In this document: positions 1 through 62,231 of the stretch, piece by piece
How the letters are laid out: the number at the start of each line of letters is the position of its first letter
Position numbering within the stretch: position 1 is the stretch's first letter
Assembly (NCBI GenBank): GCA_021158245.1
Contig: JAGGVB010000044.1
Span: 1-62,231 of the forward strand
Length of the DNA stretch: 62,231 nt
Reading direction: 5' to 3'
From: a bacterium
Lineage (GTDB): Bacteria > Zhuqueibacterota > QNDG01
Notes under the pieces: generated by a model
Database searches by the model: none
Told to the model about the DNA's origin: nothing
Seen by the model: the letters and a program-made list of their open reading frames with translations, nothing else
Position numbers and translations under genes: made by a program

Positions 1-397
1 GAAGGACTCCTCCGAAAAGATCAGGGATATGAAACATAGGTTTCAAGAAAAGCAGGACAAATCCAATTCCTATCACCCACTGGCCCCATGCGACTATCTG
101 ACCGTAAGCAAGCTGCGGGCCGGCTTTCTCCCAGATTGTGGAAAGAGAAGGAATAGCAACTCCGAGAAAGAGAGCGGCAAATACAATGTTTATTAAAAAT
201 CCCGGGAGTTTAATCCATCCGGCAGTCCAGTCAGAGGGAATTGATGAACCGAAAATTTGAACAATAATAAGCCCTAAAATCCCCCCGATTATTGAAGCAG
301 GCAGATACAATTTCTGAAACAGTTTTACTTTTACTCTTATTATTTTTCCTAAAACAAGTAATAAACATAGAAAAGAAAAGGATGTAACTATTGCCAT
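1..397 (-). CDS. gltS: Sodium/glutamate symporter, GltS-like (partial, runs off the left edge)
   Basis: Reading the minus strand from ATG at 397 gives an open frame of 132 codons with no stop to the window edge. The start has a GGGAGG ribosome site 7-8 bases upstream. The translation is strongly hydrophobic, with an N-terminal helix (residues about 2-18), then LYLPASIIGGILGL, which resembles the first re-entrant/helix region of GltS-type carriers, and at least three further membrane segments; AYGQIVAWGQW resembles the bacterial GltS-like subgroup. The family imports glutamate with Na+ across the inner membrane. The C-terminal two thirds lie outside the window, so substrate and integrity cannot be judged. 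It diverges from purL across a roughly 295-base spacer. A related Na+/carboxylate carrier is the main alternative. Confidence 0.72.
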   Translation of the reverse strand, partial: MAIVTSFSFLCLLLVLGKIIRVKVKLFQKLYLPASIIGGILGLIIVQIFGSSIPSDWTAGWIKLPGFLINIVFAALFLGVAIPSLSTIWEKAGPQLAYGQIVAWGQWVIGIGFVLLFLKPMFHIPDLFGGVL

Positions 398-520
398 GCT
401 GCTGCCTCCCAGAATTTTTAAGGGGAAAATTATTTGCAATCATAATTTTAAATTTTAATAAAAAAAGATGAATAAACCAAGTTGTTTATGGGTTTATGTT
501 GAAATGCATGTGAGGGGTAA

Positions 521-571
521 GTTATAAAGTTTGTAAAGTTATAAAGTTTGTAAAGTTATAAAGTTCGTAAA
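521..571. repeat. Three tandem 17-bp repeats
   Basis: The unit GTTATAAAGTTTGTAAA occurs at 521-537 and 538-554 without change and at 555-571 with one T-to-C substitution. The copies are exactly adjacent. They sit in the gltS/purL divergent spacer, 121 bases or more upstream of purL. They may be binding sites for a regulator, or a simple slippage product. Confidence 0.9.
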
Positions 572-680
572 GCTCATCAATTCTGTATAGTACTGATAAA
601 AATCGGATAATGTTACAATCAAAATAATTTTCTTCTTGATATTGTGAACTCTATAACGTAAAATTAAACAGTTGAAAATG

Positions 681-686
681 AAGGAG
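681..686 (+). promoter_or_regulatory. Ribosome binding site that selects the GTG start of purL
   Basis: AAGGAG lies 6 bases before GTG at 693. It is downstream of two earlier in-frame starts (TTG 672, ATG 678), neither of which has a Shine-Dalgarno sequence. This favours 693 as the real start. Confidence 0.6.
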
Positions 687-692
687 AAAATA

Positions 693-3560
693 GTGATAAC
701 CACACTCTACGTAAAACGAACCAGTGAAAATCCAAAGGCACTTTCCCTTTTGCATAAATTAAAGCACGAATCTTATCAAGGCCTGAAAAATATTCAGATA
801 GAGACTGTTTACAGGCTGGAAGGTATATCTCAAAGCCAGGCTGAAAAACTTTTCCCCCTTTTCCATAACCCTGCAGCGGAAAGGATATCTTTTAAATCAC
901 TGCTTTCCCGCAAAGAGGGGACTGTGATAGAAATAGGCTTTCAGAGAGCTGTAACAGATCCTGAGCTGCCTTCAGTAATACACGGAGCAGAAGCCCTTGG
1001 AGTTGACAGCCTGGAATGGGTCAGAATTTTTCACAGGTATCAGTTTATAGGTGTATCGGAAGATACTGCAAGGCAGATTGCTGACAGGTTCCTGTACAAT
1101 CCTCAAGTACAGGTAATCATCTCTCCTGGTGATAAATGGGAGACACTGAAACCCAGGGGAGAACCGGGCCCTGTTGAATCCATCTCTCTCAACGGGTTAA
1201 GCGACAGAGAACTTGAAAAGATGAGTGAAGAGAGACGGTTGCTTTTATCCCTTGATCAAATGAAAACTTTAAGGAGTATGGAAGACCGGATAAAGAGGCC
1301 GCTCACAGATGCAGAACTTGAAATGTTTGCACAAACCTGGTCTGACCACTGTTTTCACACAACATGGAAATCCCTCGGACTTTTAGAAAAGCTGTTTGCT
1401 GCTACAAATAAAATAAATCATCCTCTTGTGCTTTCCGTATTTGAGGATAATGCGGGAGCTTTTGAGTTTTACGACGGATGGGCACTTACAATCAAAGGTG
1501 AAACCCATAATTCGCCGACTGCTGTCAGCCCTTACGGCGGAATTATGACAAAACACGGAGGAGTAATCCGTGATACACTGGGCTGCGGGCAGGGTGCAAA
1601 GCCAATTGGCGGCACAACAGTAATGGGGCTTGGAGATCCGTTTATGAAATGGGAGGATGTCCCCAAAGGCGTACTGCATCCGAAAACAATCCTTTTGGAA
1701 TCAATCAGAGGCACTGCGGATTACAATAATCCAATGGGAATTCCCATGATGTTCCCTGTTTATAAATTCCATAAAGGGTATACCGGTAAATGCCTTGCAC
1801 TTGGACATTCCATAGGTATACTGCCTGCTGCAAGAGCGCTAAAAGGCCATCCGAAAGCAGGTGATATTGCCATCCTCATAGGCGGTTTAACAGGACGTGA
1901 CGGACTGCACGGAGCAACTGTAAGCTCAGGCTCAATGAAGAGTGATACTGCTGTTGTTGATGCTGCACATGTTCAGATCGGCCACCCGATTGAAGAGCGT
2001 AAATTTATGGAAGCAATCCCTGTTTTAAGGGATTCTGACTGCCTGCGTGCAATTACAGATCTGGGAGCAGGAGGCCTTTCATCTGCAGTAGGAGAGATGG
2101 GAGCAGAAACAGGTGTGTGGGTTAATCTTGCGTGGGTGCCATTAAAGACAGAAGGAATGCATCCATGGGAGATCTGGATTTCCGAAAGTCAGGAACGAAT
2201 GCTCTTGTGTGTGGCTCCGAACAAGGTGGATACGGCTTTTAATATACTTGACAAATATGAAGTTACATCTACAATTATCGGGAAATTTACAGATACAATG
2301 CGCTGTCAGATTATGTATGACCCCGAGCTTGACAATAATCTGGAAACTATGAAAGATGTTTCCGGCATCAACGGAGAGCTGGTCGTAGAACTTGATTTTT
2401 CAGTTCTCAGACAGGGCTGCCCTCTTCCCTCTATTTCTGCAGCACCGGAAATCCCGGAAAAGGAAAAAGCAGTTCCTGAGCCGATAAAAACATCGGATGA
2501 TTTGGAAACAGCAATATTGAAGCTTATTTCACATCCGGATATCTGTGATCAGTCTGCTGCAGGTACCCAGTTTGATTCAACAGTGCAGGGTACAACTGTT
2601 ATTGGTCCGTACGGAGGTGTTAACGGGCGCATGCCCAATGATGTCTGGGTTTCATCCCCTGTAAGAGGCAAACCATTCGGTGCAGTGTCAGCGCTTGGTT
2701 TCATACCCGGATACGGAGAAATTGATCCTGCAAAGGCTGCAAAACTCATGATACTTGAGCCTGTCACACGGCTTATTCTATCCGGAGTTTCTCCGCAGGA
2801 GATAGTACTGTGCGACAACTTTTATACCCCGCGTGTTAATGACTATATTGCAAGAGCCCTGTACTCAATGGTTGATATGTGCTGTGATGTATCAATAGAA
2901 CTTGGTATGCCTTTTATTAGCGGGAAAGACAGCTCTTCAGGGACATTTATTGATGATCAGGGAAGAAGAATGGACATTCCTCCGACTCTTGCTGTGCTCG
3001 CTCTCGGCAGAATGAAAGATGTAGGTAAACTGGTAAAAAAGCCGTGGGCATCATCAAAAAGTAAACTCATTCTTGCAGGGGCGCTTACACATGTTCTTGG
3101 AGGTTCTCTCTATCTTGACAATTCAGGAAAGCATGGAGGGCCTCTGCCTGATCCGGATATTTCATACCTGATCGAATTCTGGAATAAACTCAAAATTTAC
3201 AGAGAACGGGGGGACATACTTTCCGGCTCTGCAATTGGGCAGGGAGGGGTTATAAGAAGAGTATTCGAGATGTCTCTCGGAAGCGGTTTGGGAGCTGATA
3301 TATCTCTTGAATCCATTAATGAACTTCTTAATCCTGACATCCCTGAAGCGGCTCTTTTTGCGGAAATGATCGGAGCTGTTCTTCTGGAAATTCCAGCGGA
3401 GAAGGCGGAATCAGCAGCAAGGGATCTTGGAGGGGCAGTAATAGGCGAGATTAAAGAAGAGCCTGTAATTTCTGTTGATACAGCGTCAATGTCTGTCTCA
3501 ATAAGCCTTGAAACAATGATAAAAGAATGGGAGAAACCATTCCGGGAGATCATCCGATGA
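693..3560 (+). CDS. purL: Phosphoribosylformylglycinamidine synthase, PurS-like domain fused to PurL
   Basis: This is the synthetase of purine step 4: FGAR + ATP + ammonia to FGAM. From GTG 693 it is 955 residues. The first roughly 170 residues look like PurS-type material, followed by the linker with TWSDHCFHTTWKS and the PurL core with KGETHNSPTAVSPYGG, the GAGGLSSAVGEMG segment and a second half containing SGKDSSSG. At about 955 residues it exceeds stand-alone PurL (about 720-750) and is shorter than the fused 1300-residue enzyme because the glutaminase is the separate purQ directly downstream. The stop overlaps the purQ start (ATGA), which suggests translational coupling. Alternative starts are ATG 678 and TTG 672. 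The assignment is secure; only the start is uncertain. Confidence 0.95.
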   Translation: MITTLYVKRTSENPKALSLLHKLKHESYQGLKNIQIETVYRLEGISQSQAEKLFPLFHNPAAERISFKSLLSRKEGTVIEIGFQRAVTDPELPSVIHGAEALGVDSLEWVRIFHRYQFIGVSEDTARQIADRFLYNPQVQVIISPGDKWETLKPRGEPGPVESISLNGLSDRELEKMSEERRLLLSLDQMKTLRSMEDRIKRPLTDAELEMFAQTWSDHCFHTTWKSLGLLEKLFAATNKINHPLVLSVFEDNAGAFEFYDGWALTIKGETHNSPTAVSPYGGIMTKHGGVIRDTLGCGQGAKPIGGTTVMGLGDPFMKWEDVPKGVLHPKTILLESIRGTADYNNPMGIPMMFPVYKFHKGYTGKCLALGHSIGILPAARALKGHPKAGDIAILIGGLTGRDGLHGATVSSGSMKSDTAVVDAAHVQIGHPIEERKFMEAIPVLRDSDCLRAITDLGAGGLSSAVGEMGAETGVWVNLAWVPLKTEGMHPWEIWISESQERMLLCVAPNKVDTAFNILDKYEVTSTIIGKFTDTMRCQIMYDPELDNNLETMKDVSGINGELVVELDFSVLRQGCPLPSISAAPEIPEKEKAVPEPIKTSDDLETAILKLISHPDICDQSAAGTQFDSTVQGTTVIGPYGGVNGRMPNDVWVSSPVRGKPFGAVSALGFIPGYGEIDPAKAAKLMILEPVTRLILSGVSPQEIVLCDNFYTPRVNDYIARALYSMVDMCCDVSIELGMPFISGKDSSSGTFIDDQGRRMDIPPTLAVLALGRMKDVGKLVKKPWASSKSKLILAGALTHVLGGSLYLDNSGKHGGPLPDPDISYLIEFWNKLKIYRERGDILSGSAIGQGGVIRRVFEMSLGSGLGADISLESINELLNPDIPEAALFAEMIGAVLLEIPAEKAESAARDLGGAVIGEIKEEPVISVDTASMSVSISLETMIKEWEKPFREIIR

Positions 3561-4288
3561 GAAAACCGAAAGTTAATGTTTTATATGCACCTGGGATTAA
3601 TTGTCACAATGAGCTTATTGATGCATTCCGACTGGCAGGGGCATCACCTTCCCCATGCAACCTGACTTATGATCTTCTGGAGGGCCGAAGCAAACTGACA
3701 GATTGTGATATTCTTGCAATCCCGGGAGGTTTTTCTTTTGGGGATCATATTGCAGCAGGCCGGATTTTTGCCATTGATTTAAACAGCAGGCTTGAGGATC
3801 AGCTTATGGAAGTAAACGAGAAGAAGATTCCCGTAATAGGCATATGCAACGGGTTTCAGGTTCTTGTCAATACAGGCCTGGTTCCCGGATCAAAAGAGAC
3901 AGGTTCTCCCGATTCTCTCCTTGACATGAATACTTCCGCTGTATTTGAAAGCAGGTGGGTTGATGTCTATGTACAGGAATCGAATTGTATCTGGACAAAA
4001 GGGCTTGAAGGAGAGAGGCTCAGGATTCCAGTGGCTCACGGAGAAGGCAGGCTGATTGTTCCTCCTGATTTTGATGATTCCATGACAGTGCTGAGATATG
4101 GTTCTTTTAACGGCACTTTGTCGTATCCGGATAATCCGAATGGTTCTCAGGGGGGACGAGCAGGAATATGTGATCCTACGGGGCGCATATTCGGGCTTAT
4201 GCCTCATCCTGAGAGAGCAATATATCCGTGGCTTGGTTCTGAAGACGGGTTAAAGATTTTCAAAACAGGTATTGAAGCTGTACGCTGA
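3557..4288 (+). CDS. purQ: Phosphoribosylformylglycinamidine synthase glutaminase subunit PurQ
   Basis: This 243-residue class I glutamine amidotransferase supplies ammonia to PurL. The nucleophile Cys sits in GICNGFQ (Cys97), and the His/Glu of the triad lie in MPHPERAIYPW near the C-terminus; IPGGFSFGDH is the oxyanion-side loop typical of PurQ. I place the start at ATG 3557, which overlaps the purL stop as ATGA and has GGGAG upstream; a longer frame begins at 3527 but its extra ten residues carry no family similarity. The gene ends the pur pair; no further purine genes follow. The fused PurSL plus separate PurQ arrangement is intermediate between the three-subunit and single-chain forms of the enzyme. 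Confidence 0.95.
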   Translation: MRKPKVNVLYAPGINCHNELIDAFRLAGASPSPCNLTYDLLEGRSKLTDCDILAIPGGFSFGDHIAAGRIFAIDLNSRLEDQLMEVNEKKIPVIGICNGFQVLVNTGLVPGSKETGSPDSLLDMNTSAVFESRWVDVYVQESNCIWTKGLEGERLRIPVAHGEGRLIVPPDFDDSMTVLRYGSFNGTLSYPDNPNGSQGGRAGICDPTGRIFGLMPHPERAIYPWLGSEDGLKIFKTGIEAVR

Positions 4289-4335
4289 ATAATAATGCCT
4301 TCCCTTGAGGGTTTGGGAGGGTGTATAAAAGAAGT

Positions 4336-4364
4336 CCACGAATTACGCGAATTAACACGAATTA
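4336..4364. repeat. Short internal repeat of the CACGAATTA type
   Basis: Three near copies of a 9-10 base word follow each other: CACGAATTA, CGCGAATTAA and CACGAATTA. From memory, similar CCACGAATTACACGAATTA tracts recur between genes in many environmental genomes, so this is probably a dispersed intergenic repeat. No function is evident. Confidence 0.55.
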
Positions 4365-4611
4365 AAATCAGGGATAGTTATTGCTTTTGTGTCTTTCTTT
4401 CTCTATATCCTTTATACCTATATTCCCCCCGAAAAACACTTGCTTCCGGAGGACGCGCACAGCGTGCTCCTGCAAATGTTCGTACGTTCGCTAAAAGTCC
4501 GGGTTTCGGATAAATGGAGTTCCCCTCAAAGGAAAGTTTTACTTTATTCCTGCGATTTTATGAAATTTTTAATTATTGCTCCTTTGATTTCTCATGAAAC
4601 CTTGATTTTTC

Positions 4612-4639
4612 TTGGAAAATATTGAATGTTTATTATAAT
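4612..4639 (+). promoter_or_regulatory. Candidate sigma-70 promoter of the parAB operon
   Basis: TTGGAA (4612-4617) and TATAAT (4634-4639) are separated by 16 bases. The -10 box is a perfect consensus and the -35 matches 4 of 6. The transcript would start about 80 bases before parA. Confidence 0.45.
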
Positions 4640-4725
4640 TTCCTGCCCTATTCCGGTTTTTTGATACTTGCATTTCGTAAGCTAAAGTAGTATATTTAAA
4701 TTCATTCTAAAAAAGGGGATATGGA

Positions 4726-5490
4726 TTGGCAAAAGTCATTGCTATAGCAAATCAAAAAGGCGGGGTAGGAAAAACAACAACAGCTATCAATCTTGCTGCC
4801 TCAATTGCTGTGTCCGAAAGGAAAACACTGCTTGTTGATATAGATCCTCAGGCAAATACAACAAGTGGGATGGGAATTGACCACTCTGCTGTTGAGAAGA
4901 GCATTTATGAGATATTAATTCAGGATGAGAGCTGTGAAGAGGCTGTTGTACATACCGAGATATCCTTTCTTGACATTATACCTTCAAGTATACGTCTTGT
5001 GGGTGCTGAAATAGAACTTGTGACTGAAATAGGCAGGGAGCATGTATTAAAAAGAGCATTGAAGAATATAAGAGATAAATACGATTATGTTTTTATAGAC
5101 TGCCCTCCCTCGCTAGGGCTTCTTACTATAAACAGCTTTACAGCAGCGGATGCAGTTCTTATTCCCATTCAGTGTGAGTATTTTGCTCTTGAAGGATTAA
5201 GCCAGCTTTTGAAAACAATAAGGCTTGTACAGAAAAATTTAAATCCGAAACTTGAAATTGAAGGTGTACTTCTTACAATGTATGACCCGAGGCTTAATCT
5301 TGCAAATCAGGTTGCTGAAGATGTGAGGAACTATTTTGAGGATAAGGTGTTTAAAACTGTAATACGGCGTAATGTAAGGTTAAGTGAGTCCCCGAGTTTC
5401 GGCAAACCCGTAATTTTGTATGATGCTGTTTGTGCAGGTACGGAAAGTTATATGAAACTGGCTGAGGAGATACTGAGCCATGAAAAGTAA
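4726..5490 (+). CDS. parA: Chromosome partitioning ATPase ParA (Soj)
   Basis: ParA is a Walker-type ATPase that binds DNA non-specifically and, stimulated by ParB, moves replicated origins apart. The protein of 254 residues starts with the deviant Walker [15 protein letters not shown] (signature Lys), followed by the A' segment [16 protein letters not shown] and the Walker B region [14 protein letters not shown]. The start is TTG 4726: AAGGGG lies 7-8 bases upstream, while a nearby ATG at 4721 is in another frame. The short N-terminus, with no HTH domain, marks the chromosomal Soj type rather than the plasmid type Ia. It overlaps parB by 11 bases and heads a four-gene run with parB, an M23 peptidase and a bactofilin. 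Confidence 0.95.
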
Positions 5491-6343
5491 ACGACTCGGC
5501 AGGGGCCTTGGAGCTCTGATTCCACAAAATGCAGAAGGGGAAGAACAGCAATCAGCAGACAGTATTACGGATTTAGCATTATCTCTCATTACAGTTAATC
5601 CATATCAGCCGAGAACGGAATTTGATAAAAAGGCTTTGGAAGAATTAAAGAGATCCATAAAAGAGAATGGTGTTATACAGCCGATAACAGTCAGGCGTGC
5701 TGAAAAAGGATATGAGCTTATTGCCGGTGAAAGACGGTACAGAGCAGTTTTAGATCTTGGATTTAAGAGAGTTCCGGCTTATGTCATGGAAGTAAGTTCC
5801 GAAGAGAAGCTTCTGGAACTTGCTCTTATTGAAAATATACAAAGAGAAGATTTAAACCCCATTGAGGTAGCAAAAGCGTATAAGCAGCTGCAGGAGCAGT
5901 ATGGCTCAACACAGGAAGAAGTCGCAGAAAAAGTCGGCAAGGACAGGGCGACAGTAGCAAATTTTATCAGGCTTTTAAAACTTCCAAAAGATATACAGGC
6001 GAGCTTAAAAGTAAAAGAAATTTCTATGGGCCATGCAAGAGCTCTAATGGGATTGAAAAAAGAACGGGATCAATTAAAATTATGGAAAAAGGTGCTTGCA
6101 CAAAACTGGAGTGTCCGAAAAGTTGAGCAGGAAGTACAGAGTTTTTCCGAAAAAAAAGACGCTCACGAACCTTCTGCTCATAAAAGAAGAGATCCTTATA
6201 TTGATGATATTGAAGAGAGGCTGAGGAGCTGTCTTGGAACTCAGGTTAGAATAAAAGCGGGGAACAAAGGCGGGCGAATAGAGATAGATTATTATACTAA
6301 CGATGATCTTGACAGGATTATTGAGGCAATTGAAGGCGAGTAG
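5480..6343 (+). CDS. parB: Chromosome partitioning protein ParB (Spo0J)
   Basis: ParB is a CTP-dependent DNA clamp that loads at parS and spreads around the origin. At 287 residues it shows the family order: an N-terminal tail with [12 protein letters not shown] (the usual ParA-stimulating peptide), the CTP-binding region with GERRYRA and [13 protein letters not shown], a helix-turn-helix around [23 protein letters not shown], and a C-terminal dimerisation domain with a basic [10 protein letters not shown] segment. The start at ATG 5480 overlaps the parA end, so the two are probably translated together. I did not find a parS palindrome in the neighbouring spacers by eye, which does not exclude one elsewhere. 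Confidence 0.95.
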
Positions 6344-6357
6344 AAAGAAGAATAATT

Positions 6358-7257
6358 ATGAAGATAAGAAAGAGGAGAAGATATTTTTCCCTGATATTTG
6401 TTCCTGACCAGGAGAAGGACCCTAAAAGTATTTCCCTTACTTATTTTAAAGGGCGTGTTTTCCTTGCAATTTTGATACTGCTTGCAATACATGCAGTTGC
6501 AGGAGGATTAGCTTATTATAGAGTCTTCCGTCTTGGTAGAAATTTGGCAAAAGTAAAATACGAGAATAAAGAATTAATTCTTCAAAATAAAAAAATTGAA
6601 CAAATTGCGCATGATTTTGAAGAAATAAGGCGTACTGATAAGAAGATAAGGAAAGCTTTCGGTACAACGCTGAATCTTTCAACTGCCGAACCTCCTGATC
6701 TCAGCGAAATAAGCAATTATGTAAAACCTGAAAATACAAAGCCTGCGCAAAGCAGTTACAAAGATGTGGTTATTGATGATCATGTGGGAACAATGCAGAA
6801 CAATCTGTATTTTCTGACACACAGAGAGAGCGGATACTACAATCCCGGTTATCTTCCGACTTTATTACCTGTTGAAGGGTTTTTAACAACGCATTTTCAA
6901 AAAGGCGGCTGGTTTTCCGCAAGAAGCCATCTCGGGATTGATATTGCTGCAAAGAAAGGCTCTGTTATACGTGCTGCAGGTTCGGGGATTGTTCTGATAG
7001 CAGACTGGACGCCTGATTTCGGGAATGTTGTTATAATTTCTCATGGAAACGGGCTTTTTTCCTATTATGCGCATGCTATGCGTTTAATAGTAGGACAGGG
7101 GACAAGAGTGAAAAAAGGGGATATGATTGCACTGCTCGGCAGTTCCGGAATCAGTTCCGCACCGCATCTTCATTTTGAAATTTGGAAAGACGGAAAACCA
7201 CTGGATCCGGAAAAATATATTTATGCTCTGCAGAGGCGGAATGTCGGGATGAATTAA
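6358..7257 (+). CDS. M23 (LytM-type) peptidoglycan endopeptidase with N-terminal membrane anchor
   Basis: The 299-residue protein has a short basic cytoplasmic tail, one membrane helix (about residues 38-58), a coiled-coil stretch (about 60-100) and a C-terminal M23 domain (about 175-290). The zinc ligands are present: HLGID (His, Asp) and HLHFE (HxH), with the additional active-site region YYAHAM. The domain cleaves peptide cross-links in peptidoglycan. It follows parB by 14 bases and precedes a bactofilin by 20 bases. Membrane-anchored M23 enzymes beside bactofilins are a known pair controlling cell curvature or shape in several bacteria, so this enzyme is probably recruited and positioned by the bactofilin polymer. 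Confidence 0.9.
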   Translation: MKIRKRRRYFSLIFVPDQEKDPKSISLTYFKGRVFLAILILLAIHAVAGGLAYYRVFRLGRNLAKVKYENKELILQNKKIEQIAHDFEEIRRTDKKIRKAFGTTLNLSTAEPPDLSEISNYVKPENTKPAQSSYKDVVIDDHVGTMQNNLYFLTHRESGYYNPGYLPTLLPVEGFLTTHFQKGGWFSARSHLGIDIAAKKGSVIRAAGSGIVLIADWTPDFGNVVIISHGNGLFSYYAHAMRLIVGQGTRVKKGDMIALLGSSGISSAPHLHFEIWKDGKPLDPEKYIYALQRRNVGMN

Positions 7258-7277
7258 ATTATTAAGGAAAATAACAA

Positions 7278-7664
7278 ATGGCAAAAACAAATTCTGAGTT
7301 TGGCAAAGGGGGAGAACTTAATACTATAGTCGGGAAAGGCACATCAATACACGGTGATATGCATGTTCAGAACAGTATTAGAGTTGACGGAAAAGTTCAG
7401 GGAAATATAACAACAACTGATACTATAATTGTAGGAAAAGAAGGAAGTGTTAAAGGTAATATTACTGCAAAAAATGTACTTCTTGCAGGCCAGGTTACAG
7501 GAAATGTAGGAGCAAAAGAAAAAGTGTTTTTACAGTCAACAGCAACAATAAATGGCGATGTCAAATCTTCCCATCTTGTTGTTGATGAGGGTGCAGTATT
7601 TGACGGTAAGTGCAGTATGTCGGATAATAAAACAGGAAGCTCTGCTGAAGAAGTAGTTCAGTAG
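7278..7664 (+). CDS. Bactofilin (polymer-forming cytoskeletal protein)
   Basis: The 128-residue protein is almost entirely a bactofilin domain: a short unstructured head, then the right-handed beta-helix with regular hydrophobic/Gly repeats (for example TSIHGDMHVQNSIRVDGKVQGNI and KGNITAKNVLLAGQVTGNV in successive rungs), then a short polar tail. Bactofilins form nucleotide-independent filaments, often under the inner membrane. The position after parA, parB and an M23 peptidase suggests links both to cell-wall remodelling and to the segregation machinery, as reported for bactofilins in Myxococcus. The stop at 7662-7664 ends the cluster; no clear terminator follows. Confidence 0.93.
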   Translation: MAKTNSEFGKGGELNTIVGKGTSIHGDMHVQNSIRVDGKVQGNITTTDTIIVGKEGSVKGNITAKNVLLAGQVTGNVGAKEKVFLQSTATINGDVKSSHLVVDEGAVFDGKCSMSDNKTGSSAEEVVQ

Positions 7665-7995
7665 GGAAAAATTCCTTATTATTTGTAAAAAATAACTCAT
7701 TTTATATTTTATTTTATTATCGGCTTAATCCCCCCGGATTATAGCTGGAATTGTATTTCTAAGGCTGTTTTTGGCAAAAAGGTTGCGATTTATGTACCTG
7801 AGCAATATTTGGTATACTATTTGCGTTTAGCACGATTTGTAGGTTTTTATTCGGGCGATGTTCATGGATGAATAATTGACAAGAGGACAGGAAAATAAAT
7901 GGTGCTTCATGGCCTTAAATTTCCGGCTGTGGATATCCCATCAAAATATATTTTAACATTTATGCAGAAATTTGTATAACGAAAGGATATTATAG
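7665..7995. other. Intergenic region before the V-type ATPase operon
   Basis: These 331 bases contain no gene. A consensus -35 (TTGACA, 7876-7881) has no good -10 at standard distance, and a -10-like TATACT (7813-7818) has only a weak -35 partner; either could drive the ATPase operon. No stable hairpin was seen. Confidence 0.5.
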
Positions 7996-8598
7996 ATGGA
8001 AGTTAAATTAGAGAACCTTATTGAAAAATTAAGACAGGAGGGCGTTGAGGAGGCACAGCGCGCTTCTGAACAGATCCTGTCAGATTCAAAGAAAAAGGCA
8101 GATGCCATAATCAAAGAAGCTCGGAAAAAGGCCGACACTATTGTTGCAGATGCGGATAAAAAAGCAAAATCCTTCCAGGAAAACAGCGAGAGAGTTGTAG
8201 AACAAGCTGTTAGAGACAGTGTACTGCTTTTAAAGAATAATCTTTCCGATCTGTTTGATTCTGTTTTCAAAGAGGCTGTATCCGGTGTAATGGATGAGAA
8301 GTTTTTAAAGGATATGATTTTAAAGCTCGTTGAAAAGTGGAGTGAAGGCAAGGACCTTGAAATCGGCCTGAATAAAAATGACATTAAAAAACTTGAAGAT
8401 GTGCTTTTTGCCGGTACAGGGGAAAAACTCAAAAATGGTATTACGCTTATTCCTGACCGGGATCTTGAAGCGGGTTTCAGAATCAGTGTTAAAGGTGATG
8501 ACCTGTACTATGATTTTTCAGATGAAAGCGTGGGCGAGATATTAAAGAAATTCCTCAGCCCTAAAATTCAGGAAATACTGGAAGGGAAGAATGGATAA
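7996..8598 (+). CDS. atpE: V-type ATPase subunit E (peripheral stalk)
   Basis: The 200-residue protein begins with a long charged helix rich in Ala, Lys and Glu (ASEQILSDSKKKADAIIKEARKKAD) and ends with a globular half (IPDRDLEAGFRISVKGDDLYYDFSD), the layout of V/A-type subunit E. It forms the peripheral stalk that holds the catalytic head still against the membrane sector. AAAGGA precedes ATG 7996. The end overlaps the next gene by 8 bases, and the gene is first in an E-DUF2764-A-B-D-I-K operon, the order seen in spirochaetes and chlamydiae. No separate subunit G/H gene is visible. Confidence 0.88.
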   Translation: MEVKLENLIEKLRQEGVEEAQRASEQILSDSKKKADAIIKEARKKADTIVADADKKAKSFQENSERVVEQAVRDSVLLLKNNLSDLFDSVFKEAVSGVMDEKFLKDMILKLVEKWSEGKDLEIGLNKNDIKKLEDVLFAGTGEKLKNGITLIPDRDLEAGFRISVKGDDLYYDFSDESVGEILKKFLSPKIQEILEGKNG

Positions 8599-9088
8599 GT
8601 ATTACTACTTTGTCTCTCAGCTGCCTGCTCTTGTTTTTGGGAAATCATCCTATATGGATATGGGGCTTTTTGTCGAAGAGGCGGAAAAGTGGCTTCCGGC
8701 AAAAGATATGACAAAACTGGTTACTGTAAATATCTCGAACTATGAGACAGAAAAAAATGATCCGCTTGTTGTAAGAAAATTTAAATATTTTGAAAAAGAG
8801 TTCAGAACCGATCTTGCACAGTGGAGAGAAGCACAGAAAAAGAGCCGGGAATATAAGCCGTCGCTGTTTAATGTTTCTGTTGTAAGGGAAGGAAATCCTC
8901 TTGAAAAAGAAGAGAATCTTTTAAAGCTGAGGTGGCAGTTCATTACGGATTTGGAGGAGGGCCATAATTTTGACCTTGATTTTTTACTCCTCTATTACAT
9001 GAAGCTGCAGATACAGAACCGCCTGGCCATGTTTGAGCCGGAAAAAGGAATGGAACAATTTCAAAAATTATGTAAGGTATCAGTATGA
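8591..9088 (+). CDS. DUF2764 family protein of V-type ATPase operons (possible subunit C equivalent)
   Basis: This 165-residue protein begins MDKYYYFVSQLPAL, the characteristic start of the DUF2764 family, which occurs almost only inside bacterial V-ATPase operons of the spirochaete/chlamydia kind. It has no signal peptide or membrane helix and is rich in aromatic and charged residues. It overlaps subunit E by 8 bases and is joined to atpA by an ATGA overlap. Because the operon has no recognisable subunit C (the socket between central shaft and rotor ring), a role as subunit C replacement is a reasonable inference from position and size, not from sequence similarity that I can show. Confidence 0.82.
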   Translation: MDKYYYFVSQLPALVFGKSSYMDMGLFVEEAEKWLPAKDMTKLVTVNISNYETEKNDPLVVRKFKYFEKEFRTDLAQWREAQKKSREYKPSLFNVSVVREGNPLEKEENLLKLRWQFITDLEEGHNFDLDFLLLYYMKLQIQNRLAMFEPEKGMEQFQKLCKVSV

Positions 9089-10824
9089 GCAAAATACTTG
9101 GAAAGATAGTCGGAATAAACGGGAATATGCTGACTGTTGAAGTTGACGGGAGCATAACCCAGAACGAAGTTGCATATGTAATCCATGGTGATGAAAGATT
9201 AAAGTCCGAAGTAATCCGTATCCAGCAGAGTAAGGCTTTTTTGCAGGTATTTGAACAGACAAAAGGGCTGAAAGTAGGAGATTCTGTTGAATTTACCGGA
9301 CAGATGCTCTCGGTTCAGCTTGGCCCCGGGCTTCTTGGCCAGATATATGACGGCCTGCAGAACCCGCTTCCTGAACTTGCCGAGGAATACGGATTTTTTC
9401 TTAAGAGGGGCGTTATACTGGATGCTTTGGGGAATGATAATAAGTGGGAATTTACTCCTTCTGTAAAAAAAGGAGATACGGTTTACGGCGGTGTTGTTAT
9501 AGGAACTGTTCCTGAGACTCAGTTTACTCACAAGATTATGGTGCCTTTTTATCTTAAAAACAGATACAAAATTGTATCAATTGCTGGTAAGGGCAATTAT
9601 ACAATTGAAGACACTATTGCAACAATCCAGGATGAACGGGGAGAAAAGATAGATCTTAAGCTGCAGTTTACATGGCCTGTCAAGATGCCGATTACAGCGT
9701 ATAAACAGAAACTCCTCCCTGAAGAGACTCTGACAACCATGACAAGAATTATAGACACTTATTTCCCTGTTGCAAAAGGCGGAACATATTGTATACCTGG
9801 CCCTTTTGGTGCAGGTAAAACTGTTCTCCAGCAGATTACAAGCAGGCATGCAGATGTTGATATTGTTATTATTGCGGCATGCGGCGAAAGAGCAGGCGAA
9901 ATTGTTGAAACAATGCGGGAATTTCCAAAGATAACAGACCCGAAAACAGGCAGGTCTCTTATGGAAAGAACTATCATTATTGCGAATACATCTTCAATGC
10001 CTGTGGCAGCGCGGGAAGCATCTGTTTATACAGCAACAACAATAGGCGAATATTACAGGGAAATGGGGCTGGATGTTCTGCTTCTTGCAGATTCCACATC
10101 AAGGTGGGCACAGGCAATGCGTGAGGTTTCCGGACGTCTTGAAGAAATTCCAGGAGAAGAAGCCTTTCCTGCATATCTGGAATCACGTATAGCTGAATTT
10201 TACGAACGTTCAGGCCTTGTTGAGCTCTATTCAGGTGAAAAAGGAAGCCTTACTATCGGCGGTACGGTGAGCCCTGCAGGAGGTAATTTTGATGAGCCTG
10301 TAACTCAGTCAACTCTTAAAGTTGTAGGAGCGTTTCACGGTTTGTCAAGAGAGAGATCAAATGCAAGAAGATTCCCTGCAATTCATCCTCTTGAAAGCTG
10401 GTCAAAATATAAGAGTTTTATTTCTGACGAAATTGTGGAAAGAGGGCGAAACCTGCTTAAAAAAGGATCCGAAATACACCAGATGATGATGGTTGTAGGC
10501 GAGGAAGGTACTTCAATCGAAGATTTCGTAGTATATCTAAAATCGGAATTCCTTGATGCGGTATATCTTCAGCAGGATGCATTTGATAAAGTTGATGCTT
10601 CGGCGTCGCCAAAACGCCAGGAATATTTTGCAAAGAAGATTGATGATATATTGACTACGGATTTCCATTTTGAAAGCAAGGAAGATGCTCGAAATTTCTT
10701 TGCTGAGCTCAGACAAAAGTTTATTGACCTGAACTATATTGAAATGAGCAATGAGGATTTCCGGAAACAGGAAGAAGCCATTACAGAGTTGTTGGAAGGA
10801 ATCACCAATGAGAAAAGTACATAA
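9085..10824 (+). CDS. atpA: V-type ATPase catalytic subunit A
   Basis: This is the nucleotide-hydrolysing subunit of the V1 head. The 579-residue length is usual for the family. Visible are the N-terminal beta-barrel, the A-specific non-homologous insertion (about residues 110-180), the P-loop [12 protein letters not shown] near residue 235, the GERAGEIVE segment and [46 protein letters not shown] in successive positions of the catalytic core. It starts at ATG 9085, overlapping the preceding stop, and runs 17 bases into atpB. All catalytic motifs are intact, so the pump is expected to be functional. Confidence 0.97.
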
Positions 10825-12160
10825 TAAAATACTTAGCATTGCAGGAAATGTCATTACAGTCCGTGCAGAGGGGGTTGCCTACGAAGAGCTGGCAGAGGTG
10901 TCAACTCAGTGGGGAAAATCCCTTGCACAGGTGATCAAGATTGAGGGATATCTGGTCTCTCTGCAGGTGTTTGCCGGAAGCAGGGGCGTATCTACTAATG
11001 ACGAAGTAAGGTTTTTAGGAAATCCTATGCAGGTCTCTTTTTCCGAGAACATGCTTGGCAGGATTTTTAACGGAAGCGGCGAGCCGAGAGACGGAGGCCC
11101 TGAACTTACAGAGCATCTTATTGAAATCGCAGGGCCGTCAGTAAATCCGGCAAAAAGAATAATTCCTCAGAGAATGATAAGGACCAACATCCCAATGATC
11201 GATGTTTTTAACTCATTGGTCGCATCTCAAAAACTTCCTATTTTTTCTGTCTCAGGGGAGCCTTACAATGAACTGCTTGCAAGAATTGCGCTTCAGGCTG
11301 AAGTTGACATGATAATTCTTGGCGGCATAGGGCTTAAATTTGACCAGTATATGTTTTTCAGAAATGCTCTTGAAGAAGGCGGGGCATTGAGTAAGTCAAT
11401 ATTCTTTATGAACACGGCATCCGAACCTGTTGTTGAGGGGCTTATGGTACCTGATCTTGCACTTGCTGTTGCAGAGAAATTTGCACTTGGGGGCAAAGAT
11501 GTTCTTGTTCTTTTGACAGATATGACAAATTACTGTGATGCTTTAAAAGAGATTTCCATAACAATGGAAATGGTGCCTTCAAACAGAGGCTATCCCGGAG
11601 ATCTTTACAGTAATCTTGCTGCACGGTACGAAAAAGCAGTTGATTTTGAAGGTGCAGGCTCAATCACAATACTCGCAGTAACAACTATGCCTGGTGATGA
11701 TGTAACACATCCCGTGCCTGATAATACCGGATATATCACAGAGGGACAGTTCTATCTGAGAAACGGAAGAATTGAACCTTTCGGCTCGTTAAGCCGTCTT
11801 AAACAGCAGGTCAACAAAGATACAAGGGAAGATCACAGAGCGATTATGGATGGAATGATCCAGCTCTATGCGCAATATCTTGAAACAGAAGAGAAGCGTT
11901 CAATGGGATTCAGGATGAGTGATTGGGATCAGAAACTTCTTAAATACGGGAATATGTTTGAACAGGATATGATGGACCTTGCTGTAAATATACCTCTTGA
12001 ACAGGCTCTTGACAGAGGTTGGGAAATTTTGGCAAAATGTTTTACTCCTCAGGAGAGCAGCATGAGAACAGATTTGTTAAAGAAATTCTGGCCAGGGAAT
12101 AACGGAGAATCTGATACTGCTCCTGAAGAAACAGCAGAAGAATCCAGTAAGTCGCAATAG
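10808..12160 (+). CDS. atpB: V-type ATPase regulatory subunit B
   Basis: Subunit B alternates with A in the V1 hexamer and contributes to non-catalytic nucleotide sites. From ATG 10808 the protein is 450 residues. It lacks a Walker A loop (the position reads [15 protein letters not shown]), as expected for B, and contains [19 protein letters not shown] and the later [25 protein letters not shown] longer frame opens at 10751, but its extra 19 residues lie inside atpA and resemble nothing, and [18 protein letters not shown] is the expected beginning. It overlaps atpA by 17 bases. The C-terminal tail after FWPGNNG is short and acidic. Confidence 0.96.
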
Positions 12161-12182
12161 TCGGAGAGTACAGGATAAAAAT

Positions 12183-12797
12183 ATGGCAAAGATCCGGTTA
12201 ACAAAAAACGAACTGAAAAAACAGAAGGATAACCTGAAGAGATTTACACGCTTTCTTCCTACGCTGGAGCTTAAAAAGAAACAGCTGCTTCAGGAAGTAC
12301 TTAAATCACGGAAAGAGATTGAAACCCTTCGTGCAGAGTATGAAGAAAATGAGAAAAAAGTAAGCTCGTGGGCAGGTGTTTTTGCAGAGGATATTGATAT
12401 CGAATCTCTAATAAAGGTTAAAGATATTATCACAGGTACCGGAAATATTGCAGGTATAGATATTCCTGTTTTTAAGGATATTAGTTTTGAGGATATCCCT
12501 TATGATTATTTTACAACTCCTCTATGGGTTGACGCAGGCCTGGATGCAATTAAAAAGCAGATTGCAATTCATGCAAAAATTAAAGTAATCGGAGAACAGC
12601 TTAAGATTATTCAGAATGAACTGAGAAGTACCATACAGCGCATTAAGCTGTTCGAAGAGGTTAAAATTCCTGATGCGAGGGAAAATATAAGAATAATAAG
12701 AATATTTCTTGCAGATCTGCAGACAGCGGAAGTAGTACGCGGAAAGATAGCAAAAACAAAGATTGCAAAGAAAAAGATATTAGAGAGCTTTGTATGA
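12183..12797 (+). CDS. atpD: V-type ATPase subunit D (central shaft)
   Basis: The 204-residue protein begins with KIRLTKNELKKQKDNLKRF, the typical start of V/A-type subunit D, followed by a long helix. A middle hairpin and a second long helix ending KIAKTKIAKKKILESF complete the coiled-coil shaft that turns inside the A3B3 head. It lies 22 bases after atpB and overlaps atpI by 4 bases (ATGA). Subunit F, the usual partner of D, is not recognisable in this operon, as in the spirochaete/chlamydia operons I compare it with from memory. Confidence 0.92.
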   Translation: MAKIRLTKNELKKQKDNLKRFTRFLPTLELKKKQLLQEVLKSRKEIETLRAEYEENEKKVSSWAGVFAEDIDIESLIKVKDIITGTGNIAGIDIPVFKDISFEDIPYDYFTTPLWVDAGLDAIKKQIAIHAKIKVIGEQLKIIQNELRSTIQRIKLFEEVKIPDARENIRIIRIFLADLQTAEVVRGKIAKTKIAKKKILESFV

Positions 12798-14563
12798 TAG
12801 TAAAAATGAAAAAAGTCACCCTTCTTGTCAGTTCTCAAAATAGAGATAATGCTCTCTATAAACTTCGAAAACTTGGAATTCTCGATATCAAGAGAGTGAA
12901 GAGTGATACATCTGAAGATTTGAATGAGCTTGCAGTGCTTAAGTCAAATTTAATCAAATCAATCGCTATCCTTGATAATTTTGAATCGGGAAAAAGCAAA
13001 AAGCAAAAAGATATCCCGGGCCTGATAAATGAAGTAGTTCAAACCGATGCTGAAATAAGCAAAGCGAATTCCAGATTACAGGAGCTTGAACAAACTGCCG
13101 GATGGTTTGAATATTTTGGCAGGATTTCCCGCGGTACAGTTGAAACATTGAGGGAAAGAGGAGTATTTGTAACTTTTTATCAGACTGATAAGGCCGGATT
13201 AAAAAACATACCTGCTGAAAAAGAGATACACATCGCAAAAGAGCATGGAAGTATGGTTTTTTGTGCCCTTTTCAGCAGCTCTCCTGATGATAAACTTGAT
13301 TTTAAAGAGATGGCTATTCCTGAAGTAGAACCGGATGTTCTGGAAAAGGAGATCCGCAGACAAAAGGAAGAACTGAAATCTCTGACAAAAAAGCTTCAAT
13401 CCTTTGCGTCCTTTAAATCGGAGATTGCTGATTATGATAAAGTCCTTGAGAAAAAGATTGAATTCATTCAGGTTAAATCTTCCATGGGAGATGAGAATGA
13501 GTTTGCTTTTCTTCAGGGTTTTTGTCCTTTTGATGTAGTTGGTAATCTGAAAGAGAATGCCGATAAAGAGGGTTGGGCTTATATCATAGAAGATCCTGAC
13601 GTCCCGGAAGATGTGCCGACACTTTTAAGAAATCCCCGATGGATGAGTATTGTACAGCCTCTTTTTGATTTTATGGGTACTTTACCGGGTTATAAAGAAA
13701 TTGATGTAAGTTTAGTATTTCTCTGTTTTTTTAGCCTGTTTTATGCAATTCTCATAGGTGATGCGGGGTATGGTTTTGTCTTTCTTGGTGCAACAGTTCT
13801 TTTCAGGCATAAATTAAAGGATTCTCCTCCCCAGCCATTTTATTTGATGTATGTTTTAAGCACAGCTACAATTATATGGGGGCTTTTGTCAGGAACCTGG
13901 TTCGGATCGGAAAAGATATCACATCTGCCGTTTCTTAAAATATTTATTGTACCGCAGCTTTACAGCTTTTCTGATTTATCGCAAAGTTTTGTAATGAAAC
14001 TTACTTTCATTATCGGAGCTGTGCATTTAAGTGTTGCAAGATTCATGGCAGCAATGAAGAGAATTAATTCTCCTACTGCAATAGCAGAGTTCGGCTGGAT
14101 TGCAATTCTGTGGGGTATATTTTTTGTCGCCAATAATCTTATCCTCGGTACTCCGATAAAAGGTTTTGTTCTTCCTATGATAGGAGTTGGTTCATTTGTA
14201 GTTGCATTTTTTGCCAATTTTCAAAAAAATATTATTAAAGGGTTTCTAATTTCCCTTGGTAATCTTCCCCTTGATATAATAAGCTCTTTTTCCGATATAG
14301 TCTCTTATATCAGACTTTTTGCAGTAGGCTTTGCTACAGTTATTGTTGCAACAAGTTTTAATAACATGGCAGCAGGAGTGGGAGTAAGTTCAGTTTTCAG
14401 CAGTGCAATTACTGCTGTAATTCTGATTTTTGGCCATGGCTTAAATATAGTTCTTGGTATGATGGCTGTTCTTGTACATGGTGTGCGGCTTAATATGCTG
14501 GAGTTTTCCGGACATATAGGCATAGAGTGGTCAGGAAGGCCTTATACACCATTTAAGGAATAA
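12794..14563 (+). CDS. atpI: V-type ATPase subunit I (membrane stator, a-subunit)
   Basis: The 589-residue protein has a cytoplasmic half of mixed helices and coiled coil (about 1-300) and a membrane half with seven or so helices (from about residue 305). The essential Arg that releases ions from the rotor lies in SYIRLFAVGFATVIVATS. The start is ATG 12794, overlapping the atpD stop; a second ATG four codons later (12806) also fits, since MKKVTLLV is the usual beginning. Subunit I forms the ion half-channels with the K ring and anchors the peripheral stalk. Confidence 0.94.
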   Translation: MIVKMKKVTLLVSSQNRDNALYKLRKLGILDIKRVKSDTSEDLNELAVLKSNLIKSIAILDNFESGKSKKQKDIPGLINEVVQTDAEISKANSRLQELEQTAGWFEYFGRISRGTVETLRERGVFVTFYQTDKAGLKNIPAEKEIHIAKEHGSMVFCALFSSSPDDKLDFKEMAIPEVEPDVLEKEIRRQKEELKSLTKKLQSFASFKSEIADYDKVLEKKIEFIQVKSSMGDENEFAFLQGFCPFDVVGNLKENADKEGWAYIIEDPDVPEDVPTLLRNPRWMSIVQPLFDFMGTLPGYKEIDVSLVFLCFFSLFYAILIGDAGYGFVFLGATVLFRHKLKDSPPQPFYLMYVLSTATIIWGLLSGTWFGSEKISHLPFLKIFIVPQLYSFSDLSQSFVMKLTFIIGAVHLSVARFMAAMKRINSPTAIAEFGWIAILWGIFFVANNLILGTPIKGFVLPMIGVGSFVVAFFANFQKNIIKGFLISLGNLPLDIISSFSDIVSYIRLFAVGFATVIVATSFNNMAAGVGVSSVFSSAITAVILIFGHGLNIVLGMMAVLVHGVRLNMLEFSGHIGIEWSGRPYTPFKE

Positions 14564-14592
14564 GTTTTTACCTGATTGAAGAAATAAACATG

Positions 14593-14598
14593 AAAGGA
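14593..14598 (+). promoter_or_regulatory. Ribosome binding site that selects the atpK start
   Basis: AAAGGA is 7 bases before ATG 14606 but only one base before the earlier in-frame ATG 14600, which favours 14606 as the start. Confidence 0.5.
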
Positions 14599-14605
14599 AA
14601 TGTCG

Positions 14606-15040
14606 ATGAGCGGATTAGGTGACATGAATTTTTCGTTGATCTTTAGTGCAATAGGATCAGCATTGGGAACAGGTGTTGCAGGAATGGCGGCAATTGGAGC
14701 ATGGAAAAAGGCGTTTTTGCAAAACAAGGCAGCTCCTTTCATTCTTGTTGCTTTTGTTGGCGCACCTCTTTCCCAGACAATTTACGGCATGATTTTAAGA
14801 AATGCTATTCAGAGCGCGAAATGGGCTGATGGTACGTATCACTGGCAGATATTGATCGGAGCTTTGGCAGGATTTGCAATGGGACTGTCTGCTTACATGC
14901 AGGGCAAGGCAGGTGCAAAGGCTTCGGACGCTTTGGCAGAAACAGGCAAGGGCTTTGGTAATTATATAATGGTTGTAGGAGTAATTGAAACAGTTGCTCT
15001 GTTTGTAATGGTTTTTGCAATGACATCATTGCCCAAGTAA
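14606..15040 (+). CDS. atpK: V-type ATPase proteolipid subunit K, with Na+-type ligand set
   Basis: The 144-residue rotor-ring subunit has four membrane helices in two hairpins. By eye alignment with the Na+-translocating Enterococcus hirae NtpK, the ion ligands Thr64, Gln65, Tyr68, Gln110 and Glu139 correspond here to Ser56, Gln57, Tyr60 (PLSQTIYG), Gln99 (AYMQGK) and Glu128 (VIETVAL). Only one carboxylate is present per two hairpins, as in NtpK. This predicts Na+ rather than H+ coupling. The gene follows atpI after 42 bases and is followed by a strong terminator, so it is probably the most abundant end of the transcript or has its own start. An earlier ATG at 14600 adds two residues. Confidence 0.93.
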   Translation: MSGLGDMNFSLIFSAIGSALGTGVAGMAAIGAWKKAFLQNKAAPFILVAFVGAPLSQTIYGMILRNAIQSAKWADGTYHWQILIGALAGFAMGLSAYMQGKAGAKASDALAETGKGFGNYIMVVGVIETVALFVMVFAMTSLPK

Positions 15041-15060
15041 CATTGTTTTATAAAATCAAT

Positions 15061-15108
15061 AATGAAATCCAGATCGGGGTAAATATCCCCTGATCTGGTG
15101 TTTCATTA
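15061..15108 (+). terminator. Intrinsic terminator of the V-ATPase operon
   Basis: A long hairpin: AATGAAA, CCAGATC and GGGG on the left pair with CCCC, GATCTGG and TTTCATT on the right, with one- to two-base bulges and a loop of about 7 bases (TAAATAT). It lies 20 bases after atpK. The symmetrical A/T ends could make it work in both directions. Confidence 0.8.
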
Positions 15109-15373
15109 TTTGTACGTATATGTAAAAAATGTCAATGTTATTGTTAATTGCAATGTTTTATGCTATGTTGATTAAAATAGAAGTGATATAATCCTTGCAA
15201 AATAAGTTTTCATTAATTACATTCTATTTTATGCTATATTCAACAGGCAGAATATCTTGTATGCCTGGATAATTTGTTAATGAATAGTAAGTACGGTATT
15301 ATTTTTGCAGTTGTTCATACTCCTTATAGAAAATTGGGTATTTTGAAGGAAATTTGTTATTATTATATAATTA
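15109..15373. promoter_or_regulatory. Leader/promoter region of the TPR-Tol operon
   Basis: An extended -10 (TG-A-TATAAT, 15184-15192) is the best promoter signal; its -35 is weak. Two near copies of TTTTATGCTATRTT lie at 15156-15170 and 15227-15241 on either side of it and could be regulator sites or chance. The leader before the first possible start would be 175-270 bases long. Confidence 0.4.
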
Positions 15374-17986
15374 GTGGTAAAAATCACGACATATTATTCA
15401 TGCGGGTTGAGAAAAACAGTGAATTTTTATAAAAACAATATCTTATTATTTTTTACCAGAAAAATAATTATGCCTGGGCTTATACTGTCAACTGCAGCCG
15501 GCCTTTATTCGCAGGAGATTAGCAATTTTTCAAAAAAGAGCGGAAGCTACTATTTGCATTTGAAGTCAGGTGAATTTCAGAAAGCAATGCTGCCGAGAGA
15601 AAGATTTCTGCTTGATATTGCAAAAAATATAACAGAAGAATTGAAAACGCGACAAAGCCACGGATTGTCTGATGGGCTTGTAAATATTGATGCTACTGTT
15701 TCTCCTGGAAAGAAGGTTGTTGAAAACTACATTGACGAGCTCCAGGGTACGGTTTCTCTTCTTGATGAAATATCTTCTCTTGAGCGGAAGGCAAGACAAA
15801 AAGTTAATTTTAAAGTGCTTGATGCTTTGTCTAAATTGCGGGAAAGAGTAAAAAATATTGTGCGCGGAAGTATTAATGCTGTAAAAATACAAGAGGCATC
15901 AAAGAGTGAAACTGCACAAAAAGCCGGAAAACAAATTGGAAATGGAAATGTTGGGAAAGTGTCTCAGGCTGATGCAGTATTTGGTATTAGTAGGCCGAAT
16001 CCTGCAGATATTTTTGAAGAATGGAAGTACAACAGAATACTTGAATATAAAACAAGGTTGTCGAGATGGGAGTTTTTACGTGTTAAATTAATGGAATCGG
16101 CAACTCAGACAGAGTATGACAGGATGTTCCGCAGGGCATTAAGGTCTGCTCTGGAGCATTATCAGGCAGGTGACCTGAAGACTGCGAGAATTGAATTTGG
16201 TGATATTTTAAAGACATATACTCATATTCCAATCCTTGATGATGTTCTATATTTCAGCGGGGAAGCTGCTTACGGAAGAAATTTTTTTGATGAGGCAATA
16301 CAAAAATATACGTTGGTTGTCACGTTATACCCAAATTCCGAATATGCTCCCAAAGCTTTTGTAAAACTGATATTTATTTATTCCATATACGGAAATTTTA
16401 ACAAGATAGACAAATACTACGACCAATTGATTCCCATAATGGATAAGCTTGATCCTGAGCGTATAAGTGTTGTGTCATACCTTTCAGGATACTCTCTGTT
16501 TAAGGTAGGCCAATATGAAAAGATATTCAAGTATCTTAGGAATGTTCCGGAGGGAACAACATACTATTATCCTTCCCTTTATCTTGAAGCAACCTGCTAT
16601 GCAAACCTCGGGCAGACAGAACGTGCAATAGGTATTTTTAATAAATTGATAAATGAAGAAAATAGGGGCGGAAAGGATGTTATTCTCGGACAGATAAAAA
16701 ATAATTCCCTCCTTAAAATGGGGCTTATTTATTACGACCAGGGTAATGATGAATTAGCTGTTTCTTATTTGGATAGAGTGAAAAAAAATTATTCGCATTA
16801 TGATCTTACAGTACTCGGCAAGGCATGGAGTGAGTACAGGGCGGGAAAGCCGGGAGAGGCTTTGCGTGACGTTGAAACACTTCTGAAAACATCAATGGTG
16901 TCAAATTATGCATACGAAGCAAAAGTCCTTGCTGCAAGCGTAAAAGATCTGCTTGGATATTCCGAAGAAGCAATGCAGGATATGAAGGATGCATATCAGA
17001 TAGGTACACTTGCCGGGAAGGTGCTTAATCCTGCAGGTTCCAAAGGAGATATTTCTGAAAAGAGTTTAAATGTATCTCCAAAAGAGCAGCAGCAGCAAAG
17101 ACTGCTTAAGGAAGTATCAAAAATCAGGAGCTTCCTGCACGGCGCAGTTTCATGGCAGGATCGGGGGGCATCGGAAGATCAGAATGCAAGAAATAAAAGG
17201 CAGGGCGGAGATGTACAGAACCTGCTGTCAAAAATCGGAGAGCTTGACAGGCTTGAAGAACTTGCAAGAAATAATCATGACAGCAGACTTCTCGGAGAAG
17301 TAAGAAGCCTGAGAAGCGGGCTGATTAAAGCAGTTCAGGATCAGACAGAGCGTTTTGCAAATGAATCCGGCGGAGCAGGCAACAGATCAATAGTAAGCAG
17401 AATTGGATTAAATGAGTATTTAAGATATACTTTTCAGGCGCTTATTTCGGAAATGATGAGAGAAAAGAAAAAGACAATCAGAAATATCAAGGGGGCGGGA
17501 GAGATTTTAAACAGGGCAAAAGAGGAAGATAAATTTTCAATTTTTATCCGTGCGGAGATAAAAAAAGAGGAGTTGGAGGATTATTACAGACGGCTCAATC
17601 AATATGAAGTGTGGCTTAAGGAGAATTTCCCGAAAGAGGAGAATGTTGAGATTGATAAATGGGCAAGCTTCAGCGGATACGGTATCAGCAATATTAATTT
17701 CATGCGGATTAAGGAGTACGACAACCGTATTGCAGATATAGCTCAGGTTATAGATAATATTGACGGTATTTTTATAGCAAAGCGTAAAGATCTGGACAAT
17801 CGTATTCAGGGATTGCTGAGTGATGTTCAGAAAATTGAAGAGCAGATGCAGATTGAATCGCTAAAGCGGCAAAAATCGGAAAAAGACAAATTTTTCAAGA
17901 ATGAATATTTTATTAAACAAAAGAGAGAGTCCGCCGCAGGAAAATTAAAAGAGAAGCCGGATGAACCGAGAGTGAAAAAGGAATGA
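15374..17986 (+). CDS. Periplasmic TPR-repeat protein with coiled-coil C-terminus (Tol/AgmX operon, gene 1)
   Basis: An 870-residue frame. Residues about 16-46 look like a signal peptide with an unusually long basic head, ending ...STAAGLYSQ, so the protein is probably exported. Residues about 240-600 contain TPR-type helical repeats (for example EHYQAGDLKTARIEFGDIL, AAYGRNFFDEAIQKYTLVV, ATCYANLGQTERAIGIFNK). The last 270 residues are highly charged and coiled-coil-like, with a Lys/Glu-rich tail. The start is unclear: GTG 15374, GTG 15419 and ATG 15470 all lack a good ribosome site. The end overlaps the next gene (ATGA). TPR proteins with Tol-type motors occur in the Myxococcus gliding machinery; whether this is an orthologue cannot be said. 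Confidence 0.85.
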   Translation: MVKITTYYSCGLRKTVNFYKNNILLFFTRKIIMPGLILSTAAGLYSQEISNFSKKSGSYYLHLKSGEFQKAMLPRERFLLDIAKNITEELKTRQSHGLSDGLVNIDATVSPGKKVVENYIDELQGTVSLLDEISSLERKARQKVNFKVLDALSKLRERVKNIVRGSINAVKIQEASKSETAQKAGKQIGNGNVGKVSQADAVFGISRPNPADIFEEWKYNRILEYKTRLSRWEFLRVKLMESATQTEYDRMFRRALRSALEHYQAGDLKTARIEFGDILKTYTHIPILDDVLYFSGEAAYGRNFFDEAIQKYTLVVTLYPNSEYAPKAFVKLIFIYSIYGNFNKIDKYYDQLIPIMDKLDPERISVVSYLSGYSLFKVGQYEKIFKYLRNVPEGTTYYYPSLYLEATCYANLGQTERAIGIFNKLINEENRGGKDVILGQIKNNSLLKMGLIYYDQGNDELAVSYLDRVKKNYSHYDLTVLGKAWSEYRAGKPGEALRDVETLLKTSMVSNYAYEAKVLAASVKDLLGYSEEAMQDMKDAYQIGTLAGKVLNPAGSKGDISEKSLNVSPKEQQQQRLLKEVSKIRSFLHGAVSWQDRGASEDQNARNKRQGGDVQNLLSKIGELDRLEELARNNHDSRLLGEVRSLRSGLIKAVQDQTERFANESGGAGNRSIVSRIGLNEYLRYTFQALISEMMREKKKTIRNIKGAGEILNRAKEEDKFSIFIRAEIKKEELEDYYRRLNQYEVWLKENFPKEENVEIDKWASFSGYGISNINFMRIKEYDNRIADIAQVIDNIDGIFIAKRKDLDNRIQGLLSDVQKIEEQMQIESLKRQKSEKDKFFKNEYFIKQKRESAAGKLKEKPDEPRVKKE

Positions 17987-20900
17987 TGACTTTTCGGATT
18001 AAAAATATTTCAGCGGCATTACTGTTTTCCCTGATAATCGGCAGCGGTTTTGCACAAACAGTCGGGACAAAGTCGGATTCCAGTTTCTGGTACCTTTCTT
18101 TGCCTGAGCTTCAGAGTTACAAAGCCTATTATGCTCAGGAACTGGAGCAGCTTCAGCAGGAGAAGATGAACCTTATAACCCGCGGAATTGAAGACGGAGA
18201 ACGCCTTCTTGCATCGCGCCCTGATACTAAAGTGCTTGATGAAATACTTGCCCGCCTTGCAAATCTGTATTATTATAAAGAAAAGAACGATTATCTTGTA
18301 AAAATGGAAGGTTATGACAAGGTGCTTCAGGATTACGAAAACGGAAAGGCTCCAGGTGTACCTGAAGAACCAGCCATGACATTTACGAAATCTCTGTCAA
18401 TTTATCAAAGAATCCTTGATGAATTTCCGAAAAGCAAGCTTGTTGATGATGCAGTATACAACAAAGCCTTCCTGTTTGAAGAGATGAATAATCATAAAAA
18501 AGCAAATCAAATTTATATGCATCTGATTGAAGCATATCCGGAAAGCCCTTATGTGCCAGAATCACTTATGAGGCTTGGTGAATACTATTTTAATCCTCCT
18601 TTAAACGATCTTAATACGGCAATAAAATATTACAAGAGAGTCCTCAATTATAAAAACAGCCCGAGATATGATGAAGCTGTTTATAAAATAGGATGGGCAT
18701 ATTACCGCCTTAGTAAATATCCGGAGGCTATAAGCTATTTTACAACACTTGTTGAAGATATGCAGGCTGTAAAAGCTAATGACCCACAGCTTTTTGCCGG
18801 CAGAATAGACCTTTCTTCCGAAGCAATAGAATATGTTGCAATAAGTTTCATTGATTTTGGAGGCCCTCAGAAAACACTGGAATACCTGCGGGGTATTGGA
18901 TCACCGGTCTGGGGCCGGGATGTTCTTGAGAAACTCGGCGATGTTTACATGAAGGATAAAGAGGAGTATAATAAAGCTGTAGAAGCTTACAATAAGTTTT
19001 TGGGTTATGCTCCTTTTTCAGGGGGAGCGCCTGTTGTTCAGCAGAAGATTATTACTTGCTATCAGATTCTTGAGAATAAAAATGATCTTTTTTTTGCAAG
19101 GCAGAAGCTCTTTCTTAATTATAAATCGAATACAAACTGGTGGAAAAAGGTTAATGATGCTGCAGCAAAGCAGAAAGCGCTGGAACTTGTGGAAAAGGCC
19201 ATCAGGGCCAATTTTAATACAATGGTCAGAAAGGCTGAAAAGGCATCCAGTTATGATTTGTTCAGGGAAGCTGTAACTTTAGGGAAGAAATATCTTGATG
19301 AGCTGCCGGAAAATATTAATGCTTATTATGTCAGGTGGAATATTGCTCTTATCCTTGATACAAGATTGCATCAGTATAAAGATGCACTTCAGGAATATCT
19401 GACGATAAGCCTTGTGTATAATTCTGCTAAATATGAAAAATTTGCAAGGGAAAAAGGGCTGTCAACTTTTAAAGATGCAGCAGAAAATGCAATTGTTGTT
19501 GCTGATTCACTTGTACAGCAGGAGCGGAGAAGTGCCGGCTATAAAATTACATCTGCTGATTCTGCAAAAGATAAAGCTGCAGAGCCACTTACTTCTGCTG
19601 AAAGCTGGCTTGCAATGGCTTTTGATAACTATCTTAAACTATTCCCATTTGATTCCAGTACACCAAAGGTGTTGGCAAATGCCGGTGCCCTGTACTATGT
19701 TCACAATCAATTTGCAGAAGCATTAAAATATTTCAAAACTTTGGTAAAATATTTTCCGCACAGTGATGAAGTACACAAGGTACAGTTTTCAATTATGGAA
19801 AGCTATTTCGGGAAAAAGGATTATACCAGTGCTGAGGCACTTGCAAAAAGAATGCTTAACCAAAATATGCCTGATTCTATGAAAGCCAGGGTTGAAAAAA
19901 GGCTGGGTGAGTCAATCTTCCTCAAAGCACAGGCACTTGCAAGCAGCGGGCAGAAAAAAGAAGCAGCCGATGAATTTTACCGCATGGCACTTGAAACACC
20001 CAAAATTGAATTTGCGGACAGGGCACTTTTTAATGCAGGCAAAGAGTTCGATTCAGTAGGGAATTTTGATTCTGCAATTCGTGCTTATGAGCTTTTAAAA
20101 ATATCATATGCGGATTCTCCTTTTCTAAAACCTTCACTTAATAATCTTGCAATTGATTATGGGCAGGTAAAAGAGTATACAAAAGGCGCTAAATGTTATG
20201 AAGATCTTTACAGCCTGCTGACTAAGGGTGAAAAAGCAAGAGATGTTCTTTTTAACACAATTGTTTTTCTTGAGAAAGCGTCAGATTGGGTAGGTGCTCT
20301 GGAGAAGAGCAAGCTCTATTCAATAGAGTATAAAGATTCTCCTGATGCTCCGGATGTGTTCTATAAAAGGGGGACTTATCTGCTGGCAATGAATGATACA
20401 ACCGGAGCGATTAATTTCTATCATCAATTCCAGACTGTTTTTTCTAATTCACCTTTGTGCGTTCCTGCAGCTTTCGAAGAAGGAAATTTAAGCCTCAGGA
20501 TAGGATGGAAGCATAGAGCTGAAAATTCATTTATGAGAGCCTATAAGCTTTGGAATATATTAAAGGATAAGGATTCTGAAAAGTACAGCTATTCTGCATG
20601 CGACGGATTGTTCAGGGCAGCAGAGCTTGCAGAAGAAAGATTTGATGCAATTGGGTTTTATCTTCCGGAACAAAAGCTGAATAATTCAGTAAAACAAAAA
20701 AAAGCACTTTTAGACACTTTGACAGGAAGGTATACAAATGTAATTGCATTTGCAAATTTCAGATTACCTCAATCTATATACAAGATTGGGTATGTGTGGG
20801 AGAAATTTGCAGACACCTGGGCTGATCAGGAAATACCTGTGCTTGATCCTACAAAGTATGCAGTAAAGAAAAGTGATATAAGCAGGGAGACCACGAATTT

Positions 20901-22329
20901 ATTAAGAAGAGCTTTAAAGTCGTATCAAACAGCAGAGAGAACACTTGAGAAATTAATGAAAGAAACGGGTTTTACTCAGGATAAAAAGTCATTGAATGAT
21001 TCCACAATACAAGACAGCTTAAAAAACCTTACAAATAAGTGGCTTGAAGCTTCAAAGGAAAAAATTACAGAAGTGCTTTTTAACCTTGCAGAAGTAAACA
21101 GGGAATCAATTCAGCATTTGTTGACTGCGCCAATACCTTCCGGTATGTCTAATCTTGAAAGAGCGGAATACAGAAGCCAGGTTCTGATAAAAGCAATAAA
21201 ACCCCTGATTAATCTGGTTATTTCTGCTCATTACAGGAATTTACAAGTTTCGGACAGCCTTTCCATATCAACCAAATGGACTAAAGCTTCAAGAGTTAAA
21301 GCACTGGAAGGGCTGACTCTTCTTACAGAAGAATATGAAGATCTTACATTCGATACCTTCCACTATTTTGATGTTCTGAAGGAAAAGTATACGGAAAAGG
21401 CACTAAAAAATGGGGAAGCTGTTCCTCTTGAGAGTGTAAATGCAATAATTAACATGCTTGAATTAGCCTCAAAATTTGCCAAGGCAACGATTGTTTTTGC
21501 AAAAAACAGTGTGTATAGAGGGCAGAAAATCGGTGTACCTGATACTTCTGTTATGAAGATACAAAAATCTATTGTTGATTTCACTCTTGATGTATCAGAC
21601 AGTGTTGAAACATTGATTAAATCATGCCTTAGAGAACACAGTATTGCAGATTCAATATTCAGCAAAACAGGAGAAGCAATTTATGAAGATGCCCTCGCTG
21701 CGTATGAAGACGACATATATTTTCTGCAAGATCATCTAGAAGGCATTCTTCAGCAGGCACTTTCAACTGAAGAGCAATTTGCTTCACCCACTCCAGGAGC
21801 AAGATGGATGGCGATTGAGCTTGTCAAATTATCACCTGATGAATTTTCAAAAAAATACAGTGTTACTGTTGAGGCTATTAGTACAAAACCGGATACAAGC
21901 TGGAGATTTAAAATTGTAACAAGAAAAATAAAGAAAAAAGTTGATCAAAAGTGGGGAAAATACAACCCATCAATGGCAGATTCTTCTTTTTGGTTGTCTG
22001 ATTCCATAACTCTGTCTTATGGAGATACGGTAATATCAGTACAGGATGTTGATACCCTAATGCTTTTGAAAAGCGTTGATGTCAGCGGCATTCCGATAAC
22101 CGGGAAGATTACAGTACCTCCGGGGCAAGGGATTTCAATGATTTTTAACAAAAAAGTTCTTAAAAAAGAGTCATATGAGACGGTATTCCCTGTCAGTTCA
22201 TTAATAAAAGAGGGTGAAAACAGGACGATTGCAGGCTTAATGGGAAGGAAGTTTTTAACTATTGCACCTGTTATAGATATTAGGTATATTCCTAGCTGGG
22301 CTCTTCCAGTAAAGGAGAAATCAAAATGA
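17983..22329 (+). CDS. Large periplasmic TPR-repeat protein (Tol/AgmX operon, gene 2)
   Basis: This 1448-residue protein starts with a signal peptide (basic head, hydrophobic core, cleavage after GSGFAQ at about residue 25). TPR-like repeats cover at least residues 120-360 and 530-840 (QRILDEFPKSKLVDDAVY, YYRLSKYPEAISYFTTLV, YYVHNQFAEALKYFKTLV are repeat halves). The pattern of repeats with PxS/Y... resembles YbgF/CpoB and BamD-like helical solenoids. The last 300 residues are less helical and may form a beta domain. It overlaps both neighbours by 4 bases, so it is translationally coupled between the first TPR protein and a small basic protein. It may be the periplasmic scaffold that the downstream Tol-type motor acts on; this is inference. 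Confidence 0.88.
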   Translation: MMTFRIKNISAALLFSLIIGSGFAQTVGTKSDSSFWYLSLPELQSYKAYYAQELEQLQQEKMNLITRGIEDGERLLASRPDTKVLDEILARLANLYYYKEKNDYLVKMEGYDKVLQDYENGKAPGVPEEPAMTFTKSLSIYQRILDEFPKSKLVDDAVYNKAFLFEEMNNHKKANQIYMHLIEAYPESPYVPESLMRLGEYYFNPPLNDLNTAIKYYKRVLNYKNSPRYDEAVYKIGWAYYRLSKYPEAISYFTTLVEDMQAVKANDPQLFAGRIDLSSEAIEYVAISFIDFGGPQKTLEYLRGIGSPVWGRDVLEKLGDVYMKDKEEYNKAVEAYNKFLGYAPFSGGAPVVQQKIITCYQILENKNDLFFARQKLFLNYKSNTNWWKKVNDAAAKQKALELVEKAIRANFNTMVRKAEKASSYDLFREAVTLGKKYLDELPENINAYYVRWNIALILDTRLHQYKDALQEYLTISLVYNSAKYEKFAREKGLSTFKDAAENAIVVADSLVQQERRSAGYKITSADSAKDKAAEPLTSAESWLAMAFDNYLKLFPFDSSTPKVLANAGALYYVHNQFAEALKYFKTLVKYFPHSDEVHKVQFSIMESYFGKKDYTSAEALAKRMLNQNMPDSMKARVEKRLGESIFLKAQALASSGQKKEAADEFYRMALETPKIEFADRALFNAGKEFDSVGNFDSAIRAYELLKISYADSPFLKPSLNNLAIDYGQVKEYTKGAKCYEDLYSLLTKGEKARDVLFNTIVFLEKASDWVGALEKSKLYSIEYKDSPDAPDVFYKRGTYLLAMNDTTGAINFYHQFQTVFSNSPLCVPAAFEEGNLSLRIGWKHRAENSFMRAYKLWNILKDKDSEKYSYSACDGLFRAAELAEERFDAIGFYLPEQKLNNSVKQKKALLDTLTGRYTNVIAFANFRLPQSIYKIGYVWEKFADTWADQEIPVLDPTKYAVKKSDISRETTNLLRRALKSYQTAERTLEKLMKETGFTQDKKSLNDSTIQDSLKNLTNKWLEASKEKITEVLFNLAEVNRESIQHLLTAPIPSGMSNLERAEYRSQVLIKAIKPLINLVISAHYRNLQVSDSLSISTKWTKASRVKALEGLTLLTEEYEDLTFDTFHYFDVLKEKYTEKALKNGEAVPLESVNAIINMLELASKFAKATIVFAKNSVYRGQKIGVPDTSVMKIQKSIVDFTLDVSDSVETLIKSCLREHSIADSIFSKTGEAIYEDALAAYEDDIYFLQDHLEGILQQALSTEEQFASPTPGARWMAIELVKLSPDEFSKKYSVTVEAISTKPDTSWRFKIVTRKIKKKVDQKWGKYNPSMADSSFWLSDSITLSYGDTVISVQDVDTLMLLKSVDVSGIPITGKITVPPGQGISMIFNKKVLKKESYETVFPVSSLIKEGENRTIAGLMGRKFLTIAPVIDIRYIPSWALPVKEKSK

Positions 22330-22700
22330 AGTATATTATATTGATTTTGATTGGTTTAACACTATATTCTATACCTCTGCATGCAAGTTTCAGGCCTGTT
22401 TTTCAGGACACGTTAAAATCAAAAAAGGCAAAAGTAAAAACACAGATTAAAAAGAACGGGAAAAAGCAGAACGATGAGATGGTGCTTGATGAGATTACGA
22501 TCAAGGGCAGAGTTGATAAACCAGGTGTTATAATAGTCCCAAAGAGGGTAGAACCTGAAATGACTAAAATAGAGCTTGAGAGAAGTTTTAGTAAAGAGAT
22601 AAAAGAAGGAGTCGGTGAAATTTCAAAACCGGAAAAAGAATTAAAGGAACTTGACAGGGTAAAAAGTATAAAAAAGACATTGAAACGAAAAAGAAAATAA
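22326..22700 (+). CDS. Small, basic secreted protein of the Tol/AgmX operon
   Basis: A 124-residue protein with an N-terminal hydrophobic signal (residues 3-20, ending LHA) and about 100 very charged residues (Lys-rich throughout, ending KKTLKRKRK). In the middle is EITIKGRVDKPGVIIVPKR followed by RSFSKEIKE; from memory, similar xIxGRVxKPGV motifs occur in small proteins next to TolQ/TolR genes of other phyla, but I cannot verify this. It could be a linker or cap for the motor complex. It begins ATGA-overlapped with gene 2 and lies 29 bases before the TolQ-like gene. I do not recognise a named family. Confidence 0.75.
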   Translation: MKYIILILIGLTLYSIPLHASFRPVFQDTLKSKKAKVKTQIKKNGKKQNDEMVLDEITIKGRVDKPGVIIVPKRVEPEMTKIELERSFSKEIKEGVGEISKPEKELKELDRVKSIKKTLKRKRK

Positions 22701-22729
22701 ATTTATTGTGACAGGTTAGGAGGTAATAT

Positions 22730-23383
22730 ATGGCTGAATTTTGGCATAGTTTCACCCCCGGATGGAGCGGGTGGATTTTTATGTGGACTCTGTTAGTGAT
22801 AGCAGGTTTTATGATAGCGATAACGATCGAGAGGTTTCATTATATCTACATCAGATCAAACATTGATTCAAGACGGTTTATGTCTCAGGTAAGAAAATTA
22901 GTAGCAGCCGGAGAGTACAAAAGGGCAATTTCTCTATGCAGCAGCGTAAAAGAGAAAGCTCTGCCTAGAATAGTACTTATGGGATTACTCCGTGCAAGCA
23001 AATCAAAAGCACCGGATTTTAAATCAGTGCAGAGTGCCATTGATGAGGGAACTCTGGAAATAATTCCTAAATTACAGGCCAGAACCAGCTATCTGGCAAT
23101 GATTGGTAATATCTCAACTCTTATAGGGCTTATGGGAACAATTTACGGCCTTATTCTTGCATTCCGCTCTGTTTCTGTTCCAGGAATTGATGTTGCTGAG
23201 AAATCCACACTCCTTGCTCAGGGTATTTCAGTTGCAATGAATACGACCCTGACAGGTCTGGCTATTGCCATACCTGCAATTATTTTTTATACAATCATCC
23301 ATAATAAGACAAATCAAATAATTGATGAAATAGATGAACATACAGTTAAACTAATAAACCTTGTTACCGAGAAGGAGCAGTAA
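22730..23383 (+). CDS. MotA/TolQ/ExbB-type proton channel protein
   Basis: The 217-residue inner-membrane protein has three helices: one near residues 14-34, and two in the C-terminal half (SYLAMIGNISTLIGLMGTIYG and ISVAMNTTLTGLAIAIPAIIF, both in the conserved pattern with the pore Thr residues). The cytoplasmic loop between helices 1 and 2 is of usual size. ExbB/TolQ pentamers surround a dimer of ExbD/TolR and convert ion flow into rotation. GGAGG precedes the ATG. It is followed directly by two ExbD-type genes, so the channel could contain a mixed ExbD dimer. Confidence 0.93.
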   Translation: MAEFWHSFTPGWSGWIFMWTLLVIAGFMIAITIERFHYIYIRSNIDSRRFMSQVRKLVAAGEYKRAISLCSSVKEKALPRIVLMGLLRASKSKAPDFKSVQSAIDEGTLEIIPKLQARTSYLAMIGNISTLIGLMGTIYGLILAFRSVSVPGIDVAEKSTLLAQGISVAMNTTLTGLAIAIPAIIFYTIIHNKTNQIIDEIDEHTVKLINLVTEKEQ

Positions 23384-23384
23384 A

Positions 23385-23924
23385 ATGGCACTTCGGCCTT
23401 CCCGAAAACTAAAGCACATGCATGAGGTACTTCACACGGATATAACTCCGATGATGAATCTCATGGTTGTGCTGATACCGCTTCTCCTTACATCTGCCGA
23501 GTTTGTAAGGCTGGGTGTAATAGAACTTAATCTGCCTTCTGCTTCTCAGGGCCCGATTTCTTCAAAAATTAATAAAACGCCGCAGGAAGCAGTTAAAAAA
23601 CTTGACCTTGCAGTTACAATAACTGATAAAGGCTTTTATATTTCGAGCTCTATGGCAGTCTTAAGCGGTAAAGACAAGGGAGAACCGTCTATAGCTTTAA
23701 AAGACGGAAAGTATGATTTTGAAGGATTGACGAAGAAGCTGTATGAGATCAAGATGAAGTCAAAAGACAGGTTCCCTGACACAGATAAAATAATTATTAT
23801 GGCTGAACCTAATATAGATTATCAGACACTTGTAAGCACAATGGACGCATCAAGAGCTATTAAACTTAATGAAGAGTATCAGGATATTTTTCCTGATGTA
23901 TTGTTGAGTGCAGGAATTTTTTAA
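23385..23924 (+). CDS. ExbD/TolR-like protein 1, with Asn in place of the essential membrane Asp
   Basis: From ATG 23385 (AAGGAG 7 bases or so upstream, overlapping the TolQ-like end) the protein has 179 residues. One N-terminal membrane helix follows a short basic tail, then a periplasmic domain with the ExbD fold pattern. The membrane start reads DITPMMNLMVVL; aligned to ExbD of E. coli (VTPFIDVMLVL), the ion-carrying Asp25 is Asn here. A second ExbD-like gene directly downstream keeps the Asp. The periplasmic part has an insertion (GKDKGEPSIALKDGKYD) compared with compact ExbD. The longer frame from 23361 reads through the previous gene's end and has no family similarity. Confidence 0.9.
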   Translation: MALRPSRKLKHMHEVLHTDITPMMNLMVVLIPLLLTSAEFVRLGVIELNLPSASQGPISSKINKTPQEAVKKLDLAVTITDKGFYISSSMAVLSGKDKGEPSIALKDGKYDFEGLTKKLYEIKMKSKDRFPDTDKIIIMAEPNIDYQTLVSTMDASRAIKLNEEYQDIFPDVLLSAGIF

Positions 23925-23938
23925 GAATCGGGAAAATT

Positions 23939-24433
23939 ATGATAAACGGATTTTCAAAAATAAAAAGGCGTAAACGGGATACAGGCGAAGTTAAACTGCA
24001 GCTTACTTCAATGATGGATATGTTTACCATTATACTTGTGTTTCTGCTTAAGACATATTCGACTCAGGGACAGTTAATTAATCCTTCAAAGGATCTAACT
24101 TTGCCTTCGTCAATAGTACAGCATGCTCCTGAGCTGGGATTGGATGTAACAGTTTCCAGTGATTGGATTCTTGTTAACGGCCGTGCTGTAGTAAAAACAA
24201 AGCAGGTAATGGATCAGGATGGGTATATTATTGAACCGCTTAAATCCGAGCTTGATACATATGCACGGGAAGCAAAAAATATGCAAAGGCTTTACGGAGC
24301 AAATTTTTCCGGTAAGGTGACAATCCAGGGTGATAAAGCACTTCCCTATAAGTTATTAATTAAAGTTATGGCCACATGCGGACAGTCATCGTACCCGAAT
24401 ATGCGGCTGGTTGTTTATAAAAAAGAAGCATAG
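23939..24433 (+). CDS. ExbD/TolR-like protein 2 (membrane Asp retained)
   Basis: This 164-residue protein has a basic N-terminal tail (KIKRRKRDTG), a single membrane helix beginning QLTSMMDMFTIILVFLLK, and a periplasmic domain of about 115 residues. The Asp of SMMD aligns with ExbD Asp25, the proton carrier. It starts 14 bases after ExbD-like 1. Two non-identical ExbD proteins for one TolQ-like protein also occur in the Myxococcus gliding motor (AglR with AglQ and AglS), where both are needed. Here the pair is asymmetric in the key residue. Confidence 0.92.
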   Translation: MINGFSKIKRRKRDTGEVKLQLTSMMDMFTIILVFLLKTYSTQGQLINPSKDLTLPSSIVQHAPELGLDVTVSSDWILVNGRAVVKTKQVMDQDGYIIEPLKSELDTYAREAKNMQRLYGANFSGKVTIQGDKALPYKLLIKVMATCGQSSYPNMRLVVYKKEA

Positions 24434-24473
24434 TTACAGTATATTCCGAGCAGAGAGGTTAGTGTCCAGCTTT

Positions 24474-25550
24474 ATGAATACAAGAGATATTGCGAAAGAA
24501 TTTCAAAAACCTTTTTTCAGCGAATGGGACAGAACATTTGTTTCTGCCTTTGTTGCAGCGCTTATATTTGAATTTATAATCGTTTTTTTTCTTGCACAGA
24601 GGCCTGTAGCAAAATACTCGCAAAAGGATATAACGAGAATTCAGGAGAGATTTGCAAAGTTTGTCCTGCAGGCAGAACCTGTAAAGAGCGAAGAAGTTGT
24701 TGGTACAGGCAACGGTGAAACAGGCGGGAAGACTGGTACTGCAAATGAGAAGAAGAGCGAAGAGAAAGAACCGGCTGAGAAGAAGGGCGGCAAGGCAAAG
24801 GGAGAAAAAACAGGCAGCCTTGCAGGGCCCGGAAGTCCAGGCAGGGCTTCTTCTGCTTCTGCTGTGGAAGCACGCAGAAAAACCAGAGAAGCAGTAACGA
24901 GGAGTGTCAGTAATAAAGGAATTTTGGCATTGATAACTGCATCCGGAAACGGGAGCAGTAATAATTCAGTTGAAAGTGTGTTTGGTAAATCAGGAAGCGG
25001 TGCAGGAAGCGGAAATCTTGATGATGTGTTATCTTCTGTCTCAGGTTTGAAAACAAGCGGGAAACCCGGAGGCACGACAGGAAGTGCAGGCGGAGGAACA
25101 GGAGGATCAATCAGGGGAGGAAGAGAAGGTAAATCTGCAACTATTGATGATCTTGTTTCCGACCTCGGCAGTGCAGGATCCAGCGTTATGAAGAGAAAAG
25201 GCGGCCTTGTTGTTGAGGCTCCTGATCAGGTAAAGGGCAGGGGCAGAAAATCAATATATCGAAGTGCTTCTGCAATTCAGGAAGCCATGATTGCTCACAA
25301 TTCTGCTATCAGATACTGTTATGAACGGGAGTTGAAACGCAACCCCACTCTTAAAGGTAAAATTATGGTACGTATTACTGTGTCTCCTGCAGGCAGAGTT
25401 GTAAAGGCGGAGATAGTATCCTCAACACTTAATAACAGGCGTGTCGAAAGATGTATTCTTTCCCGTATTCGTTTATGGAAAAATTTTAAACCTATAAATG
25501 AAGCTGAGGGTGATGTTACTTTCAGACAGGCATGGTCTTTCGGGTATTAA
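24474..25550 (+). CDS. AgmX/PglI-type TonB-like protein
   Basis: From ATG 24474 the protein has 358 residues. It has one membrane helix (about 22-42), a long low-complexity periplasmic linker rich in Gly, Ser, Lys and Glu (about 75-240), and a C-terminal domain of about 95 residues of the AgmX/PglI kind: an ...AIRYCYERELKRNP helix, a beta-strand with VRITVSPAGRVVKAEIVSST, a second helix VERCILSRIRLW and the end FRQAWSFGY. Both conserved Cys are present (YCYE, ERCI). The layout matches TonB: inner-membrane anchor, flexible spacer, and a domain that would engage envelope partners. An alternative start is GTG 24462. The gene closes the operon before a bidirectional terminator. Confidence 0.9.
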   Translation: MNTRDIAKEFQKPFFSEWDRTFVSAFVAALIFEFIIVFFLAQRPVAKYSQKDITRIQERFAKFVLQAEPVKSEEVVGTGNGETGGKTGTANEKKSEEKEPAEKKGGKAKGEKTGSLAGPGSPGRASSASAVEARRKTREAVTRSVSNKGILALITASGNGSSNNSVESVFGKSGSGAGSGNLDDVLSSVSGLKTSGKPGGTTGSAGGGTGGSIRGGREGKSATIDDLVSDLGSAGSSVMKRKGGLVVEAPDQVKGRGRKSIYRSASAIQEAMIAHNSAIRYCYERELKRNPTLKGKIMVRITVSPAGRVVKAEIVSSTLNNRRVERCILSRIRLWKNFKPINEAEGDVTFRQAWSFGY

Positions 25551-25582
25551 AATATTTTAGTTTTAATGAGTGTGAAGAAATA

Positions 25583-25620
25583 AAAAAGGCTGCACGTGTT
25601 TGTTTAGTATGCAGCCTTTT
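25583..25620. terminator. Bidirectional intrinsic terminator between converging operons
   Basis: AAAAGGCTGCA and TGCAGCCTTTT form a perfect 11-bp stem with A and T runs on either side and a loop of about 15 bases. It serves the AgmX end on the plus strand and the OmpP1/FadL-type gene end on the minus strand. Confidence 0.85.
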
Positions 25621-25645
25621 AACTATCTTACTAAGCTGTGATGGC

Positions 25646-26923
25646 TTATTTTCCGCGATAAATTAAAGCAAAAGATAATTTTTTAGCATCTATATTCTCT
25701 TTTTCAATTATATTATTATCGGCCTGGTTTTTGTTTTTCCATGAGCTCATCTGATACAAACAGCCAATGGAGAACTGATCATTAACCTTTAATTCTGCGC
25801 CAAAGGATATGATTTTTCTGTCAAGATCACTTGAGACATGTTTTAACGGTGATTTGTTAATTCTATACCCTCCCCGCAAAATTACCGGAGTGTTGGGCAG
25901 GGCAAGTTCTCCTCCTACAGAGAGATTTGTTACGTTTTGATATTTCTGCCTGATTTCAACATTTTGTTCTTCATCTTCTATATAGCCGGTGTTTTTATAT
26001 TTAATCTGGCTGTAATCAAGGAATTCAGCGCTGCCGGTTATCATAACAGGGCCCTGTTTAATTGAAAGGCCCGCACGGAAAATATATGGAGAGCTGATCT
26101 TATATTCTGTAAATCCATTATCAGTAGAATCCGTAGTCGTTGCATTATCGTCCCACAATGTCTTTTCCTGATAGGACCAATCCTCTTTTCCTGTCAAAGT
26201 CAATGGTGTTTCAGCTGTAATGCCGAATCTTATATTTTTGTTAAGATAGTAGAGAATGCCTCCGGTAAAATTTAAACCCGTATAACCGGTATTGATTGTG
26301 GTGGTTTTTTTGTAGTTGTTAAATGTCCATATGTCATATACATTGTCAGATTCCGTATATCTCCACAGGTAGTCATCATTTCCTGACCAGAAATTTACAG
26401 AGCCTCCCAAATACACCTGCGGAGCAACTTCAATTGCACCGCTGAATGAGATGGCTGAAAGAGAGCCCTGTTCAAGCTCATTATACGACATCTGAACAGA
26501 ATCCCCGGGAGCGTTGTTTAACATGGATACGTACAGGGAGTTGTCAAATTCCCGGATTTTTTGATAATTGATTCCGAAAACAAGGCTTCCCTGATAAGTG
26601 GGTACAGGTATGGCAATACCGAAGGAATTCAATCCCGTATAGGATGAATTTTCGGTTGTTTCAATCCCTCCGAATGTAGAGCTGTTGGTAATGGAGAGAT
26701 GGCCGATTGAGACTCCGCCCGTAATTTTTTTTATTTGGCCAAGGCCTGCAGGGTTGTAAAAACCAGCTGAATAGTCATCTGCAACAGCTGTAAAAGCTCC
26801 GCCCAATGAAGCTGCTTTAAACCCTGATACCCATGATCTTCCCATGATAAACGGGATATCCTGTGAATATAAATTCAGCCAAATCAGGGAAAGAGATAAA
26901 ATGATAAAAATTCGCTTTTTCAT
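25646..26923 (-). CDS. OmpP1/FadL-family outer-membrane transport protein
   Basis: The start at ATG 26923 has GGAGG upstream and gives 425 residues with a clear signal peptide (MKKRIFIILSLSLIWLNLYSQ). The mature N-terminus contains RSWVSGFKAASLGGAFTAVADDYSAGFYNPAGL, presented here in two halves: the AxLGGAFTAVADD and YNPAGL motifs of the FadL/PorV-like group. The rest alternates hydrophobic residues as in a 14-strand barrel and ends KLSFALIYR. FadL-type proteins import hydrophobic compounds; PorV-like members work in type IX secretion, and the short N-terminus would fit either. It is the last gene of the sigma-anti-sigma-GWxTD-lipoprotein cluster. A longer frame to 27109 overlaps the upstream gene and is not real. 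Confidence 0.88.
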   Translation of the reverse strand: MKKRIFIILSLSLIWLNLYSQDIPFIMGRSWVSGFKAASLGGAFTAVADDYSAGFYNPAGLGQIKKITGGVSIGHLSITNSSTFGGIETTENSSYTGLNSFGIAIPVPTYQGSLVFGINYQKIREFDNSLYVSMLNNAPGDSVQMSYNELEQGSLSAISFSGAIEVAPQVYLGGSVNFWSGNDDYLWRYTESDNVYDIWTFNNYKKTTTINTGYTGLNFTGGILYYLNKNIRFGITAETPLTLTGKEDWSYQEKTLWDDNATTTDSTDNGFTEYKISSPYIFRAGLSIKQGPVMITGSAEFLDYSQIKYKNTGYIEDEEQNVEIRQKYQNVTNLSVGGELALPNTPVILRGGYRINKSPLKHVSSDLDRKIISFGAELKVNDQFSIGCLYQMSSWKNKNQADNNIIEKENIDAKKLSFALIYRGK

Positions 26924-26942
26924 GTAAATTCCTCCAGTCAAA

Positions 26943-27674
26943 TTATTTTCGTTTTCTGCGGCTGCCTGATGAGTTAGAAGAACTTCTTGAATGTGATGAA
27001 GTTCCGGAACTGCTGCTAGATGATGCCCTGCGTGATATAGCTTCTGTAATACTTCCAATTGAGACACTGTTTCCAGAATTATACCTGGAAATCCTATGAT
27101 AAGTTTCACGAAGTTTGTTAATAAAGTTAAATTTTTTCTTTTGCACCGGTTTTCTGATTCTTAGTAATCTGTTAACATTATTCAATGAGGTGTTTCTGTT
27201 TAATGAAAATGCAGAGATTTTATTTATACTGCTTCCATTTTCCGTTGAAGAAAATCTGCTGAAAGGCTCTCTTCGGTCAAAATGACGCCTCTTGTTTTTC
27301 AATACTGATGTGTAGTTGGAATATGGGTATAAATAGAAGCCAAATCCTGAATAAAATCCACTATACCAGTTTGAATATAAGTAAGGATAAGAATAAGAGT
27401 AGAAAACAGGCCACGGCCAAATGTTATACCAGGGAGAGTAGTACGGACTATAGAAAGGATCAAAACAGAGCCCCCAATCCCATGTTTCATAATCATCATA
27501 AATTGGGACATCATCGTTAAAGTTTTCTGAAACATCATCCAAAGGTTCTTCAACAACAATGTAATCATCTCCCTTTACTACCCTTGTATTCTGACGAAGC
27601 ATGAGGTGTGTGTAACACCCTGATACAGAGATTGCAAGGAGAAAGAGGAGGGTGGAAAGCAGGATTTTTTTCAT
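26943..27674 (-). CDS. Aromatic-rich lipoprotein
   Basis: The 243-residue protein begins with a lipoprotein signal (lipobox VSGC, Cys at residue 20). After an acidic stretch, residues about 62-120 are extremely rich in Tyr, Trp, Phe, Pro and Ser (FYSPYYSPWYNIWPWPVFYSY in part), then a basic region (KNKRRHFDRREP) and a C-terminal tail of Ser runs ending SRRKRK. Such composition suggests an envelope or surface protein interacting with carbohydrate or with itself; no domain is recognised. The start overlaps the GWxTD gene stop by 4 bases. It lies in a probable ECF-regulated operon. Confidence 0.72.
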   Translation of the reverse strand: MKKILLSTLLFLLAISVSGCYTHLMLRQNTRVVKGDDYIVVEEPLDDVSENFNDDVPIYDDYETWDWGLCFDPFYSPYYSPWYNIWPWPVFYSYSYPYLYSNWYSGFYSGFGFYLYPYSNYTSVLKNKRRHFDRREPFSRFSSTENGSSINKISAFSLNRNTSLNNVNRLLRIRKPVQKKKFNFINKLRETYHRISRYNSGNSVSIGSITEAISRRASSSSSSGTSSHSRSSSNSSGSRRKRK

Positions 27675-29257
27675 TTTAAACCTCCTATAATTGTAAATTT
27701 TTTAGTAAAAATTCCGATTCTGTTTGAATTCAGGTCATCTATTCTAAGAGCCAGCAAATATGAACCCGGAGGAATAGATAAAAAGATATCTTTTTTGATT
27801 ATTTTTTCATAAAAACTTTTTTTGGATTTAAATGCAAGGTTTGTACTTTTCTCTACTTTTTTAATAATATTGTAGTCATTATCATAGATAACCCATCTGT
27901 ATCGATATTCTGCTGATATTGTTTTATTATCACTGTTTTTTAGCCTAAGATTCCATGATGGAAATGAGAAGCCGAATCGGACGAAAACTCTATTACCTGC
28001 TCGTTTGGTTTTTTTGAGATAAAGATTAAATCTCTCAATTTTTTTAAATTTATCAAAAGGCTTATATATAAAGAAAAAGTGATGTTTTTTAATGTAGTAG
28101 ATTCTTTTTTTATGCAGGGCTCTCCGATAAATATATTTTGATATTGTACTTAACCTGATACCCTGAGAGTCGGCATTATTTCTGTTTACGGCAACTTTGA
28201 AAATTATTCTGTATCTGTAAAATATCCACTTTTCCCAGTATTTATTAATTTTTTCAATTTTATCAGGTTTCCCGAATTTAATATAAACTTCTCCTCTGGA
28301 ATCCCATGGAGGGTAAAAATCGTCATTATCATTGGGCGTGCTCAGTCCAAAATTGTCATAGGCAAAAAGGACTCTGCGCTGGAACTCTTCTTCTGCTTCG
28401 TTCTCTTTTGTAGTGGGTGTAGGGTCACGCTTTGCCCAGAATTTACGAAGCCATTCTTTTCTATCCCATTGAATATCAAGAGAAAGAAAGAATGCCAGCT
28501 CTTTATGCGGAATAATATGAAAAAAGCCGTTTAAAAATAGTTTATCATCTGTCCAATTGTTCCCTTTCACGGATAGCTTTTCTTTAATAATTGCCATATC
28601 ATTTTTATGATCCGGTACTTCGCTGTATTTTTTAACATTGTGTCCAGCAGATAATTCAGGTGATTTTTTAATTTCCCCTGAAAAAATTTGTATAGCTTCA
28701 AGTGAAAGCTTTGCTGTCTCCTTATTGCCTGACAGGACAAATTGTTCCAGAACAGGAATAGCCTTTTTGTCTTTTAATTCGCCAAGGGTTAGCGCAGCCT
28801 GGAACTGAATAGTTGAATCTCTGCTGCTGAGGAAGGGGTATATAATATTTAAATATTGTCTGTTTCCTTTTTTACAGAGGCGTTTTGCAAGAATTATCTG
28901 ATGGACAGAAGCATCATCTGCCCATGAGCTTTCGGGAAATTTTGCAGCCAGCTCCTGGAATATTTTTAAAGCTTCTACATCACGTCCTTTTAACTGCTCA
29001 AGGGAAAAACCCTGCCAGAACATTGCATCATCGGTGAATAAACTCTTTGGATGTTTGCTCACAAAAGTGCTGCAGCAGGATACTGCCTGACTCCACAAGC
29101 GTTCATGGATAAATTTTTTACATATATTGAAATTTTTTCCCCCATCCTCATTTCCCCCGGCAGAGGAGGAAGAAACTGCTGCAAAAAATAGCATTAACGC
29201 AGCAACAAGTACGTTCAGTACTAATTTCTTCCTGAGATATTTTACTATTTCTGCCAT
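27671..29257 (-). CDS. GWxTD-domain protein with TPR-like N-terminus
   Basis: From ATG 29257 (GGAG 5 bases upstream) the protein is 528 residues. A signal peptide covers about residues 1-34. Residues about 45-110 hold TPR-like repeats (ERLWSQAVSCCSTFVSKHP, VEALKIFQELAAKFP), then HEAT-like ALTLGELKDKKAIPVLEQFV. The GWxTD region (about 245-345) includes HKELAFFLSLD, LRKFWAKRDPTPTTKENE and the DSRGEVYIKFGKPDKIE strand; the namesake GWxTD is diverged to PPWDS. A Lys/Arg/Tyr-rich segment and a C-terminal beta domain follow. GWxTD proteins are common in FCB-type genomes, usually secreted, with no known activity. GTG 29275 is an alternative start. Confidence 0.8.
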   Translation of the reverse strand: MAEIVKYLRKKLVLNVLVAALMLFFAAVSSSSAGGNEDGGKNFNICKKFIHERLWSQAVSCCSTFVSKHPKSLFTDDAMFWQGFSLEQLKGRDVEALKIFQELAAKFPESSWADDASVHQIILAKRLCKKGNRQYLNIIYPFLSSRDSTIQFQAALTLGELKDKKAIPVLEQFVLSGNKETAKLSLEAIQIFSGEIKKSPELSAGHNVKKYSEVPDHKNDMAIIKEKLSVKGNNWTDDKLFLNGFFHIIPHKELAFFLSLDIQWDRKEWLRKFWAKRDPTPTTKENEAEEEFQRRVLFAYDNFGLSTPNDNDDFYPPWDSRGEVYIKFGKPDKIEKINKYWEKWIFYRYRIIFKVAVNRNNADSQGIRLSTISKYIYRRALHKKRIYYIKKHHFFFIYKPFDKFKKIERFNLYLKKTKRAGNRVFVRFGFSFPSWNLRLKNSDNKTISAEYRYRWVIYDNDYNIIKKVEKSTNLAFKSKKSFYEKIIKKDIFLSIPPGSYLLALRIDDLNSNRIGIFTKKFTIIGGLK

Positions 29258-29277
29258 GGCCTCTCCAAATATCACAA

Positions 29278-29967
29278 TTATGATGTGTAACGGCTTATTC
29301 TCAGTAAAATTCGGCTATTTGCAAGCTCTTGTTTTACCAGGTTTTCCAAATCTTTTGAATCTGTTTCTTTAGATTGAATCATCTCCTCAAGGAGGTTTTC
29401 TATTTCCGAGATAAGTGAAATGAGGTCCCTGTTATCGTCCGTAATGAGGCTTTTTATTACTTTTGTCTTCCCGAGAATTTTTTCAGCGGTTTTTATTGTC
29501 AGATCGTTCTGTTCATCCATAGAAAAGGAATTGCTGTTTAAGTTTGAATAATCAAGAAGAAGAGTCTGGGTGCTCACTAAGTATGAGTCAACAGAAGGGG
29601 CTATAGGTGTTAATGTGTACTCTCCTTTTTTACGTGAATAGATGCTTCGGCCTGTTTGTATACCTGCAAAAAATATTAATAGTATAACAGCAAAGGCCGC
29701 GGATTTTCTTATCCATGAATTCAGGATACGATATCCTGTTCCTGCATGGTGCTGTCCGGAAAACTGTTTTATAACAAGACGCTGAAATTTTTCAGGAACT
29801 TCCGGGACGGAGCGCTGCAGCATGAGTTTATTGAGGCCTCTATATCCCTGAACAATATTCCGGCATTTTTGACATTGTGAAATATGATCACTGATTTTCT
29901 TTTTTTCCTCAGCGCGCATTTCATCAGTGATAAAACGTAGAATTGTATTTTCGGAAGGGCAGGGCAT
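29278..29967 (-). CDS. Zinc-finger (zf-HC2) anti-sigma factor
   Basis: The 229-residue protein has the anti-sigma zinc motif His28-x3-Cys32-x2-Cys35 (DHISQCQKC) in its first 40 residues, one membrane helix at about 92-112 and a periplasmic part that is largely helical and charged. It starts 11 bases after the sigma factor stop and ends shortly before the GWxTD gene. The usual role is to hold the ECF sigma at the membrane until a signal triggers release or proteolysis. The periplasmic helices might sense an envelope state; the signal is unknown. Confidence 0.88.
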   Translation of the reverse strand: MPCPSENTILRFITDEMRAEEKKKISDHISQCQKCRNIVQGYRGLNKLMLQRSVPEVPEKFQRLVIKQFSGQHHAGTGYRILNSWIRKSAAFAVILLIFFAGIQTGRSIYSRKKGEYTLTPIAPSVDSYLVSTQTLLLDYSNLNSNSFSMDEQNDLTIKTAEKILGKTKVIKSLITDDNRDLISLISEIENLLEEMIQSKETDSKDLENLVKQELANSRILLRISRYTS

Positions 29968-29978
29968 ATTAACCTCAT

Positions 29979-30509
29979 CTATTTAAAATCTTTAAGTTCT
30001 TTCTTAAGTTTCTTTAATCCGCGGAAAAGATGGACTCTTGCAGTGCTGTGAGCACATCCTAATACTTCTGCGATTTCCTTTAATGAACAGTTGTGATAAT
30101 AGTACAAAACAACAGCTGTTTTTTGATTCTGTGTCAAAGTGCCTAGAGCTTTCTCAATTGCATCCTGTTTGCCGGTGTAGAATTTTTTGCTGCTGTTTTC
30201 GGGAATATTAAATTTTGATTCGTCAAGCCCCGTGTTTATCCGTGATTTTTTTCTTAACAAATCAACTGATTTGTTATAAGCTATTCTGTAAAGCCATGTT
30301 GAAAATTTTGATTTTCTGTTAAAGCTGCTGATATTAATAAAAGCCCTTGTAAATGTTTCCTGAGTAATGTCTTTGGCATCTTCCAAATTGCCTGTCATGT
30401 TGTAAGTGAGTTTGAAAATCATACCTGTGTAAATTTTAACAAGTTTGGCAAAGGCTCGGTTAGAACCCTGAACAGCCTCATTTATCCATTTTTCTTCCTT
30501 TTGCTTCAT
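29979..30509 (-). CDS. ECF-type RNA polymerase sigma factor
   Basis: The 176-residue protein shows sigma region 2 (LTYNMTGNLEDAKDITQETFTRAF... in successive positions, with SKFSTWLYRIAYNKSVDLLRKK) and region 4 (LTQNQKTAVVLYYYHNCSLKEIAEVLGCAHSTARVHLFRGLKKLKKEL) separated by a short linker. There is no region 1 or 3. It heads the minus-strand cluster with its anti-sigma factor and three envelope proteins, which are the likely targets. There is no clear Shine-Dalgarno site before ATG 30509. Confidence 0.93.
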   Translation of the reverse strand: MKQKEEKWINEAVQGSNRAFAKLVKIYTGMIFKLTYNMTGNLEDAKDITQETFTRAFINISSFNRKSKFSTWLYRIAYNKSVDLLRKKSRINTGLDESKFNIPENSSKKFYTGKQDAIEKALGTLTQNQKTAVVLYYYHNCSLKEIAEVLGCAHSTARVHLFRGLKKLKKELKDFK

Positions 30510-30522
30510 GTTTTTCTATCTG

Positions 30523-30552
30523 TTAGACGTGATACATTTGAAAGTGTTTACA
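30523..30552 (-). promoter_or_regulatory. Candidate ECF-type autoregulated promoter
   Basis: On the minus strand TGTAAAC (30552-30546) is followed after 16 bases by CGTCTAA (30529-30523), which resembles -35/-10 pairs of ECF promoters. The transcript would begin only a few bases before ATG 30509, giving a nearly leaderless message, consistent with the missing ribosome site. This is a pattern match only. Confidence 0.3.
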
Positions 30553-30560
30553 ATTATTTT

Positions 30561-31346
30561 TCAGGATCTGACTCTGAAAACATCTCCTGCCCAAAAGTGC
30601 CTGATATTGCCGTTTGGCAAAAGAAGTTTAAGCCTGCCTGTATCATCAGTACCCAGGTAAATGCCTTCTGTTTTTTCCCCTGCAGTTTCAATGCAGATTT
30701 TTTCATTATTGAAATAATCGTATTTTTTCCAGGTGTTTTGTATAAAATCATTCTTTGTTAATGCTGCTTTCTTAAATGAAGATTCAATGTTCTTTTTTAA
30801 AAGCTGAAACACATCTATGATGTTATTTTCTTTGCCTGTCTCAATTTCAATTGAAGTTGCATTATTGTCAAGGTTATACTGTTGCAGGTCTTTTTTTGTG
30901 AGATTGACATTAAGGCCTATACCGAGAACCATGCAGTTGCATGAAGGATCACCCTGCGCAAGTATTCCGCATATTTTGCTGCCGTTGACAAGAACGTCAT
31001 TCGGCCACTTCAGGCTTGGTTCTATAGAAAGCTCTTCAAGAGTTTCTGCAACACTTATTGATGCTATTTGTGTTACGAGAAAGAAAAGCGGTTCTATTCT
31101 GTCCCGTTCAATAAAAATCGAGAAACAGAGGGATTTCCCAGGTTTGGAAAACCAGGTACGGTTCATTCTCCCTTTGCCAAGAGTCTGGCTTCTGGCAAGG
31201 ATTGTATCCCCGTGCTTTAATCTGTTTCTCATGGAAAATGCTTTTTTGTTAGTTGAATCAAGCTCATTAAAAATAAAGAGCCGCGCATTCCATAATCCTC
31301 TTCCGCGTTTTATTGCAGGATCATTTTCAGAGATTAAATTCTTCAT
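30561..31346 (-). CDS. birA: Biotin-[acetyl-CoA-carboxylase] ligase (class I BirA, no DNA-binding domain)
   Basis: The 261-residue enzyme activates biotin with ATP and attaches it to a Lys of biotin carrier proteins. Motifs: NELDSTNKKA, the biotinyl-AMP loop SQTLGKGRMNRTW (the usual GRGRxGRxW diverged), SLKWPNDVLVNGSKICGILAQ and VLGIGLNVN, followed by a small C-terminal beta-barrel ending FWAGDVFRV. No N-terminal winged helix is present, so it is not a biotin repressor. No Shine-Dalgarno site is evident at ATG 31346. It is read opposite to gatE and ends just upstream of the ECF sigma gene. Confidence 0.92.
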   Translation of the reverse strand: MKNLISENDPAIKRGRGLWNARLFIFNELDSTNKKAFSMRNRLKHGDTILARSQTLGKGRMNRTWFSKPGKSLCFSIFIERDRIEPLFFLVTQIASISVAETLEELSIEPSLKWPNDVLVNGSKICGILAQGDPSCNCMVLGIGLNVNLTKKDLQQYNLDNNATSIEIETGKENNIIDVFQLLKKNIESSFKKAALTKNDFIQNTWKKYDYFNNEKICIETAGEKTEGIYLGTDDTGRLKLLLPNGNIRHFWAGDVFRVRS

Positions 31347-31406
31347 AACATAACAATATATAAAATTAGAGTAAGATTACAAACAACTTTATCTTTCTTA
31401 AAGTAC

Positions 31407-31435
31407 TTGACAATTTGCGTGATTCAAAGTACATT
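31407..31435 (+). promoter_or_regulatory. Candidate sigma-70 promoter of gatE-gatD
   Basis: TTGACA (31407-31412) and TACATT (31430-31435) are separated by 17 bases; the -35 is perfect and the -10 matches 4 of 6. The leader to ATG 31528 would be about 85 bases. Confidence 0.5.
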
Positions 31436-31515
31436 AACAGGCTTACTTTTACCTATGGAGGTGATGGGGTGGTGTTCCGGGGACTGGTATATTGATGTGG
31501 AATTTTCTTCATAAA

Positions 31516-31521
31516 AAGGAG
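31516..31521 (+). promoter_or_regulatory. Ribosome binding site that selects the gatE start
   Basis: AAGGAG lies 6 bases before ATG 31528. The upstream in-frame TTG 31492 and ATG 31495 have no such site, so the mature frame starts MPVLFDG. Confidence 0.75.
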
Positions 31522-31527
31522 CACAGA

Positions 31528-33495
31528 ATGCCCGTTTTGTTTGATGGTGCTGAAAATTTTGAAAAGAGTAAAAAAATTGTCGGCTATGTTAACAGAAAAG
31601 ATGCTGATACAGGCCTTTACAAGCGCTTGGGGTTCAAATGCGGGCTTGAGATTCATCAGCAGCTTGCCACTAAAAAGAAGTTATTTTGCCGATGCCCTGC
31701 AGGCTTGTACCACAGCGGAGATGATTACGATGCCGAACTTGTACGTCATATGCGTCCTACATTAAGTGAACTGGGGGAGTATGACGGCACAGCTCTGATG
31801 GAGTTCAAAACCAGAAAAAATATTATTTATCGCATTAAGTACGAATCAGCCTGTACTTATGATGTTGATGATACGCCTCCTTTTCCAATGAACAGGGAGG
31901 CTCTTTCAATTGCAATGGAGATTGCACTGCTTTTAAAATCTAATATAGTTGGTGAATTTCACATAACAAGAAAGCAGTATCTTGACGGATCAATTCCTAC
32001 GGGATTTCAGCGTACCGGTATTATTGGTATAGAGGGCGAGATTCCCCTTTCTAAAAAAACCGTCAGAATTATTCAGATCAGTATTGAAGAGGATGCGTGC
32101 AGGGAAGTTTCCGATGTGGGACATATGAGAATCTATACAACAGACCGCCTCGGTACTCCTCTTATAGAGATGGTAACCTACCCTGATATGAAAACACCTG
32201 ATGAAGCGAGAGATGCAGGACAGTATCTTAGATTTCTAACGAGAAGTACAGGCAAGGTGAATACAGGAATAGGAGCCGCCCGACAGGACGTTAATGTAAG
32301 TATTACAGGCGGGACCAGAATAGAGATAAAAGGTGTTCAGCGGATTTCATCCATTCCGGAACTTACCCATAATGAGGCTTTCAGGCAGAAAGCGCTTCTG
32401 CAAATAAAAGATATCCTTAATAAAAAAATTAAAACACCTGAGAAATGGACAATCCGTTCAGAGAGGCTCGCTTCAAACTTTTTATCGCCGCTGATCGTAA
32501 GAGCCATGGCAAAGGGGTTTGTCCTTACAGGAGTTAACCTTCCCTCATTTGAAGGAATCCTCTCCTTTTTTACTCAGCCGGGGCGTACTTTTGCAGACGA
32601 GATAGGCGACAGGTTAAAGGTAATTGCGTGTCTGGAACGGCCTAATATGGTAACATCGGAATCTCCGGAAGGAAGCATAAATGACCTGGATCTGCAAAAT
32701 ATCCGTGAGGCTTTAAAAAGCGCAAAAGGGGATGCTCAGATTGTTTTCTGGGGGCCTGAAGATGATGCTGCCACTGCAGTGGAAACAATTGAAGAACGAT
32801 GCAGAATGGCATTTGAGGGCATTCCTTCTGAAACGCGCAAATCCCTTTCTGACGGAACCACAATTTTTGAAAGAGTCCTTCCCGGGCCTGACAGAATGTA
32901 TCCGGACACTGATTCTGCTCCTATCCCGATTGATGATCCTTTAATTGAGGGAATTCGTAAAGAGCTTCCCAATTCTGTTGATTCCAGAATTAAACAGATG
33001 GTAGAGTGGCATGTGCCTGAAGATGCTTTCCTTTACCTGCTGCGGCGTAATTTATTTCCACTTCTTTCATGGATGATAATAGAGCATGAAATCGAACCAA
33101 AGATTGCCGGAAAAGTTTTGGGCCATATTTTGAGAAATACGGAAAGAAGAATCGGCCCGGTTTCTTCCGAGCATTTGGAAAGAGTACATTCATGTATTAT
33201 ATATGTAAATGAAAAGAGTATTCGTCATAATATTTTAACAGAGATGATCCCGTTATGCCTGCGCTTTCCTTCCCTGAATTTGGATGAAATTTTAGGAGAA
33301 ACAGGTTTTATTACGCTTTCAGAAGACGAAATATATGAGAAAATACCGAATTTACGTAATGAATTCCGCATGAACAGGCGATCAAAAAGAGAAGGAGCTG
33401 AATCTGACTGGATTATGGGGGAGCTGAGATCTGTTGCCCTTGGCAATATGGATTTGAAGGAGCTGCGCAAAGCTGTTGAGGGAGGTTCTCTATGA
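31528..33495 (+). CDS. gatE: Archaeal-type Glu-tRNA(Gln) amidotransferase subunit E
   Basis: The 655-residue protein is the kinase/transamidase subunit that phosphorylates Glu on tRNA(Gln) and replaces it with an amide. It has the GatB/GatE core (LGFKCGLEIHQQLAT, KLFCRCP, DDTPPFPMNREAL, ITRKQYLDGSIPTGFQRT, RQDVNVSI), then the AspRS-like insertion found in GatE but not GatB (about residues 280-430, with GPDRMYPDTDSAPIPI at its end), and a helical tail with the YqeY-like end WIMGELRSVALGNM. GatB is about 480 residues and lacks the insertion, so GatE is preferred. It is ATGA-coupled to gatD. GatDE is regarded as an archaeal enzyme; finding it in an otherwise bacterial neighbourhood is the main oddity. 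Confidence 0.93.
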   Translation: MPVLFDGAENFEKSKKIVGYVNRKDADTGLYKRLGFKCGLEIHQQLATKKKLFCRCPAGLYHSGDDYDAELVRHMRPTLSELGEYDGTALMEFKTRKNIIYRIKYESACTYDVDDTPPFPMNREALSIAMEIALLLKSNIVGEFHITRKQYLDGSIPTGFQRTGIIGIEGEIPLSKKTVRIIQISIEEDACREVSDVGHMRIYTTDRLGTPLIEMVTYPDMKTPDEARDAGQYLRFLTRSTGKVNTGIGAARQDVNVSITGGTRIEIKGVQRISSIPELTHNEAFRQKALLQIKDILNKKIKTPEKWTIRSERLASNFLSPLIVRAMAKGFVLTGVNLPSFEGILSFFTQPGRTFADEIGDRLKVIACLERPNMVTSESPEGSINDLDLQNIREALKSAKGDAQIVFWGPEDDAATAVETIEERCRMAFEGIPSETRKSLSDGTTIFERVLPGPDRMYPDTDSAPIPIDDPLIEGIRKELPNSVDSRIKQMVEWHVPEDAFLYLLRRNLFPLLSWMIIEHEIEPKIAGKVLGHILRNTERRIGPVSSEHLERVHSCIIYVNEKSIRHNILTEMIPLCLRFPSLNLDEILGETGFITLSEDEIYEKIPNLRNEFRMNRRSKREGAESDWIMGELRSVALGNMDLKELRKAVEGGSL

Positions 33496-34874
33496 AAGAT
33501 GCGTTAAAAGGATACAAGGGTGAAGCAAGAAAGGTTTTGGAATCCTTTAATATTAGAGTGTGGAGCGATGCTGAGATTGAAACTACGAGAGGGGCATTTA
33601 AAGGTATTGTCCTGCCCCGTTCCGAAAATGATGATGATAAGCACATTGTGCTTAAATTAATAACAGGCTACAATGTAGGAATTAATGTTAATACAGTTAA
33701 ACAGGCCAGGGAGATCGGGTATAAAGAAGCTCATTATCAAATTCCGGAAAAAGAGTTTCCATTATCTCCCGATAAACCAAATGTCAAACTTTTTGGTACT
33801 GGCGGTACAATAGCATCACGTCTTGATTACAGGACCGGAGCTGTAATACCAGCATTTTCTCCGGGAGAACTTTATGGAGCTGTACCTGAACTTGCAGATA
33901 TATGCAATATATCTACTGAAAAATTGTTTGCAGTTTTCAGTGAGAATATGGGGCCGTCTCAATATATAGAACTTGCAAAAGCAATCGGCCGGGAGATTGA
34001 GAATGGCATTGACGGCATTATTGTCGGACACGGTACTGATACAATGCACCACACTGCTGCTGCTCTGTCATTTATGGTACAGGATTCTCCTGTGCCTATA
34101 GTTATGGTAGGTTCCCAGCGTTCGTCTGACAGGCCGTCATCAGATGCTGCGTTAAATTTAATTCACTCTGCAACCGCAGCAGCGCATTCGGATATTGCAG
34201 AAGTTCAGGTCTGCATGTTCGGTCCTACTTCTGACGAGTACGGACTGCTGCATAGAGGAACCAGAGTCCGGAAGATGCACTCTTCCTACCGTTCGACTTT
34301 CCGTACAATAGGAGATATTCCTCTTGCCATGGTGACAAGGGATAAAGTAACACCTCTGCGTAATGATTATAGCCGCAGAAGAGGGGATAAAAAAGTAAAA
34401 ATACTGCCTTATTTTAATGAAAAGGTTTCTATGATTTACTACTACCCCAATATGCAGTCTGATATTATTGATTCCCTTGTAGATAATGGTTATAAAGGGA
34501 TTGTAATTGCAGGTACTGGACTGGGGCATGTAAATAAACCGGTTTATCCTGCAATAAAGAGGGCTGTTAAAAAGGGTGTTTCAATTTATATGACTGTACA
34601 GACCCTGTGGGGATATGTTCACATGTTTGTCTATGATACAGGAAGGGATTTAATGGCAAAGGGAATTATTCCTGCTGAGAATATGCTTCCTGAGGTTGCA
34701 TACATTAAGCTTGGATGGGCTTTGGGGCAGACCGATGATCCTGAAAAAGTCAAAGAACTAATGCTGACTCCGGTAAACGGAGAGATTACCGAACGCGAGC
34801 CTTATAACGGATATCTTGTATTTCAGGGCGGGATTCCCGAAGTGGAGGAGTTTTTAAAGAGAATTCATAAGTAG
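33492..34874 (+). CDS. gatD: Archaeal-type Glu-tRNA(Gln) amidotransferase subunit D (asparaginase-like)
   Basis: This 460-residue subunit releases ammonia from Gln or Asn for GatE. The N-terminal 90 residues form the small beta-barrel GatD adds to the asparaginase fold (RGAFKGIVLPRSEND and HIVLKLITGYNVGI). The asparaginase core follows with the nucleophile Thr in LFGTGGTIASR, the Thr-Asp pair in GHGTDTMHHTAAAL, and the Lys in RVRKMHSSYRSTF; these correspond to Thr101, Thr177, Asp178 and Lys254 of the Methanothermobacter enzyme. Plain bacterial asparaginase lacks the N-terminal domain. It overlaps gatE by 4 bases and is followed by a terminator, so the two form a closed operon. Confidence 0.94.
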   Translation: MKDALKGYKGEARKVLESFNIRVWSDAEIETTRGAFKGIVLPRSENDDDKHIVLKLITGYNVGINVNTVKQAREIGYKEAHYQIPEKEFPLSPDKPNVKLFGTGGTIASRLDYRTGAVIPAFSPGELYGAVPELADICNISTEKLFAVFSENMGPSQYIELAKAIGREIENGIDGIIVGHGTDTMHHTAAALSFMVQDSPVPIVMVGSQRSSDRPSSDAALNLIHSATAAAHSDIAEVQVCMFGPTSDEYGLLHRGTRVRKMHSSYRSTFRTIGDIPLAMVTRDKVTPLRNDYSRRRGDKKVKILPYFNEKVSMIYYYPNMQSDIIDSLVDNGYKGIVIAGTGLGHVNKPVYPAIKRAVKKGVSIYMTVQTLWGYVHMFVYDTGRDLMAKGIIPAENMLPEVAYIKLGWALGQTDDPEKVKELMLTPVNGEITEREPYNGYLVFQGGIPEVEEFLKRIHK

Positions 34875-34893
34875 ATTTTAAGAATATAATTTT

Positions 34894-34924
34894 AAAAAGA
34901 GATGCAGAGATGCATCTCTTTTTT
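34894..34924 (+). terminator. Intrinsic terminator after gatD
   Basis: AAAAAGAGATGCA pairs perfectly with TGCATCTCTTTTT around a four-base loop (GAGA), giving a 13-bp stem that ends in a T run, 20 bases after the gatD stop. Confidence 0.88.
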
Positions 34925-35096
34925 GTAAACCATAGGTGTTTTATGGGATGCAAATATAATGGAAAGAACATGTAGTAGATAAGCCTGATTTTCCCATTCC
35001 TGTATTCCCGAGCCTGTCACTTTTTCTTCTTGTATTATTGCATAATGTGTAGTTATATTTTACCATGTAAAACAATAAAGTATACAGGGTGACAAT

Positions 35097-35915
35097 ATGC
35101 GTATAGGTATCTATCAGTTCAGTCCGGTATTCGGAGATAAAAAGACTAATCTTAATAAAATAGAAAATGCAGTTGCAGAGGTTAATGCAGACTTGCTTGT
35201 GCTTCCTGAACTCTGTATTTCCGGCTATCAGTTTACATCACAAAAAGAGGTAGCAGATTTAAGCGACATAGTGCCTGATGGGGAGAGTATAAAGAGGTTA
35301 GTCACTATTTCCAAAAAAACAGGAACTTTTATAGCCTCAGGCTTCGTTGAACAAGAGGACGGAAAATTTTATAACTCTTCTGTGTTTGCAGGCCCCAGAG
35401 GAATAGTAGGCATTTACAGGAAAAATCATCTCTTTTATGAAGAGAAGGAGTACTTTACTCCGGGGAATCTCGGGTTTCCTGTATTCTCAATTCCGGGAGT
35501 AAAAGTCGGAATGATGATATGTTTTGACTGGCTCTTTCCTGAGGCTGCCCGTTCTCTTGCTCTTAAAGGTGCAGATATAATTCTCCATCCTGCGAACCTT
35601 GTACTACCCTTTTGCCAGGATGCAATGATTACAAGATGTATTGAGAACGGAGTTTTTGCAGTAACAGCCAACAGAACAGGAACGGAAAAAAGAGGAGGGA
35701 AGCCTTCCCTCAGGTTTACAGGCCAAAGCCAGGTTGTTAATCCCAAAGGCGAGGTACTTTTTAAGCTGGGGGAGAATGTTGAATCCGTACAGGTAATTGA
35801 GATAGACCCTTCGCTTGCAGGCAACAAGATGATTACAGATGTAAATGATATATTTCTTGACAGAAGGCCGGACATCTACATTGATGATGTTCCGCCTGAG
35901 GAGACTGCAGGATAA
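35097..35915 (+). CDS. Carbon-nitrogen hydrolase (nitrilase superfamily)
   Basis: The 272-residue enzyme has the Glu-Lys-Cys triad of the superfamily: Glu in LLVLPELCISGYQF, Lys in YRKNHLFYEE and Cys in GMMICFDWLFPE. Such enzymes hydrolyse amides or nitriles; close bacterial groups include omega-amidases and N-carbamoylputrescine amidases, but the substrate cannot be read from sequence. The N-terminus is complete (MRIGIYQFSPVFGDKKTN) and there is no signal peptide, so it is cytoplasmic. AGGGTGA precedes the start. Its stop shares one base with the rtcB start (TAATG), which suggests co-translation with rtcB. Confidence 0.87.
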   Translation: MRIGIYQFSPVFGDKKTNLNKIENAVAEVNADLLVLPELCISGYQFTSQKEVADLSDIVPDGESIKRLVTISKKTGTFIASGFVEQEDGKFYNSSVFAGPRGIVGIYRKNHLFYEEKEYFTPGNLGFPVFSIPGVKVGMMICFDWLFPEAARSLALKGADIILHPANLVLPFCQDAMITRCIENGVFAVTANRTGTEKRGGKPSLRFTGQSQVVNPKGEVLFKLGENVESVQVIEIDPSLAGNKMITDVNDIFLDRRPDIYIDDVPPEETAG

Positions 35916-37372
35916 TGACTGCATTATGGGACGGCCCCCTTAAAAAAGTAAATGATTATCTGTGGAAGATCCCTGTTTCGTACGCAGAGGGAATGAATGT
36001 TCCGGGATTTATCTTTGCAGATGAAAAGATGATAGAGGATGTACGCAGAGATTCAGCTCCTCTTCAGGTTGCAAATGTGGCTCATCTGCCGGGCATCCTG
36101 AAAGGCTCTTTTGCAATGCCTGATATCCATTGGGGTTATGGTTTCCCAATCGGAGGAGTTGCTGCATTTGATATTGACAGCGGAATTATTTCTCCGGGCG
36201 GTGTGGGATATGATATAAACTGCGGCGTAAGGCTTATTAAAACCGATCTCGAAGAGTCGGATATCCGGGGAGTAATCCACACTCTGATTCAGGGGCTTTT
36301 CCAGAATATCCCAAGCGGCGTGGGCTCCACGGGGAAGTTGAAACTCTCTCAAAAGCAGGAGAGAGATGTATTAAGAGACGGAGCTGTGTGGGCAGTAAAG
36401 AACGGGTTCGGATGGGACGAAGACCTCCTTTTTACAGAAAACAGAGGTATATTTGACGGAGCGGATCCGTCCGCCTTGTCACAGCGTGCAATCCAGAGAG
36501 GCAGTCACCAGTTAGGCACACTCGGATCAGGAAACCATTTTCTCGAGATTCAGAAAGTAGAAACAATATTTGATAAGGAAAAGGCTGAAGCTTTCGGCCT
36601 GAGAGAGGGGCAAATCACAATAATGGTTCATACAGGCTCAAGAGGCCTTGGATATCAGGTATGTGACGACAGCCTTGATGATATGGTAAAGGCGATGGAC
36701 AAGTACTCTATCAAAGTACCGGATAAACAGCTTGCATCTGCTCCTGTTAACTCTTCTGAAGCTGAGAAGTATCTTGCGGGTATGGCTGCTGCTGCAAATT
36801 ATGCATGGGCCAACAGGCAGACAATTCTTCACTGGATAAGGGAAACATTTGAAAGAGTGTTTAATCAATCTGCAGAGAACCTGGGCATGCACATGGTTTA
36901 TGATGTGGCGCATAATATTGCAAAGTTTGAAGATCATTTAATTAACGGTCAAAAGAAGAAAGTCCTTGTTCACAGAAAAGGTGCAACCAGAGCATTCGGC
37001 CCTGAAAATCCCGATATACCTGAGCCTTACAGAAATACGGGACAGCCTGTGCTGATTCCCGGAGACATGGGTACTGCTTCTTATGTTCTTGCAGGTACAA
37101 AGTGTGCAGAGAAAGAGAGTTTCGGATCTACATGTCACGGAGCAGGCAGAGTAATGAGCAGACATGCGGCAGTAAGGGCTGCAAAAGGAAGATCTATTTT
37201 TAAGGAGATGGAAGAGAGAGGCGTTGTTGTTCAGAGCAGAAGCCGAAAAACTCTCGCAGAGGAATCTCCTGAAGCATACAAGGATATTGACAGAGTCGTC
37301 AATATTGTGCACAATGCCGGATTGTCCCTGAAGGTTGCACGAATGAGACCTCTCGGTGTGGTTAAAGGATAA
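35915..37372 (+). CDS. rtcB: RtcB-type tRNA/RNA ligase
   Basis: RtcB joins 2',3'-cyclic phosphate and 5'-OH RNA ends using GTP and Mn2+. The 485-residue protein has the family hallmarks: GSFAMPDIHWGYGFPIGGVAAFD, the metal Cys in GGVGYDINCGVRL, the HTGSRGLGYQ segment and the guanylated His in STCHGAGRVMSR, with the C-terminal VARMRPLGVVKG. No intein interrupts it. No archease gene, the usual activator, is next to it. Its partner in the transcript is a nitrilase-family enzyme upstream, and an orphan ExbD-type gene lies 15 bases downstream. A role in RNA repair or tRNA splicing follows from the family, not from context. Confidence 0.95.
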   Translation: MTALWDGPLKKVNDYLWKIPVSYAEGMNVPGFIFADEKMIEDVRRDSAPLQVANVAHLPGILKGSFAMPDIHWGYGFPIGGVAAFDIDSGIISPGGVGYDINCGVRLIKTDLEESDIRGVIHTLIQGLFQNIPSGVGSTGKLKLSQKQERDVLRDGAVWAVKNGFGWDEDLLFTENRGIFDGADPSALSQRAIQRGSHQLGTLGSGNHFLEIQKVETIFDKEKAEAFGLREGQITIMVHTGSRGLGYQVCDDSLDDMVKAMDKYSIKVPDKQLASAPVNSSEAEKYLAGMAAAANYAWANRQTILHWIRETFERVFNQSAENLGMHMVYDVAHNIAKFEDHLINGQKKKVLVHRKGATRAFGPENPDIPEPYRNTGQPVLIPGDMGTASYVLAGTKCAEKESFGSTCHGAGRVMSRHAAVRAAKGRSIFKEMEERGVVVQSRSRKTLAEESPEAYKDIDRVVNIVHNAGLSLKVARMRPLGVVKG

Positions 37373-37387
37373 AAAAATGAGGATTTT

Positions 37388-37807
37388 ATGCAGTTAAGAG
37401 AAAAATCAAAAAAACGTCTTAACATAAATATCACATCTCTTATTGATGTTCTTTTTCTTCTGCTGATATTTTTTCTGGTTTCATCTACGTTTGTGGAACA
37501 GCCAGGTATGAAAATAGACCTTCCCAAAACTTCCAAAAGGGAATCATTCCGAACAAAGGGATACACTCTTTATATCTCAAAAGAAGGCCGTATGTTTTTG
37601 AATGATGAGAAAGTCTCATTTGATGATTTGCCAAAGCGGCTTAAATCTATCAGCAAGAGCCTGGGAGATAAGGGGATTGTATTAAAAGCTGACGAAAAAA
37701 GCAGATACGGCATTGTTGTTCAGGTTATGGATATAATAAAGCAGAGCGATATAAAGAAGATTGTTGTTGCAACAGAATTAAAAGATATGATAGACAGACA
37801 AAAGTAA
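37388..37807 (+). CDS. Orphan ExbD/TolR-like biopolymer transport protein
   Basis: The 139-residue protein has a basic N-terminal tail, one membrane helix starting NITSLIDVLFLLLIFFLV, where the Asp corresponds to the essential ExbD Asp25, and a periplasmic domain of usual size with the ExbD C-terminal pattern (YGIVVQVMDIIKQSDIKKIVVAT). No ExbB/TolQ gene is adjacent, so it must work with a channel encoded elsewhere. GAGG lies upstream of ATG 37388. It could be a leftover of a rearranged exb operon or a third ExbD-type for the motor at 22730-25550; the sequence does not decide. Confidence 0.9.
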   Translation: MQLREKSKKRLNINITSLIDVLFLLLIFFLVSSTFVEQPGMKIDLPKTSKRESFRTKGYTLYISKEGRMFLNDEKVSFDDLPKRLKSISKSLGDKGIVLKADEKSRYGIVVQVMDIIKQSDIKKIVVATELKDMIDRQK

Positions 37808-37958
37808 TGATAAGAAAAATAGGTTATTCCGAGTTCTATTTGGGTGTATTCAGTTAATTGTAAAATAGGGTTATTTAAAATATAAACATTTTATTTAATG
37901 TTTAAAATTCTTCCTTTGTTTGTATGGAGAATTTAAGCTGTAATAAGGACCTTGTTAA

Positions 37959-38804
37959 ATGAAAATATTTAAAACAGTAAAAGAGATGCAGGCAGAGGCT
38001 GATAAGCTTCGTCATCATGGTATAAAAATAGGTTTTGTTCCTACAATGGGATATCTGCATCAGGGCCATCTGAGCCTTATCAGGACAGCAAAAGAGAATT
38101 CCGATGTTGTGGTTGTTTCAATATTTGTCAACCCTGTCCAGTTCGGCCCTGAAGAAGATTTTGAAAAATACCCGCGTGATTTTGAACAGGACGAGAAATC
38201 AGCAAAAGATGCAGGAGCAGACATTATTTTTTATCCTTCGGTAGAAGAGATGTATCCGGAACCTTATTTCACTTATGTAGATGTCGAAAAGATTACAGAC
38301 GGCTTGTGCGGAAGATCAAGGCCAGGCCACTTCAGGGGAGTTACAACAGTAGTTGCAAAGCTTTTCCTGTGCGTAAAACCTCATACTGCTGTTTTCGGGC
38401 AGAAAGATGCGCAGCAGGCAGCAGTTATCAGGCAGATGGTCAGAGACCTTAATTTTGATATTAAAATCATTACCGCACCCATTGTCAGAGAAGCAGACGG
38501 GCTTGCAATGAGTTCAAGAAATAAATACTTGTCTCATGAAGAGAGAAAAGAGGCTCTCGCTCTGTATGATTCATTAAAGCTTGCTGAAAACATGGTATCA
38601 AATGGCGAGATATCTGCTGAAATAATAAGAGATGCGATAGAGCGTAGGATATCAGAGGAGCCTCATGCACGGATTGATTATGTGGAACTTGTGAATGCAG
38701 AGAGTCTTGAGCCTGTGGAAATAGTTATCGGCAGAGTGCTTGCCGCAGTTGCTGTTTTTGTGGGGAATACGAGATTGATTGATAATGTAGTACTGGAAGT
38801 TTGA
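37959..38804 (+). CDS. panC: Pantothenate synthetase
   Basis: The enzyme condenses pantoate and beta-alanine with ATP, the last step of pantothenate synthesis. At 281 residues it has the expected length and motifs: [16 protein letters not shown] (the HIGH-type ATP motif), [40 protein letters not shown] and the KMSKS-like region [12 protein letters not shown]. The rest of the pan pathway is not in the window. AAGGA lies 10 bases before ATG 37959. The 150-base spacer before it is A/T-rich and holds nothing else that I can identify. Confidence 0.97.
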
Positions 38805-38907
38805 AAATTTCCTGATATTATCCAAAATAAATCTTGTATTGAATCCCTCTTCAGGTTAAATTAACCCTTTAAAAGACATTGTCCGGCAGAAACTATACAG
38901 GTGGTTT

Positions 38908-39867
38908 ATGAAAAAAATTATTCCTATTATAGCAGTGATTCTATCAGGCATGTATTGTGCCCATATAAACGAAGCGGAATTGGCATTTCAGCAGAAAGAT
39001 TACAAAAAAACCATTCACTTATGCAGAATATCCATTGAGAATGATTCTCTTAACACAGATGCTATGCGGCTTTTAAGTCGTTCTTATGTAGCAACTGATT
39101 CCCTTATTAATGCAAGAAAGATGGCAAAAAGAGCATTTGATATAGATACTGATTTAAGGAAAAACATCAAAGTTTTGGCTTATGTATTATCTGCTTCAGG
39201 AGATAAAGAATTTAACGGCAAAAATTATGATTATGCATTAAAATGGTATAATGACGCAGCTGAAATATGTTCCACTGATACAAGAATAATCAGGAAAAAA
39301 GCAGATACCATGTTAAAACTGCATTTTCTTGATCAGGCACAAAAAGAGTACAGCCGCCTTATTTCTGCAGGAAAGGATACCTCTGAGATTAAAAAGATTT
39401 TAAAGAAAATAGATGAAGGTAAAAAACTCGCTTTTTCCTATTATAAAAAAGGCCTGAGAAATTTAAAAAGGGGAAGCATTGTATCAGCGGCAAAGTATTT
39501 TAAAAAGGCAGTCGGCAAAAATTATGACTTGTCAGATGCTCGTTACTATTTTCTTTTAACATCAGGAAAAGTTTCTCTTAAAAGCAGAAAAAAGAAAAAG
39601 CTCTGGGAAGCTATTGAGTCTTTTGGAAAAGCCGCAAATTTGCACCCCGATTCTGCAGAGCCGCACTATTTTATGGCAAAAGCTTATGAGAGAAAAGACA
39701 GCGGAGAATTTGTTAATGCTATTGATGAATACAAAAAAGCCCTGGACCTGGAGCCGAACGGGCCCTATGCAAAAAAGTGCAGCACTAAAGTCAGAACATT
39801 AAGCAGAAGGAAAAAGAAGCTTGATGATTTTTGGAGCAGGGGCAGAAAGAAGATTAAGAGTAAATAA
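38908..39867 (+). CDS. Exported TPR-repeat protein
   Basis: The 319-residue protein begins with a short signal (residues 1-17, ending SGMYCA), which might be a lipoprotein signal although the box before Cys (GMY) is unusual. TPR-type repeats fill most of the rest (EAELAFQQKDYKKTIHLCRI, KNYDYALKWYNDAAEIC, FKKGLRNLKRGSIVSAAKYFKKA-like, AIDEYKKALDLEPNGPYAKK). The C-terminus is very basic (RRKKKLDDFWSRGRKKIKSK), which could contact membrane or peptidoglycan. It stands alone between panC and ppa and is followed by a terminator. Confidence 0.8.
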   Translation: MKKIIPIIAVILSGMYCAHINEAELAFQQKDYKKTIHLCRISIENDSLNTDAMRLLSRSYVATDSLINARKMAKRAFDIDTDLRKNIKVLAYVLSASGDKEFNGKNYDYALKWYNDAAEICSTDTRIIRKKADTMLKLHFLDQAQKEYSRLISAGKDTSEIKKILKKIDEGKKLAFSYYKKGLRNLKRGSIVSAAKYFKKAVGKNYDLSDARYYFLLTSGKVSLKSRKKKKLWEAIESFGKAANLHPDSAEPHYFMAKAYERKDSGEFVNAIDEYKKALDLEPNGPYAKKCSTKVRTLSRRKKKLDDFWSRGRKKIKSK

Positions 39868-39882
39868 ATGTTTAGAAAACAG

Positions 39883-39914
39883 AAGGGCGGATTTTAACAA
39901 ATCCGCCCTTTATT
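39883..39914 (+). terminator. Intrinsic terminator after the TPR gene
   Basis: AAGGGCGGATTT and AAATCCGCCCTT form a perfect 12-bp stem with a TAAC loop, followed by TATTTG, 15 bases after the stop. Confidence 0.85.
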
Positions 39915-40013
39915 TGTTGCATACTACATTTTTTACCTTATTTTACTGAGCAAAATTAAAATGAAAATAAAGTCTGAGTTTTCCCAAAAAAATTAATTTA
40001 AAGGAGCAAAACA

Positions 40014-40628
40014 ATGTCTTTTCCCCATCCATTTTACAAATGGAGGCCGCATCCATGGCATGGGCTTGAAGTTGGAATCAATCCTCCGGAAATTGTACAT
40101 GCTTATATTGAAATAACTCCCTTTGATCTTGTCAAGTATGAAGTGGACAAATCAACAGGATATATGAAAGTTGACAGGCCTCAGAGGACATCATCTCAGC
40201 CTCCTGCTCTTTACGGTTTTATTCCAAGGACGTACGGCGGAAAGAGAGTCAGTGCTCTCAGCCCTGATGCGGAGCGTGGAGACGGAGATCCCCTTGATAT
40301 CTGTGTTGTGAGCGAGCGTCCGATTACAAGAGGTGAAATTTTTCTAAACGCCCGGGTAATAGGCGGGCTCCGTATGATTGACCACGGAGAAGCTGATGAT
40401 AAAATTATCGGAATTCTTGAAAATGATGAGTTCTGGAGAGATGCAAAAGATATTAGTGATCTGCCCGATATTTTGGTTGAACGGCTGAAACACTATTTTT
40501 GTACTTACAAGCTTGTTGAGGACGAAAAATCTAAAATCACTATTGATGAGGTTTATAACAGAGAAAAAGCTCTTGAAGTTGTGACTGCTTCAATTGAAGA
40601 TTATAATGAAGAATTTGGTGAAGTATAA
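40014..40628 (+). CDS. ppa: Inorganic pyrophosphatase, family I
   Basis: The soluble enzyme hydrolyses PPi to phosphate. At 204 residues it shows the family I core [29 protein letters not shown] and the metal-binding [10 protein letters not shown] (the usual DGDPLDVLV with two changes), then [20 protein letters not shown]. The extended N-terminus [19 protein letters not shown] belongs to a subgroup different from E. coli Ppa. AAAGGAG precedes the start. Its presence next to PPi-type phosphofructokinase elsewhere in the window is notable, because the two enzymes compete for PPi; expression may be separated. Confidence 0.94.
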
Positions 40629-40662
40629 GATTACTGAATTTGCAATATAATATATAGTTGAT

Positions 40663-40700
40663 ATCAGGGGAGACGATACATTTGTCTCCCCTGATTTATT
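40663..40700 (+). terminator. Intrinsic terminator after ppa
   Basis: ATCAGGGGAGAC and GTCTCCCCTGAT form a perfect 12-bp stem with a 9-base loop, followed by a T-rich stretch (TTATT). Confidence 0.85.
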
Positions 40701-41407
40701 GCGCCTGCAGAAAGAGTACAGAAGTATTCCGCTGATTGTATTATATCTGTGAAATTATTTATCGGGGAGTTATAAACATCTAATAATAAATATTATCACT
40801 CGGTATCCTCTGAATCATCCCTGTTTTATCGGCAAAAATGAAAGATTTACAAAATTTTAATTTAGAACCAAAATAATGATGCTACCGGCAAAAAATGCCG
40901 TTTTAATCAATGATGATATTGTTAAGTTTTTTCCGTTGCAAACAGAGTTATGGCTGTAGCCTGTTAAAACAAATTTAAAGTTTTATCAATCTATAATCGC
41001 AGGTTTCCCGAATTAAAATTAAAATAAATGTTATAAGTGAAATATGTTCTGGTATTTATTGATAATAGGCCGATAACTATACTGAGAAGAAGGCTTCAAT
41101 ATAAGTTTGCCACTGTTTTTAAAGGGGTTATCTGCAGATATAATTATGCAGGATAGTATAAAACGGGAGTGTGATGCATAAAAAGAGGAACATTGCAAAT
41201 TGTAAATTAGATTTCATTTAGCACTCTTCAGGAATATTTTTTTATCTGATTTATTCTATGCATGCTTTTGATGATATATTTTAAGGCTAAAATATTGTAG
41301 AATTGATAGATAAGAAAGAAAGCCCTTGATAAAAATCGGTGGTATAAATTTTGCAAACAATAGCATTGACGTATAAAAAATACGTTTTAATATAAACAGG
41401 AGTTTTT
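40701..41407. other. Long intergenic region before the type IX cargo gene
   Basis: About 700 A/T-rich bases with no reading frame of note, no tRNA-like fold and no long repeat that I could see. A -35-like TTGACG (41366-41371) with TAATAT (41388-41393) at 16 bases could be the promoter of the next gene. The AGGAG at 41398-41402 is the ribosome site for GTG 41408. The length suggests regulatory content that I cannot identify. Confidence 0.5.
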
Positions 41408-44400
41408 GTGGTAAAGAAGTTAATCCTATTAATTTTTATTTTTAGTACTATTTCGTATTCACAGACTCAGTGGGTCAGAAACGGAATTAAGGGCGCTTCA
41501 GCTGTTTCTTCACAGATCAATCTGAACTGTGTAAGTACAGGCACAGGCGGTGTATTCTTTGCATATGAAAATGACCCTCAGGGTGACGCTGACATCTATG
41601 TGCAGTATATTGACGGAGCAGGTAATGCAAAGTGGGGACCAGACGGGAAAGTAATTTGTTCCGCGGCAGGCAACCAAAAGCGGCCTACAATTACATCTGA
41701 CGGCAGCGGCGGGCTCTATGTTGCATGGGAAGATGAAGTATCGGAAGATATTTATATCCAGCATCTTGATGCACAGGGTAATGAGCTTTGGGTAAAAGAC
41801 GGAATTAGAATATGCAGTGCTGCAGGGCTGCAATCACGCGTTGAAGCTGTATATGATGGGACTGGAAGTGTAACACTTGTATGGATTGACGAACGTTCGG
41901 GGAATGGCACTGACATATATGCACAGCGTGTAAACAGCAGCGGTAATGCCTTGTGGCAGACTAATGGTGTGCCGGTATGTACTGAATCGGGCAATCAGTC
42001 GTCTCATGTTATAAAAAGCGATGGTTCAGGCGGAGTGTTTGTTGTATGGCAGGATTACAGGAACGGTTATGCAAATATTGATATTTATGCACAGCACATA
42101 AACAGCTCTGGTTCGCCTCTTTTCGGTTCTCAGGGCATAAGTGTTGTTTCTGCGGCAAATAATCAGCAGAAACCTGATATTGACATTAACGGTACAGACA
42201 TTTTCGTAAGTTGGCAGGACTTCCGTTCCGGTACAAATAATGATATATATGTACAAAAATTTGATATAAACGGCAGCCCTCAGTGGGGCGCAAACGGTTA
42301 TCCGGTATGCACTGCAGGGGGGCATCAGACGAATAGTCAGATAATTAGTGACGGATCCGGCGGAGTAATAATTGTCTGGGATGATAACAGAACAGGATAT
42401 GACATCTACGGACAGCAGATGTCTTCCAACGGCATTCCCCAGTGGGAAGCAAACGGAAAAGTTATAAATGCATCGAGCGGGTATCAATACACTTCCCGTG
42501 TAGTGTCAGACGGTGCTCACGGAGCCTTTGTTATATGGAATGATGATCACTCTTCTCCGTCTGATTTGAATATATTTGTTCAGCATATTAAAAGCGATGG
42601 GACTCTTCTTTTTCCCGAACAAGGCTATACTGTGGTAGATACAACAGGATATCAGGACGGACATTGTATAGTTGAGGACGGAGCAGGCGGATTTATTGCA
42701 TTGTGGAGGGACGGCAGAGACGGAAACAGTGATGTTTATGTTCAGCATATAAATGATGCAATTACTTTTTCAACTCCTTCAGCGGGAAATCTCTGGGCAG
42801 GCGACAGGGAACAGACAATTACATGGGAGTTAAAACCCGAATCAGTAATTTTTGATCATCTTATTGTTAAAGCATCTGCCAGCCCTGGAGACGGGTTTCC
42901 GATTATAGTACAAGACAATGTTTCTCCTTCTCTCCTGTCTGTAAACTGGGCACCCCAATCAGTAAGCAGTACAAGTGTCAGAATCAAAATAGATGGTATC
43001 CTTTCTGACGGCACACTTGTAAATTCATATCAGAGCGGTCAATTTTCAATTGATTCCGAGCCGCCTGACCAGTTTCATCTTCTATCCCCTGTTAATAACA
43101 CAAACACAACCCTTGATGTTACTTTCCAGTGGGAAACTGCATCTGACAACCTCTCAGGGCTTGACCACTACGAATTATGGCTGAACAATTCAGTTTTTAC
43201 TGATACTTTGCATTCAAACTCCATAAGCCTGGCTATGGATGAAGGAACATTTGTCTGGACAGTTAAGGCTGTTGACAAAGCAGGAGTTGTAAGAACTGCG
43301 GAAGAAGCCTGGAATTTTTCAACGAGCAGAGATAATGATCCTCCTACAATATTTCACCTGCAGTCACCCTCAAATGACTCATGGACTGCTGAAAAGTCTC
43401 CGGAGTTTATCTGGTCAGGATCTACTGATGCAGGAAGCGGGCTGATGAAATATCAGTTTTATCTTGACGGTGAAATGATTAAGGATAATATGCCGCCTAC
43501 TCAGCATTCGTTCTCTTCTGCAGAGCTAAGCCTTGGTTCACATACCTGGCATGTAATTGCAGTTGATTCTGTAGGAAATTCTATGGAATCCGAAGAGATT
43601 AATACTATTAATGTTGATTACGTAAAACCCGAGCAATTTTCATTAAGAGGCCCGGATGACGGTGTATGGGTAAATACTGCATATCCGGAGTTTTCATGGG
43701 AAGCAGTATCTGATACAGGTGCCGGACTTGAATACCTGCAGCTTTGGATGGACGGAGAACTTCTTATAGACAATATTAACCCTTCAGGTACATCACTTAT
43801 CCCTGGATCAGGTTACGCTGTTTCGGAAGGAAGCCATGAATGGTACATTTCTGCAAAGGATTCAGTTGGAAATATCAGAAAATCGACAGAGATATTTGAA
43901 TTAAATGTGGATATAACTCGCCCCGAACCTTTTTTACTTATGCAGCCTGCAGACAATAGTTTTGTGACAGATTTGAGGCCTGCTTTTCAGTGGGAAACGG
44001 CAAATGATGCTGTATCAGGCGTAAGTTCTTATAATATCTATATTGATGATCAACTTGTGTCAGAGGGATTGACAAATCCTTCTTACATTCCTGATTACGA
44101 TATTGCAGAGGGGCATCACATCTGGAAAGTAAAAGCTGTTGATGCAGCGGGAAATTCTAAAAACAGCCACAGATTCGGGTTTACTCTTGATGTGAGCAGC
44201 CCGGAATCATTTGCACTTATTTCTCCGTCTGCAGGAGCGGTACTGCATACGAGAACCCCTGATTTTGCCTGGCATAAAACAGACGATGCAGTTTCGGGAT
44301 TTGCGTCTTATACATTTGTAATTGAAGGAATTACAACTATTGAGAATATCTCTCAAAATGATACTCTGCATACTTTAAGTACATCCTTTGCCAATGGAAC

Positions 44401-45853
44401 ATATACATGGCATGTTGCTGCTTTTGACAGTGCCGGGAATGTATTTACTACGCCGGACCAGGCATTTGAAATTTCCTGTAATCCTCCTCAGCTGACATCT
44501 TCTGCAAGTGTAAGCGCAACCGAAGATGAACCATTTAACTATACAGTTGCATTTACCGATCCTGACGGAGATGATGTTAATGTTACGTTTTTAAGTATAC
44601 CTTCGTGGCTTACACGCAATAATATGATATTTTCCGGAACACCGAGCGAGGCTACTCAGGATACTGTAATTGTCCTTAATTTTTCAGATGGTATTTTCAC
44701 GGAAGAAAAGCGAATTACAGTAAATATAATACATGTAAATGACCCACCTGTAATAACCTCCTCAAATTCAGCCGCAGCAGTTGAGGATTCTCTGTTTACT
44801 TACACAGCAACTGCTTATGATGTGGAAAATGATGCACTTGCTTTTACTTATATTACACTTCCAAAATGGCTGACAGCAGCAAATGCTGTAGTTTCCGGAA
44901 CACCGCGGGAAGGTGATCAGGATACCTGTTTTGTAGTAATAGTATCTGATGGGGCAGACACGGACACTCTGAGAGTAGATGTTACTGTCCGGGCTGTAAA
45001 CGATCCTCCGGTAATTACCTCTTCTGGAGCTGTAACTGCAACAGAAGGCAAGCTGTTCCGCTATAAGGCGTCAGTTGAAGATGTTGACAGTAAAAATGTT
45101 TTTGTTAAGTATTATAATCTGCCCTCATGGCTTTCTCTGTCCGGGCCTGAACTGCGTGGTATTCCAGAGAATCAGAGCACAGACACGTGTTTTACTGTAA
45201 TTGCATCAGACGGAGAGTTGAGCGATACTCTGATTGTAATGGTTACAGTTAATCATGTAAATTCATCTCCGGGATTTGTATACGAGCTCGGCACCTGGCA
45301 ATTTTATGATGATGATACACTTAAGTGGTCTGTAAATCTTGATGAATATATAAGTGATCCTGATGATCCTGACAGTGCGCTTACATGGACATACGAACTT
45401 CCCGATACAAATAATGTTACAGTTTCCATTAATGAGAAGTCCCATGTGGCTACAATTGTGGCACATCACACACAGGGGGCATTCCGCGTAATTTTTACTG
45501 CTACGGATCCTCACGGGGCTTCAGCTTCGTGTACATTGTACATGCAGATAATAATGACTTATGTTGATAACACATCATTTGCAGTACCAAAATCGTTTGC
45601 CCTTTACAATAACTATCCGAATCCTTTTAATGCAAAAACAGTAATTAAGTATGATGTGCCTGTTTCAGCAAAAGTAAATATTTCCGTTTATAATACTTTG
45701 GGAAGAAAGGTTGGTGAAATTATCAACGAATTACAGCAGCCGGGTGTATATAAATTTGAATGGGACGGTGATCATTTTCCGACGGGTGTTTACTTTATTG
45801 TAATGCAATCGGGTTCATACAGAAAAGTACAAAGAATGATATTATTAAAATAG
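41408..45853 (+). CDS. Large secreted protein with propeller-like repeats, Ig/cadherin-like repeats and type IX secretion tail
   Basis: The 1481-residue protein starts at GTG 41408 (AGGAG 5 bases upstream) with a signal peptide ending ISYSQ. Residues about 22-450 contain about eight repeats with a DIYVQ/IDAQGxxxW pattern and SDGSGG loops, probably a beta-propeller. About 470-1030 are Ig-like modules with repeated PEFSWE and VKAVDxAGN. About 1030-1290 hold three cadherin-like Ig modules (NDPPVITSS at each junction, PSWL near each centre). The last 85 residues form a type IX sorting tail (FALYNNYPNPFNAKTVIKY, GVYFIVMQSG, ending KVQRMILLK). It is probably exported by the T9SS and either released or anchored on the surface. 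No catalytic domain is recognised, so adhesion is the simplest guess. Confidence 0.88.
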   Translation: MVKKLILLIFIFSTISYSQTQWVRNGIKGASAVSSQINLNCVSTGTGGVFFAYENDPQGDADIYVQYIDGAGNAKWGPDGKVICSAAGNQKRPTITSDGSGGLYVAWEDEVSEDIYIQHLDAQGNELWVKDGIRICSAAGLQSRVEAVYDGTGSVTLVWIDERSGNGTDIYAQRVNSSGNALWQTNGVPVCTESGNQSSHVIKSDGSGGVFVVWQDYRNGYANIDIYAQHINSSGSPLFGSQGISVVSAANNQQKPDIDINGTDIFVSWQDFRSGTNNDIYVQKFDINGSPQWGANGYPVCTAGGHQTNSQIISDGSGGVIIVWDDNRTGYDIYGQQMSSNGIPQWEANGKVINASSGYQYTSRVVSDGAHGAFVIWNDDHSSPSDLNIFVQHIKSDGTLLFPEQGYTVVDTTGYQDGHCIVEDGAGGFIALWRDGRDGNSDVYVQHINDAITFSTPSAGNLWAGDREQTITWELKPESVIFDHLIVKASASPGDGFPIIVQDNVSPSLLSVNWAPQSVSSTSVRIKIDGILSDGTLVNSYQSGQFSIDSEPPDQFHLLSPVNNTNTTLDVTFQWETASDNLSGLDHYELWLNNSVFTDTLHSNSISLAMDEGTFVWTVKAVDKAGVVRTAEEAWNFSTSRDNDPPTIFHLQSPSNDSWTAEKSPEFIWSGSTDAGSGLMKYQFYLDGEMIKDNMPPTQHSFSSAELSLGSHTWHVIAVDSVGNSMESEEINTINVDYVKPEQFSLRGPDDGVWVNTAYPEFSWEAVSDTGAGLEYLQLWMDGELLIDNINPSGTSLIPGSGYAVSEGSHEWYISAKDSVGNIRKSTEIFELNVDITRPEPFLLMQPADNSFVTDLRPAFQWETANDAVSGVSSYNIYIDDQLVSEGLTNPSYIPDYDIAEGHHIWKVKAVDAAGNSKNSHRFGFTLDVSSPESFALISPSAGAVLHTRTPDFAWHKTDDAVSGFASYTFVIEGITTIENISQNDTLHTLSTSFANGTYTWHVAAFDSAGNVFTTPDQAFEISCNPPQLTSSASVSATEDEPFNYTVAFTDPDGDDVNVTFLSIPSWLTRNNMIFSGTPSEATQDTVIVLNFSDGIFTEEKRITVNIIHVNDPPVITSSNSAAAVEDSLFTYTATAYDVENDALAFTYITLPKWLTAANAVVSGTPREGDQDTCFVVIVSDGADTDTLRVDVTVRAVNDPPVITSSGAVTATEGKLFRYKASVEDVDSKNVFVKYYNLPSWLSLSGPELRGIPENQSTDTCFTVIASDGELSDTLIVMVTVNHVNSSPGFVYELGTWQFYDDDTLKWSVNLDEYISDPDDPDSALTWTYELPDTNNVTVSINEKSHVATIVAHHTQGAFRVIFTATDPHGASASCTLYMQIIMTYVDNTSFAVPKSFALYNNYPNPFNAKTVIKYDVPVSAKVNISVYNTLGRKVGEIINELQQPGVYKFEWDGDHFPTGVYFIVMQSGSYRKVQRMILLK

Positions 45854-45901
45854 AAAGCAGATAATTGCCGTTTTCATAGACTCCTCCCTCTTCCTTCTTA
45901 T

Positions 45902-45932
45902 AAACCCCGCTTTTTATCAAGCGGGGTTTTCT
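45902..45932 (+). terminator. Intrinsic terminator after the cargo gene
   Basis: AAACCCCGCTT and AAGCGGGGTTT form a perfect 11-bp stem with a short loop, followed by TTCTC, about 50 bases after the stop. Confidence 0.85.
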
Positions 45933-46004
45933 CTTGCAAAGATGTATAAAATTTTCTATTTTTTTATATTAGATGAAAACAGTATTTATTATTTAGAGAA
46001 CAAG

Positions 46005-46703
46005 ATGAAAAATAGGCTTCATTGTCCTTGCTTTCTGATGCTGTTATTGTTTTTGATATTTAATGGCTCTGTCTATGGGCAGAACAATGTTCCGGGTTAT
46101 AAAGCAGACCGGCAAATGAAAGCTGGTAATATCAATATTCGGCTGCTGGAAAAAACTATTGTATATTACACAAATAAAGCAAGAATAAAAAGAGGTGTTT
46201 TGCCTTGTGCTGAAGATGTTGTTTTAATTAAGTCAGCAAGAGCACACAGCAGTGAAATGGCAGGAATGGGCTATTTTTCACACACTTCACCTGTTAAGGG
46301 CAGTGAAACGTTGGTACAGAGATTAGAGCATGCAGGCGTTATCCTGAAAAATATTTACATCGGGGAGAATCTTGGAGTAGATTTTGTTCTGAAGATTTCC
46401 GGTATAGAGTATTACAATAAGAAAAAAAATGGGAAGAAAGTCTATTATAACGGGATAAATAAATCTGTAATAATATCCCAGACATACAGGCAATTTGCAG
46501 AATCCATGGTCAGGCACTGGTTAAACTCGCCTCATCATAGAAAGAATCTTTTAAATAAGAAATTTACCAATATTGGGGTCGGCATTGCAGAGGGGGTGTA
46601 CAATGATTTGGATGCCTTGTATGTTACCCAGAATTTTACAGGAAAAATAAAGCATTATCAGAGAATTGATGAAAGAGAGGTCTCAAGATGGTACAGGGAA
46701 TGA
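46005..46703 (+). CDS. Secreted CAP (SCP/PR1-like) domain protein
   Basis: From ATG 46005 the protein has 232 residues with a signal peptide (MKNRLHCPCFLMLLLFLIF, ending SVYGQ). The CAP domain occupies about residues 50-215: TNKARIKRGVLPC at its start, the His in ARAHSSEMAGMGYFSHTSP, the Glu in IGENLG, and the second Glu/His site in VRHWLNSPHHRKNLLNKKFTNIGVGIAEG. Bacterial CAP proteins are extracellular; their activity is mostly unknown. A longer frame from 45942 adds 21 residues without a convincing start. The end overlaps the following SDR gene by 16 bases. Confidence 0.86.
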   Translation: MKNRLHCPCFLMLLLFLIFNGSVYGQNNVPGYKADRQMKAGNINIRLLEKTIVYYTNKARIKRGVLPCAEDVVLIKSARAHSSEMAGMGYFSHTSPVKGSETLVQRLEHAGVILKNIYIGENLGVDFVLKISGIEYYNKKKNGKKVYYNGINKSVIISQTYRQFAESMVRHWLNSPHHRKNLLNKKFTNIGVGIAEGVYNDLDALYVTQNFTGKIKHYQRIDEREVSRWYRE

Positions 46704-47455
46704 AGACGGTAATTGTGACCGGAGCGTCAAGTGGAATCGGCAGAAGCAGTGCCGTGCGTTTTGCGCAGGAAGGTTTTAATGTTGTAATATGTGCCAGAAA
46801 AGAATCAGAGCTTAATAAAACGCTTGAAAAGGTTGAAGAATCCGGAAGCAGCGGGCTTGTAGTTCCTGCAGATCTGTCCATAGAAAAAGAAATTGAAAAA
46901 GTCCTGGATGAAACTGTGAAAAAATTCGGGGGCCTCAATGTTCTTGTAAATGCAGCAGGCATAATTGCAAATGGATCAATTGAGAACACATCTGTTGAAC
47001 AGTGGGACATGATGATGAATATTAATCTCAGGTCGGTTTTTCTGCTGATGCAGAAATCAATAAAATATCTTGCGAAGACGAGAGGCTCAATTGTAAATGT
47101 ATCAAGCGTGACAGGTACAAGGGCATTTCCCGGGATAATTGCATACTGTGTCAGCAAAGCAGGTGTTGATCAGCTTACAAGAAGTGCTGCTCTGGAACTT
47201 GCACCCAAAGGCATTAGGGTGAATGCAGTAAATCCCGGAGTTATAAGAACAAATCTGCACAGAAACGGCGGTATGGATGAAAAGGCATATAATGCTTTTC
47301 TTGAACACAGTAAAACCACACATCCTCTCGGCAGAGTTGGAGAACCCGAAGAGGTTGCAGAGCTGATACTGTTTCTGTCAACAGAACGGTCTTCCTGGAT
47401 TACAGGAACTACCATATCAATTGACGGAGGACGTGCCCAAACATGTGCCCGTTAA
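46688..47455 (+). CDS. Short-chain dehydrogenase/reductase (FabG-like)
   Basis: The 255-residue protein has the classical SDR motifs: the NAD(P) loop TGASSGIG (near residue 11), NAAG in LVNAAGIIANG, catalytic Ser in NVSSVTG, Tyr-x3-Lys in AYCVSKAG, and PGVIRTNL after it, with the C-terminal WITGTTISIDGG. It reduces or oxidises a carbonyl/alcohol with NAD(P)H; the closest well-known members are FabG and glucose dehydrogenase, but the substrate is unknown. An alternative start is the Met at residue 5 (MKTVIVTG, 46700). It overlaps the CAP gene and precedes an S9 peptidase by 20 bases. Confidence 0.9.
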   Translation: MVQGMKTVIVTGASSGIGRSSAVRFAQEGFNVVICARKESELNKTLEKVEESGSSGLVVPADLSIEKEIEKVLDETVKKFGGLNVLVNAAGIIANGSIENTSVEQWDMMMNINLRSVFLLMQKSIKYLAKTRGSIVNVSSVTGTRAFPGIIAYCVSKAGVDQLTRSAALELAPKGIRVNAVNPGVIRTNLHRNGGMDEKAYNAFLEHSKTTHPLGRVGEPEEVAELILFLSTERSSWITGTTISIDGGRAQTCAR

Positions 47456-47475
47456 TAAAATCAGGAGAATGACAA

Positions 47476-49455
47476 TTGAACAGATTTATTAAGATTATAA
47501 CGTTCTCCGCCCTTCTTATCTTTGCTTCTCTGAGTGTTAATGCACAGAAAAGGGCAATGCAGATAAGTGACCTGTGGAAATTTAACAGAATTGGAGCGCT
47601 TTCACTATCACCTGACGGAGAGAGAATAGCTTATACTATAATCCGTTACACAGGGAGAAATCTGAAAAAAGAGTCAGATATCTTCCTTGTAAATAAGGAT
47701 GGAGGCCAGCCGAAGCAGCTTACGACAAGCCCTGGTTTTGACGGAAATCCGAGGTGGAGTCCTGATGGTTCGCTGCTTGCGTTTTTATCTGACAGAAGCG
47801 GAGAGAGGCAGATATTTGCAATTCCACTTGATGGCGGAGAAGCAAGGCAGATACGAACAGTTAAAGGCGGTATAGAAGATTTTGTCTGGTCGCCTGATGG
47901 ACGTTACTTTGCATTTATCCCTTTTAATAAATATGCACGTAAAGAGAATGAACTTTCCGTAACAGTGTATCAGAATTCTTATTTTAATAAAAGGCTGCCT
48001 GATAACCGCATTATGATTATGTCGTCAACAGGAGGAAAGCCCTGGAATCTTATTCCTTCTTCATCAAAAGTTGCTCCTGTACTAAGCCCTGATTTTAGAA
48101 ATTTTGATTTTTCTGCTGACGGTACCAGATTTGCTTTTATCGGTTGTATTGATACCGTTAAATCGTCTTCTTACGGAACAGATGTTTTTATTGCTTTATC
48201 AACAGGAAGAAAGATGTGGAGAATAACTGTCAGCCCGGGCAAAAAAAGCCAGCCCCGGTTTTCTCCTGACGGCCGATATCTATGTTATAAAGCTATTCCG
48301 AGGTCCAAAGGATGCAGCGGGCAGCATGATTTGATGCTCTTTGACAGGCGCACCGGAAGAAACACAAATATTACAGTCGATTTTAACCTTGATGTTGAAG
48401 AGGCCGTATGGGGGTCGTCTTCGGACAAAATATTTTTTACTGCATCAGACCAGGGCAGAAAAGTTGTATTTTCTATTGATGTAAAGAAAAAGAAGGTTAA
48501 AGGGCTGATTCATGAGGGATGTAATTTTGACCTGTCAGTTTCTCATAATGATAATTATATTTTCATGCGCCGAAGTACATTCAGCATGCCGGCAGAGATA
48601 TTCAGAACCAATGAAAACGGCGATAAACCTTTTGAACTTACTTTTACAAACCAGATACTACTTGATTCTATCAAGATGAATAATGCTGAAGATTTCTGGT
48701 ACAGAAGTTTTGATAGTAAAACTATTCACGGGTTTTTAATTAAACCGCCGTTTTTTGATGTCCATAAGAAATATCCCGCAATATTCCTGATTCAGGAAGA
48801 CCCTCATCACGGCTGGTACGATATGTTCCGATATTTCTGGAATGCAAATTTGTTCGCTGCAGAGGGTATGGTTGTTATTATGGCTAACCTGAGGGGTTCA
48901 AAAGGGTACGGAATAGAATTCAGTACATCATTAAATGGCGACTGGACAGGAGCTGCTTACAAAGATATATTATCAGGCCTTGACCATATTCTTAAAAAGT
49001 ATTCTTTTATTGATGAAAGAAATATTTTTGCAGCAGGAAGCTTTTACGGAGGATTTCTTTCAGACTGGATTTCCCTTCACTCTGACAGATTTTCAGCTGT
49101 TGTGTCCCATGCTTCAATTACAAACATGCTATCTTTATACGGTACAGGCAGTGCTGAATTTTTTGTATCCGAATTCGGGCAGGCTCCATATGGAAATTTC
49201 AGGAAGTATGATAAAATTTCTCCTGTGCGCAGCAGGCCGGAGGCAAGAGTTCCCTGCCTTATAACCCACGGGGCTATGGATGATAAAATTAATTTAGGCC
49301 AGAGCATTGAGTTTTTTTCGGCGCTGCAGTATTTTAATATTCCGTCAAGGATTATTATATTTAATAAAGAAGGCCATGTACTGACTAATCCTGAAGATAT
49401 AAAGCTGTGGTGGAATTATGTGTTAGAGTGGATTAAAGAATTTACAACTGAATGA
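47476..49455 (+). CDS. S9 family (prolyl oligopeptidase/acylaminoacyl-peptidase-like) exported peptidase
   Basis: The 659-residue enzyme starts at TTG 47476, with AGGAG 8 bases upstream; a nearby ATG 47469 is out of frame. A signal peptide ends SVNAQ (about residue 24). The N-terminal half is a PD40/WD40-like propeller (SPDGERIAYT, WSPDGSLLAFLSD, WSPDGRYFAFIP, FSPDGRYLCYK). The C-terminal alpha/beta-hydrolase domain has Ser in GSFYGG, Asp in HGAMDDKINLG and His in NKEGHVLTNPED. It probably digests short peptides in the periplasm. The neighbours (SDR, FlgD-Ig-like protein) do not point to a special substrate. Confidence 0.92.
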   Translation: MNRFIKIITFSALLIFASLSVNAQKRAMQISDLWKFNRIGALSLSPDGERIAYTIIRYTGRNLKKESDIFLVNKDGGQPKQLTTSPGFDGNPRWSPDGSLLAFLSDRSGERQIFAIPLDGGEARQIRTVKGGIEDFVWSPDGRYFAFIPFNKYARKENELSVTVYQNSYFNKRLPDNRIMIMSSTGGKPWNLIPSSSKVAPVLSPDFRNFDFSADGTRFAFIGCIDTVKSSSYGTDVFIALSTGRKMWRITVSPGKKSQPRFSPDGRYLCYKAIPRSKGCSGQHDLMLFDRRTGRNTNITVDFNLDVEEAVWGSSSDKIFFTASDQGRKVVFSIDVKKKKVKGLIHEGCNFDLSVSHNDNYIFMRRSTFSMPAEIFRTNENGDKPFELTFTNQILLDSIKMNNAEDFWYRSFDSKTIHGFLIKPPFFDVHKKYPAIFLIQEDPHHGWYDMFRYFWNANLFAAEGMVVIMANLRGSKGYGIEFSTSLNGDWTGAAYKDILSGLDHILKKYSFIDERNIFAAGSFYGGFLSDWISLHSDRFSAVVSHASITNMLSLYGTGSAEFFVSEFGQAPYGNFRKYDKISPVRSRPEARVPCLITHGAMDDKINLGQSIEFFSALQYFNIPSRIIIFNKEGHVLTNPEDIKLWWNYVLEWIKEFTTE

Positions 49456-49477
49456 TAAATTAGAAGGATTGATTTTT

Positions 49478-49912
49478 ATGAAAAGAAAGATTCTGCTGAT
49501 GAGTGCAGCATCTCTGCTTTATAGTATTTTCTGCCTTTGTACTGATCCTGTGTCAAGTGACAAGTCAAAGGTGATAAAAACCCTTGTACAGGGGAAGTTG
49601 AATGCAGGCCAGTATTCGGTATTTTGGGACGGGAAGGATGAGAAAAATAATTTTGTTGAGCCCGGAACATATCTTGTGTGGCTGACAGCCCGTTCTTTTA
49701 CATACGAAATCAGGATGACTGCTCTTACGGGAGGGGCTGGTTCAAATGACAGTACCACTGTGCCGATTTATGGAGACTGGGGGCTGACAGAGCTTCTTCA
49801 GAACCACCCTGATCCTTTTCGTATTAAATGCGGTACAAATATTCCGTTTATAATAGGAGATGATGCTGCAAGTCAGACAGTTGTACTTACAGTGCGCAAA
49901 GAAAATAAATGA
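49478..49912 (+). CDS. Small exported FlgD-Ig-like protein
   Basis: From ATG 49478 (AGAAGGA upstream) the protein has 144 residues. A signal, possibly of lipoprotein type, ends near CLCTDP (Cys at about residue 17-19). Residues about 30-70 read VIKTLVQGKLNAGQYSVFWDGKDEKN in part, the FlgD-type Ig strand pattern also seen in type IX tails, then PGTYLVWL. The second half is unfamiliar. It has no other domain. Its stop overlaps the start of the truncated Smr copy by 4 bases (ATGA). It might be an accessory of surface or secretion machinery; this is a guess. Confidence 0.7.
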   Translation: MKRKILLMSAASLLYSIFCLCTDPVSSDKSKVIKTLVQGKLNAGQYSVFWDGKDEKNNFVEPGTYLVWLTARSFTYEIRMTALTGGAGSNDSTTVPIYGDWGLTELLQNHPDPFRIKCGTNIPFIIGDDAASQTVVLTVRKENK

Positions 49913-50076
49913 ATAAGAAATCAGGCAAAAATCATCAAATTCCTTCTGAACTTTCAGAGCCTGTAGTTATTACAGATAAACTTGATCTTCACGGATTTTT
50001 TCCGGAGCAGGCTGTGGAAGTTATGTTGATTCTTTCGTTGACTGAAGTATGTAGAAAATTTGAAGAAATGGCTTGA
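49909..50076 (+). pseudogene. Truncated copy of the Smr-domain gene
   Basis: From ATG 49909 a frame of 55 codons encodes IPSELSEPVVITDKLDLHGFFPEQAVEV, then leaves the family and ends at TGA 50076. The first 38 codons match the intact Smr gene at 50709: by eye 95 of 114 bases agree and most changes are at third codon positions, so the copies diverged while still under coding constraint. The break comes exactly before the core of the Smr fold (the HGKGKS motif is absent), so it is probably not functional. It marks the left edge of a duplication that contains the toxin-antitoxin pair. Confidence 0.85.
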
Positions 50077-50101
50077 ATTATTTGTTATGGTCAATTATAT
50101 T
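50073..50101 (+). promoter_or_regulatory. Candidate promoter of the toxin-antitoxin pair
   Basis: TTGAAT (50073-50078) and TATATT (50096-50101) are separated by 17 bases. The -10 box adjoins the 24-bp palindrome, so the start point would fall inside the operator. Confidence 0.5.
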
Positions 50102-50124
50102 ACATGTAGTTTAAACTACATGTA
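50101..50124. promoter_or_regulatory. Perfect 24-bp palindromic operator of the toxin-antitoxin pair
   Basis: TACATGTAGTTT and its exact reverse complement AAACTACATGTA meet without spacer; the centre is GTTTAAAC. It lies between the -10 box and the ribosome site (AGGAGG, starting at the last A of the palindrome), ideal for autorepression by the ribbon-helix-helix antitoxin. It also contains the shorter palindrome TACATGTA at each end. Confidence 0.75.
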
Positions 50125-50135
50125 GGAGGTCGTAA

Positions 50136-50378
50136 ATGGGTGTTATGAGTATTAGAATTGATGATAATAAAAGAAGGGCATTAAAAGTAATTGCGTCTAT
50201 TGAAGGTAAGAGTATGGGTGGGATCGTTTCCGAATTGATAGAAGATTATATAAAAAGGAATAGAGTTAAGATAAAAGAATTATCTGAAAAGGAAAATCTT
50301 AATGAAATTATGAAAGTATCAGAAAAATCTTTTATGGAATGGGATAACGAAGAAGATGATATCTATAATGAATTGTAA
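50136..50378 (+). CDS. Ribbon-helix-helix antitoxin of a type II system
   Basis: The 80-residue protein has an N-terminal RHH DNA-binding pattern (VMSIRIDDNKRRALKVIASIEGKSMGGIVSELIEDYIKRN: one strand and two helices), followed by an acidic C-terminal tail (SFMEWDNEEDDIYNEL) of the kind that wraps the toxin. It starts at ATG 50136 with AGGAGG 6 bases upstream and overlaps the toxin gene by 11-23 bases. It would repress its own promoter at the adjacent palindrome. The family matches the antitoxins that pair with MazF/PemK-type toxins. Confidence 0.85.
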   Translation: MGVMSIRIDDNKRRALKVIASIEGKSMGGIVSELIEDYIKRNRVKIKELSEKENLNEIMKVSEKSFMEWDNEEDDIYNEL

Positions 50379-50703
50379 AAAATGGGAAATTGTCTTAGTT
50401 CCATTTCCTTTTACAAATTTGACTACAACTAAAAAAAGGCCTGCTTTAATTATTTCCCCGGATGAATATAATGAATACATGGATGTCATAATTGTATTTA
50501 TTACGAGCAAAATGGATGTAAAGTATAGAATGGGCGATTATAGAATAAAAGAATGGGAAAAATCTAATTTACCAAAACCTTCAATGATTAGAATGAAATT
50601 TGCGACAATTGATAAATCAATTATTGTTAAAAAAATTGGAAGGTTACATGAAAAAGATGTGCGTGAATTTGCTGAAATATTAAAAAACTTTTTAATACTT
50701 TAG
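50356..50703 (+). CDS. MazF/PemK-type toxin (putative mRNA interferase)
   Basis: The 115-residue frame (111 from the alternative ATG 50368, which begins MNCKKWEIVLVPFPFTNL) has the CcdB/PemK barrel: GDIVLxxFPFTNL-like start, KKRPALIISPDEYN, VIIVFITSKM, LPKPSMIRMKFATIDKSIIVKKIGRL. The Arg of KKRPAL and the Thr/Ser of VFITS correspond to the usual active region. MazF-type toxins cut mRNA at short motifs. The A/T-rich codon use, visibly higher than in flanking genes, supports acquisition by transfer together with the antitoxin. Confidence 0.88.
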   Translation: MISIMNCKKWEIVLVPFPFTNLTTTKKRPALIISPDEYNEYMDVIIVFITSKMDVKYRMGDYRIKEWEKSNLPKPSMIRMKFATIDKSIIVKKIGRLHEKDVREFAEILKNFLIL

Positions 50704-50708
50704 AATAA

Positions 50709-51023
50709 ATGAATAAAAAGTCCAATAAAAAAACTAAAATCCCTTCTGAACTTTCGGAGCCTGTAGTTGTTACAGATGAGCTTGATCTTCATGGGTTTTT
50801 CCCGGAGCAGGCTGAGGAAGTTGTAACAGAATTTCTTCTGAATGCCCATAAATTAAAGCTTGAACAGGTCAGGATAATTCACGGCAAGGGCAAAAGCCGG
50901 ATGAAGTTCGAGGTTTATAAAATCCTTCAGAATTCTCCCTATGTTGATTTTTTTAGTGACTGTACTCCTGAGGCCGGAGGATGGGGCGCTGCGAGAGTTG
51001 TACTGAAGAAATTAGTCTTATAA
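50709..51023 (+). CDS. Smr-domain protein (intact copy)
   Basis: The 104-residue protein consists of a short basic head and a Smr domain: DELDLHGFFPEQAEEVVTEFLLNA (the LDLHG motif), VRIIHGKGKSRMKFEVYKIL (the HGKG motif) and the C-terminal WGAARVVLKKL. Stand-alone Smr domains are proposed nucleases acting on RNA or DNA; the LDLHG and HGKG residues are conserved here. A truncated, diverged copy lies at 49909-50076 on the other side of the toxin-antitoxin pair. The gene lies 5 bases after the toxin stop and could be co-transcribed with it. Confidence 0.9.
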   Translation: MNKKSNKKTKIPSELSEPVVVTDELDLHGFFPEQAEEVVTEFLLNAHKLKLEQVRIIHGKGKSRMKFEVYKILQNSPYVDFFSDCTPEAGGWGAARVVLKKLVL

Positions 51024-51249
51024 TAATTCACCCGGCACATCTTTGGATGATCTGCTGAAAAAAATGGTACGGCATGGGAACTACTGATCTGTTTTAACGG
51101 AAAGGCATTGCTGCAGGTTGTGCTGATCTGAAAATGTTTATGAAACAAGTTATCCATAATTACGTACAAATAGCGTGTTTCCTGTTTTCCTGAGCTCCGG
51201 TTTGTTTATGGATTGCAACATATTATTTACAGTTGAAAAGGAGAGAGAA

Positions 51250-52857
51250 ATGAAGAGAGTGTTTTTAATCGTAATTGTCCTGTTTTCCATGTCTTTTCTT
51301 TTTTTTGAAAAGGCTTCGTCCTGTACAAATATCCTTGTAAGCAAAGGCGCAACAAAGGACGGCTCTGCAATTATAACCTACTCATGCGATGGTGAATTCC
51401 TGCCGCATTTAAGGTACACACCTGCTGCAGATCATAAAAAAGACGAATTTATTGAAATACGTACTAGAGACGGTAAAGTGCATAAAATTCCGCAGGTTCC
51501 GCACACCTATGCAGTTGTGGGCCTGATGAACGAGTTCCAGCTTGCAATAGGAGAAACAACTTTTGACGGGAGAAAGGAACTGCGTAATCCTGACGGCCTT
51601 CTGCATTACTGGACTTTGATGAATCTTGCTTTGAAGAGAGCAAAAACAGCAAGGGAAGCAATTAAAGTTATTACTGATCTTGTTGAGAAGTATGGATATG
51701 CAAGTACAGGTGAAACATTTTCAATTGCAGATCCTAATGAAGTCTGGATAATGGATATGATCGGGCCTGGCCCAGGAGGCAAAGGGGCAGTGTGGGTTGC
51801 ACTCAGAGTCCCTGAAGGATACATGTGCGCCCATGCAAACATGTCAAGAATCGGAGAATTCCCTCTGAACGACACAAAAAACTGTATGCATTCAAAAAAT
51901 GTAATCTCAATTGCCGAGGAAAAAGGGTATTTTGACCGTAAATCCGGTAAGCCATTCAGGTTCTGCGATGTATATGATCCTGCAACTCCCGAGAAATGCC
52001 TCTACTGCGGATCAAGAGTGTGGAGCATATTCAGAAGGAGCGCTCCGTCAAAGAATTTTTTATCGGATTTTGCAAGAGGTGTCAAGGGTGCGGAACGTCT
52101 GCCGCTTTTTATAAAACCGGATTCAAAATTTTCAGTTAAAGACGTAATGTCTCTTATGAGAGATCATTATGAGGGTACTCCATTTGATATGACAAAGGGT
52201 GTTGATGCAGGCCCGTTCGGAACTCCCAACAGATGGCGCCCTATTACATGGAAGGTTGACAGTGTAAAATATGCATGGGAGAGGCCGATCTCCACACAGC
52301 AGACAGGATTTTCTTTTGTATCCCAGTCCCGCTCTTATTTGCCTGATGCTGTAGGCGGAGTACTCTGGTACGGAATGGATGATACTTACACAACGTGCTA
52401 CATTCCTCTTTACTGCAGGATTGATGCATTGCCGGAAGCATTTACTGTCGGCAGTATGAGAAAATTTTCTTTTGATTCTGCATGGTGGGCGTTTAATTTT
52501 GTTGCAAATATAGCAAATCTCAAGTACTCATACATGATAAAAGACATACAAAAAGTTCAGTCGGAACTGGAGAATAATTTCTTCGAACTTCAGCCGGCTG
52601 TAGAAAAAACCGCTTTGGAACTGTCAAAGAAAAATCCTGAACTTATGAAAAAATACCTGACTGATTACTCAGTTATGCACGGCCAGGAAGTTGTGAGAAG
52701 GTGGGAACAGCTCGGCAAGGATCTGATTGTAAAATACAATGACGGTTACGTGAAGAATGAGAAGGGGGGGATCAACTCAGTCGGTTATCCTGAGCAGTGG
52801 CTGAAAAGGGTAATAAAATCCCGGGGAAACAGCTGTAAGGTTCCGGTCTGGAAATAA
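51250..52857 (+). CDS. C69 family dipeptidase, exported
   Basis: The 535-residue protein starts at ATG 51250 with AGGAGAG upstream; a longer frame from 51175 has no support. The signal peptide ends ...KASS, so Cys of CTNILVSKGATKDGS becomes the mature N-terminus and the nucleophile, as in Ntn-type C69 peptidases (PepD). Further family segments: GETTFDGRKEL, GETFSIADPNEVWIMDMIGPG and ANMSRIGEFPL. The C-terminal third is helical and typical for the larger members. It would cleave dipeptides in the periplasm. The start Cys after a signal peptide is how this group is usually exported. Confidence 0.92.
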   Translation: MKRVFLIVIVLFSMSFLFFEKASSCTNILVSKGATKDGSAIITYSCDGEFLPHLRYTPAADHKKDEFIEIRTRDGKVHKIPQVPHTYAVVGLMNEFQLAIGETTFDGRKELRNPDGLLHYWTLMNLALKRAKTAREAIKVITDLVEKYGYASTGETFSIADPNEVWIMDMIGPGPGGKGAVWVALRVPEGYMCAHANMSRIGEFPLNDTKNCMHSKNVISIAEEKGYFDRKSGKPFRFCDVYDPATPEKCLYCGSRVWSIFRRSAPSKNFLSDFARGVKGAERLPLFIKPDSKFSVKDVMSLMRDHYEGTPFDMTKGVDAGPFGTPNRWRPITWKVDSVKYAWERPISTQQTGFSFVSQSRSYLPDAVGGVLWYGMDDTYTTCYIPLYCRIDALPEAFTVGSMRKFSFDSAWWAFNFVANIANLKYSYMIKDIQKVQSELENNFFELQPAVEKTALELSKKNPELMKKYLTDYSVMHGQEVVRRWEQLGKDLIVKYNDGYVKNEKGGINSVGYPEQWLKRVIKSRGNSCKVPVWK

Positions 52858-52886
52858 TAGGTAAAGGGTTTTAGTTTATTAATAGT

Positions 52887-53035
52887 AGGGGCTGTGTCAA
52901 AAGTCCTAACCCTGTCATTGCGAGCGTCTTTTTGCGAAGCAATCTCTTCAATTCGTGCTCAATTCCTGAGATTGCCATGTCGCTTTGCTCATCGTAATGA
53001 CTTCAAATCGACTTTTGATACAGCCCCTTTTTTTA
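52887..53035. repeat. Nested inverted repeat, MITE-like intergenic element, also acting as terminator
   Basis: Outer arms AGGGGCTGTGTCAAAAGTC (52887-52905) and GACTTTTGATACAGCCCCT (53010-53028) match at 18 of 19 bases. Inner arms at 52914-52946 and 52968-53001 begin GTCATT and end in GTAATGAC, with GCAATCTC/GAGATTGC at their inner ends. The right arm is followed by seven T, so it can terminate the C69 transcript. The GTCATTGCGAGC...AAGCAATCTC words resemble a dispersed palindromic repeat known from many genomes; that link is from memory. A frame of 89 codons across it is spurious. Confidence 0.8.
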
Positions 53036-53101
53036 TTTTTATCCACAAATTTCGGAATTGTTTTAAGGCATCCTTTCCTGATTTGATTCAGGAACAATAT
53101 T

Positions 53102-54649
53102 TTAAAATTTTACAATTGTTGGTGCAAGTTCAGATACCATGTCCGAAATTGTTTCAATCGTAGCATTTGAACACTGCACTTCCCGCGTGCCCATTATCTG
53201 AGCAGTCTGAACATTGACCAGTTTTGCTGTAATGATCAGTAAATTGCCAAGCTTGTTTATGCTGCCTGTCAGAATGTATTCTGCATTCAAATGCTGCCCG
53301 ATTTCCGCTGCATTTGATGCTGTAAGCCCTGTCTGCTGATATTTCAGTTCATCCAGAACTGCTGCTATCTGGTTTCTTTCAATCAGTTCAATCAGTTCGC
53401 TGTTTCCGAGTTTGCTCTCCAGAAGATATGTCGTTGTCTGTGCAACATCATCTTTAATTCCTCTTGCATCAAAAGTCATAACTGCAACACGTTTGCGGCT
53501 GCCGTATGCAATTAAAGGTTCCGTTGGTGTCGTAATTTTTATGGACGAACCGAATCCGCGCTGAGCTTTTCCTGCAATTGGCTTGTTAGTACTGAAGCGT
53601 TCATAACCTTCCATGCCTGATAACTGCCATATATTGATATGGCTCAGAGACTTATCGGTGAGGTCTTTATAAGCAGCAGCAAACCATTTACCGTTTTTCG
53701 AGATCGCCATACCTGTAAGTTTGCCGGGCATTGGATAGTTCTGCTCTATAACGCCGTTTTGAATGTTCCAGAATGAGATGCGGCCGTTCCTGAGAGTTGA
53801 GTTGTCAGTTATTGCATATTTTCTGTCAGGAGATATAAGGAAAAAACCGATATTCATTCTGTTGCCGGTCAGTGTTTCTATTTCGCTTCCTGTTTTCCAG
53901 TCAAAGAAGGAGAGATTGTATTTAAAAATCATTCTCCTTCCTCCCTTTGCAAGTACATGCTCTTCAATACCCACACCAATGAAATTTCGGTCGAAACTGA
54001 CGGAAGCTGATTTAATGTCTATTCCGGAACCCTGAATAGTTCGTGCCTCTATTGAAGTTTTGCGGATTGACGAAAGTTTGTTTACATCCCAGATAATCAT
54101 CTTGCGGTCCTGGGAAATAGAAAGCAACTGATCTCCTCCGATACTGAATGCAACAGAAATAACTTTCTTTCTATGTCCTTTCATCTTCCCCTTAAGTATA
54201 CCCAATGGGAATTCCCAGACAAAAACTTCTTTTCTCTTTCCTGCAGCAGCCAGTATGCGGCCATCCGGCGATAGTGATAGATCCAGAATTGATGATCCGT
54301 ATTCTTTTAAAGTTTTTTCCAATCTGCCGCTGTAAAGGTCCCAGATACATATCTTCCCATCTTCTCCGCCTGTTATTAGCCGTGTAACTTTCCAGTCGAA
54401 AAGAGCCGCATTAATTGCACCCCAGTGGGCTTTAATCTTATGAATAGTTCTTTTTGCACTTATATCATGGATATAGAGATTACCTTTTAAATCGCCCCAT
54501 GCAATAAAGCGGCCGTTGCCGCTGATTCTTAGAAATGTGACCTTCTGTGAATGCACTGGTATCTGCTGTTCAAGGTAGAGGTTAAACTGTGCAAATGCAG
54601 TGCTGTTTAATATCACAAATAATCCGATGAAGGGTATCCATCGTTTCAT
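53102..54649 (-). CDS. Exported WD40-repeat protein with C-terminal CsgG-like domain
   Basis: From ATG 54649 (GGGAGGT upstream) the protein has 515 residues. A signal peptide ends STAFAQ (about residue 21). WD40-type repeats cover about 30-345 (IHKIKAHWGAINAALFDW, CIWDLYSGRLEKTLKEYG, MKGHRKKVISVAFS, MIIWDVNKL are repeat parts). The last 140 residues, beginning KRVAVMTFDARGI, resemble the CsgG/TolB-N-type fold: LESKLGNSELIELIERNQIAAVLDELKYQQTG, then AAEIGQHLNAEYILTGSINKLG. The combination suggests a periplasmic or outer-membrane-associated complex. It is downstream of a small barrel gene, 11 bases after it, on the same strand. Confidence 0.83.
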   Translation of the reverse strand: MKRWIPFIGLFVILNSTAFAQFNLYLEQQIPVHSQKVTFLRISGNGRFIAWGDLKGNLYIHDISAKRTIHKIKAHWGAINAALFDWKVTRLITGGEDGKICIWDLYSGRLEKTLKEYGSSILDLSLSPDGRILAAAGKRKEVFVWEFPLGILKGKMKGHRKKVISVAFSIGGDQLLSISQDRKMIIWDVNKLSSIRKTSIEARTIQGSGIDIKSASVSFDRNFIGVGIEEHVLAKGGRRMIFKYNLSFFDWKTGSEIETLTGNRMNIGFFLISPDRKYAITDNSTLRNGRISFWNIQNGVIEQNYPMPGKLTGMAISKNGKWFAAAYKDLTDKSLSHINIWQLSGMEGYERFSTNKPIAGKAQRGFGSSIKITTPTEPLIAYGSRKRVAVMTFDARGIKDDVAQTTTYLLESKLGNSELIELIERNQIAAVLDELKYQQTGLTASNAAEIGQHLNAEYILTGSINKLGNLLIITAKLVNVQTAQIMGTREVQCSNATIETISDMVSELAPTIVKF

Positions 54650-54693
54650 TGAATATACCTCCCGAAAGTTCAGTCTGTACAAATTTTTATGAT

Positions 54694-55227
54694 TTAGAAG
54701 ATAAAGGAGAGGCCTGTCATAATCATAATTATACCTCCCTTTGATTCTTTTTCAGGAGAAAAACCGTAAGTTATAACTGTGTTAAATGCTGCGTATTCAT
54801 TGAAAAAACTTTTTACGCCTCCGCCTATTGTAATGTAGGAGTAGTCAATAAAATTTTTATCTTCCGGGATGTCAAATGTATATTGATAATATCTGCCTGT
54901 AAAGTAAGGCACGGTTTTAGAGGCAGTGGCCATGTTGAGGTTGAAAAAAATAGAGCCGCTGTACTGGACATCAACTTTTGGGTCTCCGTTGTCGTCCTTG
55001 CCGGTAGAAAAACTTACTATAGGTGCAATGCCAACCTGAAAGAATTTAGTGTAGTATTTTCCGTAGCTTATCTGCAGAGATCCGTAACCGTTTGCATCGA
55101 TGTTTTCTCCAACGAATGTGGAGAAGAATCCGAGAAAACTTACTTCTTTGTCCCCGGCCTGGATTTGAGCAAAACAACTGCCGGTGATAATTAATAATAA
55201 CGCCAAAATCAGTGCTGTTTTCTTCAT
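54694..55227 (-). CDS. Small outer-membrane beta-barrel protein
   Basis: The 177-residue protein has a signal peptide (MKKTALILALLLIITGSCFAQ) and about eight alternating amphipathic segments (ANGYGSLQISYGKYY, FQVGIAPIVSFSTG, VQYSGSIFFNLNMA, SYITIGGGVKSFF, AAFNTVITYGFSP) ending in GLSFIF with the C-terminal Phe expected for barrel insertion. The size suits an 8-strand OmpX/OmpW-like barrel. It is the first of two minus-strand genes with the WD40-CsgG-like protein. GGAGGAG precedes the start. Function is unknown. Confidence 0.8.
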   Translation of the reverse strand: MKKTALILALLLIITGSCFAQIQAGDKEVSFLGFFSTFVGENIDANGYGSLQISYGKYYTKFFQVGIAPIVSFSTGKDDNGDPKVDVQYSGSIFFNLNMATASKTVPYFTGRYYQYTFDIPEDKNFIDYSYITIGGGVKSFFNEYAAFNTVITYGFSPEKESKGGIIMIMTGLSFIF

Positions 55228-55637
55228 AGTACTCCTCCTTTTTGAATGTAGTATTAAAAGTTTAATTTAAAATAGTTTTTACTTTAGTGCCACAAAGTAT
55301 TTGAAGTTAAAAAGGGAGTATTATGGATAAAAGGCCTTTGCGGCGTTTAAGGCTGTAAATTTTATTAATGTTTGTTATAAGATTGCGATAGTATGCCAGA
55401 AAGTCAAGAAAAAGATTAAATTAGTGAATAGTAAAAAATGAGACAAGAAATGGTCTCCGGTCAAAATTGTAGAGATGTGCAGGCGCAAAAAATAATATTG
55501 TCTGCACAGTTAAACACGCCCTTTGATTCAGTACCTTTAAGGAACGCAAATAATCTCTTTTATGTTTGTAATTGATTTGTTAAATTACAAGCGGAATGTA
55601 GTAGTTTTTTCATATATTTTTTTATAAGGATTCTAAA
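55228..55637. other. Divergent intergenic region
   Basis: About 410 bases hold the promoters of the barrel gene (-) and the ferritin-like gene (+). I see no hairpin or repeat. A tiny plus-strand frame at 55323-55358 (MDKRPLRRLRL, with AAAGGGAG five bases upstream) could be a leader peptide but may be chance. Confidence 0.5.
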
Positions 55638-56360
55638 ATGAAGAGTGAATTAACGGAAATTGTCCGTATATGTCTTAAACTGGAAAAAAAGGCAATTGAT
55701 CTATACCAGAAAATGTCAGATATTGCCATAGAAGAGGATTTGAAAAAATTGTGGCAGTCTATGTCAGCACAGGAAAAGACACATGTTGATTTTTGGGAAA
55801 AACTTTTAAGGCTCGTCTCTGATAAAAAAATATGGAACATATTTGAGAATCCGGGAAAAATCCTGGATGAACTGAAAGTGTTAGATATTGAAACAGAAAA
55901 ATATTTTTTGGATACTTCAAAACTGTCAGATCCTGCAGTATCTTTTCTTGTAGCATACCGTCTTGAAATCATAATGCTTCATCCTGCATTTGCTGCAATG
56001 TTTATTATGATGAAAGACCTGGCCGGCAGTTCTCCGGCAGATGCTTATGAGGCCCACATAGGGACACTGCTTGACGGAATAAAACAGCATAAAATGATCA
56101 GCCCGGAATTTGAGCTGATTGATGATCTCGCAAGGAGGTTATGGAAGAGGAATAAAGAGATCGCTGAACATCTGGCCAAGATAAATGCTCTGCATGGAGT
56201 TGTTCCAATCTGCATGCACTGTAAAAAAATAAGAAATGATGATGGATACTGGAGTAATGTGGAAAAATATTTAAAAACAGGCATGCCTGATACTGCAATG
56301 CTTTCTCATGGTATTTGCCCTGAATGTATGAAGAAATACTACAGTGAATATATTGATTAG
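55638..56360 (+). CDS. Ferritin-like protein fused to a Cys/His zinc-type tail of signalling proteins
   Basis: The 240-residue protein has two parts. Residues about 1-185 look like a four-helix ferritin/rubrerythrin bundle: LKLEKKAIDLYQKM (Glu), AQEKTHVDFWEKL (ExxH pair), and the second half YRLEIIMLHPAFAAM (Glu and His). Residues about 190-240 read GVVPICMHCKKIRNDDGYWSNVEKY then HGICPECMKKYY, with Cys-x2-Cys, His-x-Cys-x2-Cys in the pattern of the short domain that ends many GAF/PAS sensors and response regulators. A fusion of the two is unusual. It could sense iron, redox or a gas. Cytoplasmic; no signal peptide; stands alone. Confidence 0.75.
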   Translation: MKSELTEIVRICLKLEKKAIDLYQKMSDIAIEEDLKKLWQSMSAQEKTHVDFWEKLLRLVSDKKIWNIFENPGKILDELKVLDIETEKYFLDTSKLSDPAVSFLVAYRLEIIMLHPAFAAMFIMMKDLAGSSPADAYEAHIGTLLDGIKQHKMISPEFELIDDLARRLWKRNKEIAEHLAKINALHGVVPICMHCKKIRNDDGYWSNVEKYLKTGMPDTAMLSHGICPECMKKYYSEYID

Positions 56361-56502
56361 ACAATCCATAGATAAACTTTTTGATAAATTTGATTTTTTA
56401 TAAAAATATGTTTTGATTTTTTCAAAAATTCTGTTACTTTAACTTGCTTAAATTTTTATTTATCAATCTAACAGAGTGTGTTGTAAGTGTGAGGGGTGTA
56501 AA

Positions 56503-57714
56503 ATGGTACATGTGAGAAAGAAAAAGGGTGTGATCGGTATACTTACGGGCGGCGGGGATGTACCAGGTCTTAATCCTGCTATTCGTGCAATAACAATCCG
56601 TGCGCTGCGTGAAGGGTATAAGGTTATTGGGTTACGCAGAGGCTGGGCAGGTGTAATGGAGATGAGTCGCGAGAAAGATGCGGACAACAGTGATAATTTT
56701 GAATATTTGACTGAAGAAATTGTAAACAAGAAAGGAAGATCCGGAGGTACTTATCTTCACAGTTCAAGGACAAAACCGAGTAATGTAAAAAAAGAGGATG
56801 TGCCTGTTCATCTTAAGGATAAGTATAATAAAGATATTAATGATTTAACTCCTGAGGTACTTAAAAATCTGGATTTTCTCGGCGTTGATTATCTTATACC
56901 TATTGGAGGAGATGATACTTTAAGTTATGCTGTAAGGCTATATCAGGAGGGTGTAAAGGTTATTGCAATACCCAAGACTATGGATAATGATGTTCCCGGA
57001 ACAGATTATTGTATCGGGTTTTCAACCTGCGTTACACGTACAATTAATATGACAAATGCACTCAGGACATCAGCAGGGTCACATGAGAGGTTTTTAGTAC
57101 TTGAAGTTTTCGGAAGGTATGCCGGATTTACGGCAATGCTGCCAACAATGGCAGGAGCTGCAAACAGATGTGTAATTCCTGAGTATAAGTTTAATGTCGA
57201 ACTATTAACTCAGCTTTTAGCTGAAGACAGGTTTCGTAATCCAAGCAGATATTCTGTTGTACTTGTATCTGAAGGGGCCATGTTTAAAGGCGGAGAGATG
57301 GTTTTTGAAGACACAGAGAAGGATGCATACGGCCATGCAAAATTAGGCGGGATAGGTGATCTCCTCTCACGCGAGCTGAAGCAAATTTCTCCCAAATACA
57401 ACAATGGAAGGCCGATAAATATTATTTATCAGAAGCTCGGTTATCTGGTAAGGACAGGAGATCCGGATGCACTTGATTCCATAGTTCCTATGGCATACGG
57501 TAATCTTGCCCTTGATCTTGTTCTTGATGAAATTCACGGCAGACTTGTAGTGCTGAAAAACGGCCGTTATGATAATATGCCTATTGAGGTTATTACAAGC
57601 AAGAAGAAGATTGTTAATGTGAAACGTTTTTATAATACGGAAAGATTAAGGCCATATTATAAGAGTTTTGAAATGAAGCCACTTCTTATTATGACAAGTG
57701 AGTCTGATTTTTAA
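56503..57714 (+). CDS. pfp: 6-phosphofructokinase, predicted pyrophosphate-dependent
   Basis: The 403-residue enzyme phosphorylates fructose 6-phosphate. The start ATG 56503 has GAGGGGTG upstream; GTG 56476 is unsupported. GGGDVPGLNPAIRA is the first phosphate loop. Two residues decide the donor: GGDDT (Asp where ATP enzymes have Gly) and PKTMDND (Lys where ATP enzymes have Gly), both of which mark PPi-using enzymes in this family. Catalytic Asp pair in KTMDNDVPGTD and MATASAGSHERF-like substrate loop (RTSAGSHERF) follow. Length fits the group of 400-residue PPi enzymes. A reversible PPi-PFK fits an energy-limited anaerobe. Confidence 0.9.
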   Translation: MVHVRKKKGVIGILTGGGDVPGLNPAIRAITIRALREGYKVIGLRRGWAGVMEMSREKDADNSDNFEYLTEEIVNKKGRSGGTYLHSSRTKPSNVKKEDVPVHLKDKYNKDINDLTPEVLKNLDFLGVDYLIPIGGDDTLSYAVRLYQEGVKVIAIPKTMDNDVPGTDYCIGFSTCVTRTINMTNALRTSAGSHERFLVLEVFGRYAGFTAMLPTMAGAANRCVIPEYKFNVELLTQLLAEDRFRNPSRYSVVLVSEGAMFKGGEMVFEDTEKDAYGHAKLGGIGDLLSRELKQISPKYNNGRPINIIYQKLGYLVRTGDPDALDSIVPMAYGNLALDLVLDEIHGRLVVLKNGRYDNMPIEVITSKKKIVNVKRFYNTERLRPYYKSFEMKPLLIMTSESDF

Positions 57715-57817
57715 TTGATCAACGTTAAAGATCAGGATAGTAATCAATTGCATCAGAGACACAGATAGTGCTCTTATTAAGAGTCCTGTTTAATAACCAA
57801 ATAAACGGAGGTATTGA

Positions 57818-59899
57818 ATGAAGATGGAATTCAAACCCTATGTTCCCGCAAAAACTGCTATGACTGAGTTTACTTTCAGAGCAGTTCTTCTCGGTGTAAT
57901 TCTTGCGGTTATTCTCGGTGCTGCAAATACTTACCTGGGAATGAAAGCAGGTATGACAGTTGCAGCAACATTCCCTGCTGCTGTTATTGCAATGGCAGTA
58001 ATGAGAGCCTTTAAGGGAACTATACTTGAAGAAAATATTGCCAGAACAACAGGAGCTGTGGGTGAAGCTCTTGCAGCAGGTGCGGTTTTTGTAATTCCCG
58101 CATTTATTATGTCAGGAGTCTGGACCAGTTTTGATTATGTACAGTCAACTCTCCTGATGCTTGTCGGCGGTATTCTTGGTGTGCTTTTTGTGATTATTCT
58201 TCGTAAGACTATGGTGGAAGACCAGTCTTTGCCTTATCCTGAGAGCCGTGCATGCGCAGAGATAGTAAAAGCAGGCCAGGGCGGAGCAACCGGAGCAGGC
58301 CTTGTTTTCGGTACAATGGGACTTGCAGGGCTTATTGAACTTCTGAAAAATTCCAAAGGATTAACCATTATCCAGCATGCTTTTGAAGGGTTTTTCCATC
58401 TTGGGGCATCAAAAATTGCTCTTCTGAATCCTCAGGCTAAGATTATTGCAGTAAAGGACAGAATAGCAGAGTTTACACATCAGGGCGGAATACTTTTACC
58501 GAGTCCCCAGGCATCCCCTGCATTTCTCGGAGTAGGCTATATTATCGGATTCAGGCTTTCGGCAGTAACTTTTTCCGGCGGTGTGTTCGGATGGCTTTTT
58601 TTAATGCCTATAGTATTATTTTTAATGAGTAATGACCTTTCATTTTTTGCAGCGGGCAGCAACTGGATAGATGTTGCAAAGTCTGCATACAATGCAACTG
58701 TTAAACCTATTGCAGTAGGCGGAATGCTTGTCGGTTCAATTTATACGTTATTTTCCATGCGTAAGAATCTTGCCAACGGACTGTCAAGAGGCTTCAAGGA
58801 TATTAAACAAATGGGTAAGAGTGATACGGAAGTTTCAAGAGTTGAAAAGGACGCTCCATTTGGAATAGTTCTTGTGGCGATATTTGTTCTTGTTCTTACC
58901 ATGATACTGATTTTCCAGCAAGTAATTAAAAGTCCGATAAATCCAGGCTGGGGCGGCGCTGTAACATCAGCAATTGTTATGGCGTTAGCAGGGTTTTTGT
59001 TTGCGGCTGTTGCAGGATACCTTGTAGGAATTATCGGATCTTCTTCAAATCCTATTTCAGGCCTAGCTTTAACAACACTGCTTATGGCTGCAATCCTGAT
59101 GGTTGTTATAGGGCTTAAAGGGAGCGCAGGTGTTGCGGCAACTCTTGCTGTAGCTGCAGTTGTGGCGTGTTCAACAGGTGTTGCAGGAGATATGATGCAG
59201 GATTGGAAGGTAGGACATATCCTCGGCGGTACGCCATGGAAAATGCAGATCGGCGGAATCATCGGCGTTATTGCAGCTGCTCTGGTTCTGGTTCTTCCCA
59301 TTATGCTGCTAGACAATGTGCCGGGAGATCCTACTGCACATGCAATCGGCGGAGAAGAGCTTCCTGCACCTCAGGCGGGCCTTATGTCAATGATGGCGAG
59401 AGGTATTGTAAGCGGCCAGATGGCATGGCCTCTTGTAATTGCAGGGATGTTTTTTGCAATTGCATTGATTCTAATCAAATCTCCTTCTCCGATGCTCATT
59501 TCTGTTGGAATGTACCTTCCGTTTGGTACTACGTTTGCAATTTTTGTTGGTGGAGTTATTAAATTTTTTATGGATAAAAGTGCAGGTAGGGTAGCAGGGA
59601 AGATGGCTGATGAAAAGAAGATTCAGGGCGAGGATCGTACTAACTTTGTTCAAAGTATAATTGAGAAAGCTGAGAACGTGGGTCTGCTTCTTGCTTCTGG
59701 TCTTGTTGCAGGTGAAGCGCTTATGGGAATTCTTCTTGCAGGATTGGTTGCAATGCAGATCAACCTGAACGAGATGCTCCATAATGTACCTGCTTTGTCA
59801 CATACAATATTTGGTACAATTCTTTATTTTGTAGTATTCATTGTTCTTGCATGGATTATGATAAGTATCCCTGTGAAGAAACTGAATGAAAGTAAATAA
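57818..59899 (+). CDS. OPT family oligopeptide transporter
   Basis: The 693-residue membrane protein has about sixteen helices. It begins with a short polar tail and LGVILAVILGAANTYLGMKAGMTVAATFPAAVIAM, the OPT signature region, given here in halves; further family segments are NIARTTGAVGEALAAGAVFVIPA, PYPESRACAEIVKAGQGG and SSSNPISGLALTTLL. Bacterial OPT proteins import small peptides or metal complexes with protons. GGAGG precedes ATG 57818. A terminator follows the stop. Together with the C69 and S9 peptidases it suits growth on peptides, but it is not in their operons. Confidence 0.93.
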   Translation: MKMEFKPYVPAKTAMTEFTFRAVLLGVILAVILGAANTYLGMKAGMTVAATFPAAVIAMAVMRAFKGTILEENIARTTGAVGEALAAGAVFVIPAFIMSGVWTSFDYVQSTLLMLVGGILGVLFVIILRKTMVEDQSLPYPESRACAEIVKAGQGGATGAGLVFGTMGLAGLIELLKNSKGLTIIQHAFEGFFHLGASKIALLNPQAKIIAVKDRIAEFTHQGGILLPSPQASPAFLGVGYIIGFRLSAVTFSGGVFGWLFLMPIVLFLMSNDLSFFAAGSNWIDVAKSAYNATVKPIAVGGMLVGSIYTLFSMRKNLANGLSRGFKDIKQMGKSDTEVSRVEKDAPFGIVLVAIFVLVLTMILIFQQVIKSPINPGWGGAVTSAIVMALAGFLFAAVAGYLVGIIGSSSNPISGLALTTLLMAAILMVVIGLKGSAGVAATLAVAAVVACSTGVAGDMMQDWKVGHILGGTPWKMQIGGIIGVIAAALVLVLPIMLLDNVPGDPTAHAIGGEELPAPQAGLMSMMARGIVSGQMAWPLVIAGMFFAIALILIKSPSPMLISVGMYLPFGTTFAIFVGGVIKFFMDKSAGRVAGKMADEKKIQGEDRTNFVQSIIEKAENVGLLLASGLVAGEALMGILLAGLVAMQINLNEMLHNVPALSHTIFGTILYFVVFIVLAWIMISIPVKKLNESK

Positions 59900-59922
59900 T
59901 CAGATAAATTGGTAATTAATTT

Positions 59923-59962
59923 ACAGCGGAGATCTTATACGGTTTATGTAAGTCTCCGCTGT
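59923..59962 (+). terminator. Intrinsic terminator after the OPT transporter
   Basis: ACAGCGGAGA and TCTCCGCTGT form a perfect 10-bp stem; a second small stem (CTTA/TAAG) lies inside the loop; ACTGTTTTTATTTT follows. It lies inside the N-terminal part of the longest frame of the following gene, which argues that that gene starts later. Confidence 0.8.
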
Positions 59963-59992
59963 ACTGTTTTTATTTTAAAGGCGGATTTTATT

Positions 59993-60349
59993 TTGAAAGA
60001 GAAAGTTAAGGAAGTACAGAAAAATCTTCTTGATATGGTTCCTGTAAGGACGTGTGAATGGGATACGGACGAAGGAGGAATAATTTATCTTCTTGTCCCA
60101 AGATTCAGAAACAGGTTTATGAAATGGATTGCTGATCGTCTCGGAAAGTCTGAATTTGTTAAAGTATTTTTTGATGAAAAGGGAAGCCCTGCATGGAAAC
60201 TTGCAGATGGTAATCTGTCCATAATTGATATTGGCAAGAGAATTCCAAAAGATCCTGACGAAACAGATCAGCAGATGTATGAGCGTCTTGCTGAGTTTTT
60301 TGTTATTTTGAGGAAGAATAGATTTGTAGAGTTAAAGGAGAAACGCTAG
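59993..60349 (+). CDS. PqqD-family protein
   Basis: I place the start at TTG 59993 (AAAGGCGGA 7 bases upstream), giving 118 residues. A longer frame from 59909 would run through the OPT terminator hairpin. The C-terminal part GSPAWKLADGNLSIIDIGKRI and MYERLAEFFVILRKNRFVEL is the PqqD-like winged-helix pattern; N-terminally the protein contains RTCEWDTDEGGIIYLLVPRF. PqqD domains bind peptide precursors for radical SAM enzymes, but neither a precursor nor a radical SAM gene is nearby, so its partner is unknown. It may be transcribed from a promoter after the terminator or by read-through. Confidence 0.75.
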   Translation: MKEKVKEVQKNLLDMVPVRTCEWDTDEGGIIYLLVPRFRNRFMKWIADRLGKSEFVKVFFDEKGSPAWKLADGNLSIIDIGKRIPKDPDETDQQMYERLAEFFVILRKNRFVELKEKR

Positions 60350-60383
60350 ATATTGAGCCTCTGCTTGTTGAATTATTTCTTAG

Positions 60384-60413
60384 GCCCGGCACATGTGCAT
60401 CAGCGTGTCCGGG
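60384..60413 (+). terminator. Hairpin after the PqqD-family gene
   Basis: GCCCGGCAC on the left pairs with GTGTCCGGGC on the right with a one-base bulge. It lacks a T run, so it may be a weak or factor-assisted terminator. Confidence 0.5.
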
Positions 60414-60611
60414 CTTGTGTGTATTAAAGCATTATCCGAAAATTCCATCTTTTATTTCAGTCCGCAGGAGAGGCTAATACCCTTAAATAAAGGTTTTATT
60501 TTTGTTGAACAGTCACAAGGGTTAGGATTTGCTTTAACAGTAAAAACAATTCCATGCGAATAAATTGTTTTAAAAGTAATTTTTATTTGTAAAAATTGAT
60601 AAATATGTTAT

Positions 60612-60647
60612 CTTATTGACTGTATTTATATAAATTCAGTCAATAAG
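60612..60647. promoter_or_regulatory. 36-bp near-perfect palindrome upstream of the DUF4143 ATPase
   Basis: CTTATTGACTG (60612-60622) and CAGTCAATAAG (60637-60647) are exact inverted arms; the 14 bases between contain the self-complementary ATTTATATAAAT, so only one base pair in the whole 36 is mismatched. It ends 11 bases before the ATG, covering the GGGG of the ribosome site region. It may be an operator, a cruciform or a remnant of an inverted repeat of a mobile element. Confidence 0.6.
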
Positions 60648-60658
60648 GGGACTCAATT

Positions 60659-61807
60659 ATGAATTTTTATCCAAGAATCCTGGAAAACACCATCTTAGAT
60701 TCTCTGCAACCCGGGAAAGTGGTTCTGCTGGTCGGAGCCAGACGGGTTGGGAAAACCGTGTTGATCAACAGAATCGCTAAAAAGTATTCCTCTGATGCAC
60801 TTTTTCTCAACGGAGAGGATTTTGACACCCAAGCTGTGCTGGAAAAGCGGAGCGCTGCTCATTACAAGAGTTTTATCGGCAAACACTCTCTTTTTATTAT
60901 TGACGAAGCGCAGAAAATTCCACATATCGGACAGATCTGCAAACTCATGGTTGACAGCATTGCAGGGTTGCGCATATTGCTGACTGGTTCATCAGCTTTT
61001 GATTTGCAGAACAGGTTCGGCGAACCCCTTACCGGCAGAAAAACAACGTTTCAACTTTATCCTCTGGCTCAGGAAGAATTCTCATTTTTTGAAAATTCGG
61101 TGGAAACCAGTGGCAGGCTCGATGAAAAGCTGGTGTTCGGGAACTATCCTGAAATCTGGCAAACTGATGACAATAATAAACGTGTTGCTTATCTAAAGGA
61201 ACTTGCTGAAGATTATCTGCTGAAAGACATTCTTATCTACGATGGTATTCGTAATGCCCACAAGCTGCGTAATCTGCTTCGGCTTATTGCTTTTCAAATC
61301 GGCAAGGATGTTTCCTATCAGGAGCTGGGCAGACAGTTGGGAATCAGCAAGAATACTGTAGAAAAATATCTTGACCTTTTGACCAAGGTTTTTGTGCTAT
61401 ACAAGGTGGAAGGATTAAGTCGGAATCTTCGAAAAGAGATATCAAAAAGCAGCCGCTGGTATTTTGCGGACACTGGAATCCGCAATGTGTTTACCGCCAA
61501 TTTCACTTTGCCCTCTCTGAGGCAGGATATGGGACAGTTGTGGGAAAACTATATAATCAGTGAACGGCTAAAGGTGATCGGCAATAACCAGATGCATTGT
61601 AATACCTATTTTTGGAGAACCTATGACCAGCAGGAAATTGACTGGGTCGAAGAGCGGGATGGCAGATTGCATGGGTTTGAAATGAAATGGGGTGATTCGC
61701 GTGTGCGTCCGCCTGTAGCGTGGCGCAGGAATTATCCTGACGCGACTTTTCAGGTGATTCATCCACGGAATTATCTGGAATGGCTTCGCAGTGAGGCAAA
61801 GCCATAA
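60659..61807 (+). CDS. AAA-type ATPase with DUF4143 domain
   Basis: The 382-residue protein has an AAA_14-type ATPase domain in its first half: Walker A VGARRVGKTVLINR, Walker B SLFIIDEAQKIPHIG and the sensor LTGSSAFDLQNRFGEPLTGR. The second half is DUF4143 with a winged-helix-like ELGRQLGISKNTVEKYLDLLTKVFVLYKV, SSRWYFADTGIRN, LWENYIISERLK and the nuclease-like end YFWRTYDQQEIDWVEERDGRLHGFEMKW (the E/D-D-E-K pattern of restriction-type folds). These proteins are common accessory genes in bacteria and archaea, of unknown function. It starts ATG 60659 after GGGG. Its orphan status and palindrome suggest transfer. Confidence 0.9.
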   Translation: MNFYPRILENTILDSLQPGKVVLLVGARRVGKTVLINRIAKKYSSDALFLNGEDFDTQAVLEKRSAAHYKSFIGKHSLFIIDEAQKIPHIGQICKLMVDSIAGLRILLTGSSAFDLQNRFGEPLTGRKTTFQLYPLAQEEFSFFENSVETSGRLDEKLVFGNYPEIWQTDDNNKRVAYLKELAEDYLLKDILIYDGIRNAHKLRNLLRLIAFQIGKDVSYQELGRQLGISKNTVEKYLDLLTKVFVLYKVEGLSRNLRKEISKSSRWYFADTGIRNVFTANFTLPSLRQDMGQLWENYIISERLKVIGNNQMHCNTYFWRTYDQQEIDWVEERDGRLHGFEMKWGDSRVRPPVAWRRNYPDATFQVIHPRNYLEWLRSEAKP

Positions 61808-61835
61808 TAATGGAAACTCCTTTTAATTAAAATTA

Positions 61836-61862
61836 GTTCAGCTTTTTTTACTTGTGCTGAAA
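61836..61862 (+). terminator. Weak hairpin after the DUF4143 gene
   Basis: TTCAGC pairs with GCTGAA around a T-rich loop of 12 bases or so. The first arm belongs to the 15-base direct repeat GTTCAGCTTTTTTTA found again at 61974-61988. Weak support as terminator. Confidence 0.35.
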
Positions 61863-61893
61863 CAAATTATTCTTTACCTTTTAATAACTTCCC

Positions 61894-61923
61894 CTCGTTC
61901 CCAAACTCCGGTTTGGGAACGAG
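61894..61923. repeat. Perfect 13-bp hairpin of the CTCGTTCCCAA type
   Basis: CTCGTTCCCAAAC and GTTTGGGAACGAG form an uninterrupted stem with a TCCG tetraloop. From memory, the same CTCGTTCCCAAxC...GxTTGGGAACGAG hairpin is dispersed in many unrelated genomes. It lies between two 15-base direct repeats (61836-61850, 61974-61988). Confidence 0.8.
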
Positions 61924-61985
61924 AAGTATTCTTAAATTAACAATGGCCTTGTCTGTGGCCGTTGCAAGAAATTGTTCAGCTTTTT

Positions 61986-62231
61986 TTATCTATCTTTCCA
62001 ATATTTTGGTTTTCGATGTAAATTCATTAATGCCATAATTCTGATATTATTTCCAACAATTCTATAGAGAATTCCGTAGGGAAATTTGTTTGTAAGGCAA
62101 CGTCTTGTGTCTGAATCAATCAATGCCTATGCATATGGGTGGTCACATATTCGTTTGATTGTAGCGTAAACTTCTTCGGAAAATTTTAATCCCAATCCTG
62201 TATAGCATTCTTCATAATATTCAATTGCAAC
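61986..62231 (-). pseudogene. RelE/ParE-type toxin gene broken by an in-frame TAG (partial, right edge)
   Basis: The minus-strand frame from the window edge reads VAIEYYEECYTGLGLKFSEEV, then RICDHPYA, a TAG at 62129-62127, then ALIDSDTRRCLTNKFPYGILYRIVGNNIRIMALMNLHRKPKYWKDR in two parts, to TAA at 61988-61986. Both halves match the RelE/ParE family (YYE start, RRxLxxxFPYGIxYRI, LHRxPxYWxxR end). In the family the interrupted position is usually Trp in PxAW, so a single TGG-to-TAG change explains it. Part of the N-terminus and any antitoxin lie outside the window. It is probably a dead toxin, unless the stop is a sequencing error. Confidence 0.8.

Follow-up and report, generated by a model that had tools for sequence, protein, structure and literature searches.

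A gene pair resembling the archaeal tRNA amidotransferase GatDE lies in a 62,231-nucleotide contig from a bacterium of the Zhuqueibacterota (JAGGVB010000044.1, assembly GCA_021158245.1), analysed here at full length as the window. Open-access reviews from 2021 and 2022 call GatDE archaeal only (PMC9499178, PMC8007984), a preliminary description of this DNA had noted that GatDE is described as archaeal, and a full-text search of the open-access literature, with subscription papers outside its scope, found no report of a bacterial GatDE. The locus raises the question of whether the pair is a genuine GatDE and, if so, what it would amidate in a bacterial cell. The parts of the system are known, and NCBI models would already name the genes GatD and GatE. 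The following features were located in the window:

31407..31435 (+): promoter-like TTGACA-N17-TACATT with 10/12 matches, well placed upstream of gatE
31518..31521 (+): Shine-Dalgarno GGAG a few bases 5' of the gatE ATG, read from the sequence
31528..33495 (+): gatE, amidotransferase/kinase subunit, 655 aa; above the NF003107 and TIGR00134 cut-offs, best fold matches 2d6f and 1zq1
31618..32397 (+): first part of the GatE catalytic core, residues 31-290; mean bacterial identity 71%, conserved residues common with archaeal GatE
32398..32763 (+): GatE-specific insertion, residues ~291-412, GAD-like; aligned to archaeal GatE 2d6f and 1zq1
32764..32967 (+): second part of the GatE catalytic core, residues 413-480, with FERxLPGPxRMYPDTD
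32968..33492 (+): helical and tail domains of GatE (tRNA-binding), residues 481-655; conservation weak, pLDDT mostly >87
33492..34874 (+): gatD, asparaginase-like glutaminase subunit, 460 aa; TIGR02153, with GatD_N, Asparaginase and Asparaginase_C domains
33807..34274 (+): GatD active-site residues T106, T182, D183 and K261, invariant in 11 bacterial GatD and also present in Mth and Pab
34797..34871 (+): GatD C-terminal extension EPYNGYLVFQGGIPEVEEFLKRIHK, conserved in 11 bacterial GatD and absent from the aligned archaeal sequences
34894..34924 (+): intrinsic terminator-like hairpin and T-run, AAAAAGAGATGCAGAGATGCATCTCTTTTTT, 3' of gatD, read from the sequence

At the level of family assignment, both proteins pass the NCBIfam equivalog cut-offs. 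GatE reaches 489 bits against NF003107 (cut-off 456) and 424 bits against TIGR00134 (cut-off 319.55), and GatD 517 bits against TIGR02153 (cut-off 324); against the GatB models, whose cut-offs lie above 314, GatE scores at most 132 bits. Both GatE profiles are matched by 52/52 relatives. The two genes overlap by the ATGA at 33492-33495, and the gatE start at 31528 is backed by the GGAG and by the same N-termini in relatives. The complete, ATGA-coupled pair with all four asparaginase residues in GatD, as proposed in the preliminary description, is thus borne out. The GatE-specific insertion claimed there is also supported: the Pfam GatB_N match is split over residues 37-473, the inserted segment aligns with archaeal GatE, and an AlphaFold2 model built from 52 bacterial GatE sequences (pLDDT 83, pTM 0.83) comes closest to archaeal GatE, with TM scores by target length of 0.75-0.79 as against 0.52-0.65 for all GatB chains. 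The model also matches AspRS weakly, as the insertion would predict. Pfam GAD is matched in 19/52 relatives, but not in the present GatE; GatB_Yqey is likewise matched in 28/52 relatives and unmatched here, where the tail fold is predicted and its motif is degenerate.

The closest solved chains to GatE and GatD are those of archaeal GatDE from Methanothermobacter (2d6f) and Pyrococcus abyssi (1zq1), which share with the present pair both subunits, the domain order, the insertion, the asparaginase active site and the GLEIHQQL/EED/DRLG core (GLEIHQQL, DGSIPTGFQRT, EEDACRE and DRLGxPL in the first part of the bacterial core). Bacterial GatD differs from the archaeal protein in its extra conserved C-terminus. 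Bacterial GatCAB has the GatB_N catalytic domain in common with GatE, and a YqeY-type tail with part of the bacterial GatE family; it differs in that the glutaminase of the present system is GatD, not GatA, and in that GatE has the insertion and falls far below the GatB cut-offs. Type I/II L-asparaginases share the catalytic domains of GatD, whereas GatD also has a GatD_N domain and its gene overlaps or accompanies gatE. At the sequence level, a genuine GatDE pair encoded by a bacterial genome is confirmed, with both genes intact and the catalytic residues kept. It is GatDE by family, an assignment that does not imply membership in the Gln-tRNA pathway.

Degraded forms of the locus occur in relatives: in L098 (9631-10936, genome G045) the start of GatE is fused to the end of GatD, and L077 (4130-5107) holds a shortened GatD without its middle. 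They represent an apparent decay of the locus or an assembly error. Such partial copies would favour the view that the present pair is a contamination, a chimera or a decaying relic. This view is extremely improbable, given that neither gene is truncated here or lacks a conserved residue, that the pair is present in four genomes of the same order, and that composition is flat across 31.4-34.9 kb, where a break had been named beforehand as the sign of chimerism with archaeal DNA.

Regarding expression, the pair had been credited with its own promoter and terminator. The terminator stands: the hairpin after gatD is clean by reading, though it was missed by an automatic terminator scan. The promoter stands in part, since one 10/12 site lies in the right place, but promoter-like sites in the region are no more numerous than in shuffled sequence; the site at 31407 is a plausible gatE promoter. 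The segment 31457-31510, 5' of gatE, contains a perfect anti-Shine-Dalgarno match, GGAGGTGAT, which could start a very short leader ORF. Downstream (35097-37372) lie nitrilase-family (CN_hydrolase) and RtcB RNA-ligase-family genes with a one-base mutual overlap, which are not conserved beside GatDE in other genomes. Comparison of about 100 loci gave no conserved neighbour besides GatD as a functional clue, and the GatDE unit is retained with no further conserved partner. Genes found between gatE and gatD in relatives (metF-like, hflKC-like, unrelated) are family-specific. In family f17 (L084, 6260-9300, and also L087) a membrane-type protein gene parts gatE from gatD, and L084 additionally has metF-like and methylene-THF-reductase-C-like genes between them.

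A first proposal for the function of the pair, put forward in the preliminary description, was that the lineage depends on GatDE as its main route to Gln-tRNA(Gln). The own genome (G000; 3.2 Mb, 95% complete, 233 contigs) was searched for the components of each route. Profile searches gave no match to GatB (only GatE was recovered) and none to GatA or amidase, while the search controls gave matches; the absence of GatCAB is thereby upheld, and GatDE is the only tRNA-amidotransferase-type enzyme found. A complete GatDE without GatCAB speaks for dependence, but the same genome encodes a complete GlnRS (813 bits, cut-off 425.8), together with a full-length AsnRS (572 bits, cut-off 414) and two bacterial-type GluRS genes. 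For archaeal GatDE, the reported recognition elements on tRNA(Gln) are A1-U72 and the D-loop (PMC9499178). In contrast to the tRNA(Gln) suited to GatDE that had been predicted, both tRNA(Gln) genes of the own genome (UUG and CUG) carry U1-A72 and G73, GlnRS-type as in E. coli, and the archaeal A1-U72 is absent. The same U1-A72 and G73 are found in both tRNA(Gln) species (UUG and CUG) of CP070777, a complete GatDE-positive Zixibacteria genome, and in the UUG species of CP070756. No special or archaeal-like tRNA(Gln) occurred among the tRNAs read in these three genomes, which include part of the low-scoring matches. Since GlnRS and a GlnRS-type tRNA(Gln) are present, GatDE is unneeded for Gln-tRNA(Gln) in this bacterium, and since AsnRS is present it is unneeded for Asn-tRNA(Asn). 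Dependence on GatDE is already contradicted by glnS and must be regarded as highly improbable.

Several further observations concern the synthetases and tRNAs. The GlnRS of the own genome (C176, L031; 695 aa) bears a C-terminal tRNA_bind (EMAP/Trbp111-like) domain (Pfam 7e-25), also found in L200 (G016) and L180/L203 (G017), so that three GatE-positive genomes of the order have it, as against 0/5 GatE-negative ones with GlnRS read; the GlnRS of G008 is similar in length to those bearing the domain. A tRNA cluster surrounds gltX2 in L068 (G000 C215, 5338-10008), in the order Ser(gct), Ser(tga), gltX2, Gln(ctg), Arg(tcg), Glu(ctc), Arg(acg), Ser(cga), Ser(gga), Ala(cgc); G017 (L180) shows partial conservation of the Gln/Glu/Arg section. 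An initiator-like tRNA (CAU) at L071 858-937 (G000 C201) is mismatched at C1-U72, its anticodon stem is weakened and its variable region long; it is either an unusual gene or an assembly error.

The distribution of the family points the same way as the own genome. When GTDB species genomes were scanned with two clade-specific peptides, at least 587 genome loci encoding bacterial GatE were found. Among the matches listed (80 of at least 587) all are bacterial, and they belong to Bacteroidota, Zixibacteria, Cloacimonadota, Aminicenantes, Acidobacteriota, Bipolaricaulota and Fibrobacterota, and include the complete genome of Oceanirhabdus sp. W0125-5 (Clostridiaceae, a Clostridium relative). Within the own phylum, GatE exceeds the cut-off in 22/82 genomes, every one of which also has a glnS match (22/22, a few fragmentary at contig ends); this co-occurrence is not significant alone (p 0.18) because GlnRS is common there anyway, being over the cut-off in 53/60 GatE-negative genomes. 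GatD, by comparison, is over the cut-off in 21/22 GatE-positive genomes (p about 3e-17), the last of the 22 having a shortened GatD, and the two subunits co-occur even on different contigs (family f11, G063). Across several phyla, 18 named GatE-positive genomes, picked from the closest matches and not a random sample, gave a glnS match in 17/18 and lacked GatB in 16/18. In the own order, four genomes carry the GatDE pair with no GatB among the matches listed, and six GatE-negative genomes have GatB; elsewhere in the phylum, GatDE and GatB coexist in genomes. The earlier alternative between an old transfer from archaea and a little-known GatDE-using lineage is hence too narrow, as the family is widespread in bacteria and nearly always found beside GlnRS. 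The probable role of GatDE in this bacterium, as in hundreds of others, is that of an accessory amidotransferase.

The history of the family was approached by a maximum-likelihood GatE tree containing two archaeal rows only, in which the bacterial GatE all fall on one side of the branch leading to those rows. The Bacteroidota group together and enclose two Aminicenantes rows, and the own phylum is divided among no fewer than two types far apart in the tree: the own order, f9 and f22 group with other phyla, and f11, f16, f17, f19 and f20 are placed apart. This arrangement suggests that GatE has been transferred between bacteria.

The acceptor of the bacterial enzyme was considered in the light of how constraint is distributed along GatE. 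Mean identity among bacterial GatE is ~72% in the catalytic core, 40% in the insertion and 31% in the tail, and bacterial GatD averages 75%. At matched core divergence (58-62% identity, 88 pairs), the bacterial insertion retains 28% and the tail 16% (maximum 25%), whereas an archaeal pair at 61% core identity retains 52% and 37%, the archaeal comparison being two sequences, both from structures, so that its tail rate comes from one pair. Similarly, same-phylum GatB at 67-71% core identity keeps a tail identity of 45-53%, against an average of 29% for bacterial GatE at 66-72%. The core also contains 36 positions at which 52 bacterial GatE agree almost without exception on a residue that neither archaeal sequence has, and these cluster in the pocket segments RHMRPTLSE, YDGTALMEFKT, CTY, YLDGSIP and ACREVSD. 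The tRNA(Gln) of bacteria is itself very conserved, so a surface binding it should not drift as the GatE tail does. The simplest reading would be strong selection on the chemistry and the pocket, with selection on the parts that grip the tRNA being relaxed or shifting. The net charge of the GatE tail was also tried as a discriminator between bacterial and archaeal proteins and gave no useful separation.

Because the tRNA-gripping domains have drifted and the catalytic pocket is near-invariant, we infer that the archaeal-type Glu-tRNA(Gln) has ceased to be the acceptor. Old chemistry combined with a changed or relaxed acceptor would fit the bacterial sequences, and on balance we lean slightly towards the bacterial GatDE subfamily being an accessory amidotransferase whose acceptor has changed in this way. 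The more specific proposal, that the GatDE family of GlnRS-containing bacteria has left Gln-tRNA synthesis and amidates some other glutamyl or aspartyl group, either tRNA-borne or non-tRNA, is made tentatively, its chances falling a little short of even. As judged from conserved residues, homology and fold, GatD would hydrolyse glutamine or asparagine and free ammonia, which would pass to GatE; GatE with ATP would activate a carboxyl and then amidate it, and this carboxyl would most likely be the gamma-carboxyl of a glutamyl group. No candidate acceptor was found in the analysis. Against a changed acceptor, the YqeY-type tail of 28/52 relatives leaves tRNA binding possible, and the equivalog models that all members match bear the name Glu-tRNA(Gln) amidotransferase.

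In the main rival reading, GatDE remains a conventional Glu-tRNA(Gln) amidotransferase with a backup or repair role: one GluRS would mischarge tRNA(Gln), and GatDE would correct the product beside GlnRS. In favour, GatDE has the fold, active sites and family-level scores of a Glu-AdT, and the tail fold is retained in the model. The own genome has two gltX genes, with gltX2 immediately 5' of tRNA-Gln(CUG) both there and in G017; but this adjacency is missing in the GatE-positive G008, only one GluRS is seen in several GatE-positive genomes, and GluRS copy number does not track GatE. The host tRNA(Gln) lacks the archaeal A1-U72, and a tRNA(Gln) ligand would be expected to keep the tail conserved as in GatB, which is not what GatE displays. 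Repair is possible on this evidence, although rather unlikely.

The established specificity of archaeal GatDE for tRNA(Gln), together with the AsnRS of the own genome, speaks against a tRNA-dependent asparagine synthase, in which GatDE would amidate Asp-tRNA(Asn) like GatCAB in some AsnRS-containing bacteria. The tRNA(Asn) of the own genome does have U1-A72, outside the phylum GatB is missing from most of the GatE-positive genomes examined, and bacteria with AsnRS, GlnRS and GatCAB but without asparagine synthetase offer a precedent (PMC4206432). Neither AsnA nor AsnB was found in the 2.0 Mb of CP070777 searched (genome 3.2 Mb). Taken together, asparagine synthesis is an improbable role.

The bacterial family differs from its archaeal counterpart in the GlnRS and U1-A72 tRNA(Gln) of the present host, in the 36 near-invariant core residues and in the weakly conserved insertion and tail. 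A large bacterial GatDE family beside GlnRS contradicts the archaea-only statement, which the reviews use in arguments on the last common ancestor and on archaea never having acquired GlnRS. Automatic annotation would give these genes a role in translation that they probably lack, and the family raises the question of what a tRNA amidotransferase does in cells that charge both glutamine and asparagine directly.
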